Shown here one piece after another: positions 1 through 64,000 of a stretch of 64,000 bases of DNA. The stretch is from NCBI GenBank assembly GCA_025765595.1, contig JAIVFH010000074.1, positions 62,001 to 126,000 of the forward strand. The letters are read 5' to 3'. This DNA is from Obelidium mucronatum. Taxonomy: Eukaryota > Chytridiomycota > Chytridiomycetes > Chytridiales > Chytriomycetaceae. Positions within the stretch are counted from its first letter, which is position 1. The number at the start of each line of letters is the position of its first letter. A model generated the notes under the pieces. The model saw only the letters and a list, made by a program, of their open reading frames with translations, made no database searches and was not told the DNA's origin. The position numbers and the translations under genes were made by a program.

Positions 1-9
1 CAGCTTCCA

Positions 10-3000
10 ATGGAAGTGCCTGTCTCTGACGCAGTTCTGAAGGAGGCAATGGACCGCTTTGGACCTACCTCTCGAGTTCATGCGGGGACCGGGCGTGTTG
101 CGGGTCTGGGATGGGCGACTTTCGACTCTCCTGAACATGCTGCCAACGCAATTGCGTGCAAGAACATGTCCCTTGGCAAGCGTGGACCTGACGGAAAGCC
201 TGTCGCAATTGTTATTGCAAAATCCAACAAACCTGCCGCTGGGCAAGGACAAGCTTTTGCTGCAACGGGTGATATTGTTGGATATGGTGTTCAGTTTATC
301 CCAATAAATGCTGCTCCACAATACTCTCTCTTATCATCCACGGACAGCGTAACCGTTAACGTTGACTCTGCTGCCACGGGTAGTCTGGGAAATCATCCAT
401 CTTTTATGCAGACGCCAAGAGCAGCCACTGTCTACCGCGGGATTGGCGGACAAGCTATCACAGGCTCTGGATTTGAAGGGGCTATTACTGGCTGCACAAG
501 TATCAGTCAGCCGTACACCACCCCACCCTTTGAACATACGCCAACGGCCAGCCACAATCTACTCAGTGTTAATGATATTCTCACGAAGAACAATCACAGC
601 GTACTGTTTAATCGCTCAGACATGTCTGTAAATATTGGACACTTTCCACCCAACCAAGACCACACTATACTGGCTAAGGGATTTCATGACCGAGGGCTGT
701 TCCCCATTGTGATACAAAGAGCCGTTGCGGCTACACTTGATTCTCCACCACCATCAACTGAGAGCTACGGACTAGCAGTGGACAACCGGAACCCCAGTTA
801 CACCACAAAAGTCAGCAAATGGCACGGCCGCACTCACATAGGTGACTCCCAACTGGAGCGAAGCTACCGATTGAAAGCCGTAGATGGTCTAGACCTCGAT
901 CCATCGGAATTCTCAGACCTACCATGTCATTGTTCTGCATGCTATCAAGCAAAAATGCACCGCCTCCCTCATCCACGATCACACGGCGCTCGGTTTGAGC
1001 CAAGTAATCTTCTCCAAGTTGTAACCGTGGATCTCATTGTGTTCTCCAAGAATAATGCCTCCCTTGGAGGAAACAAATACTGGATATCCTTCACTATCCC
1101 AAATGCCTTGGGATACCGCTTTGGATTTGGAGTTGATGGAAAGTTCAAGACTGCCAAACATCTAAAGTGGGCCCAGCAGTGGCTTGAGAGGACCACCAGC
1201 CAAAAGGTGAAATCCTGGTTTCTGGATAAGGGAGGAGAGAATCATCCTCGATGGTTCCTTGACACATGTGAAGAAGAGGGCATCTCGTTCATCAACTCAG
1301 GAACTGAAGAGCACCAGTCAATGGGTCTGGAGGAGGGATGGCATCGAATTGCTATGGACCGTCATCGTGCACTTCAGATTGCTGCCAATGCTCCAACGAA
1401 CCTCTGGGTTGACGGTCTCAACTATCAATGCGAGATCTACAACTCCTTCCTACACAAGAATGATACAATCACTCCTCACCAAGCCTTGCACAACCGCAAG
1501 CCAACAGTCAGGGATATGCGTACTATGTTCTGTCTCGCCTTCATACGGGTACTACCAAAGAATCAGTTAGAGGGAAAGTCCAGTCCACGGTCAATTGCTG
1601 GGAGATACATCGGACACTCCAACTATCCTTGGCAACAAAAGCGCGAAACACCAGGGTATCGCATTCTCACCATCGATGATGACCCCCACTCGATCCTTGT
1701 TGGCCGCGATGTGGCATTCATCGAAGATCAATTCAATCTCGACGATATCCAGCCGTTACTTAAACCGATCCGAACAATCTCATGGTCCGACTACCGAGAT
1801 GACATGGGTCTTGCCCATGACACGGAAGAAATCACGGCACGACTGCGCTCGCGCGTCGATTGGGATGAACTGTGCAATGATGTGGAGTCAAGCAGTCTGG
1901 ACTTTGGTGACAGCAGTGACAGCACTCCAACAGCAAGTGATGCCTCCCCAACACCCTCTCTAACAGACGCGTCGCATGCTGCACCACCATCTTCAACAAC
2001 GAGTGCTTCAACCCAACCCCCTGCACCGGAGTTCTCATCAGACGCGGGAGCGTCTGTTCCAGGAAGAATCTCCTCCGGTCGAGGACTGAACCAGGAACTA
2101 CCAGCTCCGGATCTACTCAGTGATTCAGATGATGAATCGGATTACGAGGCTCCCACAACCCCCACGCCTTCTCCAAGAGCTCCGCGAGCGACCAGGTCCA
2201 ACACCACTCTCCCAGCTTTCAGTCGATCCCTTGGAAACGACGGTTTCGAAGACCTCAACGTTGCAGAACTTGCGGACTCTACCAACACTCGCCGAACTAA
2301 AGCAGAGCGCGGCGCGGCACACTACGCTTCAAGCTCTCGAGCTAAAGCTCGCCACCATCCAAAATCACCGGCATTCCAACCACACGATGGATTGGCAGCC
2401 TTTGTAACTCCCATAGAGTTGCAGGAAGGATTTGCGGGTTTTGCATCTTGTGCCCAAGCGCTACTACTGCAAGAGGAAGACTGTGAAGACATCTACCTCG
2501 ATGAAGAGAAGTTTATGACCGCAATTGGACAACGCTACGGTCTGGCACTCTCAGCCCTGAACGGACCTCGCATATCAGAAGGGCTCAAGGATGAACGCTG
2601 GCGGGTAGCAATCAACAAGGAGCTATCCACTTTCTGGGGTCTCAAGGTCTGGAAATTGGTGTGGCTACCTGCAGGAGAACGTACTCTGGGTACCATCTGG
2701 GTTCTGAAAGTGAAGAAGAATGACATAACAGGGGAAACCCAATACAAAGCCAGACTCTGCATGGATGGACGCAACCAGATCTACGGAACCGACTATGTAC
2801 AGACACACGCATCCACGCCACACATGAATTCTTTGAAGGCCTTGGTAGCTGTGGTGACGGAGCGAGGACAAGTCACGCGCCAATGCGACGCTAAGGCGGC
2901 CCACCTGACCACTGAGCGTGATCGAGTCATGTATGTCAAGATACCTGTTGGTATGGAGGTTGCAGCGGAAGATCGAGGTAAAGTTCTGGAACTACTCCGG

Positions 3001-4146
3001 ACAATGTACGGACAGAAACAAGCTCCCCTCATGTGGGAACGCAACCGCGACGCTGGGCTGGAATCCATCGGAATGACACGCTGCCCACATGAACCGCTAC
3101 TCTTCAAGAAAGAAGTTGTCAAGAATGGGATCACTCACCTCATCTTCTGTCTGGTCTGGGCAGACGATTTCTTCTTCTCAGCAGATCTGGAAGTTGAATC
3201 GGAACTTGACGCAATGATCACTGAATTGGGAAAGCGTTTCGAGCTCACGGTGAAGCCATGTGTTGACCAGTTCATCAGCATCATGTTCCAGTTCAAGAAG
3301 GGCGCCACTTCTATGAGCCAAGCCGCATACCAGGAATCCATTCTTCAAGAGTTCCTCGAAAATCCAACTGGAGAGCGGCGAACAGCATGGAGAAAGGCTG
3401 ATGATACTGACTTTGACTCCGTGGTAGACCCCACTCCTGACGATCTCGGCTTCATGAAGGACCGCAACTACTACAGGTTGGTTGGACTTCTCCAGTTCCT
3501 AACAATCACTAGGCCTACCATCCAACAAGCAGTCGGAAAACTAGCGCGACACACTCTGCGAACGCGTCGCGTCCACTGGATGCGAGCGCAGGAACTTCTG
3601 GAGTACCTCAACGGCACTCGAAACCATGGACTCATCTTCCGAAAATCCGATTCTCCTACAGAATTCACCCTTGAAGGCTTCAGTGATGCAGACTGGGCTG
3701 GCGACGCTGACACTAGACGATCCACTACTGGTGCTGTTGTCCGTCTGGGAAAGTCAGCTGTTCTAAGCTTCAGCAAGCGTCAACCCATCGTCGCAGACTC
3801 GACTGTATCAGCCGAAGTAATTGCTGCGTGCTCTTTGGCAAAAGAGGTAGTTTGGGTTCGAAACTTACTTATCTGGTTCGGGTACCCGCAGATTGGACCC
3901 TCGCGCATCTGGTGCGACAATCAAGGAACTGTATTTAATGTGGAGGAAGGAGCGCTGCGCCATAAGACCAAGCACATGGACGTCAAGTACATGTTTCTAC
4001 GGGACTTGGTCCGCCAGAAGCTAGTCTCGATAGCCCACCTACCGGACGTAAAGATGATTGCCGATGTACTCACTAAGGGTCTTGGCTGGATAAAATTCGA
4101 ATTTTGCCGCGATGCCTTCGGTGAAGTTGATGTCTCTACCCTGTAA
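10..4146 (+). CDS. Ty1/copia retrotransposon polyprotein (5' end may be missing)
   Basis: One open frame of 1,378 codons carries the copia order protease, integrase, reverse transcriptase, RNase H. A protease-like DSAATG stretch (about residue 118) is followed by HNLLSV. The GAG-pre-integrase zinc motif is seen as WHGRTH ... CHCSAC (about 268-312). The integrase core shows VDLI and a variant FLDKGGEN in place of the usual SDNGGEF. The reverse transcriptase holds YKARL, the MYGQKQAP box and the catalytic pair as VWADDF. RNase H has DADWAGD, STTGA, VADSTVSAE and ADVLTKGL. No recognisable Gag is seen and the element starts at the window edge, so the 5' LTR and Gag probably lie upstream. The frame has no stops, so the copy is young or recently active. 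A purine tract (GGGGGG, about 4153-4158) and an LTR follow directly. Confidence 0.93.
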   Translation: MEVPVSDAVLKEAMDRFGPTSRVHAGTGRVAGLGWATFDSPEHAANAIACKNMSLGKRGPDGKPVAIVIAKSNKPAAGQGQAFAATGDIVGYGVQFIPINAAPQYSLLSSTDSVTVNVDSAATGSLGNHPSFMQTPRAATVYRGIGGQAITGSGFEGAITGCTSISQPYTTPPFEHTPTASHNLLSVNDILTKNNHSVLFNRSDMSVNIGHFPPNQDHTILAKGFHDRGLFPIVIQRAVAATLDSPPPSTESYGLAVDNRNPSYTTKVSKWHGRTHIGDSQLERSYRLKAVDGLDLDPSEFSDLPCHCSACYQAKMHRLPHPRSHGARFEPSNLLQVVTVDLIVFSKNNASLGGNKYWISFTIPNALGYRFGFGVDGKFKTAKHLKWAQQWLERTTSQKVKSWFLDKGGENHPRWFLDTCEEEGISFINSGTEEHQSMGLEEGWHRIAMDRHRALQIAANAPTNLWVDGLNYQCEIYNSFLHKNDTITPHQALHNRKPTVRDMRTMFCLAFIRVLPKNQLEGKSSPRSIAGRYIGHSNYPWQQKRETPGYRILTIDDDPHSILVGRDVAFIEDQFNLDDIQPLLKPIRTISWSDYRDDMGLAHDTEEITARLRSRVDWDELCNDVESSSLDFGDSSDSTPTASDASPTPSLTDASHAAPPSSTTSASTQPPAPEFSSDAGASVPGRISSGRGLNQELPAPDLLSDSDDESDYEAPTTPTPSPRAPRATRSNTTLPAFSRSLGNDGFEDLNVAELADSTNTRRTKAERGAAHYASSSRAKARHHPKSPAFQPHDGLAAFVTPIELQEGFAGFASCAQALLLQEEDCEDIYLDEEKFMTAIGQRYGLALSALNGPRISEGLKDERWRVAINKELSTFWGLKVWKLVWLPAGERTLGTIWVLKVKKNDITGETQYKARLCMDGRNQIYGTDYVQTHASTPHMNSLKALVAVVTERGQVTRQCDAKAAHLTTERDRVMYVKIPVGMEVAAEDRGKVLELLRTMYGQKQAPLMWERNRDAGLESIGMTRCPHEPLLFKKEVVKNGITHLIFCLVWADDFFFSADLEVESELDAMITELGKRFELTVKPCVDQFISIMFQFKKGATSMSQAAYQESILQEFLENPTGERRTAWRKADDTDFDSVVDPTPDDLGFMKDRNYYRLVGLLQFLTITRPTIQQAVGKLARHTLRTRRVHWMRAQELLEYLNGTRNHGLIFRKSDSPTEFTLEGFSDADWAGDADTRRSTTGAVVRLGKSAVLSFSKRQPIVADSTVSAEVIAACSLAKEVVWVRNLLIWFGYPQIGPSRIWCDNQGTVFNVEEGALRHKTKHMDVKYMFLRDLVRQKLVSIAHLPDVKMIADVLTKGLGWIKFEFCRDAFGEVDVSTL

Positions 4147-4160
4147 GGTCTTGGGGGGTG

Positions 4161-4618
4161 TGTTACAAGTACAAGCCCTTCCGGCTATCTCCGCTACTTT
4201 TATTCCTTCACCTTCCTCAACATTCTTTTAAATTCTCGACCAATCACAGTGGACCACTATAGCTATCTCCACTTTCTCCAATTTTCCTTATAACGTTGGC
4301 AAATTCCCCCCAATTACTGCCATCCTTCAGTAATTGAGTCGTCGCCGCCGCCGTTCATCACCGTCTATCGTTGCTCACTACCTTGCAACGTTATCCAGGG
4401 TTAGCTACAGTTGTTTCATTCACTCATTATTATCTCAGAAGTATAGTCGTATTTATTTAAATAAATGATCCTTCAGTAATTGAGTCGTCGCCGCCGCCGT
4501 TCATCACCGTCTATCGTTGCTCACTACCTTGCAACGTTATCCAGGTAATTGAGTCGTCGCCGCCGCCGTTCATCACCGTCTATCGTTGCTCACTACCTTG
4601 CAACGTTATCCAGGTTAC
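4161..4618 (+). repeat. putative 3' LTR of the copia element
   Basis: It lies immediately after a polypurine tract that follows the polyprotein stop. It begins TGTTACAAG and is proposed to end at GGTTACA, giving TG..CA ends. The 5' LTR is outside the window, so the boundaries cannot be checked by comparison. It contains a 69-bp tandem repeat and an AT-rich TATA-like segment around 4450-4465. Confidence 0.6.
4322..4614 (+). repeat. three copies of a GC-rich ~69-bp unit inside the LTR
   Basis: The unit runs from TAATTGAGTCGTCGCCGCC to GTTATCCAGG. It occurs at about 4331-4399, 4477-4545 and 4546-4614. The last two are directly adjacent (period 69). The first is separated from them by about 77 bp of AT-rich sequence. 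Copies look essentially identical, so the expansion is recent. Confidence 0.85.
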
Positions 4619-4681
4619 AATCAACTCCGCCTACCGACGTCATCCGTTCCGGCTGTTGCCGCAATCAATCATATCCTGTCG

Positions 4682-6602
4682 TTAGATATTCCCCAATTCA
4701 ATAGACGAAGATGATGGCGAAGATGTTGACCGTTTCAACCCTCTTGGACCAGTTGAATCCGACCGGTCATTTGTCAAAACAGAATACTTTAACCTGTCAA
4801 CGGCCCGGCGTTTGAAAAAGAAAACCCCCAGAATAACGGCCAGGACAATGCCGAGAATGATGGATAAAACAGCGAGAGTGGAGATACCATTGTCTGGTGT
4901 CAATGTTTTGGAAGCACCTGATAAAGCGGGTGCCGATTTGCCGTCATTTATAATCGGAAAGAGAGCTGGTAAAACAGGTAGAACGGCGCTCGGTACTTGA
5001 TGCGGTATGCTTGGATGTTCAAGAAGAAAGTTCAAGAAGAATCTCATTCCAGCCCAGATTTCCTTTTTTTTCAAAAAGGTAAAAGACAAATAAAATTAGC
5101 CCCCATGGAAAGTGTGAGGAAACGTTCCAAAAAAAAGTGTACCTTGCCCGTAATTGGAATCTGTCCAACTGGCAATTCGAAACTATGTGTATTCCTCAAC
5201 TCGATCGTGAATCCAACCATTCCCATCTCTGTACTCATCCAATCATCTGTACACCCACTTGCAGGATACAATCCAGCCCCCTTCTCACTTGTATAAACTT
5301 CCTGGTACACATCAAAAATCGCATCCCGGATCCCATCTCCAAGAGTTTTGAGCACCACTTCATTCGGCGAATCAGTGCTCGTGTATCCCCAGTTCCTGAG
5401 AACCAGTTCTCCGTATGAATGGAAATCGATTCCTGCGTATCGGTTCGGGAACATTTGAATGAATTGGGCTGTTCCGTTTGTTTCTGGTTCGGAGAAGGCG
5501 GATGGGCCTTGGTAAGTTTCTGAAAAGATGTTTTTGTTTGCTCCATAGACTCCCCATTTATCGTCCCAGTTCCTTTTTTTTTTTGCAACGAGAGTATTTA
5601 AGTTTGAAATTAAATAAAGCTATTGAATGGACAGACGCGTGTACACAAACCTGTTCAAATCAACTCCAAAACTAGTTGGATCCGAATCCCCATTATTTCT
5701 TCGATTCTTTCGCCAATACCGATCATCCGTAAACGTGTACTCATACCCATCAGGGTTATTCACTGGCGTCACGACAAATTGAAATTTCTTGAGATACTCT
5801 TGCACCGTCTTGACATCCGCTTCAGTTGCTGTCGAGTCTACACCTTTTCCTCCGCTGCCGAGACTCAAGAGCTGATGGCAGAGATACATGACTGTGGATC
5901 CACTGATCCATTCCCGCGCATGTTGAAGCCCATTCCACCAAATCATTTTCTTTTCTGTATCTGGAACGGATTTATCTGTGATGATGATCGCCTTCATTCA
6001 AATAGGGGGGAGAAACCAGTTGTGAGGTGAGATCTAGTTGGTGTGGAAGGAAAAGAACAAGGGGGAGCTTTAAAAAAAAAAACTCACTGGCACATTCCGT
6101 CCTTCGTGAGTGGATACGATCGATGGAATATAAGTAACCAGCTCCGGAAAGAGCTTCTGCCATGATTCGAGCTTCTCAATAAATGCATCATATCGTTGGA
6201 ATTTGTGGAAGAAGGGATCCAGCCCATCTCTCTTTCGTATCGCCTCTTGGTCTTCATCTGCAGCGAATATTAACGGATCATGAAGGGGTTCAGTGCGCGG
6301 TACACAAGAGGGAACGAGACTGAGAAGGGAGGTCGTTTGTTCAGCTGTTCGAGGCCACACAGACACTGAGGCGCCAACTCCCCAGCGATGATTAAAGACC
6401 TGTTTGCGGTTATCGCGCAGGTTTTTTTTAGCAAAAAGCGAAGGAGCCGACAAGGGTTTGAAGGGTGTTTTACGTCAAAGTTGTGCAAAGCTGCTTCCTG
6501 GGTTTGAGTTTCTACTTGGCAGGTGTATACGATCTGCAATACGTTTGATGCTGATGCTGGAAAGAGACCACTCAGGCAAAGGATCGTGGTTCTGAAAAGC
6601 AT
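4682..6602 (-). CDS. membrane-anchored M14 zinc carboxypeptidase
   Basis: Five exons join in frame: 6602-6474, 6399-6088, 5991-5651, 5572-5143 and 5062-4682 (530 residues). The product should remove C-terminal residues from peptides outside the cell or in the secretory path. A hydrophobic signal peptide starts the protein, followed by an acidic, pro-region-like stretch. The catalytic domain shows the zinc ligands HAREW (H..E) and FHSYG, the substrate site NPDGYEYT ... WRKNR and DLNRNW, and the catalytic glutamate in FTIELR after GCTDDW. This is the metallocarboxypeptidase A/B layout. Near the C terminus is one strong transmembrane segment (STLAVLSIILGIVLAVILGV) followed by a basic and serine-rich cytoplasmic tail. 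Fungal secreted M14 enzymes usually lack this anchor. All splice sites are GT..AG and all phases agree. Confidence 0.93.
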
Positions 6603-6747
6603 TTTTATCTTTCTTTATTATTTTGAACTGGATTTAGACACAACAGTGTGAGAAGACTTTGACTTCAACTCATATTATTGAAGTTTATTCATTCACGCGT
6701 GATAAGGCATTATGAAATAAATCATTACAATCAAATGTCAATTCTTA

Positions 6748-7864
6748 TTACAGCCCATGATAACCAACTGACTCGCCCTTCGGTTTTTCTATGTCTCTTT
6801 CATTTGCCTCCTCTTTCTCTTTCAAAGCAGCCGCAGCAGCCTTGACAGCATCCACCCTCAAATTCCACAACAGATTGACGAAATGCGAAACCACACATCC
6901 ACTCAACAACAACAACGCCCACCCAGTAACCATCTGATCCGCCAAAACCCCTACCGGTGGAGCAGCCGGCATTGCATTCCTCACCACTGGAATCGCAAAC
7001 AAGAGACTGATTGTCACAATCAGATATGGTAACTCAAGCTTCCGATCTACTTTCACGGTCCAAGTGGAATACGCGAGAGCAGTTGCAACGAGAGTGAGAA
7101 TCCATATCATTGCCATAATCAACACTGCAAATGTAACAATGGGTGCAGTTCTGTGTGCGGTGATTGTGAGGGATACAGCTGTATTATTCGGGTTGGTTAT
7201 AGTTGAGAAGGTGGGTGAGAACCCTTGTGGGGCGCCGAATGCGATTACAGCGATGGGGAGGGGTCTGTTTGTTGGGCCTGAGAATCCGCGAATGTTGAAG
7301 ACGCTTGTGTATGTGTCGAGGGGGTAGCTTGTGGCGTCTCCGTCTGTGAATACAGTTGTCAGGCTGTCGGTGAGGACTTGGCCTTTGGCGTATGTTGATT
7401 TCGTGGATGCGATTTGCAAGGAGATGTTGGTGGATAGGAAAGCGTCGAGTTCGTCAAAAGAACCAACAAAAGAACCTGGAAAATAACAAACAAACAGTTT
7501 TTTAGTATCTTTAGCAAGGGACCGGTTGAGGTAACTGGTTCCACTTACCACATGGTGCAAAGCTGGTGGCAAGTTTCATTTGGCTGTTGGCGAAGTCCAC
7601 ATGGTATACTTCAATCGCCACCAGAACCAAGCTGAAGGGAATGCCTTCACAATATGTAGGTTGAGGACCGTTAAATGGCTGAAGCGATTGTGTATTATCT
7701 CCAATAGAAAGAGTGAATCTGTTCTTGCGTTTGGCGGTTTTTTGATCATTTCCGAGCTTTAATCCGATTAGCCCTCCGACAATCAAGAGAAAGAAAACGG
7801 ATATGGCTATGGTATGTTTGGAAGGTCTGCTGAATCGTTTTCGATGAGAAGAAGCCGTTGTCAT
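6748..7864 (-). CDS. DUF4436-like four-helix membrane protein
   Basis: Two exons, 7864-7549 and 7475-6748, give 347 residues. A basic N terminus is followed by a transmembrane helix (about residues 17-34), an outside domain of about 170 residues that includes a FRLS/DGD-type beta-rich stretch, and three more helices (AVLIMAMIWILTLVATAL, LPYLIVTISLLFAIPVV, WALLLLSGCVVSHFVNLL). A charged tail rich in Glu and Lys ends the protein. The topology and the N-terminal EIYHVDFANSQM-like beta segment resemble DUF4436 proteins of fungi and actinobacteria. The function of that family is not known. The family call is from recollection of its layout and should be confirmed by a profile search. Confidence 0.6.
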
Positions 7865-8397
7865 TTGACGGGTGAAACTGAAATCTGGAATGAAAAGTAA
7901 TGAAAGAGAGAAATTAATTTATAGTAACCCCCCACCAGCCCTTAATTTTAACTATGCGTTTTCCTCGAGCCCCTTGCAAAGCTCAAAATATTCCGTGTCA
8001 ATAATCGAAGAAATGTATATTTGACATAAAACAAATGACTGCCTAGCAATAGTCTCGCGTTGAGATTGAGAATGGAACATGCGTTGGCTCTTCACCAACA
8101 CCTTCTAGTCATGAAATATGAAGCTTTAAAAGATATTTTGCGAACCAACTGGCGAAAGAATGCATTGAAATGGTAACACGTGAAGGTATCACGTGACAAA
8201 CTCGCTCCGTTTCGCATTACAGTCGATATGATTTGATACGAATTCAAAGAAAGAACCAAGCAAGAACTAATAGTTATTACGTTTAATCCAAGAGCCCTGA
8301 ACAAAAATCAATAAATTCCCACACAATTTTTTCGTTGAGGAGCATCCAGTAAGCGGCACTCTCTTGATCCCCAGTCCCCACTCACCCTCCGTGCAGA
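7865..8397. other. intergenic region between divergent genes
   Basis: About 530 bp separate the start codons of the DUF4436-like gene (minus) and the glycosyltransferase (plus), so it probably holds both promoters. No coding exon, RNA gene or clear TATA box was recognised. Confidence 0.5.
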
Positions 8398-9612
8398 ATG
8401 ACGTCCCCCGACCTGCCCCTTGCATATCCAAGCAAAGCGTCGCTAGGCAGCCGCAGCTTTGCACAGAAAGCCTCAAGCTTTGCTGGCGGCTTCGCAAAGC
8501 GGCTGCGGCGGCTTCTTCCTGCGCTTGCGCTGCTTCTTTTTTCGGCGCAATTCGTTCTGTTTGTGTGGAATTTGAACCGCGGCGGCGCCAGGCGGGACGA
8601 CGAACTCGCTGCTGTTGTGGCGCCAGTCAGGCCTTCGATCGGCAAAACAGCGCTTGCCAGCGCAGTTCCTAGCAGCACGGTAGTGGCTTTACCCACTCCC
8701 ACTTCCACTTCCACTTCGGTCGAAGACGTCAACTCGCCCCACTACAGATTCTCGACGGGAACGACAAAGAACGCTTACGCCTTCTTCGGCACTGACAACG
8801 GATACACGTGCTCAATGCTGGTTGCCATCGCGAAACTGCTAGAAACAAACCCGGATCCGGCAATCGATATCGTGTTTCTGTACACGGGATCCGTCGTTCC
8901 CGAAATGTTGGATGCCTTCAACGCCTTGGGGTCCAAGTACAAGAACAAATTCTTGACAGTCCAAGTCCAATTCGACAAAGCGCTGCTCCACGATCAGGAC
9001 TACTACAAATATTGCGGCGTAAAGCTCTACGTCTACAGTCTTTACCAATACGATCGTGTCATCTTGATGGACAGCGATGGTTTTCCGTTGCACAACCTGG
9101 ATCACCTCTTTTCTCTTCCAAGCACACCTATTGCTGCTGGTCGCGACTACTGGGATCATACCCAAGGGAAATTGAGTGCAGCATTCATTGTTGTGGAACC
9201 CAGTGAACTCAACTTCAACACTGTCATCGCCTACATGCTCAAAACCAAAACGTATGAAATGGATGTATTGCAAGATGCGTTCCCTGAACGACCGGTTCTC
9301 CTCCCGCCTGAATACGTTTGCTTGAACACCCATTGGGAATCTTTCAACCTGTTTCCGTTTCCCGAAAAGACATTGGAGGATCTGTACAACAAGCGATGCA
9401 TGTATTTGCATTTCAGTGCCGTCTATAATTTGAAGCCACACAATAAGAGACCAGAGGAGATCTTAAAGTACTCTCCTGGAACACCCTTTTTATTGATGCA
9501 GCAGTACGTTGCTTGGTGGGCCGTGGCTGACAAGGTTTGTCCACCTCTATTTCACAAGGAACAGCAGGAGAAATGGGCTCAAGAAGTTGCTGAACGAGAG
9601 GCCAGTGGTTGA
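8398..9612 (+). CDS. Golgi-type GT8-like glycosyltransferase
   Basis: A single exon of 404 codons. The protein has a short cytoplasmic tail, a signal anchor (LLPALALLLFSAQFVLFVW, about residues 39-57), a Ser/Thr/Pro-rich stem and a catalytic domain from about residue 118. That domain begins NAYAFFGTDNGYTCSM and has the metal and nucleotide-sugar site in RVILMDSDG (DxD, about 223), followed by IAAGRDYW and a late histidine motif (MYLHFS). This is the layout of glycogenin-related GT8 enzymes and of fungal N-acetylglucosamine or mannose transferases of the same fold. The sugar donor and acceptor cannot be read from sequence. The start is the first ATG and is followed at once by the membrane anchor, which supports it. 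Confidence 0.85.
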   Translation: MTSPDLPLAYPSKASLGSRSFAQKASSFAGGFAKRLRRLLPALALLLFSAQFVLFVWNLNRGGARRDDELAAVVAPVRPSIGKTALASAVPSSTVVALPTPTSTSTSVEDVNSPHYRFSTGTTKNAYAFFGTDNGYTCSMLVAIAKLLETNPDPAIDIVFLYTGSVVPEMLDAFNALGSKYKNKFLTVQVQFDKALLHDQDYYKYCGVKLYVYSLYQYDRVILMDSDGFPLHNLDHLFSLPSTPIAAGRDYWDHTQGKLSAAFIVVEPSELNFNTVIAYMLKTKTYEMDVLQDAFPERPVLLPPEYVCLNTHWESFNLFPFPEKTLEDLYNKRCMYLHFSAVYNLKPHNKRPEEILKYSPGTPFLLMQQYVAWWAVADKVCPPLFHKEQQEKWAQEVAEREASG

Positions 9613-9767
9613 TTTATTTTGATTTTGTTTACGTTACTATCTATCTATGGGGCGTACTAGTAAAGTGATAATTACAGCTCATTTTTAGTTTTAAAAGTCC
9701 TCGATTGTTGTCAAGTTTAATCATTTATCCTTCTTTCTTTTTTCTTTTTTTCCTGAACAATAAAAAA

Positions 9768-15762
<5,995 letters not shown>

Positions 15763-16149
15763 TTGGTTTATTGTGTTGGTTCGCATAAATATAATACATT
15801 GCTGTTTCTGTTTTTGATAATTTCGAAAGCGGGCACACATCTTTTTGAAATGTGCCACTGTCATAAGCGAAATTGTGGTTTTTGGAATTTACGAGTTGTG
15901 TAACCCAATTTTTCTTGGAAATTGGGAAACGATATTTCGGGTGTTGTAAACTTAAAGAAACGTTGAACGCATTAACGCGCTAATGTAAAAGATACGAAGG
16001 CGTTGTTTTTCTACGTCCTACTTTCGCTATTAGCGATAATTGTCAAGCCCAGCAATTATTCAGTAATTATTCATTACCAAAATTTGGTGTCGAAATTGGG
16101 TTAAAATTACAAGCTCTTTCAAAGTGCGTGCCCTAAACAGAAGAAACAG

Positions 16150-16157
16150 ATATATAA
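16150..16157 (+). promoter_or_regulatory. TATA-like box of the phosphate permease gene
   Basis: TATATAAA lies 65 bp upstream of the permease start codon, a usual distance for a fungal core promoter. It is the clearest TATA box in the window, and the gene downstream has strongly biased codons, which fits high expression. No CACGTG Pho4-type site was seen in the 450 bp upstream. Confidence 0.55.
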
Positions 16158-16221
16158 ACCACTTTCTGCTCTAATGTAGCTGAATCATAAACTAGAACTA
16201 CAACAACTACAAACAGCAAAG

Positions 16222-17859
16222 ATGCCTCCAGTTCCTATGCCTGTCAACTCCTTCACTTGGATCTTCGGTCTGACCGTTGCATTCTCGTTCCTCGATGCCT
16301 ACGCCATCGGTGCCAACGATGTTGCCAACTCCTTTGCTACATCTGTCGGTTCCCGTTCCCTCAAGTTGTGGCAAGCTTGTTGCATCGCTATCTTCACTGA
16401 ATTCATTGGTGCAATTGCTTTGGGTGCTTCTACTACTGGTACCATTAAGGATGGAATCATTGCTCTTAGCATGTTCGACAAGCGTCAAGATCTTTTGATG
16501 GCTGCCTTCATGTGTGCCCTCATTGGTTCTTCCACTTGGGTCATGATTGCTACTCGTTTCGGTTGGCCAGTTTCTACTACTCACTCCATTGTTGGTGCTC
16601 TTATCGGTGTGGGTATCTCCGCTTTCGGAACTGATGCCGTTAACTGGGCTTGGGATGGAAAGGGTGTTGCTCAAATTGTTGCCTCTTGGTTGATTTCCCC
16701 AGCTGTCGCTGCCATTCTTGCTGCCTTGATCTACGGACTTACCCGTCAATTTGTGCTCAAGGCCAAGAACCCACTCCGTGCTGGTATCTACGCTATTCCA
16801 TTCTACTTCACCATCACCACTTTCATTGTTGCCTTCTACGTTGTTTCCAAGAACGGAAAGTCTACCCTCAAGATCACTGCCAACACTTTTGGAGGCCCAC
16901 TTACTGTTGCTGGTGATGTTGCTCTCTGTATGGGAATTGTCGGAGGTCTTGCCGGTTTCGTTCTTCTTGTCTGTGTTGGTTTGGCTATTCCATACTTCAT
17001 CCGTAAGCTCGAAAAGGAAGAAGACCTCAAGTGGTACCACTTCTTCTACATCATCTTCGTCCCAACTCAGCCAAAGAACGAGAAGCTTGAACACGACCTC
17101 AAGGTCCAATTCACCCCACACTTGCTCGAAGATGGTGAAAAGGTTGTTGCCAACGCCGACGTTGAACAGAAGGTGCACGTTGCTGAAGGCCAAACTGATT
17201 CCAAGACTGTTATTGGTACCATCAAGGGAGGACTCATGGGAACTTACGAACTTGCCAAGAAGGGTCTCTTCCTCGATGTTGCTTCCGTTCAATCCGAAAA
17301 CGCTCAAGCTGCTCACGGTCACGCCACCTTGTACGACAACAAGGTTGAATTCTTGTTCTCTTTCCTCCAAGTTATGACTGCTTCCTTCGCTTCCTTTGCT
17401 CACGGTTCCAACGATGTTGCCAACGCTATTGGTCCACTTGCCGCTGTCTACGACTTGTGGTCCACTGGTCAAGTCGCCAAGAACGCTAACGTTCAAACCT
17501 GGATGTTGGCCATGGGAGGTATCGCTATTGACTTGGGTCTTGCTCTCTACGGTTGGAGAATCATGATCAACTTGGGTAACAACTTGACCTACCACTCCCC
17601 ATCCCGTGGTTTCGCCATGGAGCTCGGTGCTGCCTTGTCTGTTATTTCTGCCTCCTTCTTGGCTCTCCCAGTCTCTACCACTCAATGTATTGTCGGAGCT
17701 ACCATCGGTGTCGGTCTTATGAACGGAACTGCCAAGGCTATCAACTGGAAGATGGTTTCTTGGACCTTGTTCTCCTGGTTGCTCACCCTTCCAGTTGCCG
17801 GTGTCTCTGCTGGATGCCTCTACGCCCTCCTTACCCGTGGACCAAGCTTCAACAAGTAA
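16222..17859 (+). CDS. PHO89: Pho89-type inorganic phosphate permease (PiT family)
   Basis: An intronless gene of 545 codons. PiT proteins move phosphate into the cell with sodium or protons across the plasma membrane. The two inverted signature repeats are both present: GANDVANSFATSVGS near residue 30 and GSNDVANAIGPLAAVYD near residue 394, each followed by a GA..GAS/TG helix and the VSTTHSIVGA / VSTTQCIVGA motif. About ten hydrophobic helices flank a long hydrophilic loop (about 270-385), the usual arrangement. Codons are strongly biased (GGT, GCT, AAG, TCC), unlike the neighbouring genes, and this suggests abundant expression. The bias also creates a long meaningless open frame on the other strand. 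Length matches the family. Confidence 0.95.
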   Translation: MPPVPMPVNSFTWIFGLTVAFSFLDAYAIGANDVANSFATSVGSRSLKLWQACCIAIFTEFIGAIALGASTTGTIKDGIIALSMFDKRQDLLMAAFMCALIGSSTWVMIATRFGWPVSTTHSIVGALIGVGISAFGTDAVNWAWDGKGVAQIVASWLISPAVAAILAALIYGLTRQFVLKAKNPLRAGIYAIPFYFTITTFIVAFYVVSKNGKSTLKITANTFGGPLTVAGDVALCMGIVGGLAGFVLLVCVGLAIPYFIRKLEKEEDLKWYHFFYIIFVPTQPKNEKLEHDLKVQFTPHLLEDGEKVVANADVEQKVHVAEGQTDSKTVIGTIKGGLMGTYELAKKGLFLDVASVQSENAQAAHGHATLYDNKVEFLFSFLQVMTASFASFAHGSNDVANAIGPLAAVYDLWSTGQVAKNANVQTWMLAMGGIAIDLGLALYGWRIMINLGNNLTYHSPSRGFAMELGAALSVISASFLALPVSTTQCIVGATIGVGLMNGTAKAINWKMVSWTLFSWLLTLPVAGVSAGCLYALLTRGPSFNK

Positions 17860-18298
17860 ACGTCAGGGATTCCTTTTTATATACATACAATTGCTTTAGA
17901 CTCTTATATCATGTAGATGGATGATTTTTTAAGAATACATCTTGTGCTTTCATCAACTAATAGTTTCAATTTAATAGTCAGCTCTAAGGTCTATGACTGT
18001 TGAACTAAACAGAAGTTGTTGTCAATTAACTAAACAGAAGACTGCACTGTGAAACCGCTTGAAAATGAAGTAAACACGATTGGGGATAAAAATGAAACGA
18101 GCGAGTATTCTTCATCACATAGGAGGTCCCTTAGTAAGGTACGTAGGACAGAAAGTGCCACTCTAAAATTGTTATCTTTTGCACTTGACCACGCAATCTG
18201 ATTGGTTGATTCGATTGCAAATATGCACAAAAGGGATCAATTCCAGACAATCAGTCAAAATTTCCCCGGATTTCATCCTGAAAAAAACACGCCCAAAG
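17860..18298. other. intergenic region, no feature recognised
   Basis: About 440 bp between the permease stop and the first plausible start of the carbonic anhydrase gene. It is AT-rich and has no recognised RNA or coding exon. A short conceptual extension of the next gene upstream of 18299 exists but has no support. Confidence 0.4.
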
Positions 18299-19269
18299 AT
18301 GCTCCAGCCCGTCTTCACCTTCCGCCATCGCGTCTTCGCTCAGATCAAAGACTGCTTTCTCCGCGACTCGTGCGCCAGTCGCGTGTTCTGCCTTCAGCCA
18401 AGGACGAGGCTATGCCTCAAAGCCAGTCCCTGCAAAACAACTCTCGCCCGCCGCTGCTACTGCAGCTGAAGGGATCCCACCCTGAACTCAAAGATATCCT
18501 CGAAGCAAGCGGAAACTGGGCAAAGAAGATGAAGGACCGCGACCCTGGCTTTTTTGACAGAATCGGTGAGTCACCCACTGGCTCTTACATAATCTGTTTT
18601 TCGCTAACCTCCAAACAAATAAAAAACAGCCACCAGCCAATCTCCAAACTACCTTTACATTGGATGTTGTGACGCTCGCGTTGACCCAACAGTCCTTATG
18701 AACGTAGGATATGGTGACCTTTTCATCCACAGAAACGTGGGCAACCTGGTTACCGGTTCCGACTTAAACACCATGAGTGCAATCGAGTTTGCGGTAAACC
18801 GGTTGAAGGTCCCCACATCATTGTTTGCGGTCACTACGATTGCGGGTGAGTCAAAACAGATGAAAGATTTGGGAAACTCGTTTTATAACCTCGCAAACCT
18901 TTGAAAAATGATAGTGCCGTTCGTGGAGCCCACACTCAAATGGACCATGGAATTATTGAAAACTGGTTGCGCAACATTCGTGACGTTGCCCGCCTCCACA
19001 ACACGGAATTGGCAAAGATTCCTGGCAAGGAAGACCGCCACAGACGGCTCGTTGAATTGAACGTGACTGAGCAAGCTTTCAACATTCTCAAGACTGGATC
19101 TGTGCAGAGACTCCGCAAACAGTCATACAAGGAAACGGGAGTTGCTCTTCCCCGCGTTCATGCGATTGTTTTCGATCCTGCTTCGGGCGCGTTGAAGAAA
19201 TTGGAAGTGAACTGGAAAGAGGAGACCAAGGAGTTTGATTCCATTTACAACTTGTACCCTGAAATGTAA
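18299..19269 (+). CDS. beta-class carbonic anhydrase, probably mitochondrial; frame-broken
   Basis: Exons are about 18299-18565, 18630-18845 and 18915-19269. The enzyme interconverts CO2 and bicarbonate. The zinc-site motifs are CCDARVDP (Cys and the Asp-Arg dyad) and HIIVCGHYDCG (His and Cys), then AVRGAH. IHRNVGNLV lies between them. Two problems show. The second motif is in a different frame from the first; the break lies at about 18791-18815 and no intron fits. In the first exon a typical mitochondrial presequence (Ser/Ala/Arg-rich, ending RGYASKPVPA) sits in a different frame from both the ATG at 18299 and the domain start PELKDILEASGNW. A 40-nt intron could rescue only the second junction. 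Either several one-base errors are present or the copy is decaying. The start codon is therefore uncertain. Confidence 0.82.
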
Positions 19270-19351
19270 CAGCCAGCGCAATATAAAGACTTTTGACAAC
19301 TCAAAAAGAATCAATTAAAATATATATATATATATTTAAATTCTGGTTTAT

Positions 19352-19849
19352 TTAGAGGTATCGATTCGTAAGAAAGGGCAAGAAAGCTTGCTCTACATTA
19401 TTGAACAAGAACTGCCAAAGGTATTCTTGACAGGAGATTTGGGAGATCCCACATGACGGCGAAAACGAAACACGCTTCTTTCCAGCTGTAAACGGACCAT
19501 CTATAAATGGTCCATCATTTTGATCGACATCTTGCCCTGCGAGATCCTCCTCATCGCTGCTGGGGACCACTCTGATTTTCAATTTTGAGTCTTTGGCAGC
19601 CTTTGATTGACCCTTCTCAGTTGATGTTTTTCTCACGTATTTGCGTTTGGGCTTAACAACTCCTGTATCCGCTCTTTTGACGCTAGTCTTTCTCTTCTTG
19701 GGGCTGAGGGGAGGCGAGGCGATCGAGGAAGTTGGGTCAGCGGTGGACTTTTTGGCCGCACTGCGCCGCTTGACTACTTTCAAGGCAACTTTCTCAGAAT
19801 CAGACTCTGCCAGTGATTGGCGTGAAGCGGCAGCTCTCTTTGGTCGCAT
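19352..19849 (-). CDS. small basic, probably nuclear protein of unknown function
   Basis: A single open frame of 165 codons. The protein is rich in Lys, Arg and Ser, with several candidate nuclear localisation signals (KKRKTSVKR, KPKRKYVRK) and an acidic patch (SSDEEDLAGQDVDQ). The C-terminal 35 residues are more hydrophobic and could be real or could lie past an unseen splice site. I do not recognise a family. It converges on the carbonic anhydrase gene and starts about 215 bp from the first NLR-like gene, which is on the other strand, so the two may share a promoter region. Confidence 0.55.
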   Translation of the reverse strand: MRPKRAAASRQSLAESDSEKVALKVVKRRSAAKKSTADPTSSIASPPLSPKKRKTSVKRADTGVVKPKRKYVRKTSTEKGQSKAAKDSKLKIRVVPSSDEEDLAGQDVDQNDGPFIDGPFTAGKKRVSFSPSCGISQISCQEYLWQFLFNNVEQAFLPFLTNRYL

Positions 19850-20063
19850 TCAGGTTCTGACTTGTAACTTTAAAGGGGGGAAATCTCTTTCTGACAATCC
19901 CAAGAAACAAAGTCCTTCTGCTGCAATCAATTTAACTATTAGAACAACAATCCATGCTTTCTCAGCTGTTGTTTATTAGAATGAACCAGAGTTCTTTTCT
20001 CTGCTTTTTCGCCATGTGCTTTGACCGCCTCACAAGCCCGCCATAAAAATTGACTCAAACGAT

Positions 20064-23000
20064 ATGGCCACAGGTATCCACTTTCCAAGCACCCTTCTCC
20101 CTCTCGAATGATCCGATCTCATCTCTGTTACCTCCTTCCATCCAGCATCGTCCACGCCAACGACGTTCTGGTCCAGATTTAAGCCAAAAAACATTACAAG
20201 AGAAGATGCAATCGACTCAATCAAAAAAGCGATCCCCGTCGTCAAAACGGGTTTGGCATCGCTTGCAATGGTTCCTGTGCCCGGACTTGGCCCATGCATG
20301 ATGCTTGTCCATACGATCCTGTGCATGTACGAAAGGGAAGCTAACACATCAAAGACCATCACATCTCTCGGGGTTCTCGTTGCCAACGTGGGTGTATCTC
20401 TTGGCTTGCTTGTTAAGGCGGCGAATCCGGAGCTAGTGTCTCTGATTGAGGGACTTGAAGAGGTGTTGAACGACATCAATAAGTTGATGATCGAAGAAAC
20501 CAAGGCATTGAAGGACAAGGGGGCAGTAAACAGAGTTCTCACAGTCTTTACTAAAGCTGCTCAAGTTGAAGCGTCGATCATTTCTGTGAAGGAGAGACTG
20601 GCGCGTGCTGTTGGTGACCTGGACTTTAACCTGCAAGTCCGCAACTACAATACGATCCAGCAGATCAAGGATGATTTTACGTGTTCATTGTTAGTGATGG
20701 AGGATGGTTTTGCTGGACTGGCAGAACGAATTGAAAGTGGGAACGAAACCACAGCCAAGATTAAGGAACTTTTGGAAAACCAATCAGCACAACAAGCCGA
20801 GCCTCGGCCTAATGAATTCGAGTGTATGCTTTCCGGTAAACCTCGTTATTACGCTTTATAGTGATACGCTTTGCTTTTTCCACAGATTTGGGTCGCTTGA
20901 ATGATGACGGGGAAGTCGATGAACGGACAATCTTCAGTACAGTACTTACTGTTGCCTCCTGTACGTCAAGACGTTAAGGAATTCTACGAACCAAAGCTGG
21001 ATGGACATGATGGATTCATTCTAAAGCTCCGATATACCGACCACATCACCAAATGCGAGAAAGTGGCAGATCTCAACAAGAAACTTTTAGAGAAATACAT
21101 AGGATGCCAAGATACGACAGGAACAATGATTCTTATTGACAAGGTGAGCCTTGCTGTTGGAACCTCAATATTAAACATGGGTTTGTAGAATCAACCTGGA
21201 TTCGCGCCACTCAATAATACTGGCCACAAGAAGCTAGTCATCAATGAAGGAAACTCGACAGTAGTTGTTCGCGTGGATCCCGCCACTATTCATAGCTTTT
21301 CTGACGTCAAGAGTCTGGTACAGCAACGATGAGACACCCAATTTGCCCGACTTCCACTCTGATACAATTCCCTTAACAGGTCAGCGCCACATCGGATGTA
21401 AATCTTTCAGACGATTCAACTGTAGTATCAAGTTGTGGTGGCTCTTATTCGGTCTCTACGCTTCCATTCGCAATGAGTATGTCCAACGCCGATGGCGATG
21501 AGCATTTGGAAGTACATGTTCCTGTTGCATCCATTTCTGAAACCGAGAGTATCGCCCCAAGTGAACCACTGAACGTGGTTCCATGCACTGAACAAAAAGA
21601 GTTTGACGTTATGGTGTCTTACTGGTTTGTAAAAAAACGCTTCTGTCTCATTTTCTCCCAACTCTTACATGTTGTTTTATCTTATGACAGTTGGAAATCA
21701 TCCAAAGATCTCGTGGATACAGTTGTTTATGCTTTGCGTGCGGAAGGATTGACTGTTTGGTTTGATGAATCCGAAATGCACAACAATATTTTGGATAGAA
21801 TGGCTGAAGCTATTTGCAAGAGTAAAGTCTTTTGCATGTTTTTGAACGTGGAATATCAGGTATATGACTGTGTGTTGGAGTATTTTTTCTCGGTTTTTTT
21901 TTTAACTTGCTTTCCCCAAAATATAAAGGAATCATACAACTGCCAATTGGAATACGGGTTCGCAGCTGCGAAAAAGAAGCCCGTCGTAATTGCCAGAGAT
22001 ACCACCGGTGATTTGAAGGACGACGGCGCTGCGTTGCTGGCAGGCTGTAACCTATACTCAGACTTCAGCGGCCCCGACTTTGACACACCGTTCCAACTAC
22101 TTTACATGAACATCCGAAACGCCATCGCCACATCAACAGCAAACCATTCTGCCGTAGCAATCGCAGAAGCCCAGCAACAACAGCAGCAACAACAACAACC
22201 AGAATCAGGCGAACTTTTACGCGACTGGTTGAACCCCGTTGACTTCACAGACGACTTGACCCGCTTCCAAGAAGCCTATGTACCCCCCACGCGTCAATGG
22301 ATGCTGAAAAGCCTCCGCGAATGGATGAGCCAAGAGACTCAATCCGTGCTTGTCCTGTTTGGCGGCGCTGGGGTCGGGAAATCCGTCTTTGCATGGCTCG
22401 CGCAACACAACCCAGACACGTATATCGCACCAGCCTCCTTCTTCTGCAGACACAACAATGAACGCAAAAACAACGCCAAAAACGTTCTCTCAACACTCGC
22501 GTTCCAACTCGCAGAGTACTCTCAAGAGTTTGCAGCGTACCTGTATGAAGTACAGTGGAACGAAACGGCCCTACAGGAAGCGAATTCGGACATCATTCCC
22601 TTAGTGCAACGCGCGGATGCCTTCGAGACGTTGATCCTGGATGGACTTGCGTATATCCAAGTCCCTGAGGGGAAAAACTTGTTGTTGGTCGTGGACGCGC
22701 TGGATGAATGTGAAACTCCGGGTAGCTTGGGTCGCGCCAATTTGCTTTCGACAATCAAGGAGAATTACAAGAAGCTTCCGAAGGGGATCAAGCTTCTTGT
22801 CACGTCGCGGCCGGAAGAGGATATTGTGTCGGCGTTGGAGTCGATTCATCCGGATCAGATGTTGGTGCGCGAGCAGCAGTCGATTGATGATGTCTTGTTG
22901 TATTTGAATGTGAAGCTTGCAAAGATTTGTGAGGATGCTGGTGTGCCGTATGAGAAGGAGGTGAGAGACGCGGCTGCCTTGTTGGCGGATGCGAGTCAAG

Positions 23001-26000
23001 GAGTTTTTGTCTTTGCGGCGCTGGCTTGCAAGAGTTTGGCGGAAATGGATAACAGTAATTCGTCAATGTTTTTGGCCGAGTTGCTAACCAATATTGAAGC
23101 CTGGTGTGATGGAGGAGATATGGACGGAATTTATACGCCCTTTCTTCAGTCGCATTACGTTGATGCCACAACTCAAGATATTGCAATGTTCAAGGCTTGC
23201 ATGGGTGTCGTTACTGCTCTTTCCATCGGATTATCTTCCGAGTCAATCGCGTTGATTCTCAAGGTTCCTGTCTTCAGCGTCGACGCAGTAGTGCTGAGGG
23301 TAAGTTATGGCCCCCCTTTGAATTGTTGTTTTTTGGTTAACCCTTAAGCTGTTTTACCACCACCAGATCCGATCCATTCTCCACGTTGAAGGCGGCAAAA
23401 TCAGAGTCCTCCACAAGAGTGTCAAAGACTTTTTAACTTCCGCCAGATGCACAGACCTCCGTTTCCGAATCGGTCTCTCGGCCCCACATGATCTAATCTG
23501 TCGTCAATGCTTCGACCTTGTCCTTCTCTCCCCGGAAACGCCTGCCCCATCTGAACTGTACCGGTACACTATCGCGTACTGGACGCACCATCTTGCAAAC
23601 GGAAGTATCGGCAATCTAGACGACCACCTCCCACTACTCGAGCGACTCCTCGAAAACCAAGGCGCGTGTCTGATTACCTGGTTCAAGGCGCTGCTCCAAA
23701 CAAACACGCCTGCAACGACAACAGCGAAAAACAACATTTTCTCATACTTGGCCAAAGTCAAGAAATCAGAATCCCTAAAACCGACCGCAGAAAAGTGCGA
23801 AAAGGCACTGAATGTTGCGTTTCTGGTGTTTGGAGAAGTCTACAAGGAAGTATTGTGGGAAGGGCAGGTGGCCACGTTCCAGGACGTGTTGAAGGAGTTG
23901 AAGGTGGAAGAGCAGTTGGCCAAGGCGGAAGTCGCAGAGCTTTCGGAGTATGACTTTTATGTTTCGTTTGAGTTGAGTAGTTTACCGCTGTTTTTCTTCT
24001 TTTCTTTTCGTGTCTATGGTGGGAGAGTTTTTTTTTTTTAAACGTACTTTTTTTTCAGACTTGGCTCTGCAGACGCCGCCAAACAACTCTCCGACGGCCT
24101 CCGAAAAGCGGGCCACACCGTCGCCTTAATGTCGCACGCCAAAGAAAGCGCCGAACTCCTCAAAGACCAAAGCCGGATCCTCCAATCCACAGTCTTCCTC
24201 GTTCTCCTCACGGCCAAATACGAAGACTCCCGACAATGCCGCGCCAACTTTGATTACGCCAAGAGCAATGACAGGGGAATGTTTGGAATGTTTTTGGACC
24301 CGGAGAGTGTTGTTCGTGGAGACGCGTCGTGGTATTTGGAAAAGTAATGTGTTCTGTGTGTGTGATTTTTTTTTTCGGTGAAGTTATCGCAAATCTCAAC
24401 CCCCTCCTACTCTATCACATACACATAACACAGCTCATTCTGGACAACCGACACCCTATCCTCTGGAAAAGTCAAGAACGTCTTGGCCTTGTACAAAATC
24501 AAGGCAGAACTCAAGTTCGATACGTGGAAACGGTTCTGTGCTTGTATTGGAGATGGAATGTCGACGATCCGTGCAATGTAAGAAAAGAAAAAAAAGAGCT
24601 TTTAGAGTGTTTTTTTTTAACTAACAGGTTTTTTTTATTTTTATTTTTATTTTTATTCTATAAAGGAGTCTTGTGGGATACAAACTTGCTGGATCCGTTC
24701 CAAAGGAATTGAGTGGTCTCACTCAGTTGACTGCATTGTTGAGTAGCCCATATATTTTTTTTTTGTCCTTTTTCGGCATGTTATTTGTTTCATGTCGGTT
24801 AACCTTGTTTGTTTGTGGAAAAGATCTCTCGCTCGAAACAGATTAATTGGATCGATTCCATCTGAGCTTTGCAGTTTGACGCAATTGGCGCATTTGTAAG
24901 TTATTTTTCGTTTTTTTTTTGTCATGTTACTTGAAACTAAAACAGAAAAAAAAAACACAAAAAAAAAAAAAAAAAAAAAAAAAAAATAGAAACTTATCCG
25001 ATAACCAATTGACGGGAGAAATTCCGGGATCGATTGGAGAGCTGGTTCAATTGAAGATTTTGTGAGTACATTTTTTATTTATTTGAAAGGACTCGGTACT
25101 GATGTCATTTCTGTCATACAAAAAAAAAAAAAAAACACACACAGAGATTTATCCTTTAATCAATTGAGTGGAATGATTCCAAACGAGTTTGGGTGTTTGG
25201 TTGCACTCACTTCATTGTGAGTTGTGTTGTTGTTTTTTTATTTTCCTGTCTAATTTTTTTTGCCTTCTTGTTTGAAAAAAAAAGGGATCTTTCTCGGAAT
25301 CAATTGAGTGGTTCTATCCCAAAAGAAATTGGAAACCTCATCAAGTTGTCTACACTGTTGAGTGATATCTCTATTGTTTCACAGTTGTTTGTTATTGACT
25401 TGATAAAATCCAATCCCTTTTCTTGTGCCAAAAAAAAAAAACAGAGACTTGAATGGAAATAAACTAGACGGAGAGATCCCTGTAGAAATTGGACAACTTT
25501 CTGAATTGACTGTATTGTTGAGTACCAAAAAAAAATCTCAGTGTGCATAAAAACAAGTTTTAATTATATAATTTCAATAGAAACCTCGCAAAGAATGAAT
25601 TGACTGGAACGATACCAAAAGAAGTTGGGAATCTTGCAGTATTGACAAGACTGTGAGTGTTACAAAAAAAGACGATGAAGATGATGATGAGCCCATTAAA
25701 CACATTTTTCAGCGATCTGTCAAAGAATCAATTGACTGGAGCGATCCCAAAAGAGCTTGGTGGTTTACCAGAGTTGACAGACATTCGCGTCTCTTCCAAT
25801 GAATTGGCTGGAATCCTTCCACCTGAACTAGCAAACTTGTTGAAACTGACTTGGTTGAATGTGAGCGACAATGCAGGATTATTTGGCTCCCTTCCATCGT
25901 TCCCGAAATCTGCAATGTGAGTTTTTGATCAAAACAAACAAAAAATTAACAATTAAATGAACAATTAACTCTGTACCAATTGTATCATACCAGCTTATCA

Positions 26001-26048
26001 ATCGAGAAAACTGGAATCAAGAAACCATTATTCCAGAAAATGTTTTGA
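20064..26048 (+). CDS. NLR-like receptor 1: MLKL/HeLo-like + TIR + NACHT + TIR-like + LRR
   Basis: Nineteen exons: 20064-20073, 20146-20823, 20886-21143, 21189-21317, 21380-21624, 21691-21859, 21929-23299, 23367-23971, 24059-24343, 24434-24577, then LRR exons 24666-24737, 24824-24895, 24990-25061, 25145-25216, 25285-25356, 25445-25516, 25581-25652, 25713-25916 and 25994-26048; about 1,551 residues. Domains in order: helical N-terminal domain resembling MLKL/HeLo-type membrane-acting domains (about 20-195); a middle domain I do not recognise (230-350); TIR (about 430-540, FDVMVSY, VWFDESEMH, SYNCQLE); polyglutamine; NACHT (P-loop GGAGVGKS about 641, Walker B LLLVVDALDE about 747, sensor LVTSRPEED); the fungal NACHT-associated VLHKSVKDFL; second TIR-like domain (about 1148-1250, SRQCRAN, glutamate lost); then about nine plant-type LRRs. 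Inferred role: cytosolic signalling receptor that triggers cell death or NAD loss. One extra base near 20960 breaks the frame in exon 3; the paralogue at 52853 does not have it. Confidence 0.85.
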
Positions 26049-26160
26049 ATAAATCATTTGAAAATAAATCGATATAGTGGTATTGTGATGTGAATAGAGA
26101 ATTCGTTTGGTGAGAAAAAAAAGAGTGCACGAAGGATAAAAAAAAATTAAAATAAGAAAT

Positions 26161-26525
26161 CACCGCCTTCGGCGGTGTGATGGCAAGAAAAGAAAAGAAA
26201 AAAAAGAAATCACCGCCTTCGGCGGTTTGATAAAAAAAAAGAAATCATAAAAAAAAAGAAATCACCGCCTTCGGCGGTATGATAAAAAAAAAAGAAATCA
26301 GGGCCTTCGGTGGATAAAAGAAAAGAAAAGAAACAAAAAGAAGTCACCGATAAAAGACAAGAATCACCGCCTTCGGCGGTATGATAATAAAAAAAGAAAT
26401 CAAATCACCGCCTTCGGCGGTATGATCCAAAAAAAAAAGAAATCACCGCCTTCGGCGGTATGATCAAAAAAAAAAAAAAAGAAATCACCGCCTTCGGCGG
26501 TATGACCACCGCCTTTGGCGGTGAT
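26161..26525 (-). repeat. palindromic hairpin repeats, inverted block upstream of the permease
   Basis: Eight or nine copies of the near-perfect palindrome ACCGCC-TTC-GGCGGT, each embedded in A-rich spacer with AGAAATC before and ATGAT after. Read on the minus strand this is the same unit as in permease intron 1 (ATCAT-ACCGCCGAAGGCGGT-GATTTCTTTT). The block lies between the NLR-like gene 1 stop and the permease start, about 110 bp after the former. Two copies are degenerate (about 26302 and 26507). Confidence 0.93.
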
Positions 26526-26660
26526 ATCAATACCAAGCCATACACAACACCATCTTTGATTACAAATTCATAGGGTTCAAATAACCTTAGCTAAGTCTCA
26601 ATTACTAAAAAAGAGCACTTGACCACAAAAACAAACAAAAAAAAAACACACTACAAAAAA

Positions 26661-28603
26661 ATGTCAACGTTCTTGACATCAACGAGCGCGGATGCACGCG
26701 CATCGTTTGTGATTGAGAACGCAGAAGGAGCAAATACGAATACGAATGCAAATACGAATAGAGTCGCAGCAACACCGACGATACCAGACGCCATCCACGT
26801 TGATCTTGTAATTGACTCTAGTGTTCCGCTGGAGGGAGAGTTTAACGGGTGGGGCCGCGTGTCTGTGTTGGCAGTAGACAGCTTGCGCGACAAGGAGTAT
26901 CCGCCGAATGGCCAACTTGAAAAGAAGCAGACGCTCTCTGAGGCAGCGGCGACAGCGATTGCGGCCAACGACATTGCGGGCAGCGTGCTGTACACGCTCG
27001 GCGTGACGACGCTCGCAGCCGGAAGACTCGCGCCGGTGTCGCTGGTGCTCGTGGCGCTGACGCTCGCGTTCCCGTTCCTCGGCGTCGTCGAAGAAGTCGG
27101 ACGCCGCGTGCCGCTCAACGGCGGCATCTACTCGTGCGCGCTGCTCGCCGCCGACGCCGGCCGCAGCCTCGCGAGCGTCGCCGCGTGCTGCTCGCTGCTC
27201 GCCTACATGGCGTCCGCCGTCGTCGCCGCCGCGTCCGCCGCCGCCTACTGCGCCTTCGAGTTTGCGCTCGCGCCTTCTCTCGAATACTGGGCCGCCGTCG
27301 CGCTGCTCGCCGTGTTTGGCCTGCTGACGCTCGCGGGCGTCAAGGAGTCGTCCGCCGTGAGCGTCGCCATCCTGGCCCTGCATCTGCTGACTATCGTGCT
27401 GGTCGCCGTCGCTGCCGTCGTGCAGCTGGCAAAGTCGGGGACGGCGATTGCGTACGCAAACTTTGTCGAGTCGCATTCAGAGCGCGGTTGGGCGATGGAT
27501 CTCTTTCTGGGCTACTGTGTCGGCATGCTCGGTGTCACGGGCTTTGAAAAGTCGGCAAACTACATTGAAGAGCAGAAGCCGGGTATTTCTCTTTTTTGAT
27601 CTTGTCTTCTTGTTGGGTCATACCGCCGAAGGCGGTGATTTCTTTTTTTTTTTTTGGATCATACCGCCGAAGGCGGTGATTTCTTTTTTGTTATCACACC
27701 GCCGAAGGCGGTGATTTCTTTTTTTTTATCACACCGCCGAAGGCGGTGATTTCTTTTTTTTTTTTGATCATACCGCCGAAGGCGGTGATTGCTTTTTTTT
27801 TCTATCATACCGCCGAAGGCGGTGATTTCTTTTTTTTATCACACCGCCGAAGGCGGTGATTTCTTTTTTTTTTTTGATCATACCGCCGAAGGCGGTGATT
27901 TCTTTTTTTTTTTTGATCATACCGCCGAAGGCGGTGATTGCTTTTTTTTTCTATCATACCGCCGAAGGCGGTGATTTCTTTTTTTTATCACACCGCCGAA
28001 GGCGGTGATTTCTTTTTTTTTTTTTGATCAAACCGCCGAAGGCGGTGATTTCTTTTTTTTTTTTGATCATACCGCCGAAGGCGGTGATTGCTTTTTTTTT
28101 CTATCATACCGCCGAAGGCGGTGATTTCTTTTTTTTATCACACCGCCGAAGGCGGTGATTTCTTTTTTTTTTTTTGATCAAACCGCCGAAGGCGGTGATT
28201 TTGTATTCATACTTACATACATACTTACATACATACATACAATAACAGGTGTATACCCAAAAACATTGCGAAACATGTGCATCTTGAGCTTTGTTTGTAA
28301 TCCAGTCTTGTCTGTCTTGTCTCTTTGCATCTTGCCTCTCTCTGCAATCAAGGAAAATTCTGGTGTCGTCATTTCTCTCATGGCGGACGCTTCTTTTGGG
28401 AAATGGCTTCGTGTTTTGGTGGCTATTGATGCTATTATTGTCCTTTGTGGTGGTATTCTTACTGCTTTTATTGGTGTCGCTGGTTTGATGGAAAGAATGA
28501 CGAGGGATAATTTGCTTCCTTGGTTTCTTTTGATTGGGTTCAAGAGGAAGAAGTTTGTGTATGTGTTCATACCGCCGAAGGCGGTTTTTGTACCACCGAA
28601 GGT

Positions 28604-28641
<38 letters not shown>

Positions 28642-31600
28642 ACCGCCGAAGGCGGTGACATACTGCCGAAGGCAGTTCTACCGCCGTAGGCGGTTCATAC
28701 CACCGAAGCTGGTGTATTTCTTTTTTTCTTTGCACCGCCGAAGGCGGTGATATACTGCCGAAGGCAGTTCTACCGCCGTAGGCGGTTCATACCACCGAAG
28801 GTGGTGTATTTCGATATGTCATCAACCGCCGAAGGCGGTATATCCTTCTTCTTTCCTTCTACTTCGACACCGCCGAAGGCGGTACATCTCTTTTATTTCC
28901 TTCTAATGCGACACCGCCAAAGGCGGTACATTTCTTTTCTTTCCTTCTACTACGACACCGCCGAAGGCGGTATATCATTCCTCCTACTACGCCACCGCCA
29001 AAAGCGGTACCTCTCTTTTTTTTCCTTCGACTTCGACACCGCCGAAGGCGGTATATTCCTTTTTCTTGGCACCGCCGCAGGCGGTATATCTCTTCTTTTC
29101 CTTCTACTCCATCACCGCCTTCGGCGGTATATCTCTTTTCTTTCCTTCTACTCCAACACCGCCGAAGGCGGTATATCATTCCTCCTACTACGCCACCGCC
29201 AAAAGCGGTACCTCTCTTTTTTTTCCTTCGACTTCGACACCGCCGAAGGCGGTATATTCCTTTTTCTTTGTACGTTGACGCACCGCCGCAGGCGGTATAT
29301 CTCTTCTTTTCCTTCTACTCCATCACCGCCTTCGGCGGTATATCTCTTTTCTTTCCTTCTACTCCAACACCGCCGAAGGCGGTATATCATTCCTCCTACT
29401 ACGCCACCGCCAAAAGCGGTACCTCTCTTTTTTTTCCTTCGACTTCGACACCGCCGAAGGCGGTATATTCCTTTTTCTTTGTACGTTGACGCACCGCCGC
29501 AGGCGGTATATCTCTTCTTTTCCTTCAACTCCATCACCGCCTTCGGCGGTATATCTCTTTTCTTTCCTTCTACTCCAACACCGCCGAAGGCGGTATATCA
29601 TTCCTCCTACTACGCCACCGCCAAAAGCGGTACCTCTCTTTTTTTTCCTTCGACTTCGACACCGCCGAAGGCGGTATATTCCTTTTTCTTTGTACGTTGA
29701 CGCACCGCCGCAGGCGGTATATCTCTTCTTTTCCTTCTACTCCATCACCGCCTTCGGCGGTATATCTCTTTTCTTTCCTTCTACTCCAACACCGCCGAAG
29801 GCGGTATATCATTCCTTCTACTACGCCACCGCCAAAGGCGGTACCTCTCTTTTTTTTCCTTCGACTTCGACACCGCCGAAGGCGGTATATCTCTTTTCAG
29901 TCCTTCTACTTCGACACCGCCGAAGGCGGTATATTCCTTTTTCTTTGTACGTTGACACACCGCCGCAGGCGGTATATCTTTTTTTTTACTTCTACTGCGC
30001 CACCGCCGCAGGCGGTATACGCACCGCCGAAGGCGGTATATCCTTTTTTTGTTCCTTCTACCTTGACACCGCCTTCGGCGGTATATCATTCCTTCTACTG
30101 CGCCACCGCCGAAGGCGGTACATCTCTTTTTCTTTCCTTCTACTTCAACACCGCCGAAGGCGGTATATCTCTTCTTTTCCTTCTACTCCAACACCGCCGA
30201 AGGCGGTATATCCACCTTTTATTCCTTCAACTTCGACACCGCCGAAGGCGGTATATTCCTTTTTCTTTGTACGTTGACGCACCGCCGCAGGCGGTATATC
30301 TCTTCTTTTCCTTCTACTCCATCACCGCCTTCGGCGGTATATCTCTTTTCTTTCCTTCTACTCCAACACCGCCGAAGGCGGTATATCATTCCTCCTACTA
30401 CGCCACCGCCAAAAGCGGTACCTCTCTTTTTTTTCCTTCGACTTCGACACCGCCGAAGGCGGTATATTCCTTTTTCTTGGCACCGCCGCAGGCGGTATAT
30501 CTCTTCTTTTCCTTCTACTCCATCACCGCCTTCGGCGGTATATCTCTTTTCTTTCCTTCTACTCCAACACCGCCGAAGGCGGTATATCATTCCTCCTACT
30601 ACGCCACCGCCAAAAGCGGTACCTCTCTTTTTTTTCCTTCGACTTCGACACCGCCGAAGGCGGTATATTCCTTTTTCTTTGTACGTTGACGCACCGCCGC
30701 AGGCGGTATATCTCTTCTTTTCCTTCTACTCCATCACCGCCTTCGGCGGTATATCTCTTTTCTTTCCTTCTACTCCAACACCGCCGAAGGCGGTATATCA
30801 TTCCTTCTACTACGCCACCGCCAAAGGCGGTACCTCTCTTTTTTTTCCTTCGACTTCGACACCGCCGAAGGCGGTATATCTCTTTTCAGTCCTTCTACTT
30901 CGACACCGCCGAAGGCGGTATATTCCTTTTTCTTTGTACGTTGACACACCGCCGCAGGCGGTATATCTTTTTTTTTACTTCTACTGCGCCACCGCCGCAG
31001 GCGGTATACGCACCGCCGAAGGCGGTATATCCTTTTTTTGTTCCTTCTACCTTGACACCGCCTTCGGCGGTATATCATTCCTTCTACTGCGCCACCGCCG
31101 AAGGCGGTACATCTCTTTTTCTTTCCTTCTACTTCAACACCGCCGAAGGCGGTATATCTCTTCTTTTCCTTCTACTCCAACACCGCCGAAGGCGGTATAT
31201 CCACCTTTTATTCCTTCAACTTCGACACCGCCGAAGGCGGTATATCGTTTTCATTCCTTCTACTTCGACACCGCCTTCGGCGGTATATCTCTTTTCTTTC
31301 CTTCTAGTGCAACACCGCCTTCGGCGGTATATCCTTTTTCGTTCCTTCTACCTTGACACCGCCTTCGGCGGTATATCATTCCTTCTACTACGCCACCGCC
31401 TTCGGCGGTACATCTCTTTTCTTTCCTTCTCCATCGATTCACACCACTCAATGCAAAATCATTGAAGTACTCCATCCATTAACCACAAATCATTCAACAG
31501 ACAACAACAACCAAATCAACCAAATCAACCAAATCAATACATGAGCCGCCCTGCATCTTCAGCATCTACAATCCAATTCAATGATATCGAACTCACCCGA

Positions 31601-32862
31601 TTCCCCACCACCGACACCCAAAACGGCGACAACAACAACAACAACAACAACAGTAACGGAACAACAAACAAAGCACACTCTTCTTCAGGAACCCCACCCT
31701 TACTCCCCATCACATTCTTTTTCCTCTCAGTCCTCCTCTTTGTCACCTTCAACGGCGACCTCCACACCCTCTCCCTCGTCTTTGCAATGTCCTTCCTCAC
31801 AGTCCTCGGAATGTACGCTCTCTGCTGCATCATCCTCCGCGTGCGCATCGACCGTGAATCCAACACCACCGAAACAGCATTCGGATTCTCTCTCCTCGAA
31901 CAAGTAGTACCCCCCGAAGAACTCAAAAACGTGAGCGGCTCTGGAATCATCCTGGCCGCGGTCCTCGTGATCCTCACCATTGTCGGGAACGCAATCGACA
32001 GCCCCAAAATGTTGACCACGTTCCTGGCCTTCTTTTCAGGGTTCCTTGTAGTGATTACGTGTGTCTTGAATCGCGTGCAGATTGCGCGGGTGGGTGTGTT
32101 GTTGTTTTTCGGGAGTGATGCGGTTTGTAGTCGTGGGATTGGGCGGACTTTGAGTCGTGGGGTTGGGGAGCCGCCGATTGGGATGCCGCGGGAGTCTGGG
32201 TTTAGGGATAGGTTGTATCGGTGGGTTAAAGAGAGTCGAGAGAAGCCAGTGTAAGTTCCTTTTTTTTTCTTCTTTTTGATTTTGTTGTTGTTGTTTGTTG
32301 TTTGCCCCTTCTTTCTATGCTTACTTTTATACATTTCTCTTTAATTTGTAATAGTGCGTACTTTACCAATGGGGAAAGCTTGCACCATTTGAATCAAGCC
32401 ATTCTACATGTCTTGCACAGTGAACCAACGTCACGGTTGATTATTGTTCACTTGTTTTGAAGGACAAGAGCTTGCTTCCGAAAAGTTTGGAAGCCAATTG
32501 CAAGGTATCTATTTTAATAAGTTGTTTTTTGTGTTGTTAAATACACAGTTAAAAACGGGATACAAACAAAAAAAACAAAAAAAAAAGATACTGGATCGCG
32601 CGTATCCTGACTTGCGTTTGGATCTTGTCCTGGTACAATGTCGGTTCCATGAATCAGTCATACCTGTTATTGCAAAAAAGCTAGGTGTTCAAAAGGTTTG
32701 ACTCGCTTTGCTTTTCATGATAAGGAATCAACATTTTTGACTCTTTTTTTTTTTTTTCTTTCAACTTGTTTCAAGAACCTTTGTCTTGTCTCGCGGCCGT
32801 GGAAAAATACAAAACGTTTGGGAGATATCACAGCAGCTCGTGTTGTTTTGTTGCGGCGATGA
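26661..32862 (+). CDS. amino-acid permease (APC superfamily) with giant repeat-filled introns
   Basis: Exons: 26661-27582, 28249-about 28558, about 31541-32250, 32355-32504, 32588-32695 and 32776-32862. The protein has an Asn/Thr-rich N terminus, then APC-type helices: AATAIAANDIAGSVLYTLGV, FPFLGVVEEVGRRVPLNGGIY, GVTGFEKSANYIEEQKPG joined across intron 1 to VYPKTLRNM, and GVAGLMERMTRDNLLPWFLL. Exon 3 carries FFFLSVLLFVTFNGDLHTLSL and SFLTVLGMYALC; the last exons hold a soluble tail (YFTNGESLHHLNQAILHV, ILDRAYPDLRLDL). The 666-nt intron 1 and the nearly 3-kb intron 2 consist almost wholly of palindromic repeats. The junction of exons 2 and 3 is uncertain; a polar Asn-rich loop begins exon 3. 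Two one-base extensions of T runs (32455-32458, 32486-32488) break the frame in exon 4. Linking both halves into one gene is my inference from topology. Confidence 0.78.
27620..28197 (+). repeat. 16 palindromic hairpin repeats inside permease intron 1
   Basis: Sixteen copies of ACCGCCGAAGGCGGT, a 6-bp inverted repeat around GAA, spaced 34-40 bp apart. The spacers are T-rich (GATTTC followed by a T run, then ATCAT or ATCAC). A higher-order pattern of three or four units repeats, as seen in the recurring GATTGCTTTTTTTTTCTATC spacer at about 27787, 27937 and 28087. The intron donor (27583) lies before the array and the acceptor (28248) after it. Confidence 0.95.
28567..31413 (+). repeat. large palindromic hairpin array inside permease intron 2
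   Basis: Roughly 75 copies of ACCGCCGAAGGCGGT and close variants (centres GAA, TTC, GCA, AAA and GTA). Many variants keep the pairing by matching changes in both arms, for example ACTGCCGAAGGCAGT and ACCACCGAAGGTGGT. Spacers are 20-30 bp, pyrimidine-rich, mostly TATATCTCTTTTCTTTCCTTCTACTNC. The length and lack of stops create long open frames on both strands that are not genes. Confidence 0.95.
29697..31262 (+). repeat. nested 211-bp and 989-bp duplications within the hairpin array
   Basis: A 211-bp block containing five hairpins, starting at the TACGTTGACGCACCGCCGCAGG junction, is repeated in tandem (starts near 29275, 29486 and 29697). A larger segment from about 29697 to 30273 is repeated nearly identically at about 30686 to 31262 (offset 989 bp). 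This shows growth of the array by unequal exchange or slippage after the hairpins were in place. Confidence 0.85.
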
Positions 32863-33004
32863 GGGAGGAAATTTCCGAAAACATTGCATATTTGCACATC
32901 TTATATATATTAGAACTTGAAAACAAAAAATATATACTCAGTGTTTATCCTTTTTTTAAAAAAAAACAATCTTCGATAAAAATCAGTACTTGGTTTTTTT
33001 TTTT

Positions 33005-33652
33005 GTGACCTAACCTCAAAAACTTTTATTGCTAAAATTTAAAATGATACCAACTAATTGGTGCAAGATGGACATCTTCAGATTCCAGTTTCAGAACTGT
33101 ACTTGACTCTTCAACGTCACAATTTGACTCCGAGTCAGGCAACCCATTCCAATAAAGAACATGACCTATTCTTGCGCAACTTCTAACTCCTTTCAATACT
33201 ACACAGGCAATTGCTACACATGTTAAAGACATTCGTAGTTGGTCTTTGTTCTTTGCAAGGTCTTAAATAAAGATTTTTAGCAAGAGCCAGTAATTAATTG
33301 ACTTTCTTACCTGAAGTCTTTATCTCTCCCATAATTATCGACAACTGCCGACGGAGGGCTTGAACTCAGGATAGATACTTTTCCTCTGCAGTCTATTTCA
33401 AGCTCAGATAACAGCGTATTTTCCGATGCAGCAGCCTAAACAAGCATTATCAGATAGAAGCCAAAAAAAAATCAACAAATCTCAAAAAAATACCAAAGAA
33501 AGCAAAAGCGGGAGACCCAATCCAGAGCATCTCCCAAGGAGCGTCTCTTACACTTTTCCCTCTGGGTGTATATTCACAATGTCTTCGCTGCATCTGTCAT
33601 ACAGCTCACCATGTTCGTCAGTTAGCAAGCAGACCACTTCTCAAGACATTTG
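33005..33652 (-). pseudogene. truncated Crinkler-like gene copy
   Basis: On the minus strand this is a clear copy of the Crinkler-like gene at 37978-39564. The last two exons are well preserved (about 33005-33440). They are joined directly to a fragment of exon 4 and then to the first about 33 codons of exon 1, so roughly 1 kb of the middle has been deleted. The start region reads ATG TCT TGA, a stop at codon 3. The copy should not make a functional protein. Confidence 0.8.
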
Positions 33653-34284
33653 AACAAGGTATCTGTTGAAGGCTCCACCTCAATCTTATCAATTTATCTT
33701 TCCTAAATCCGCTGATGGAGGCCTCTTTGAAAACAACCAACAGCAAACTATACATTGACGCGCTGTCGACAGGGCTTGTACGGAACATCATGTACAATAC
33801 AGCATATTTCCTAGAATTGCTGCCGATTTCAATGGTTTGGTGGTGTAAACACACGACTTGTTGATGGGCAGCTGGCACCCTTGATCACTGCCTGGTGGCA
33901 AGTATTGCGAACTGGAATGGCCAGAGTTTGTGCAACAATGGAAGCAATAATATATCATGCAAAAAACAAATGGAATAACAACAGAAATAAACTGAAGGTT
34001 AAACTATACATAATACTCGGTTTAACTGTGGGGTTGTTCTGCTTTATTTCATAAAACACAAGTAACGTTTTACGGAATTCTGAGAGCATCCAATGCATGT
34101 TGGAATCTGTAGGTTTTTAACTGGCAGCTTGTTTTTCTTTTGATAACTCAGTTTGAACCACAGCTCAAACTGCAGTTTGGGAGTTGTCAGCGGTTCCAAA
34201 CCGTGACTTCACTTTTGTTAGCAGTTTGAACCGAAACTGAAACAAAACAAGCTGGGAAAGGGCGTAAGTGGGATCACTACCCCA
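33653..34284. other. decayed intergenic sequence
   Basis: No gene was recognised. The first about 150 bp show weak similarity to the sequence just upstream of the intact Crinkler gene and to the 3' end of calnexin (the CCTTCTTTGAAAACAACC stretch), suggesting the duplicated segment once extended further. Confidence 0.4.
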
Positions 34285-35057
34285 ATGGAGACTAGCATTG
34301 ATTATGCTATTCAAAGAGACAACAAACAATCATTGGATGCGTCAAAGCATGACTACAATTCGCTAATTGGTAGTATCATGTATCCTTGCATTGTAAGTCA
34401 ATTAGACATGTTGTTAAGTGTAAGCTTGTGGGAACGTGCGCTCTCGAAGCCAACTCTGTGTCATTGGAAGGGTGCTAAACATATTCTGAAATATGTGAAG
34501 CATACTTACGACTTGGGCATAATCCCTTTCCAAAGCAGATCCATTTTGTTGGATTGACGGACGCTGTCTGAGTTGGACAGTGCAAGTGGGAAAGCTCAAA
34601 CCTGTTGGATTTTCAAGTTCATTGGAAAATCTCCGGTGTCGTGGAGGTCTTGTAAGCAAGGACTTGTTACTGTGGATTAAACTGCAGCCAAACATGTTGC
34701 TTTCTATCAAGGATCTCTAGAAGTTCCTTACCTGTTGGACTTGTGCAAAGATTTGAATATCAATGTGACAACTCCCTTGACTATGTTCAGTGATAATACA
34801 GCTTTTGTTGAGCAAGTGCTTGAGAACAAAAGAACTGAAGCTAGCAAGTGGATGAAACAAAGGTATTGGAAGGTGCGGGAATTCTATGAAGAAGGAGTGA
34901 TTGATTATAATCACATTCCCGGCCCTTTGAACAATTCTGATATTGGAACCAAGCCGTTGGTCTGCCAAATCTTTGTCGGTCATCAAAGACGTACTGGTAT
35001 GACATATTTACGTGTTCTCCAAGGAGAAGCGACTGCGAAACAGTTAGATGGTTGTTG
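34285..35057 (+). pseudogene. relic of a second, diverged copia element (RT end and RNase H)
   Basis: The first segment encodes the end of a copia reverse transcriptase (YNSLIGSIMYP ... HWKGAKHILKYVKHTYDLGI). A second segment in another frame (34735-35058) carries the end of RNase H (MFSDNTAFVEQ, REFYEEGVIDYNHIPG, NSDIGTKPL). Stops and frame changes separate them (for example near 34556 and 34680). A purine tract (GGGGGGAG, about 35080) follows, as expected before a 3' LTR, but no matching LTR pair was found. It is not the same family as the element at 10-4146. Confidence 0.82.
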
Positions 35058-36829
35058 ACCATAGTTTGCTCGGATGTTGTATGGGGGGAGTCTATCTAGA
35101 CAGGCAGATTTAAGTAAAGTCTATTTAATAAAGTCTGGTTTATTGTTCAGAACTGGGTGAGTGTTGTAGGCGTGCAGAGCATGGCCTTAGAGCTCCAGGA
35201 AACTCCCCCGTGTTTCAGAGTTCTGAAGGCATAAATAGGAGGAAATGTCCTTCACCGAAAAAGGGAAAAACATGTGGAGAAAAGTGCACGAGCTCGATAC
35301 TTCCCCCTTGTCACTTCTGCGGAAGTAAGCCAGTGCGCGAGCGACGTCCGCCGCCCCTTCCCCTGAGAGTCATAAGCTGCCTCTTAGCCATACAACATCT
35401 GGTGGCTGTGATTGACCGGTGCTGTATCACCTACCGATTATGATAATGCAGCTAGATTCCATAACCGAGAATTACCATTTTCCAATTTGGGCATAAATGG
35501 GTGAGTGGCGGAACCAACGGCATGGCCCGCAAGCCCACAAACCACCCTCCAAGGGTTTTATTGAGTGAGAGGAACAAAGTAGGTTAAACAATTCAAACAG
35601 ATATTGAGCAAATGATTTTAGACGGTAGGTTGGGAGAAGGGCAGGTGTTGATTTTGCGAAAATTGCGTTAGCGCCAGCATTGGGCCATTAACAACCACCC
35701 TTACCTGATGGCAACAATGATTAGGTGAGTTGTCGGCAACAGTAAGGGACCCGTCAAAGCGCTGCTGCGTATTTATGCAATGTTGCGCAGGTTAGCGGTG
35801 GTTGTTGCTGCAAGCTGAGCTGCGAGACACACCTGTTGATTTTGCAAAAAGCGCAATGTTCCAAATCAACAGGCACAGGTAAAACATGCGTGATTTTCCA
35901 AATCAACAGGCACAGGTCAAACATGGAGGTCACGTGTGGCTATCAAGCAGAGAACGGAGGGCCGGAAGAGGACAGAACAAGGGCACGGTGGAGAAACGCG
36001 ATGTTCTCTCGGGACTCTAACCCACCTTTAGTGCAGGCACCGAAACTATGAAATACTCACTCAAAAACCACTCAAACAAAACAACATTGTCACACAATGC
36101 TTCAGAATCATACTCACCTAAACAAATTTTGGGAACGATCCTATAAACCATTACAGTTTTGGCTCCACAAAGCCTTTTCCATTCACGGCAGTTCTTTCTA
36201 GCTGCTAGTGGAATCAAATTTGGGGTGTTTGAAGAATGGCTTTGCGACAGTGACTTGAAAGGCTAAAAGGTTCAATGATTCTGAATCCCAAATGAAAAAG
36301 TCAAAGCACGGATACTTTTCATGATTCGGAATAAATAGCAGCTGAGTATTTTCGATTGAAATTTACAGAGGCCAGGACACTTGCTTCCTGCAAAATGAAT
36401 AATGTCGGCCAAGTGGATGGATTTGTGTTGAGGAGTCTCAGTTGGTAACAAGTCCTTAGAGCACCATTACGTGAAACTTTTGGAGACTTCCATTGTAGTC
36501 AGCAGGTATTTTTTTGCGGCTTGATCTTTAATGCCTTGAGAATAGTCTCCCTCCAAAACAAATTCAGTAACTGTGCCAAGATATGTCAAAAGCCTTTGAC
36601 CATGGTAGCCACTTGATGAATGGCGAGCAACCGGACTCATTGCAACAATCAGCAAATTAAATTCCTCAGTATTATTCTCTTTTTGTTGGGGTTGCGAATA
36701 ATATTGAGAAGTTCACGGTCCATTCTGACCAAAAAAGCAGGCCCATCAAGTCCAAGAATCATGTGAGAAATGCATCTTCTTCAAGATGGCTTATACTGTG
36801 GGTGGTGGAAAGTTTGCGGCAAAACTTGC
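35058..36829. other. gene-poor decayed region
   Basis: About 1.8 kb without a supportable gene. It starts with what may be the LTR of the dead copia element. A short direct repeat (CCAAATCAACAGGCACAGGT) occurs at about 35861 and 35900. From about 36000 the minus strand may continue the Crinkler NTPase relic, but too degraded to model. Confidence 0.4.
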
Positions 36830-37560
36830 TGTGAGCTGCTCGCATCTCAACAGTTCAATTTTTCGATATTCAACTGTCTTATCAGCAAGTGATTGAGAGA
36901 ACATTGATGATGTTGAACGGGAATTCTTTCACACGATTGAGGGATTAAACAATCCATTATGCTGATCGAATATAATAATCCAATGCAAGCTCATGGTCTG
37001 CAGCTGGTGTACAAGTGCCTGGATCAACTCCTTCATCAGGGTTTTCCTCCTTTTGGCTTTGAACCACAGCACAGCACCACTTGGTCAGAGTCTTCCCTGG
37101 CAATTTCTCCATTAGTCAAAGAATGTCATCACTAGCTTGCTGTAGAAAGTACTGTAATTTGTCAGGTACTCCAATGCTGACAGTCATTGATGTAAGTCCT
37201 CAATACGTTGACCGAAGAACTTGAAGTTCGGCAGTCAATATGTATAGGAGGTAGCTCTTTCCAAGCCCCACTGGCCCACTTAAATTACATCATTAAAACA
37301 GTTGGCCAAACAGCAAAAGAAGACTTACCACAAAAACATGCCTGAATACTGTTTGACATTTAACAGCAACAGGGCCTCCTTCAGCAAATGATACGACGTT
37401 TTTAAAACCACAAAGACAGAGTCACCGCCTGCTACTGAGAATCGATAGCTCAACTGATGGGGCGAGACACTGGGAGAAACAAGAATGTCAATTCCGGGTC
37501 ATCCAGAACAGTGCAACTTTTTGATTTATATTGATTCTCGAGCGGCAAGTTGAAACTTGT
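36830..37560 (-). pseudogene. relic of a Crinkler-type P-loop NTPase gene
   Basis: On the minus strand, short conserved pieces occur in the right order in shifting frames: SVFVVLKTSYHLLKEALLLL, an intron, then the Walker A segment CGPVGLGKSYLLYIL (about 37290-37245), RTYINDCQHWST in another frame, then LHWIIIFDQHNGLFNP, a Walker B-like IFDQHN, and VEYRKIELLRCEQLTASFA. This is the order seen in the NTPase type of Crinkler proteins. In-frame stops (for example at 37210 and after NPSIV) and frame shifts show it is dead. Confidence 0.7.
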
Positions 37561-37977
37561 TTGCTGTGACTGCCTTTTTGGTCAAAAATGAGTCTGTGTA
37601 CTGGATCCAGCATATTGACTACCGGAAAAATTGTTAGCACATTTGTGAGAACAGTGTGTACTTTTGCGCAAATTCTTGAAGATGTTCAGGAGATTTTGTC
37701 TCAGTTTTCACTCTTCCATTTGGTTTCAGGAACGTCAATCCAGTAATTGATACAGCCTAGATCTTGGGAGGATATAGCATTGAAATCTTGCTCTTTCAAG
37801 TAAAATTAACGTGTGCAGTAACAATGTGATGATGAGGGTTGTTCACCTTGTGAATAAAACTTTAAATCCATATATATATAATTTTTCTTCCAAAACGCAC
37901 ATTTCTTCGGGAGTCTTAACTTTTGGGGAAACGGCTTGAAGTAACTTTAACACTTTGCAGGCTCAAAAGCTTTATTG

Positions 37978-39564
37978 CTACAAGTTAATTCTGAAATAAT
38001 ACCAACTAATTGGTCCCAAAGGGACATCTTCATATTCCAGTTTGAGAACTGTACTTGACTCTTCAACATCATGATTTGACTCAGGTGACCCATTCCAATA
38101 AAGAACACGGCCTATTCTTGTGCAACTCCTAACTCCTTTCACCACAACACAGGCAATAGTCACACACGTTAAAGACATTCGTAGTTGGTCTTTGTTCTTT
38201 GCAAGGTCTGAAAGAATTTTTTTAGCAGAATAATAATTAATTGACTTTTCTACCTAAACTGGTTTTTATCTCTCCCATATCTACAACTGCCGACGGAGGA
38301 TTTGAACTCAGGATAGATACTTTTCCTCTGCAGTCTATTTCAAGCTCAGATAACAACCTATTTTCTGATGCTGCAGCCTAGAAAAATTGATGTAAAATAA
38401 AAAGCCAAAAATTCAACAGATCAACAAGAATACCAGAGAAAGCAAAAGTGGGAGACCTAATCCAGAGCATTTTCTAAGGTTGACTTTACGTTCAACTGAC
38501 AGCTTCTTGGCAAGTGATCTGTCCTTGCTGTCAAATTCACTAGTGCAGCTTGATAAAAATGTGTGAATGCGGGTGTATAAATCCAGAAGAATTCTTTCTT
38601 GGACAGATTCTGATTTGAACTTTGACTGGACTGACTGGACTGAAGGCATGTTTCTTGATATAAACAAATCTCCATCCTGTTCAACTAAAAAGTCGAAATC
38701 GTACAAATGCTTCCTCATATGTCTCTTGATTTTTCCAGCAAAATTCATAAATTCCTTTGGATTGAGGAAAACAAAATAAAGAAATTAATCAAAAACAGCG
38801 TTGAGAGTAAAAGTGAAAGTTCTGCAAAACATGACGTACCATTTGCATCAAGAAACTTGCTAACTTATCAGCATCCTTGTGGTTTTCAAGTACCCTCTCG
38901 CCAATATCAGCATAACTTGATTCCAGCAGCTCCCGTTCTTCCAATAAAACCACAATATCATACAGAGACTTGGCCAGATACTGCTTTGCAAAACGTCCAC
39001 CATACATTGTCACCACACGCTCTCTTCCAGTTTTCTCAAACAACACTCCTTTTATTAACGACACGTCTTCTGCGAATGTATGAAAATTAACATTGAACAC
39101 AATAATCAAGTGAGTAAAACTACCTGAAATGGATCGAGAGTCAGTCGAGGGTCCATCAGATGCTGGAACTAAAGGTATTTCGATACAAGAGAGTCAGAGA
39201 GGATGTTGGAAGATTGATTGACAGAAACAACAGAGAAAGGGAATGGAACCAAAGTCAAGAATGATTTACATGTCTGTTTTGGAACCAATACAACGAGCGC
39301 CGTCTCTTCATCCTCATGTCCATCACCCACAAGGCTAGAACCCTTCAGCGCTTTTGCTTGGTCTAAGACATCGGTCCTGTTCTCGAAGACCTTCAGCTGT
39401 GCAGGTGAAAGACCCTTCAACAGCCCCTGCTTGTTCTTTTCCAGAACGGCGTCTCTTAAATGAACCACTTTTCCCTCTGTGTGTATATTCACAATATCTT
39501 CACTGCATCCCTCATATGGCTCGCCATGTTCGTCAGCTAGCAAGTAGAAGACTTCTCGAGACAT
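37978..39564 (-). CDS. Crinkler-like protein with a PD-(D/E)XK-like C-terminal domain
   Basis: Six exons join in frame: 39564-39270, 39168-39124, 39069-38840, 38754-38434, 38377-38254 and 38207-37978 (414 residues). The N terminus (about 1-97) has the ubiquitin-like Crinkler header pattern: FYLLADEHGEPYEG, KVVHLRDAVLEKNK, LSPAQLKVFENR and ALVVLVPKQ. The middle is helical and unassigned. The C-terminal part has a candidate restriction-endonuclease-like core (VVDMGEIKTS, then LAKNKDQLRMSL, then VTIACVVVKG), the D-x-GEIK arrangement with a following Q. Crinklers are secreted or host-nucleus effectors in oomycetes and chytrids, and some act inside the cell. No signal peptide is visible here. The frame is intact, unlike the truncated copy at 33005. 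The nuclease call is an inference from the motif. Confidence 0.75.
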
Positions 39565-39649
39565 TTGTACAAAGTATTTCTTGTAGACTCAACCACAATC
39601 TTTATTGTCAGGAAACTCGCTGACTTTACCAATCAATAATACATTCATT

Positions 39650-41813
39650 TTACTCCTTCTTCTCCTTGGCGTCTCCCCCAGCAGGCGCCTTCTTTGAAAA
39701 CAACCCCACAACCATCAACACCAAACTATAAACACAATTCAACAAATACAAAACCATCAACACACAAGTTCCCAACGCCGCTGGGTCATCCAAAGTAGCC
39801 TCAAACCAGTCCCCCTTCTGCACCGCCCTGTCTACAAACTTGTAAATCCTGGCTCGGAACTGATCCGCCTTTTCCACCGCCTGGTTAAACCACGAATTGC
39901 CTGAATTCTTGGCCGCTTCTTCATCTTTGGGTTTCGCCTTTTCTTCTTCGGCAAGCTCCAACTTGTGTTTGTTGGCCCAAGTTTCAGCTCGGAAAGCTTT
40001 AGCTTCGGATTCAGAGTCACCGATCCAGAGGTTGTCGAATTGAATCAGGTCTTGCATGGTCCACAGTTCGAATCCAATTGCGCCGATTTTACCCATGTTG
40101 CTGGGTGTTTTGTCTTCAAAGTAGTGGGGGTTGGCGATTTTACGTGGGGTCCAAGGGCCCTTGTACTACAGCAGTAAACGTGTGAATATCATGAGTAGAA
40201 ATTTCCTTCTATACACATACGTCTGGGTTGTCGATGATTGGCGCCTTCCACTTTCCTTTGTAGTCTGGGTTTGGCTTCAATGGCTTTGTCCATGGACCAC
40301 ATCCGGAAACTTCGGCACACTAAAATAAATTAAGATTATTGAGTTTGACCATCCGACGAATGAACGCTCCAGTAACTTCGTTACCTTGGGGTTGTCGACA
40401 GTGGGTGCGGACCATTCTCCGTCTTCCTCATCATCCCAATCTTCTGGCTTCACGGCTTCTGGATCATTGACGGATTTGGGTTCGTTTTCGAGCCAGTCAT
40501 CTGGGATCTAGCAATTCAAAGGGAATAACACAGTTTAGCACTGCGCACACAAACCATTAAAACCCATACCGTTGCATCTTCGTCGATGATTTCACGTGGA
40601 GCAGTTTCATCCCAATCCGCAGGTTTGACGGCATTTGGGTCTGGGATTTTGGCGTTGTCAACCCAGTCTTCTGGTTTCTTGTCACTGGGGTCGTCAATCT
40701 CTGTTCAAACACAAGCAATGCTTAAAAAACATCATGTATATTCGAAACCATCAAAAGTACACTATCTCTTACCTTTGGAAGGATTCACAGGAGGTTCCAT
40801 ATCCTTCAAAAGAGAACCCTTCTTCTCACTCTCTCCGTTAATCAAAATCTCAAAACTCTGATCGGGACGAATAACCAATGTGTACACGTTTGTGAGTTTG
40901 TCGATTTTCGCAGTGACAACCGAATTCAAGTGCTTCTCTTCCCATTCCTTGGAGACTGGGTTCTGGTGACGGAAGATAAAGTGCACCTTGTTTGTGGAAC
41001 CGCAGCGGTCAGGACCAAACATGATGGTGTATGGAGTTTTGTCAGAGAATTGGGCAGGGGTGAAGGCAGGGTTGTAGGTGAGAAGTTTCATATATGCACC
41101 GCCGCATTCCAGACCCTTTTGGAGTTTGACCTTCGTATCTAAGGAAAAATATCAGCAGTGAAGCGATAGAATCTCGGAGAAGCCGGAAGAAAAAAATTGA
41201 GGACGAGCGACCCAATTTATCCCAAAACACGCCACATTGATAGGGAGGGTGCTGAAAAACTTACTGAGCAACAAGAGTCTTTCCATTTGTATCGAATGGA
41301 GACGCGAAAGCGGCAGAAATGGCCTGTCCAATGTCCAACATAAGCAAACGAAACGAAAACTAAAAAATAAAAACCAAGTTTACATGGTGGGCAGCAGCAG
41401 TCTTAACGGTCAATCCACGATCGCCTTTAAGACCCGGATAGATAACTGATTCTTCAATGTTCCAACGTCCTCTGAACCGCAGCAAGTCTTCATCCTCAAT
41501 TCCATCAACAATCTTCTTGGCTTCGCTAGGGATCCAACGCTTGACTGTTTCAGGAACGAATTGGTCGAGAAAATGAGCTTTTCGTTTTGTTGGCTGTTTT
41601 TGAGTGAGGACAGTGTTGTCAGAATCTCGGTAAAAAGGATGGAAGAGTAACTACCAGAAAGATGACTTTGGTAGGTGCAACTGGCTCAGCCTCGGGCACT
41701 GGAGCATCGGCAGTAGTAGCATCAGCAACAACAGCTTCGGATGCAGCTTCAGTTGCCCTGGCGTGTGTGGCAAGGAGACCAACGGTCAAAGCAAGGACTT
41801 GTGTGAATTTCAT
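39650..41813 (-). CDS. calnexin, ER membrane lectin chaperone
   Basis: Eight exons: 41813-41655, 41593-41384, 41323-41265, 41138-40773, 40700-40570, 40507-40385, 40319-40221 and 40165-39650; about 553 residues. Calnexin binds monoglucosylated glycoproteins in the endoplasmic reticulum and helps them fold. The product has a signal peptide ([20 protein letters not shown]), the lectin domain ([49 protein letters not shown]), and the P-domain with both repeat types (I.DP...KPEDWD and GEWSAP.IDNP). The transmembrane segment near the C terminus ([25 protein letters not shown]) is followed by a Lys-rich tail (KEKKE) resembling ER retrieval signals. One extra G at about 41130 (YEG instead of YEVKLQKG) breaks the frame at the start of exon 4; homology continues at once. 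Confidence 0.95.
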
Positions 41814-41824
41814 CCTGTTTTTTT

Positions 41825-41916
41825 CACGTGTAATAAGCTGGCTCAATGTAGCGATCAGTACAACACTGCAGAATACACGGTTCGACTCATCGATTATTAT
41901 TCACGGTAGCCACGTG
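41825..41916. promoter_or_regulatory. two CACGTG boxes upstream of calnexin
   Basis: CACGTG occurs at 41825-41830 and 41911-41916, 12 and 98 bp upstream of the calnexin start. bZIP and bHLH factors bind ACGTG cores, including the unfolded-protein-response factor Hac1/XBP1, and calnexin is a classic target of that response. The link is an inference from position and gene identity only. Confidence 0.3.
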
Positions 41917-42121
41917 CAGATGTGCTTCTGGTCGCTCAACACGCTTTAACTTCAATCAACTTCAATCTGGTACTATAATCTTGCATTTATTCAAAACGAA
42001 TTCTAGCCAACTCTATCTTGCGCAAACGTTGACTTTATGCAGCAGCTCGTCAACTTGCGAATCCATCGCTAGGTTCCGTTTTGTCAGAAAATAGCGTAAC
42101 GAAATCCTGAAACAACCCAGC

Positions 42122-43981
42122 CTACTCACCAGGTGTACCATGAAAATGCGCCCCGTCTAGAGTACTTTGCGCCCATGGCAAAGTTGCGTCAAAACCATTC
42201 AGCTGTTTCATACCGCGTCTTTGGAATATTTGATTGGCATAATCAGACCAGACCTTCAATCGATAGTTTATTCGCCAGTCGATGCTTTTGGCGTGGGGAA
42301 CAGCAGGATCCAACTTGATTGTAAATGCATAGATATCTTTTGGAGCATATGGCTGAGTTAGCAAGAAATTGTGAAGACTCTTTTTTCGTTTTACCCATCC
42401 AAATAAAGTCCAAAGGTTGTTTTCCAAGAGATTGCCGTCCTCTGTTTATGCTTTCCATGTATCCCGATATGTATTCCAGTAAATCTACATATCTCTCGAC
42501 ACTGAAATGACCTCCCTGATGAACAGCACTGGCAGGCCAATGCCCAACAGTAAACACAACAGTATCGAAATCAAGCAAATATTTCTCAGTCGTGCTTGTG
42601 TTCAGTTTCTTATCATACGTTCTATACCCACTGACGTCCACGAAAATATTGAGGTATTCTTGAAACTTGAATGTAACCTCTGTAAATTTTAGACCGTCGT
42701 ACTCTTTCCAGCTCTTCCTTCGAAACAACTGTATCATTTCTGTTCAATATAATCTTATTGGGTAATCCTCGATGCGCTGTTTCCTGAGGGTTATAATATC
42801 GATTATGCAGGCCTCCATACGACTTTGCAGGTTCATTCAATGGATCTTTGCTGCCCGATAAGCGTCTATCCAGAGCCCAACTTAAAATTCGCGCTTGTGA
42901 GTCACCAATTACTAGAATCGACTTGTGGGTTTTTGTGAAACAGGTGGAATTCGAATTCAATTCAAACTTTTGATCAAAGCGGCATCCAAGCGGTTCCCTT
43001 TTGACATACAACAAGACCAAAAAAAAGCTTAAATTCATTAGGGACACCCAGGGAAATCCGCTACTTACCAAATGTAAGGATGTCCATACATTTGCCATTT
43101 GTAGACTTCCCTTTCTGTCTCATTTGTCATCCGTAAATACACCCCCTGTTGGCGCTCATTCCGTGAACAAATAGGAAGATCAAGAGATTGTAGGTGTTTT
43201 GAAGTGAAGGATGGACAATGACTACTGCACACGTCAAGCACGAACTCGGTGACCAATAGCTTACGATAAACGGGCTTTGCCCAAACATTCTGAATAACTT
43301 CATTGACGGCTTTAAATTCATCATACGTATGAATTAATTGTACTGAATAGATTCCCGGATTCACAAGGCGATATGACAGTTTATACGAACAGTTTCCCAA
43401 ATGTTGCCACAAAGACGGGGAAGCGCGTTCAGGACCATTGAATGTCAACTGAAATGCGTCTGGACCCAATTTTGTTTTGAAGAACGCGTTCCGCGTGGGT
43501 GTTATGTGAGATTTCAGCTGCGAAGTGGGGTAGACATGTTTCCTCCTTATTCAGTCGGGACACAAGAAAGTATCCCTGACCGCAGAAAAGTCTCGATTCG
43601 CATAGTTTGATCGCGAAATCTTTCGATATTGCGTTAAGCAGGCGACAGTTTGACTGAGAAGTCCTTTGCGCTTTGAATTCGAGTGTCGTATGCTTCCCAC
43701 TGTGAGCATCTTAGTTGCGCTGGATTATGGCTGATCGGTTCCTTCAGGATAGAGTCTGATATTTTTGGTTGGTGCGTTTTGGCTTTGAGCAGGGGTAGGT
43801 CGTCGTCAGCCTCAAGGGCATTCTTGCTCTCATCTGTTGAAGTGACTGTGGATTTTGGATAACCCAAATCTTTGCTGTAGATTATATCGAAGCCAACTAG
43901 CCAAAGAGCAAAGCTGAATCCTGCGAAGAATGATATCGCAAAACCGAAGACTTCGCGTCGTTTCCTTCTTGGCTTTTCCAT
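42122..43981 (-). CDS. NXPE / PC-esterase-like type II membrane protein, frame-broken
   Basis: A short basic tail and a signal anchor (VFGFAISFFAGFSFALWLVGFDIIY) lead into an NXPE-type beta domain (FQLTFNGPERASPS, CSYKLSYRLVNPGIYSVQL). A clear intron (43068-42998) joins WEPLGCRFD to the SGNH-hydrolase core: SILVIGDSQARI holds the nucleophile Ser, DTVVFTVGHWPAS follows, and DGAHFHG near the end holds the Asp and His of the catalytic set. Proteins of this type acetylate or de-acetylate sugars or act on cell-surface glycans. Frame changes occur near 43500-43640 (the join between anchor and domain is unresolved), at about 42711-42716 and at about 42360-42400. It may be a real gene hit by sequence errors or a decaying one. 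Confidence 0.68.
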
Positions 43982-44631
43982 CAAAAATAAATATTCTTCC
44001 CGCCAAGAACACAACTTGAATTCACAAATGACTGCCTTATTTTGCCTCTTTCATCTCTTGGCCCTTGTCTCCTCAACGTTGTCAGTCAGTGTACTCGCTC
44101 CAAAAGACGACTCTGTAGTAAGCATTGGCCTTTCGAAACTCAAAATCAGTTTGCCAAACAGTTGTCCAAAATAGTATCTCCCCAACGCAACAGTCCACGC
44201 CCAATTCCACGTGACCAATGCGCTTTCTTCAGGCTCCAAAGACATCTACGTCTACCTCGAGCCAGGCCACTCCCTCCTCCACGAGCTGCACCGTCCCCTT
44301 TCTGTCGCGAATGAGCGATGAATTCAACTTTACCGCTCCAGCTGAGGAAGGACCTTTTCTGCTCGTATTTTACTGATATGGAAACAGCCGGAGTGAGGAC
44401 AGTTTCCATTCATTAATCTGCAGACGGTTTCAATGGAGGTTTCGTCAGTTCTTCCCACAAGGACAACATCAATAACTGCAACTAACAACACTGTTTACTC
44501 CTACATCTTATTCAACACCAACTCATGCTCCAAAGTAGTTTTTTTTTTGGAAGAATAAATTGCAACGAATGTATATCAAAAGAACCTTCCCTTCCAACCC
44601 CGAGTTCACCCATGGTTTCGCTTGTTCGCGG
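43982..44631. other. intergenic region, no feature recognised
   Basis: About 650 bp between the start of the NXPE-like gene and the end of the TMCO4-like gene. Short open frames exist on both strands but show no family resemblance or sensible splice structure. Confidence 0.4.
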
Positions 44632-47600
44632 TCATGCCTCATCTTCATCTAGGGTACGGTTGGATCCAGGCGGGATAATGGTGTCAGAATCAGTGCAGGA
44701 TGGCTCATAGATTATATCTCGCGAAATTTGTGCTGATGTGGGGGTGATTAAAAACTCGGCTGCTCCGATGGCTGTCAGAAGCTCTGGCGTTCCTTCATCA
44801 AGTGATGAAGCTGCTGCAGATGATGCTGATGATGCAGTAAATATTTCATTGGCGTCAAATATTGTTACTGATTCAACTTGCGGCGACTCTTTTTGCAGTT
44901 GCGGGATTGGGATTATCAGTTTGCTTAATTGTCTGCCCCGTATAGGAGCTGTGAATCCGGGATCTGCTTCGACAGGTGATGCAGTTCGTTGTAGATACAC
45001 TCGTCGTTTGGTATGGGAGACATGGACCGCTCTTCAAACACACCTACCTGAACTTATGAACGCTCGATTATCGCCAAAACACCGTTCAAAGCCTATTCGC
45101 TCCATTATATTGTGGCAAAATTGCTTGTGTTTTGATGTGCAGTTTTATAGTGTCTGATAGATCCACATTCTCCACCTTGTTTGTGAAAACATCACTGTGA
45201 TTCACGGTTGTGTAGTTTAATATCGTTGAAGTCGACAGCGGCAGAGATGGTTTCGCAGATATAGGATTGCTGCCAATATACTGAACAGGCGTTGCAACGT
45301 CTATATCAGAGGACAAGACAAGATTGAAATAGACTGAGGACAGTGTCTTTTGACGAATATGCATTCACGAGTCGGCCCGAAACAACGGCTGATATTTTCG
45401 TCCATGCTTCCAGCTCGAGAACCACAGGCGCGGTTATTAAATACACAGAATCAATGAGGCTGACAAAATGATGGCCGCCAGTTTAGTTCAGGAAGAAGTC
45501 AAAGAGTTAAAAAGAAAACGCAAAACCTGAAAGCATTAGAATCTCCAAGTTCTGCCGACTTCACAACTTCCATCAACTGCAAAGTAAATCACTCGAGCAC
45601 CTAAACCGAATCCAGTCAGAGTGATGGGTCTCTTTCCGAATGCTTCCCGCAACAAGATTCGCTTCCCTAGCTGCTCACCAGCGAGTTGCGCAGCCGAAAG
45701 AGCATAGCTCCAAGTTTCCAGCAATCCAGGTGGCGTTGGAAACATTGAAACAGTATTTGCTGTTGGGCTAATAGGGTAGCCACTACCTATTGATCGCGAA
45801 GAAGGATGATGCAACGCTAATTCGAGTGGTTGAATTTCCTTTCGCCGGTAGATGGCGAAATAATTGACTGCGGTTGGCGAAGGGTGTTGCTCAGTGATTT
45901 GCAGAGAAGATGTGTCGGATTTCCGTCGCTTGTTTGACTGTGAGGACGAAGGACTTGATTTCTGCATTCAGTTGTATCAGTGTTTGAGTGTTGAATCCAA
46001 GGGAATATCTGCCAAAAATATAAATAAAAGATAAGCATTGGAAACCAAAAAAAAAAAAAAAGGTTGTGATACTTTACATATCCGAAAATGGAGCATATGC
46101 TGGTAAGAAATGCCATGGATCAACCACATCTTCAATAGAGTTCAGGAGCCCAGATACACATAAAACAACGTGAAGAGCTGAATCGTGTATTAACACTTCT
46201 TTCGTAAACCAATCTTCTAATCCGCAATCATTTTTGATTGAGAGAAGTGGATCGTTCTCATCGGCCACTCCAAACATTGTTTTAACGGAAGGCATCAGCG
46301 ACGGGTTCCTCTTCAATTTCAGCAAATGTTACTTGAAGTGGGTGATAACGACGGACTTGTCGACGTCAGGTTGTTCAAACCTGCACCAAGATTCAAGATA
46401 AATCAGCAGTTTGCGCAAAAAATGAGAAAACACTCACTCGTGAGCATAGATCCCATGCTAACCAGTGGGGTTGTGATTCCAGAATACATCCACTTCATCA
46501 CATTCACATCTTCCTCATTCTTTTCCTCCCTTTTTGTCGTTTCCACCTTCAAACTATGCGCTTTTTTAGGCGTGGGTTTTGAAAAGCTTCCATTGATGGT
46601 AGATCTTCTCACTTGAAGTCCTGGATGTGTTCCAGCAGCACTACCACTACTGGTTTCCGATGTCGAAATGTTTCTAACGGTTTGTGGAACGTTATTTTTC
46701 AGTGTACTTGTCGTGTTTCTTGGGCTCCCCAGCAGGCGACGTTGATTTCGCTGTTGTTGGGACCAACTGTCGTCTTTTTTCAGAAACCATATATGTGACT
46801 ACAGTCTGTTCGATTCGTTGCTGCATAAAACTTCGCGTTTTTTCTAGATCCCAAGAATCAAGTGTGGTTGCTGCTGCTTCTCCTTTCCGTTCCGAGCCGA
46901 CCATCAAGAGACTCGTCAATTGCCGAATCACAGCACGCAGCCTCGCGTCATACTTAAGTTTGTTGAGTGACGAAGACTTTTTCGAATCATTTGAGAGCGA
47001 TGCAGCTGTTGTGTTGGATCCAACACTGAGCCGGGATAAAAGCGTCTTGATACGTGAGAGTGGCAGTGAGGAGGTTTGACACGACAATGACAGCCACTGT
47101 TATGAGATCCACCGGATGATTGGTTTGAGTTTGGAATGTTTTTGATTGCGAGTCGGAAGTAGTTTTAGAAGGGAGTCATTTTGTGCTCCTTCCGTTTGTA
47201 CATCGTGGAGACAATCGATATCTAAAAGTTAACTGATCTCAGGTGACTTCACATCAGCATATTAAAGAAAAGATGGCCACCTTCGCCCGTTAAAGAGTTG
47301 AACCAAATAACCGATTCGAGTACACTCCGAGCCCATTTTTCGTATGTTTTTACAGTTGACGCGGGGAATCCAATATGTGTTATGGATGATCGTGGTGTCA
47401 CTGTAAACAACGAAGCTAATATTCTCAACGCGCTGTTGCTAACATTTCCTGCTGATTCTTCACGATCTTGGTTGTCCGTTAAGTCGATGTTGTTGGTGCC
47501 GTTCACGTAGCCCAGATTTTGAAACTCTTGGATATTCGTTGAAAACAAGTTCAACAGCAGAAGGTTGTACGTGATAATAATATCCTAAGTTTTAAACCCA

Positions 47601-47798
47601 ATATATAGTGCTAGTTTGATTAGTATCTAGCCCGAGCGCGAGATAAAAAAAATGTACCTTGGATTGGAGCAGAGTTAGATGCGGTTGCACAGACGCTGCA
47701 GTGGCTGCACTCAATGACGAAGTTATCGGATTTGCTGATAAATCGGTGCTTGCTGTGTTTAGCAAAGAGGATTCCGATATAGTATTCAAAGATTCCAT
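44632..47798 (-). CDS. TMCO4-like DUF726 alpha/beta-hydrolase-fold membrane protein
   Basis: A multi-exon gene, modelled only in part. The first exons are 47798-47658 and 47584-47281. Later coding stretches lie at about 47087-46692, 46612-46403, 46325-46085, 45967-45536, 45364-45086 and 45000-44632. DUF726 features appear in order: a hydrophobic KWMYSGITTPLVSMGSML, HVVLCVSGLLNSIEDVVDPW, ETWSYALSAAQLAGEQLGKRI, the nucleophile-elbow-like ITLTGFGLGARVIYF, and VENVDLSDTIKL. In the family the elbow usually reads GFSLGARV; here the central Ser is replaced by Gly, so a lipase-type reaction would not be possible if the base is right. The third segment has an in-frame TAA just before it, so a splice site or base there is uncertain. 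The C-terminal 120 residues are Ser/Ala-rich and not conserved. Confidence 0.62.
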
Positions 47799-47836
47799 TC
47801 GTGATCAACGACTTTTTTTTGTCTTGCGGCAGTTAA

Positions 47837-47873
<37 letters not shown>

Positions 47874-48029
47874 AAGAAAAAAGAAGAGAGAGAGAGAGAT
47901 TCGATAAAAATAGAAGAGGAAGACTAGAGATTTTAGATAACATTTAAATAAAAATGAAAGCTGATTTTCAAAATAAAAAATAAGGAACGTATGTAGTTCA
48001 AACAATATTTTATTGATTTAAGACTTCAT

Positions 48030-48578
48030 TCAATGGAGCAATAAAGAAGCTAGAGATATCTGATGCCGTAACCTTTGAACTTGTTGCTCTTTAGGCTTGG
48101 GTGCTTGGTCGCCAGTTATGGAATCCAAATACGATACTCCGTAACGGTCTGGAAAGTCTTGTTCATAACGAGGATGGCTATCATACTCAAATACTGAGCT
48201 CTTGGTGATTGCTGGATCGGATTGTGTTATGTGGTACGATTCATTGTCAAAATTCCGAAAGAGTAAACTTGTTGAAGGACGCGATGGAGCAATCGGAGTG
48301 AACCCAGAAAGAAATTCATATCTTCGGCGAATGGATAGAAAGTCGGCCAAGACTGCATCTGGTTGCTGGTTATTCTCGATGATCCCGTTGACACGAATTG
48401 TGACATGAACTTGTCCATCCGTTGCGGCACACATGTTGACGCTCATTGTATCGGCTTCCCCGTATAGCTCAATTTTATCTTTGCGGCGAGAATAATTAAA
48501 TGCGGACGCGTTTTTCTTGGTTGCTTTGTCTGGCTTGACCAAGGCACTTGCATATGAGCGATCATTGTCCCCAACCAT
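48030..48578 (-). CDS. hypothetical protein next to the HMG-box pair
   Basis: A single open frame of 182 codons from a good ATG. The sequence is hydrophilic, with no signal peptide, membrane segment or motif that I recognise. A KDKIELYGEADTMSVNM ... QVHVTIRVNGIIE stretch suggests beta strands; the rest is polar and Pro/Ser-rich. Its start lies about 175 bp from the start of the first HMG-box gene on the other strand, so the two probably share a promoter region. It might be part of the same regulatory locus, but nothing in the sequence proves this. Confidence 0.5.
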   Translation of the reverse strand: MVGDNDRSYASALVKPDKATKKNASAFNYSRRKDKIELYGEADTMSVNMCAATDGQVHVTIRVNGIIENNQQPDAVLADFLSIRRRYEFLSGFTPIAPSRPSTSLLFRNFDNESYHITQSDPAITKSSVFEYDSHPRYEQDFPDRYGVSYLDSITGDQAPKPKEQQVQRLRHQISLASLLLH

Positions 48579-48753
48579 TTTGCTTAAATCACATCATATA
48601 GAGATACAATTCAGTCTTTTTGTCTCAGGGTTCTTTGGCACGACAGAAATCTCTCCGCAAAAAGCATCACATCTAAGAAATTACTATACGCTTTGAACAC
48701 ATTCACTATTACTAAAGTTCGCGACAATCAGAGTCCTCATTATACTGCTTTGA

Positions 48754-49545
48754 ATGGGGCTACAAAGTAACAATAAAAAATGAGACACATGACCGTCACT
48801 TGACACCATACAAAAAAATTCAATTGAGTCAAAGAAAACGCAAAACCACACGCAAAGAAAGAGAAAAAGGACTTGGAGCGGCAACTTAGCCAAACGATTA
48901 AATCCGTCCTTATTCAAAAAAAGTCGAGACGTAGAGCGCCAAATGCATTTATGATCTATCGCACAGAGATGTTACCCATTGTAGCAGCCGCAAGAGTCAA
49001 AGCAGGATTCAATACCTCTAGCAATGAGCTATCCACTAAAATTGGGAAAATATGGTATGCTGAGGCTGAGGAACTTAGACGGCAGTGCTTTGTCAAGTCA
49101 AGAGAGTTACAGAGACAGATCGATGACAGCAGGATTGCAGCCAGCTTGGTCGGAACACATTGCTGCTGCTTCCTCGAATGATAAGCTGACTCTTGTTTTT
49201 TGAAAATAGGCTGAGGCTTCCACTTTGTCATCGACCCCTGGAGATTTTGTAGACGCCACTGGCAACCGGAAACGGAACAACTTGAATAGACACCGCGCCA
49301 AACGCAACTCGCCTCTTTTGCTTATAAAAGCAAAATTACCGGATTCTGCGGCTTATTCTGTTGTAGTGTCAAGAGTCTCTGTTGACCCGTACCATCTTGG
49401 CGTGCAGGAACCACCGATACAGACCGAAACCCCACCGCCAGTAGCTCCTGCATGCTCATTTACAATAGAGAGCGATTCTGCTGTCGGACAGTCAGAAGTG
49501 TACCGGACTAATGACGGTTTCGTACGGTCGGATGTTATGAATTGA
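48754..49545 (+). CDS. MATA-type HMG-box transcription factor A
   Basis: Three exons: 48754-48766, 48829-49148 and 49210-49545 (222 residues). The tiny first exon is inferred because the main exon has no in-frame ATG. ATG GGG CTA CAA A is followed by GTAAC, and a 62-nt intron restores the frame. The HMG box (about 28-95) reads RRRAPNAFMIYRTEMLP ... SSNELSTKIGKIWYAE, then CFVKSRELQRQI. The RRxPNAFxxYR start is the mark of fungal mating-type HMG proteins, which bind and bend DNA. The remainder is basic, then Pro/Ser-rich, as in regulators of this class. It lies 65 bp upstream of a second, related HMG gene. Confidence 0.8.
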
Positions 49546-49610
49546 GAATAGTATAGAGTCAGCAAACCCGTTCTGGTTGGCTGGGGGAGAACAAGGTTTG
49601 GAAGGCCTAG

Positions 49611-50552
49611 ATGAAGAAACCAGATTTAGATCAAATAAACATTTACAGTAGTACTCGGGACCTGCTTCTCAGATTCGGAACAGGATCACAACAGGATTCT
49701 GCAGAAGCAATAAAGAATAGGAGGCATCACGTGAGAAACCACACCTCTGCCGGTCACATGAATGTCGGGCTGATGAAGGTGGCTACCACCCGGGAACCGT
49801 TACAAAAAATTGTCGATCGAAACTTCAGTAAAAATCCAATGAGCCGGCGGAGAGCCCCGAATGCGTTTATGGTCTACCGGTCCGAGACGCTGCCGTGGCT
49901 GGCCGAGCAGCGGACGCGCGAGGGCTTCAGCTTGTCGAGCAATGCGCTGGCGGCCCAAGTCGCGGAGATGTGGAATCGCGAGTCGGAAACAGTCAGGCGG
50001 AGGTGCTTTGCAACCTCGCGGAAGCTGCAGCAGCAGCTGGATTTGCTTGCGCTGAAGGACCTTGGCGACGCTGGCCTGAGGCCGCCGCCGGTAAGGATGA
50101 GGCTTGTGTGTCTCTGGTTCCCCTAACCAATCCCTGCTTTTCACCAGCTGGATACAAGTCCATCTCCGCCGATGGGGCCGTCCGAGTACTCTGTCTTTTT
50201 GGATCGGCGGCGGCGAAATCGCTATGTGCCTCCATCCAGTCCACAACCAGTGGTTCAAGTTAAACTACCCGGAAACATTCTTGTGCCACAGCCTGTGAAG
50301 CCTTTAGTACAAGCCAAACTGCCACCGCAGATGGTTTCTCCTCCTTGTTTTACAATAACGAACTTTTCAGACAATTTCGACAAGCCTCCTCCTCCTCCAC
50401 CCTCCGTTACATCTTCACGTTCTTCATCCTTCTCACATGAACATATACTATCTCTTTACTCTCCACCATTGAGTGCTTTTGACTACCGCCCAGCTGTAGA
50501 AACAGAGAGCTCTTCGGCAATGAGCCTCAAAAACCTTGTTGATAATGATTGA
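49611..50552 (+). CDS. MATA-type HMG-box transcription factor B
   Basis: Two exons, 49611-50090 and 50148-50552 (294 residues). The HMG box lies at about residues 81-148: RRRAPNAFMVYRSETLPWL, SSNALAAQVAEMWNRES, CFATSRKLQQQL. It shares the pattern of gene A, including the SSN-AL/EL and CF-SR-LQ-Q positions, so the two look like an old tandem duplication. The intron follows the box, as in gene A. The C-terminal half is rich in Pro and Ser with a PPPPPP run and may be an activation domain. The region coding the box is much more GC-rich than the rest of the gene. Confidence 0.85.
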
Positions 50553-50659
50553 AGCAGTGTTAACTCAGTTGTAATAATTCAGTAAAATGTTAATAAATTC
50601 TAAAAAAATCGTGTATCGATATGGAGAAATATGAAGAAACTCGAAAGAAAGAGGAATGA

Positions 50660-52613
50660 TCAGCGACTCTCGACAAAGTATGTGTTGATGGAAGTTCCCT
50701 GAAGTTTGGTTTAATAATGGCATTTAAACATCCAACACGCAGAACAAACCTTTATAACAACTGGCTCGCCTTCTGTCAATTTAAAGGAAGGATTTGATTT
50801 GATGAGATTATAAGTACTTTCTGAGATATGGATCTTCATGTGCTTGGACGTTGCCTCCATCTTGGAGGCAATTGTAACAGTGTCTCCAACAATGCACCAG
50901 TGTGGATTAGATTCTCCAAGAATTCCTGCAGTGACAGGACCGGAATTCAATCCAGCGCGAATTTGAATAGGCTCTCCAGTTACAAGACGGAAACCCTTGA
51001 TCATATCAATAATATCTTTTGTGAAGGAAAGATATTAGAAGCAATCCGATACCAGGGATATCAGCTTGATCGAAAGTGCATACCGATGGAAAACTGAGCC
51101 GCACGATCTGCGTGGTCTGAAACACGTTCAGGTGCGCCAATGACACCCAAGAAGGCATCTCCAATTGTTTCAACTTTATACATTCCATGCCTTTTCGAAA
51201 TCTTGTCGTATTCAACCCACATGTTGTTGAGGGATGCAAGCATGTCTTTTGTCTAACACGGCCTATTTAAAATCCACTGCACTGAAGGAATGCAACCAAC
51301 CGAAGTTCTCTGAGACAGCGGCGTGAAGTTTGCAATATCAGAAAAGAAAACTGTGACAGAAGTATATTCTTCTGCATGCGCGTCCTTTCCACTCTTGAGT
51401 TGTTCCAAAACCCTTCCAGCAAAAAGAATAAGTTCCAACCCCAAAAAATAAAAAAATAAAAAAAAAAGAGCGGCTAAACTCACCCTGACGGAATCAATTT
51501 TTCCAACAACTTGTCGGAAGCAGCCATTTGCTCGTCCAGTGAAGAAGCATGGGTTTCCATTTGAACCACAACTTGGGTTTGCGATTCTTCAACAGAGTTG
51601 TTAACGAAAAGAAGCATCAAGAATATTTTCGCAATAAATTCTCCAATGCCATTGTTGATTTCTCCCATCTCAAACGACCATACGCCTCTGTTATTTTGTT
51701 TTTTTAAGGTGTCAGTTTCAAAGGTCAATAGCAAAACCTAAAAAAATGCAATTGTCCCAAAACTTACGCTCGAACCATGTGCCATGAAAATGCAATATAC
51801 GATAATGCAAACACAAAAACATCTCGCGATCTACGAAGCGTCCACACGTCTACCCTGTTATCCACTTCTCCGTCAATAGCTTTCTGAAACATGGTGAGAA
51901 CATCTTGAAGCGAGGCCAAGAAGAAGACCATCGCAGTGGTCGAAAAAACTTCATTAAATGGATGACGCGCAAGGGATGAAAGAAATCCGAAAAGGATGCA
52001 GCCTTGGGAAGACACGATGGCACGCCCAAGTGCCCAGTGATCTCCCGAAGTCAAAAGTCCCACGAAATAAACCCTAAAAAAAATTATTTAATTCCACAAG
52101 TGGAAGTTCTTATGGGACGATAACTTACAAGTTTGCAATACCATGTGCCCATTCCAGGAATTTCAAAGAATCGACAGGGTAACCGTTCATATCAGTATAA
52201 GTGATACCAGCACGAAGATATTTGAGAATATTACTCGCAACAAGAACCGTGTTTGTCAAGATCAACACAAAAGTCATGCTTCTTTTCGCAGGGCTCCTTG
52301 TGCTAATGTAACCCAAACCAGCAAAACAAACGGAAACGAAAAACACGACAGCCTGTCCCTTGTACACATAGTCAGAATAGCCGCGATCAAAGACTTTCGC
52401 TTTGTGGCTTCCATTGAGCCGTTCGTTCATGTTGAAGAGGACCGAGAAGGACCAGAAGGCAAAGTTGGCCCAGACAAACGCGAGTGGCTTGGCATCAGTT
52501 GTATTAACGCTGGGTGCTACCTCCTCTGCGCTCGAAATAAAGAAGGCGTCAGTCAATACAAACTGAAACTGATTGGCGACATGAAACTTACTGGTTTTCG
52601 AGAGGGCGGACAT
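50660..52613 (-). CDS. rhodopsin-guanylyl cyclase fusion (enzyme rhodopsin)
   Basis: Eight exons, all in frame: 52613-52592, 52525-52129, 52073-51768, 51687-51484, 51412-51301, 51252-51084, 51015-50750 and 50698-50660 (504 residues). The first half has eight predicted helices. Helix C contains KFLEWAH (counterion position Glu). The last helix contains GEFIAKIFLM, whose Lys is the expected retinal Schiff-base site. A coiled-coil linker (SVEESQTQ ... DKLLEKL) leads to a class III cyclase domain: metal-binding VFFSDIANFT, YKVETIGDAF, HWCIVGDTVTIASKME. Glu in KVETIGD and Cys in HWCIVGD are the residues that select GTP over ATP. It should make cGMP in response to light, as shown for enzyme rhodopsins controlling zoospore phototaxis. 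It is shorter than the Blastocladiella protein mainly at the N terminus. It is head-to-head with NLR-like gene 2, 240 bp apart. Confidence 0.92.
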
Positions 52614-52852
52614 TGATTCCTGTTTTCTTTTTTCGCAAGAGTCAAGAGATTTTCATGATTTCCCTTTTCCAACACTTGCAAAGGACAATCGATCGATAAC
52701 AAAGAAAAATAATAACATTCTGGAAGATAAGACTAGATTGTTATTAAAGGGGTGCTATGGCAATTTGTAGCAAAGTTCAAAATGCATAGTGTTGGTTTTA
52801 ATTTCCAAGTGCGGACTGATTTGTAAAAACGAACGCTACACAATACCAACCA

Positions 52853-55800
52853 ATGTTGAGATCAAACACCAGTAAGAGACCCGTTGCGAGCCATTGTTGA
52901 TAAATTGCTTACATGCTCTCTCAAAACACATACAGCAGCGTCGCTTCTCTCACGGCTGCAGCCACAAACCATTCCGAAAGATGCCGCAATCAACATCATC
53001 AAACGATCGCTTCCGCATATCCAAGCAGGGATGGAAACAATGAGAGACCTTGCTACTCAGTCGAGCATCCCAGGCATTGAAGCCATCTTTACGCTGTGCA
53101 TTGCAATCCTGTCTTATTACAACAAGGAGTCTAAAACCTCTGAAACCATTACATCTCTCGGCGTCCTCATTGCAAACATTGCCAACTCCCTAACGCTTTT
53201 GATCCGGAACCCAGCCTTGGAGCCCCTAGTGGTTGGCCTCGAACACGTGTTAAATGAAGTCAAAACTGTCATTGAAGAGGAGCAAAAAGCACTGCAAGAA
53301 AAAGGATTCCACAAAGTCCTCCACGTTTTCACCAAAGCCGAAAAGGTGGAAAAGAAGGTGGTGGAGTATCATCAGCAGCTGGTGCGTGCTCGCAATGATT
53401 TGGATTTCAGGATCCAGGTTCAAACACACAACTCGATCGAGCAAATTGCAGAGAGCTTTATTCTGCAGCGAGTTACTGTGGAGGATGGGTTTGCGGGTTT
53501 GGCGGAACGGATTGGGACTGGGAATGAGAAGATTATGACTTTGCTGGCGGAGATTTTGGAGACGCAGGTGACGCATGCTGTTCAACCGCCTTCAGGAGTA
53601 TATGAATGTAAATATTCTTTTACCTTTTTTTGTTTGGTGTGGTCGGCTGGTTTGACTCCTTTGTTTTTAAGACTTGGGGAGTTTGATGGAATTGGACGGA
53701 CAAGTAGATGAACGACCGATCCTCAGCAAAAGTCTTACTGTTACATCAATACGAAAAGATATTCAAGAGTCTTATGACCCCAAGCTGAATGACTTTGATG
53801 GTTTCACGTTGAAGCTCAAATATACTGATAAAAAGACCAATCGCGAAAGAATCGTTGACGTTAATCCGAAAATGCTGGAAACATGCATCGGTTCAGGAAT
53901 ATATGATGATGTTGTGATGTTGATTGAACGAGTAAGTTTTTTTCGACCTTTAATCTGCGACAGTTTTTTTTTTTTTCATTGTCATTTCTTGATAGAATCC
54001 AGCTGGAGTCGTGCCATTCGACCATGGGGAACAAAAACCGAAATTGGTTATCAGCGAAGGGGATTCTTCGGTTGTCGTTTCCGTGGATTCATCTTTTGCC
54101 CACAGCTTCACTGAATTGCAATCCGCTGTTGAGTGTTCAGATATTCTCATTTATGAACCATTTCACACAACTAAGCCTTTCCAAAAAAAACAGGTGAATT
54201 CAATGACAGATATTCATATTACGACAGAGTCCACTGTGGTTACTGAAGGCACAAACTTTTCTGCCCCAGCACTTATTGTCGCCTTGAACTCGGCGACTTC
54301 GACGGACCAGCGAATCGAAGTCAATGTCCTTCATTCAGTCCCTTCTATTCAGGAAATACATTCTGATGCCGTTGAGCCACTTCAACCCGTCTCTTATTCT
54401 GATGTTCTTGAGTATGATGTCATGATTTCGTTTTGGTAAGATACGACTATTCATTAGACGGCGTTTTATTTTTTAACGCTTTATCAGCGGGCAGTCTTCG
54501 AAAGATTTGGTAAACCTCGTTGTCGAAGAACTGCGCGCAAGAGGTCTTGTTGTGTGGTTTGATGAAGATGAAAGGCGCAACGATATGCTGAATCGGATGG
54601 CAGAGGCAGTAACGAAAAGCCATGTGTTTTGCATGTTTTTGAATCCAGAGTATCAAGTTGAGAGCGCGTTTTTCTTAACTCCTTTTTCTTCTTCTGAGCT
54701 TTTCTTAATTTCCTTTCACTAGCAATCTTATTACTGCCAACTGGAGTACGGATATGCAGCGGCCAAACATAAACCAATTGTTATTGCGTTGGATAGCTTG
54801 GGAGAGCTGAAACCTGATGCTATGGTTGTGAAATTGGCCGACTCAACTCAGTCAAGTGAATGTCCAGATTTCACCAGTGAATTTTACGATGCAATTGATC
54901 TCTTACATAGCAACATCCTTACTGCTTTGGAAACCGCCCCTTTCGAGATCATTTCTAGAAAATCGACTGTGAATGAGGCAATCGATTCTGGAAACGTTTT
55001 ACATGATTGGTTGAACCCAGTTGACTTTTCAGACGACTTGAAACGCTTCGAGGAAGCATATGTGCCACCCACAAGACAATGGATGCTTAAAAATCTTGTC
55101 GATTGGATAAATCGAGACTCTCAGTCTGTGTTATGTCTTCTTGGAGGGGCGGGTGTCGGGAAGTCGGTGTTTGCTTGGTTGGCACATCACAATCCGCAGG
55201 AATACGACTGCCCAGCAATTTTCTTCTGTCGACACAATAGTGAACGGAAGAACAATGCCAAGAATGTTGTTTCCTCACTTGCATATCAGCTTGCTTTATA
55301 TTCTCCTGAATATGCGGCCTACTTGTTTGAAGTCCAGTGGATGGAGGCTGCGGAGGAAGCGAGCAACCCGGATATGATTCCTGTAACTCAACGTGGAGAT
55401 GCGTTCAAAAAATTGATTCTTGATGGTCTTCACCATATACGAGTACCTGAGGGAAGGAACTTGCTTGTTATTGTAGATGCTCTGGACGAATGCGAGAAAC
55501 CCGGCAGCTTGGGACGGATGAATCTGTTATTGACAATCAAGGACTACCACAAATCGCTGCCAAAGGGAATGAAGCTTCTGGTTACATCCCGTCCTGAAGA
55601 AGATATAGTCATTGCGTTGGAATCGATTCAACCAGATCAAATGTTGATTCAACAGCAGCAAGCGATACGTGATGTGTTTTTCTACTTGGAAGTCAAGTTT
55701 ACAAAAATGTGTGCCGACGCGAAAATGTTCTTCAGTTTGGATATGCGAGATGCCGCTGCAAGACTGGCTGATGCCAGTCAAGGTGTGTTTGTCTTTGCCG

Positions 55801-58691
55801 CACTGGCCTGCAATCAGCTATCAGAAGTTGATACCCAGGACCGTAACGGATTCAAAAAAGAATTTTTGGAAATGGTGGCGACCTTGTGCGAGGGCGGAGG
55901 AAATATGGATAGTATCTACGTTCCCTTTCTGGAAATGCATTACAAAGATGCGGGACCACAGGACTTTTCAATGTTCAAGTCTTTTATGGGTGTTGTTACG
56001 GCACTGTCGATTGCTTTGACGGGAGAATCAGTTGCACTTATTTTGAAGGTACCAAGCTATATGGTTGATGCAATTGTCTTAAGGGTACGTCAAACGCAGC
56101 TTTAGAAATAAGATTGTTAAATGTGCTTTTCAGATTGGATCGATTCTGCATGCTCCAGATGGCAGAATCCGTGTTCTTCATAAAAGTGTCAAAGATTTCC
56201 TTACCACACGTTGTGTGGATCCCCGGTTTGGATTTAGCATCAAAAAATACCACGACTTGATCACCGCACAATGCTTTAAACTGGTTCTACTTTCTTCGGA
56301 ATACGATAACCCCGAACTACGAGACTACGCCAATTCTTACTGGACATACCATTTGGCAAGTGGGAATGGAAACCACGATCATCTGGAAAATTTGAAGCTA
56401 CTCGTCGAAGGCGACTGCTACCATTTGATTTCATGGTTTCAGGCGCTTCTGAGATCGAATCAACGCGTAGTAACCATTCAAAGCCATATTATGGGATATT
56501 TGGCAAAAATCAAGGAGTTCGAAACCCTTAAAGCGGAAGCCAATAGATTAGAGAGGATTTTTCAGTTGACTTTTTCTGTTTTTGGAGACACTTTTCGAGT
56601 TTCAGAGTGGGATTCTCTGGTTGACAAATTCCTAATGGACCTGTTCACGGTTCTTGAGGATGCCGCAGCAGCCGTAGATGGCGAGGATGTTGAGGAGGAG
56701 ACTTATGATTTTTACATTTCCTTCGAGTTAAGTTTTGCTATGCCTTCGGCCATTTTCCTGATAGTTCCTTTCAGAGCTTCGTCTGCCGACACAGCGTTGA
56801 GTCTATTGATGACCTTGGAAAGCGAAGGGCATCGCGCTTGTCTCATGAATCACGCACCCGATCAAGTCGCTGCAGCCAAAGATCAATCCCGTATTTTGAA
56901 TTCCACAGTTTACCTTGTTCTTGTAACTCAAAAGTACGAAGACTCCAAGCAATGCCGTTTGGACTTTGCATACGCGAAATCTTATGATCGCGGAATGCTC
57001 GGAGTGTTTTTGGAACCGGAACTTGGAGTTCGCGGCGATGCGTCCACTTGCTTGCGAAGGTACTGTTGGCGGCCAGACTAAACGCTTTTTCGTGGGAACT
57101 CATTTATTTATTTTTTCACACACAGAGAATTTTGGACAATGAGTTCCCTGGATCCTAAAGATTTCGAACACATTCCACTGCTGTTCAAATTGAAGTATGG
57201 GTTCCATTTTGCTTCTTGGGAGCAATTTCGTATGGGAATCGATCATTCCATGAAACGCAGTGCCATTAACAGAGGGTTCAATGACTCGATTGACATGATT
57301 GCAGGAACGAATCGATATAAGGAATTGTAAGAATTTATCTTGAAAAAGTCTTATCCGTGTTGTAGGTTAAACCAATCATATTGTCAGATTCACCTCTAAT
57401 CGTGTCGATTTAAGCGAAGATGCAACAGCCAAATATATTGGAAGGCTGACTCAATTAAATTGGCTGTGAGGACACACACCTTGGATTGTTTAAAGTTTGC
57501 TTCACTGAAACACGGTTTGTATTAGCGATTTAAGAGAATTCGGTTTGAAGGGGGCCATTCCAAGCGAGATTGGAAGTTTGTCCGAGTTGACGAGATTGTA
57601 AGTATTCTACTGGTTTGTTTGACTATCCGCACTGAAATCGCGCAATTGCGTTTTCTATCAGGGATCTGGCTCATAATGAGTTGATTGGTTCGATTCCTGG
57701 AGAGCTTGGGGCACTCAAACAGCTGAATTGGATGTAAGTAATACTCTACTTCGTCAAATATTTCATGGGTTTATCTTATAAATATTCTTGCCTAATAATC
57801 AGGTTTCTTTCTGGAAATATGCTTGGAGGGCCGATTCCTAGCGAATTGGGAAATCTTGCTAATTTGACAGTGGCTGTAAGAAATTTTAGATAAATATTAA
57901 TTATGCGCCACTCACAGGAAAGATAGGGATTTGTCTTTTTGTCAATTGAGTGGTGCAATTCCGAGCTCTCTGGGAAACCTTTCACAACTCTTACAACTGT
58001 GAGGCAACGATCATTCAACATTGTTTTACTGAATTGAAACCATGTACTACAGTAACTTATCGTATAATAAGCTCAGTGGGGAAATCCCCGTTGAGCTGGC
58101 AAACTTATCAAAGTTGACTAAACTGTATGTTTCCTGGATCCGTTCGTCATGCTTGCTCACGAAAAACTTTGTTTCATAGCAAATTGGACAACAATCAACT
58201 GACTGGAAGCATTCCAAAAGAATTTGGTCGTTTGTCCCGTCTAAGTCAAATGTGTGTTATCGATATGGAAATTAGGACAAAACATCTGATGTTGACTGTA
58301 CAGGAACCTATCTTTCAACAACCTCACAGGCACGATTCCGATTGAGTTCGGAAGCTTAACTGGGCTTGTTCGATTGTATGTATCTATGCGAATTTAATAG
58401 TCAAGAACTAAACTGTTTTCCAGGAAACTCACACACAATCAATTGAGTGGAATAGTGCCCAACGAATTAAAGCGAATCAGAGATTTATCTCACTTGTAAG
58501 CTGTTTGTCTTTTTTAATATGTGCTCGGTTGACCGGGTTTTCTGCTCTGTTATGATTACAGGTGGTTGGAAGGGAATTCCGAGCTTTTTGGCCCTCTCCC
58601 CAATATATCCTTTGGCGTTGATGTCAAAATCGGAGATACGAAAATAACACCAAGGCCGTCAATTTTTCGAACCATCTTTAGGAACAGTTAA
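52853..58691 (+). CDS. NLR-like receptor 2: MLKL/HeLo-like + TIR + NACHT + TIR-like + LRR
   Basis: Twenty exons: 52853-52871, 52936-53607, 53672-53931, 53996-54127, 54194-54435, 54488-54656, 54723-56084, 56134-56726, 56775-57059, 57126-57326, 57388-57465, then LRR exons 57526-57597, 57662-57733, 57803-57875, 57927-57998, 58053-58124, 58180-58251, 58304-58375, 58424-58495 and 58562-58691; about 1,572 residues. It is a paralogue of the gene at 20064, with matching exon boundaries and phases through exon 9 and the LRR exons. TIR marks are YDVMISF, VVWFDEDERRND and SYYCQLE. NACHT marks are GGAGVGKS, LLVIVDALDE and LVTSRPEED; VLHKSVKDFL follows. The second TIR-like domain reads YDFYISFE ... SKQCRLD, with Asp where Glu is expected. 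About eight full LRRs plus partial end repeats follow. The fourth LRR exon is 73 nt, with one extra G at about 57872, breaking the frame. The intron at 54128-54193 is in frame and is called by analogy with gene 1. Confidence 0.86.
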
Positions 58692-58764
58692 TTTGACCCT
58701 TTGGCCTGGTCAAAGCAGTTGAAAATAATACAATAAAAACCAACTGAATTAAACATCATTCGGC

Positions 58765-59925
58765 ATGGGCCTGGACACGCCTTCGCCGCCAAACCTAAAT
58801 GAAGCTTATGCGGTCCACTTTTTGGTGGCGTATCTACTGGCAGTTGTGCTAGTGGCACTGACAGGCACCATTCTTGCCGAAACTACAACCCTCCTCTTCA
58901 GAGCGAGAAAAAAGCTGGCAGTCCCAAGAGCAGCACACGAGACCTTGCCGGTAACAGAAAACAAGAAGTCAGAAGAAGCGCAGCTTTTGGACGCGTGCGA
59001 AAAGCGACTGTCTGTGTTGGAATACGAAGTGAAGAATCTGAAGGGACTGATTCCTCTGCCTGCCAGTCACCTGCCGCCACTGCCAACTTCCATTTCTGTT
59101 TCAGAAAAGAGTGTCTCGCTTAGTGATGAGAGTGTCGTTGCTGCACCTGTATTAGCGCCAGTCCCGCCCCCTCCTCCTCCTCCTCCTCCTCCTCCACCGC
59201 CTCCTCCTCTCGCCCCTACGCTGTTTGCCACACAAATTCCAAAGCCGGTTTCTACAAAGAGCCAAATTGCTCCAGTCGAGAACGAACAAAACTCAATGTC
59301 AAATGTTCTGCAGGAGCTTTCCCGTAAAGTCAAGAAAATGCAACAAGTCGCGGCAGAAAAAAATCCATCGACAAAAAGGTGCGTGAAACCTTTCAGTTTT
59401 GACTTGAAGCTTTAAACTCTTTGCTGATTGGGTTTTCATCAGGTCTCCACGATCTGCCTACTTGACAGAAAAAAGTGCATCGCCTGCGTCGACACGCGCG
59501 ATAGCCCATTCACATCTCCGGTACTCGATGATGGATGACGAAAGAGAAGAAGAAGAATCTTCTCAATCGGACTTTGGCTCTGAGAATGACGAAAACACAA
59601 CCCAACATCCTCCATCTGACTTGTTTAACGTGAAACCACCGTGGACCAAGCGCTCTTCCTCACGCATAGCAGGCATTCATGGTCCATCTAATCTCCCCGA
59701 GCCTGTGAAGCAACCGCTAGCTTCAAATGTAAAACAAAACGTGATTCCCGTAGAATTGTAAGTGCTTTATTCACAGTCATTTCCCACTCGCTTTTCTCCT
59801 AACGGGATAATAACAGGCCCAACCCGAAGTCTCTAATCAAGGAGATTCCTAGCATTCGCTTGAGGCGGACTCTTATCCCTCGGACACCCGGCGGAACTCC
59901 CCAAGACAGAATGCTGAAAAAATGA
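58765..59925 (+). CDS. membrane-anchored polyproline protein of unknown function
   Basis: Three exons: 58765-59378, 59443-59757 and 59817-59925 (345 residues). One transmembrane segment lies near the N terminus (FLVAYLLAVVLVALTGTIL). A predicted coiled coil follows (LLDACEKRLSVLEYEVKNLK), then a run of about 15 prolines, then a second helical stretch (VLQELSRKVKKMQQ). An acidic segment (DDEREEEESSQSD) and a C-terminal basic motif (SIRLRRTLIPRTPGGTPQ) close the protein. The Pro run could bind profilin or SH3/WW domains, so a link between membrane and actin is possible, but no known family was recognised. The start is the first ATG and sits just after the NLR-like gene 2 stop (73 bp). Confidence 0.7.
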
Positions 59926-60270
59926 GACTCTCTCAGCCAATCCAATAAAATTATGCGTTTGATCGATTGTCAGGTGATAGGACTCGAAAATGTTCTTGGC
60001 TTGAGCTTGGCTTGAGCCTGTGCCACCCGGACTACTCCAATAAATATTGAAAACAAAAGAAGCAATTCTGGAATTTGAAGAAAACTGACAGCTAAATTAT
60101 AATTGTCACGGAGCGATGCTATCCAGTTAGGTGGGTGGGTGGGGACTTGCTTTGTCAGCGAAAATTCCTTTGGCAGTCACAGGGGAAGTCACAGGGTCTC
60201 ATAAGCCCGCGAATCCCTTCAAAAAGATCAGGTCTTGCTTCCCACTTGCCTTCAATTGAAACCCAGAAAA

Positions 60271-62521
60271 ATGAAAGCTGGATCGATTGTGTCCGCCGTT
60301 CTGATGGCGCTTGCTGCTGTCGGTGTCAATGCCAGAGCCGTTGGTCCTGATGGAAAGATCCTTGTTGCCTATTTGCCTTACTGGGACGGTATCAGAGCTT
60401 CGTACATGGACTTCAGCAAAGTCACCCATGTCAACTATGGTTAGAAAACACAGTTGATTCAGTTGATCTGTCCATCAATGCACTAATCCTTACTGCCCCA
60501 TATAGCTTTTGCCAATATTGACTCTACTGGAGCCGTGACTCTTCCTGCTGCTGATACCTCCATCATTACCAACTTTGCCGCCGACTGTCATGCCGGAGAC
60601 GCCAAGGCGATTGTCTCGATCGGAGGATGGGGAATCCAACCCTTCTCCACAGCATTTGCCAGTGCCGCTGGAATCAACACTTTTGTCTCCACCGTCAGCG
60701 CTTTGATGACAAAGTACAACTTGGACGGTATCGACATTGACTGGGAATACCCTGGTGAACAAGGCGCCTGCCAGAACCCATGGAGCACTGCTGATACTGC
60801 GAACTTCTTGACTGCATTGAAGGCTCTACGTGCTGCTATTCCAGGAAAGCTGATTACTGCTGCCCCACCTGCGTACCCATGGAAAGACGCGACTGGACAG
60901 CCATCCAAGGATCTTTCTGCTTACGCGCAAATCTTTGACTTTGTGAATTTGATGGTAAGGTGTTTTGATGCATGCGATGTCATACAACTAAACGCGTTCG
61001 CCAGGCTTACGATCTCAACGGTATCTGGGGAACTCACACTGGGGCCAGTGCTCCATTGATCCAGGATGTTGGAAACCTCGGAACCCCAGGCGGTAACGTT
61101 CGTGATGCCGTCAAGTCCTGGCTCGCTGCTGGATTCCCGGCCAGCAAGCTTGCGCTTGGTACTCCCTTCTATGGACACTACATGAGCCCAGTCTCTCCAA
61201 TGACCAACAACAAGGACTCTGACATCAACGTTCCTGTCATCAAGGGATCTACTGGTCACGATTGTGCTGGAGCTGGTCTCGGTGGGACTTTCACCTTCGT
61301 CCAGGTCTACCCATACACTCAAGACACCACTGGTGAATGGATCAAGCACTTTGATACCTGGACCCAGACCCCATGGTTGTACAACCCAAAGACCAACATT
61401 TTCATCAGTTACGATGACTCCAGATCGATTGCTATTAAGGCTGCTTACGCTGCGTGCATGGGTTTGAAGGGAGTCATGACTTGGTAAGTTTTCGTGACGT
61501 TCTCTCTGATTTCTAGTTTGGTTGCGTTGTATTCATTGGGTTTTATGTGCACAGGGAGGCCACTATTGACGGTGGCGCTTTGATGCCGGCTCTTTCCACC
61601 TTCTTCACTGCCGCAGCTGGATCTCCAGGTGTTGACTGTGTTGCCCAAGTTGCCAGCATCACCTCTGTCCCACAACCATCCCCAACGAACATTGGTCCAG
61701 CTCCATCTGACCTTACCACACGTTGTGGTTCTTCTTGGGCTGATGCAAACACCAACTGCTACGCCATGTGTTCCTCCAACGCACAATGTGGTGTTGGTCA
61801 AAACTGCTACAACGCCTTAAACGCGTGCTCCAGCGTATGTGTTCGTCTATTCGGAGATATGTGGGAATCTTTTTACTCACCATAATTTATGCAGAACCAA
61901 CACCCAGGACCTGGTGAATGTTTCCTCCCATGGGTTGCCTCTTATACGTACAGTGCTGGAGTCGAGGTATCCTACAATGGACAGAACTGGAAGGCTTCAT
62001 ACTACTTGAACCCAGGAACTGTACCAGGATCTGGTACCAACGGATGGGTTTCTACTGGTGCCTGCTCCACTGGTGGTTCAAGCTCCAAGACCACGACCAC
62101 CACAACCACAACCACGGCCAAGCCAACTACATCAACCACTACCACAACTACTACAAAACCAACTACATCCACCACTACAACGACCACCACGAAACCGACC
62201 ACCTCCACCACCACAACTACTACAACAAAACCAACTACATCGACTACCACGACGACAACAACCAAGCCAGTTACATCATCAACGACCATCACGACTACCA
62301 AATCAACTACTACTACTACAAAGCCAACGACATCCACGAAAACCACCACTACGACTACCACAACAACCAAAAAGGCCAGTACCACAACTGCGGCAGGTAC
62401 TAATGTTGTTAATGGAGCACCTTGCGCCACTTTTGGAGCATGGGCGTGCTCAAACGCATGTATTTGTAACTATGCAACTGCTGGCCTTGTCTGGCAATGT
62501 ACTGGTGTCAGTGGCTGCTGA
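60271..62521 (+). CDS. secreted GH18 chitinase with CBM5/12-like chitin-binding module
   Basis: Five exons: 60271-60439, 60506-60954, 61005-61483, 61555-61834 and 61895-62521 (667 residues). It hydrolyses chitin outside the cell or in the wall. A signal peptide (MKAGSIVSAVLMALAAVGVNA) leads into a GH18 barrel. The barrel has SIGGWG and the catalytic DGIDIDWEYPGE; its last Glu is the proton donor. Later barrel strands include FDFVNLMAYDL, TPFYGHY and GVMTWEATIDG. After the barrel come a Cys-rich segment and a CBM5/12-like module with the aromatic residues WVASYTYSAGVEVSYNGQNWKA split around the repeat Y/W positions and ending GWVSTGAC. A Thr-rich linker of about 95 residues and a small Cys-rich C-terminal domain (WACSNACICNY) follow. 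All phases agree. The protein may serve wall remodelling or feeding on chitinous matter. Confidence 0.95.
62090..62385 (+). repeat. tandem coding repeat, Thr-rich chitinase linker
   Basis: Repeats of about 45 bp encode units of the form TTTTTTKPTTST. Four or five units are recognisable, followed by shorter degenerate ones. Such linkers are heavily O-glycosylated in fungi and vary in length between strains by slippage. Confidence 0.85.
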
Positions 62522-63644
62522 TTTTGCGTGATTTTTTTTAGTGTTACCAACATCAGGAAACAGCAGGAATGCATGCGCATAGATATAAGCATATATTCGT
62601 GTATTCAAATGTATTCAAATGTCTGGTATGTGCTACACCTGACCCCCCCCAGTTTGGCGCACATGCCAAATGTGAAACATGTGCTAAAATGTGCGTCATA
62701 TACAGGAAATGTATGTGTGGAATGCTGAACTCCTGTACAATATTCCAAGAATATGAGATGCATTTTTCAAATTCCTTATGTAAGTGAGAGGCAAAAGGTT
62801 TCCTTACCTCATGGGTCTGCCAACCATGAGGTACCTGCTGTAACTGATCGCAGCTGGGAACCGAACCTGGTGCCTCTGGATTGCTAGGCTTCATCATTAC
62901 CAACTACGCTCATTGACGCATCTTCTTTAACACTTCTTGCTGGAGGACTTATCAGTTTCTAATATTCAATTCCAATTTGTCGTTTGCACTTTTGCAACAG
63001 TACTGGCCTTTACCTAAGGCTAATCAAAAGGAAACCGTGTGCTTTATCTTGGAACCTATGTTTGGTTCAATTATTGTGCCAGTGTTTTCCATCGGGGAAG
63101 ATGGACAAAAAGGCAGTACTACTGCCTTGTGGAAAGGGTTTATTTGAGCCCATAGGCTGAAAAGTACGCTGACTCTGTCATAGAAGATTAAAAGTTGTGA
63201 TAAATTTAGTATGCAAATAAATGAGAACATATTTGAAAGAAACAGATATGGGCAATGTCAAATGTATTTAGAATGCTGAAGTTACAGCTTTATATATGTG
63301 GTAAATGTGGCATTCATTTTGGATCTATTTTGTCTCTATTCGGAATATGCGCTATATCCCAACCATACGACACCATACATTCATTCAATTTGAAATGGAT
63401 CATCAATACATGTCGACTGTATTCCTTTGATTTCAAATGTTGGGTATTCATCTGCATGTATTCAAATACAAGTGGAATTCAAGAAATGTATGTTTACTCT
63501 ACAGCCAGTTTCCAGATGAACAGTAAACTAGTTGAAATAAAGGAAACCATCTATGTATGATTGATGATGTTAGGCTCCTGAGGTTACTTTGTATGTTTAT
63601 GGAGTGAAGGGGTAAACAACTTACCATTTTTTCTCCGTTTTGAA
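62522..63644. other. gene-poor region between chitinase and ABC transporter
   Basis: About 1.1 kb without a coding exon. It holds a C8 run at about 62643, a tRNA-like segment at 62843-62914, and AT-rich sequence with several copies of ATTCAAATG-type words (about 62599, 62609, 63435 and 63463). Confidence 0.5.
62843..62914 (-). ncRNA. tRNA-like sequence, probably a tRNA-derived SINE relic
   Basis: On the minus strand the segment has an A-box-like GAGCGTAGTTGGTAATG. About 35 bases later comes a B-box-like GGTTCGGTTCC, which is tRNA spacing for a Pol III internal promoter. The T-arm does not pair perfectly and no clean acceptor stem was found, so a working tRNA gene is unlikely. Confidence 0.35.
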
Positions 63645-64000
63645 ATGGACTTCATTGTTGCTGATCATGAGCAAGTTGTTGGACAACCACCGGGAACTCT
63701 CTTGGATACCACTTTCCCCGTAACAGTCGAAGCAAAGAACTTGTACGTCAAAGTACGTGGCAGGAAGAAGGAGGAACGTGCTATCCTCAATGATATCTCT
63801 TTGAATGTGCCTGCTGGCAAACTCATGGCTATAATGGTAAGCCGCTGAGGATATATGGAGCACCCCCTTTTAATGCCGTTTTTTGATCAGGGCAGCTCTG
63901 GCAGCGGCAAAACTACGCTGTTGAATGCATTGGCCGGTCGGGCAAAGGGCATCACTGGGCAAATCACTTTCAACGGCCAGAATCAAGAAAAGTTCCTCAA
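63645..64000 (+). CDS. ABCG-type ABC transporter, 5' part only
   Basis: Exon 1 is 63645-63836 and exon 2 starts at 63891 and runs off the window. The start reads MDFIVADHEQVV, then VTVEAKNLYVKVRG and AILNDISLNVPAGKLMAIM. The intron falls just before the Walker A motif GSSGSGKTTLLNALAGRA, then GQITFNGQ. The nucleotide-binding domain comes first, with little before it, which is the order of ABCG half-transporters (lipid or drug exporters). The rest of the protein, including the membrane domain, is outside the window. Confidence 0.9.

Follow-up and report, generated by a model that had tools for sequence, protein, structure and literature searches.

Can a fungal receptor join a NACHT nucleotide switch and leucine-rich repeats (LRRs) in one chain? 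The question is raised by a gene of Obelidium mucronatum, a zoosporic chytrid of the Chytriomycetaceae that we take to be free-living. The passages of earlier surveys that treat this point would suggest not: Soanes and Talbot 2010 (PMC2939053) record no NACHT-LRR combination across 49 fungal genomes, Dyrka 2014 (PMC4986451) describes LRR motifs as absent among 5,616 fungal NLR candidates, and a 2025 review (PMC12881547) states that no LRRs were identified and that the NBS-LRR architecture is apparently absent from the fungi analyzed. A 2025 survey of 122 proteomes (ten from chytrids), which included LRR profiles, gives NLR counts for chytrid species that go down to one; the chytrid NLR repeats are unnamed in the corresponding part of its text, and an LRR case may sit in its supplementary tables. 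A search of the open-access literature found no paper on a fungal NACHT-LRR, an absence that is not proof. A first-pass annotation of the locus had proposed a single NLR-like chytrid protein with a TIR domain, a NACHT domain, a second TIR, and plant-type LRRs, in an order not known from any described fungal protein; the order recurs in paralogues, and the surveys, so far as these passages go, report no LRR-bearing fungal NLR, which makes the receptor a new variant, a NACHT-LRR in Fungi. It appears to be the first NACHT-LRR from Fungi to be found in our literature search, with an architecture that the sequences show to be real and recurrent. We consider it probable (roughly two chances in three) that the gene codes for an intracellular STAND/NLR-type recognition receptor of the chytrid, one of a small family, in which the LRRs would sense, the NACHT would switch, and the first TIR would give the output.

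Gene structure and family members

The window, the whole stretch of DNA analyzed (64,000 bases), comprises bases 62001-126000 of contig C74 (177,016 bases) in a 48.3-Mb genome of 694 contigs; scans of this 64-kb window for tRNAs and, at gathering scores, for Rfam families were both empty. The focal gene (20064-26048), like all features described here, is on the forward strand. It begins with an ATG at 20064, ends with a TGA at 26048, and has 19 exons that form a single open frame of 1534 aa, with all introns GT-AG and 45-114 bases long. The exons are located at 20064-20073, 20146-20823, 20938 (or 20886)-21143, 21189-21317, and 21380-21624 (exons 1-5); 21691-21859, 21929-23299, 23367-23971, 24059-24343, and 24434-24577 (exons 6-10); 24666-24737, 24824-24895, 24990-25061, and 25145-25216 (exons 11-14); and 25285-25356, 25445-25516, 25581-25652, 25713-25916, and 25994-26048 (exons 15-19). 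The protein is organized as a helical domain, a linker region, TIR1, NACHT, TIR2, about nine LRRs, and a cap. These are the limits and the exon number first proposed, and they are retained here, with the limits of exon 3, and its start in particular, uncertain. Relatives and the other haplotype read exon 3 in one frame from an acceptor equivalent to 20886 (exon 20886..21143), which in the window copy entails a one-base frame difference that is not present in the copies designated C278a, win2, and C278b (described below); acceptor 20938 is an alternative that keeps the frame in the window copy.

A database protein of O. mucronatum, BDR26DRAFT_652645, is 98% identical to the focal product. The annotated protein, P0001, departs from the present model: at 1193 aa, it runs from 20901 to a point short of the last LRRs and lacks exon 15 as well as 45 nt of exon 7. 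Splice-aware alignment with a custom script, using the Siphonaria protein P0003 as the query, recovers the same introns from the exon 2 donor to the exon 10 acceptor, except for acceptor 20886; the reading frame has to shift near 20963 and again where the alignment closes in exon 10, a stretch in which the P0003 tail differs.

The LRR-receptor order is present at three loci: the focal gene, a second gene in the window (win2; 52932..58679) with the same domain order and one-LRR exons, and a gene on contig C70. The latter two are 51% and 47% identical to the focal gene, respectively, by tblastn and spliced alignment. After the borders were checked by hand, the win2 frame stays open from its helical domain as far as the third LRR exon, and that of C70 over 1369 residues, which start in the helical domain and take in five full 72-nt LRR units; the first coding exon of win2 was not found, and an LRR exon near 57873 contains a frame difference that is not in its counterpart on contig C442. 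Two mini-exons that an automatic model placed at the TIR2-LRR join of win2 were dropped after reading the sequence. Window positions 16816-54833 have a colinear counterpart in contig C278 (34 kb), at ∼95-97% except for the middle, which is rich in repeats and apparently rearranged, and positions 54535-64000 have one in contig C442 at 98%; the two contigs are taken as the second haplotype. They carry C278a, with the full domain order, C278b, which runs from the helical domain to TIR1, where the contig ends, and the C442 copy, which extends from TIR1 to the LRRs and is cut. A protein search in which 8000 candidates were scored gave two relatives in Siphonaria sp. JEL0065, also of the Chytriomycetaceae; P0002 is organized as kinase-TIR-NACHT-TIR2-LRR, and P0003 as helical-TIR-NACHT-TIR2. 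Further protein searches, one of them swamped by LRR proteins with 8000 candidates scored, gave no new fungal family member.

NACHT domain and LRR array

The NACHT/NPHP3_N domain (22289..22825; residues 600-778) matches Pfam NPHP3_N at 1.4e-24 and NACHT at 4.7e-6 (27.0 bits against a cut-off of 26.7). Both Walker motifs had been described as intact, and both are present: Walker A as GGAGVGKS (22361-22384) and Walker B as LLLVVDALDE (22679-22708). Neither NB-ARC nor any HET family is among the 13 Pfam families matched at E<=1 in the focal protein, and past residue 1290 only LRR families match, with no ANK, TPR, or WD40 repeats; ANK and WD40 repeats accompany NACHT in other genes of this genome. 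The protein thus has the nucleotide-binding domain with Walker A and B motifs and the C-terminal repeats that define STAND/NLR proteins by sequence, as well as the NACHT and LRRs in one chain of an NLR in the strict sense. The profile search that had been suggested as a check matched TIR, NACHT, and LRR families, all in the focal protein. The proposal of a new class of receptor is accepted for the architecture, which is new, but is too strong for the class, which lies within the STAND/NLR receptors.

In the LRR array (24666..25916), exons 11-17 are 72-nt phase-2 exons that each encode a single 24-residue GxIP repeat, and exon 18 holds two further LRRs and part of the cap; the last intron and exon 19 (25917..26048) complete a C-terminal cap like that of the paralogues. 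The seven single-exon repeats and the two in exon 18 agree with the prediction of about nine plant-type LRRs, and Pfam matches the array with LRR_1 (1.4e-28) and LRR_8 (1.7e-23). The C70 array contains a 133-bp exon-plus-intron LRR unit in tandem (11.2 copies, 84%), composed in all full units but one of a 72-nt exon and a 60-61-nt intron.

Residues on the concave face of the LRR fold contact ligands, and diversity at the five concave xxLxLxx positions was calculated over all 11 full 72-nt units of C70, leaving out the 69-nt first unit and the cap. Here piN is 0.473 at concave positions, 0.059 in the rest of the repeat, and 0.149 in the introns, with a concave/intron ratio of 3.2 (95% bootstrap over units, 2.4-4.4), and in an exact position permutation only 4 of 33649 choices of five positions are as good. 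Since piS at the concave codons is also raised (0.381), piN/piS there is only ∼1.2. The focal and win2 repeats, which are more diverged from each other, show mild concave enrichment only (486/33649 and 745/33649, respectively). The C70 pattern, measured on LRRs of this family, is the kind that a diversifying recognition surface would be expected to produce. The immune or self-recognition role proposed in the first-pass annotation gains indirect backing from the diversified LRR face of this one paralogue.

TIR domains and putative output

TIR1 (21602..22100, with introns at 21625-21690 and 21860-21928) is recognized by Pfam TIR_2 (6.8e-21 over two stretches, TIR1 being at residues 418-535) and by profile matches to solved TIR structures, including those of Cat1 (6.6e-7), RPP1 (0.0024), SARM1 (0.0037), and AbTIR (0.0076); matches to RPS4, L6, and RUN1 are weak (E, 0.04-0.8). 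The predicted S-x-x-C-x-x-E motif is intact as SYNCQLE, with the codon of its catalytic-type Glu at 21950-21952, and in the alignment with RPP1 this Glu is opposite that of WCLDE, which we take to be the catalytic residue. Read by eye, TIR1 shows no clear BB-loop Gly.

TIR2 and its linker (23946..24577, with introns at 23972-24058 and 24344-24433) are identified from Pfam matches and by comparison with TIR1. hhalign of TIR2 with TIR1 gives a probability of 96.3% (E, 1.6e-9), with the TIR1 Glu opposite an Asn in focal TIR2. Taken alone, TIR2 matches Pfam TIR_2 at E<=1 in all five members (best, 2.3e-6); the focal domain scores 27.5 bits, just below the cut-off of 28, and that of win2 exceeds the Pfam TIR cut-off (23.8 versus 21.3 bits). 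TIR2 has no match at E<=10 among PDB sequences. The second TIR had been called degenerate, and its motif indeed reads SRQCRAN, with Glu replaced by Asn. At this position the five members have N, D, N, D, and I in TIR2, whereas four of five, the focal protein included, keep the Glu in TIR1, the exception being Siphonaria P0002; this distribution suggests that the residue is important in TIR1. From these sequences TIR1 is active-looking, a candidate NADase, and TIR2 is probably a dead TIR within the same chain.

The N-terminal helical domain (exon 2, 20146..20823) is weakly MLKL_N-like at most. Its first 220 residues are mostly helical in an AF2 prediction of low confidence (pLDDT 49.6), and its sole Pfam match at E<=10 is MLKL_N (14.4 bits against a cut-off of 27; E, 0.027), a family matched below the cut-off in two of four family members (E, 0.025-0.027). 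A match this far below the cut-off makes the MLKL/HeLo label a lead only, and Foldseek with the AF2 model gave no matches at E<=0.001. The earlier description is kept for the helices, on a low-confidence model, and its likeness to MLKL/HeLo and a membrane-acting role are tentative. Among other searches for an MLKL/HeLo identity, a PDB profile search returned designed and unrelated helical proteins, and comparison by hhalign with 17 fungal NACHT proteins, each entered as the single sequence of its N-terminus, gave probabilities of <=1.2%. The region between this domain and TIR1 (20938..21590) is modeled with a strand/helix pattern at pLDDT under 45, as two strand-strand-helix units that are perhaps two small beta-grasp units. 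The AF2 model of P0001, from a three-sequence alignment, is poor (pLDDT 41.8).

An alternative that bears on the output alone is that TIR1 is an adaptor that does not cleave NAD+, and that the helical domain acts on membranes as HeLo, MLKL, and RPW8 domains do. The sub-threshold MLKL_N matches would fit this, as would P0002, in which an N-terminal kinase domain and the loss of the TIR1 Glu make the N-terminal slot look like an exchangeable effector slot; however, the retention of the Glu in TIR1 and its absence from every TIR2 argue for a role in TIR1, and the helical domain has no significant fold match, so that we regard this alternative as unlikely. In the receptor with TIR1 output that we prefer, the chain would run from the helical domain through TIR1, the NACHT, a winged-helix and helical part, and pseudo-TIR2 to the LRR array and cap. 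The LRRs would bind a ligand, either foreign or altered self, releasing the NACHT ATPase for nucleotide exchange and oligomerization; oligomerization would gather the TIR1 domains for cleavage of NAD+ (or production of an NAD-derived signal), with cell death or a defense response as the result. TIR2 may serve as a scaffold or brake for TIR1, and the helical domain as a second output or an assembly module. We infer the intracellular place of the focal receptor, its ligand binding, oligomerization, and NADase activity, and its biological role.

Constraint, known receptors, and origin

Over 1527 codons, the differences between the focal gene and C278a number 58.5 synonymous and 24.5 non-synonymous, a dN/dS of 0.119. 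By part, dN/dS is 0.22 in the helical domain, 0.17 in the region before TIR1, 0.09 in TIR1, 0.07 in the NACHT and winged helix, 0.42 in the next linker (five changes), 0.28 in TIR2 (two changes), and 0.105 in the LRR part (14 synonymous versus 5 non-synonymous differences). The neutral expectation is excluded for the whole (binomial P, 1.2e-20) and for the LRR part (5.8e-6), and win2 has a dN/dS of 0.15 with C278b and 0.14 with C442 (three changes). Between the haplotypes, the exons have 87 differences in 4604 aligned bases plus 9 indel bases, and the introns 132 in 1323 plus 159 indel bases; in the LRR part, exons 11-19 have 20 mismatches in 763 bases and no indel, and the introns 97 in 570 with 124 indel bases. 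Conserved LRR exons between diverged introns support the exon borders of this part, and the haplotype copies are under strong purifying selection, LRR exons included.

This constraint speaks against viewing the genes as a decaying pseudogene family, or as a STAND scaffold with no recognition role, for instance in signaling or the cytoskeleton. Several family copies do have frame differences (two in TIR1 of C278b, one in C442 relative to win2, and seven in C278a relative to the present model, of which one, at exon 3, arises because exon 3 of the present model is shorter), and the genome is rich in LRR arrays with no assigned role. However, isolated one-base differences, each peculiar to one copy, in genes under such constraint resemble assembly errors, with decayed alleles as the alternative; the other haplotype is in frame at the exon 3 difference of the window copy, and C70 has both its long open frame and a diversified concave face. 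With a haplotype dN/dS of 0.12 over the full comparison, decay or a scaffold without recognition is distinctly improbable.

It is very improbable that the LRR exons form a gene of their own, or are part of no gene, and were attached to a TIR-NACHT-TIR gene only in the modeling. Siphonaria P0003 stops after TIR2 without LRRs, and P0001 and the present model disagree in the LRR part, but the focal gene, win2, and C70 have the same order with in-frame phase-2 joins, P0002 joins TIR2 to LRRs, the paralogues have a similar C-terminal cap, and the LRR exons are constrained about as much as the rest. P0003 ends in YKDL and a stop; the corresponding YKEL of win2 stands immediately before a GTAAG donor (exon end, TTGTAAG), so that the end of P0003 looks like read-through of a donor, and its missing LRRs may well reflect a missed intron. 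The recurrence of the order at three loci, on the second-haplotype contigs, and in part in both Siphonaria proteins, as the first-pass annotation had proposed to check, argues for a gene family and not a mis-joined model. Contaminating DNA of another eukaryote is scarcely credible: both Siphonaria records carry the NCBI label UNVERIFIED_CONTAM, but the gene lies in the Obelidium assembly, on a contig of 177 kb for which there is a second-haplotype partner, its relatives in another genus of the Chytriomycetaceae are 49 and 53% identical over the aligned length (71% between win2 and P0003 over the NACHT part), and its NACHT is, among the tree rows described below, closest to the other NACHT proteins encoded in this genome.

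The preferred recognition receptor shares with other fungal NLRs (e.g., HET-E/HNWD of Podospora) a central NPHP3_N/NACHT, a variable N-terminal effector, and C-terminal repeats, but has LRRs in place of WD40, ANK, or TPR repeats, a Glu-less second TIR before the repeats, and one repeat per exon. WD40, ANK, and TPR repeats of fungal NLRs are described, in the relevant passages of two papers, as varying in number and diversifying (PMC4986451, PMC9815663), and the concave-face diversification in C70 resembles that reported in the former for other fungal NLR repeats. Plant TNLs likewise combine a TIR, a nucleotide switch, and LRRs in one chain, and the TIR1 profile matches that of RPP1, but the chytrid protein has NACHT and not NB-ARC, regular GxIP repeats, two TIRs, and an extra N-terminal domain; in plants, regular GxIP repeats belong to surface receptors and are not known from TNLs. 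Animal NLRs also place an LRR sensor after NACHT, but their LRRs are of a different class, the outputs here are TIRs and not CARD or PYD, and the nearest NACHT domains are the chytrid's own in a tree that is without animal NLRs. SARM1 and bacterial TIR NADases match the TIR1 profile and differ in domain context, and TIR1 is known here from sequence. A constrained, multi-copy NACHT-LRR family in the Chytriomycetaceae would overturn the absence of LRRs for one early-branching fungal lineage, would add a further case to the question of repeated origin of NOD-LRR receptors, and would make LRR-based non-self recognition, TIR signaling, and a built-in pseudo-TIR testable in one fungus.

The NACHT tree contains 31 of 32 rows, C567 having been dropped for its 86-residue match (below the limit of 180), is rooted at the midpoint, and is without animal and plant NLRs. 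The LRR-bearing members group with P0003 in a single clade (100/100); its nearest neighbors, all from the same genome, are C84 (TIR-NACHT), C13 (TIR-NACHT-WD40), and C61 (NACHT-ankyrin); all nine rows together have support of 97/91, with C61 on a long branch. The LRRs would have been gained once, before the split of Obelidium and Siphonaria, and would have grown by tandem duplication of exon plus intron. We lean, if gently, toward a fungal NOD-LRR receptor made independently of those of plants and animals, in which a single plant-type LRR exon was captured in a chytrid TIR-NACHT lineage and amplified with its intron, the ligand face diversifies under selection in at least one paralogue, a catalytic TIR is paired with a pseudo-TIR regulator, and symmetric 72-nt exons would let splicing vary the repeat number. 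The genome contains at least 220 matches to the LRR array, the family itself included (150 of 555 candidates scored), and the best of these lie in long frames without interruption. Capture of LRRs already present in the chytrid genome, followed by amplification along with their intron, is therefore possible.

LRR exons and the genomic LRR stock

At the third family locus, on contig C70 of the same assembly, LRR exons and their introns form a tandem array of 11.2 copies of a 133-bp unit (stretch L029, 5569-7049), and variation within the array is gathered on the concave face, the xxLxLxx strand positions of the repeats. P0001, the annotated Obelidium protein of the focal gene, omits LRR exon 15 (window 25285-25356); since the LRR exons are symmetric, this skip leaves the frame intact, and it could represent either alternative splicing or a prediction error. 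A search of the Obelidium genome for plant-type GxIP LRR arrays, in which 150 of 555 candidates were scored, gave at least 220 matches, and nearly all among the matches listed are free of internal stops. Judged from sequence, the predicted LRR repertoire of this chytrid is large.

Family members and other NACHT genes

A second NLR of the same family, win2, is located at window 52932-58679, about 27 kb from the focal gene. P0002, a family member from Siphonaria sp. JEL0065, has an N-terminal protein kinase domain, a TIR1 that lacks the Glu, and a duplicated tail, the last of which may be an assembly artefact. Other Obelidium NACHT genes (at contig stretches L033, L036, L038, and L031), with domain order read from adjacent frames, appear to be organized as TIR-NACHT-WD40 on contig C13, NACHT-ankyrin on C61 and C567, and TIR-NACHT with an extra TIR frame downstream on C84 and its haplotype partner C319; no repeats were found in the C84/C319 gene within the frames scanned.

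Probable second-haplotype contigs and a downstream hairpin repeat

Probable second-haplotype contigs of the window are represented by stretches L027, L043, L044, and L028 (C278) and L030 (C442). The assembly seems to hold both haplotypes, making allelic dN/dS tests feasible, and the middle of the window (∼33-40 kb) looks rearranged between them.

Directly downstream of the focal NLR gene are arrays of a 15-bp hairpin, ACCGCCGAAGGCGGT, with 69 exact copies on both strands between window positions 26162 and 31409, compared with 0 expected from 100 shuffles. This repeat may represent a mobile or structural element of the Obelidium genome, and from the translated read-out a similar repeat seems to lie beside another NACHT locus, L037.
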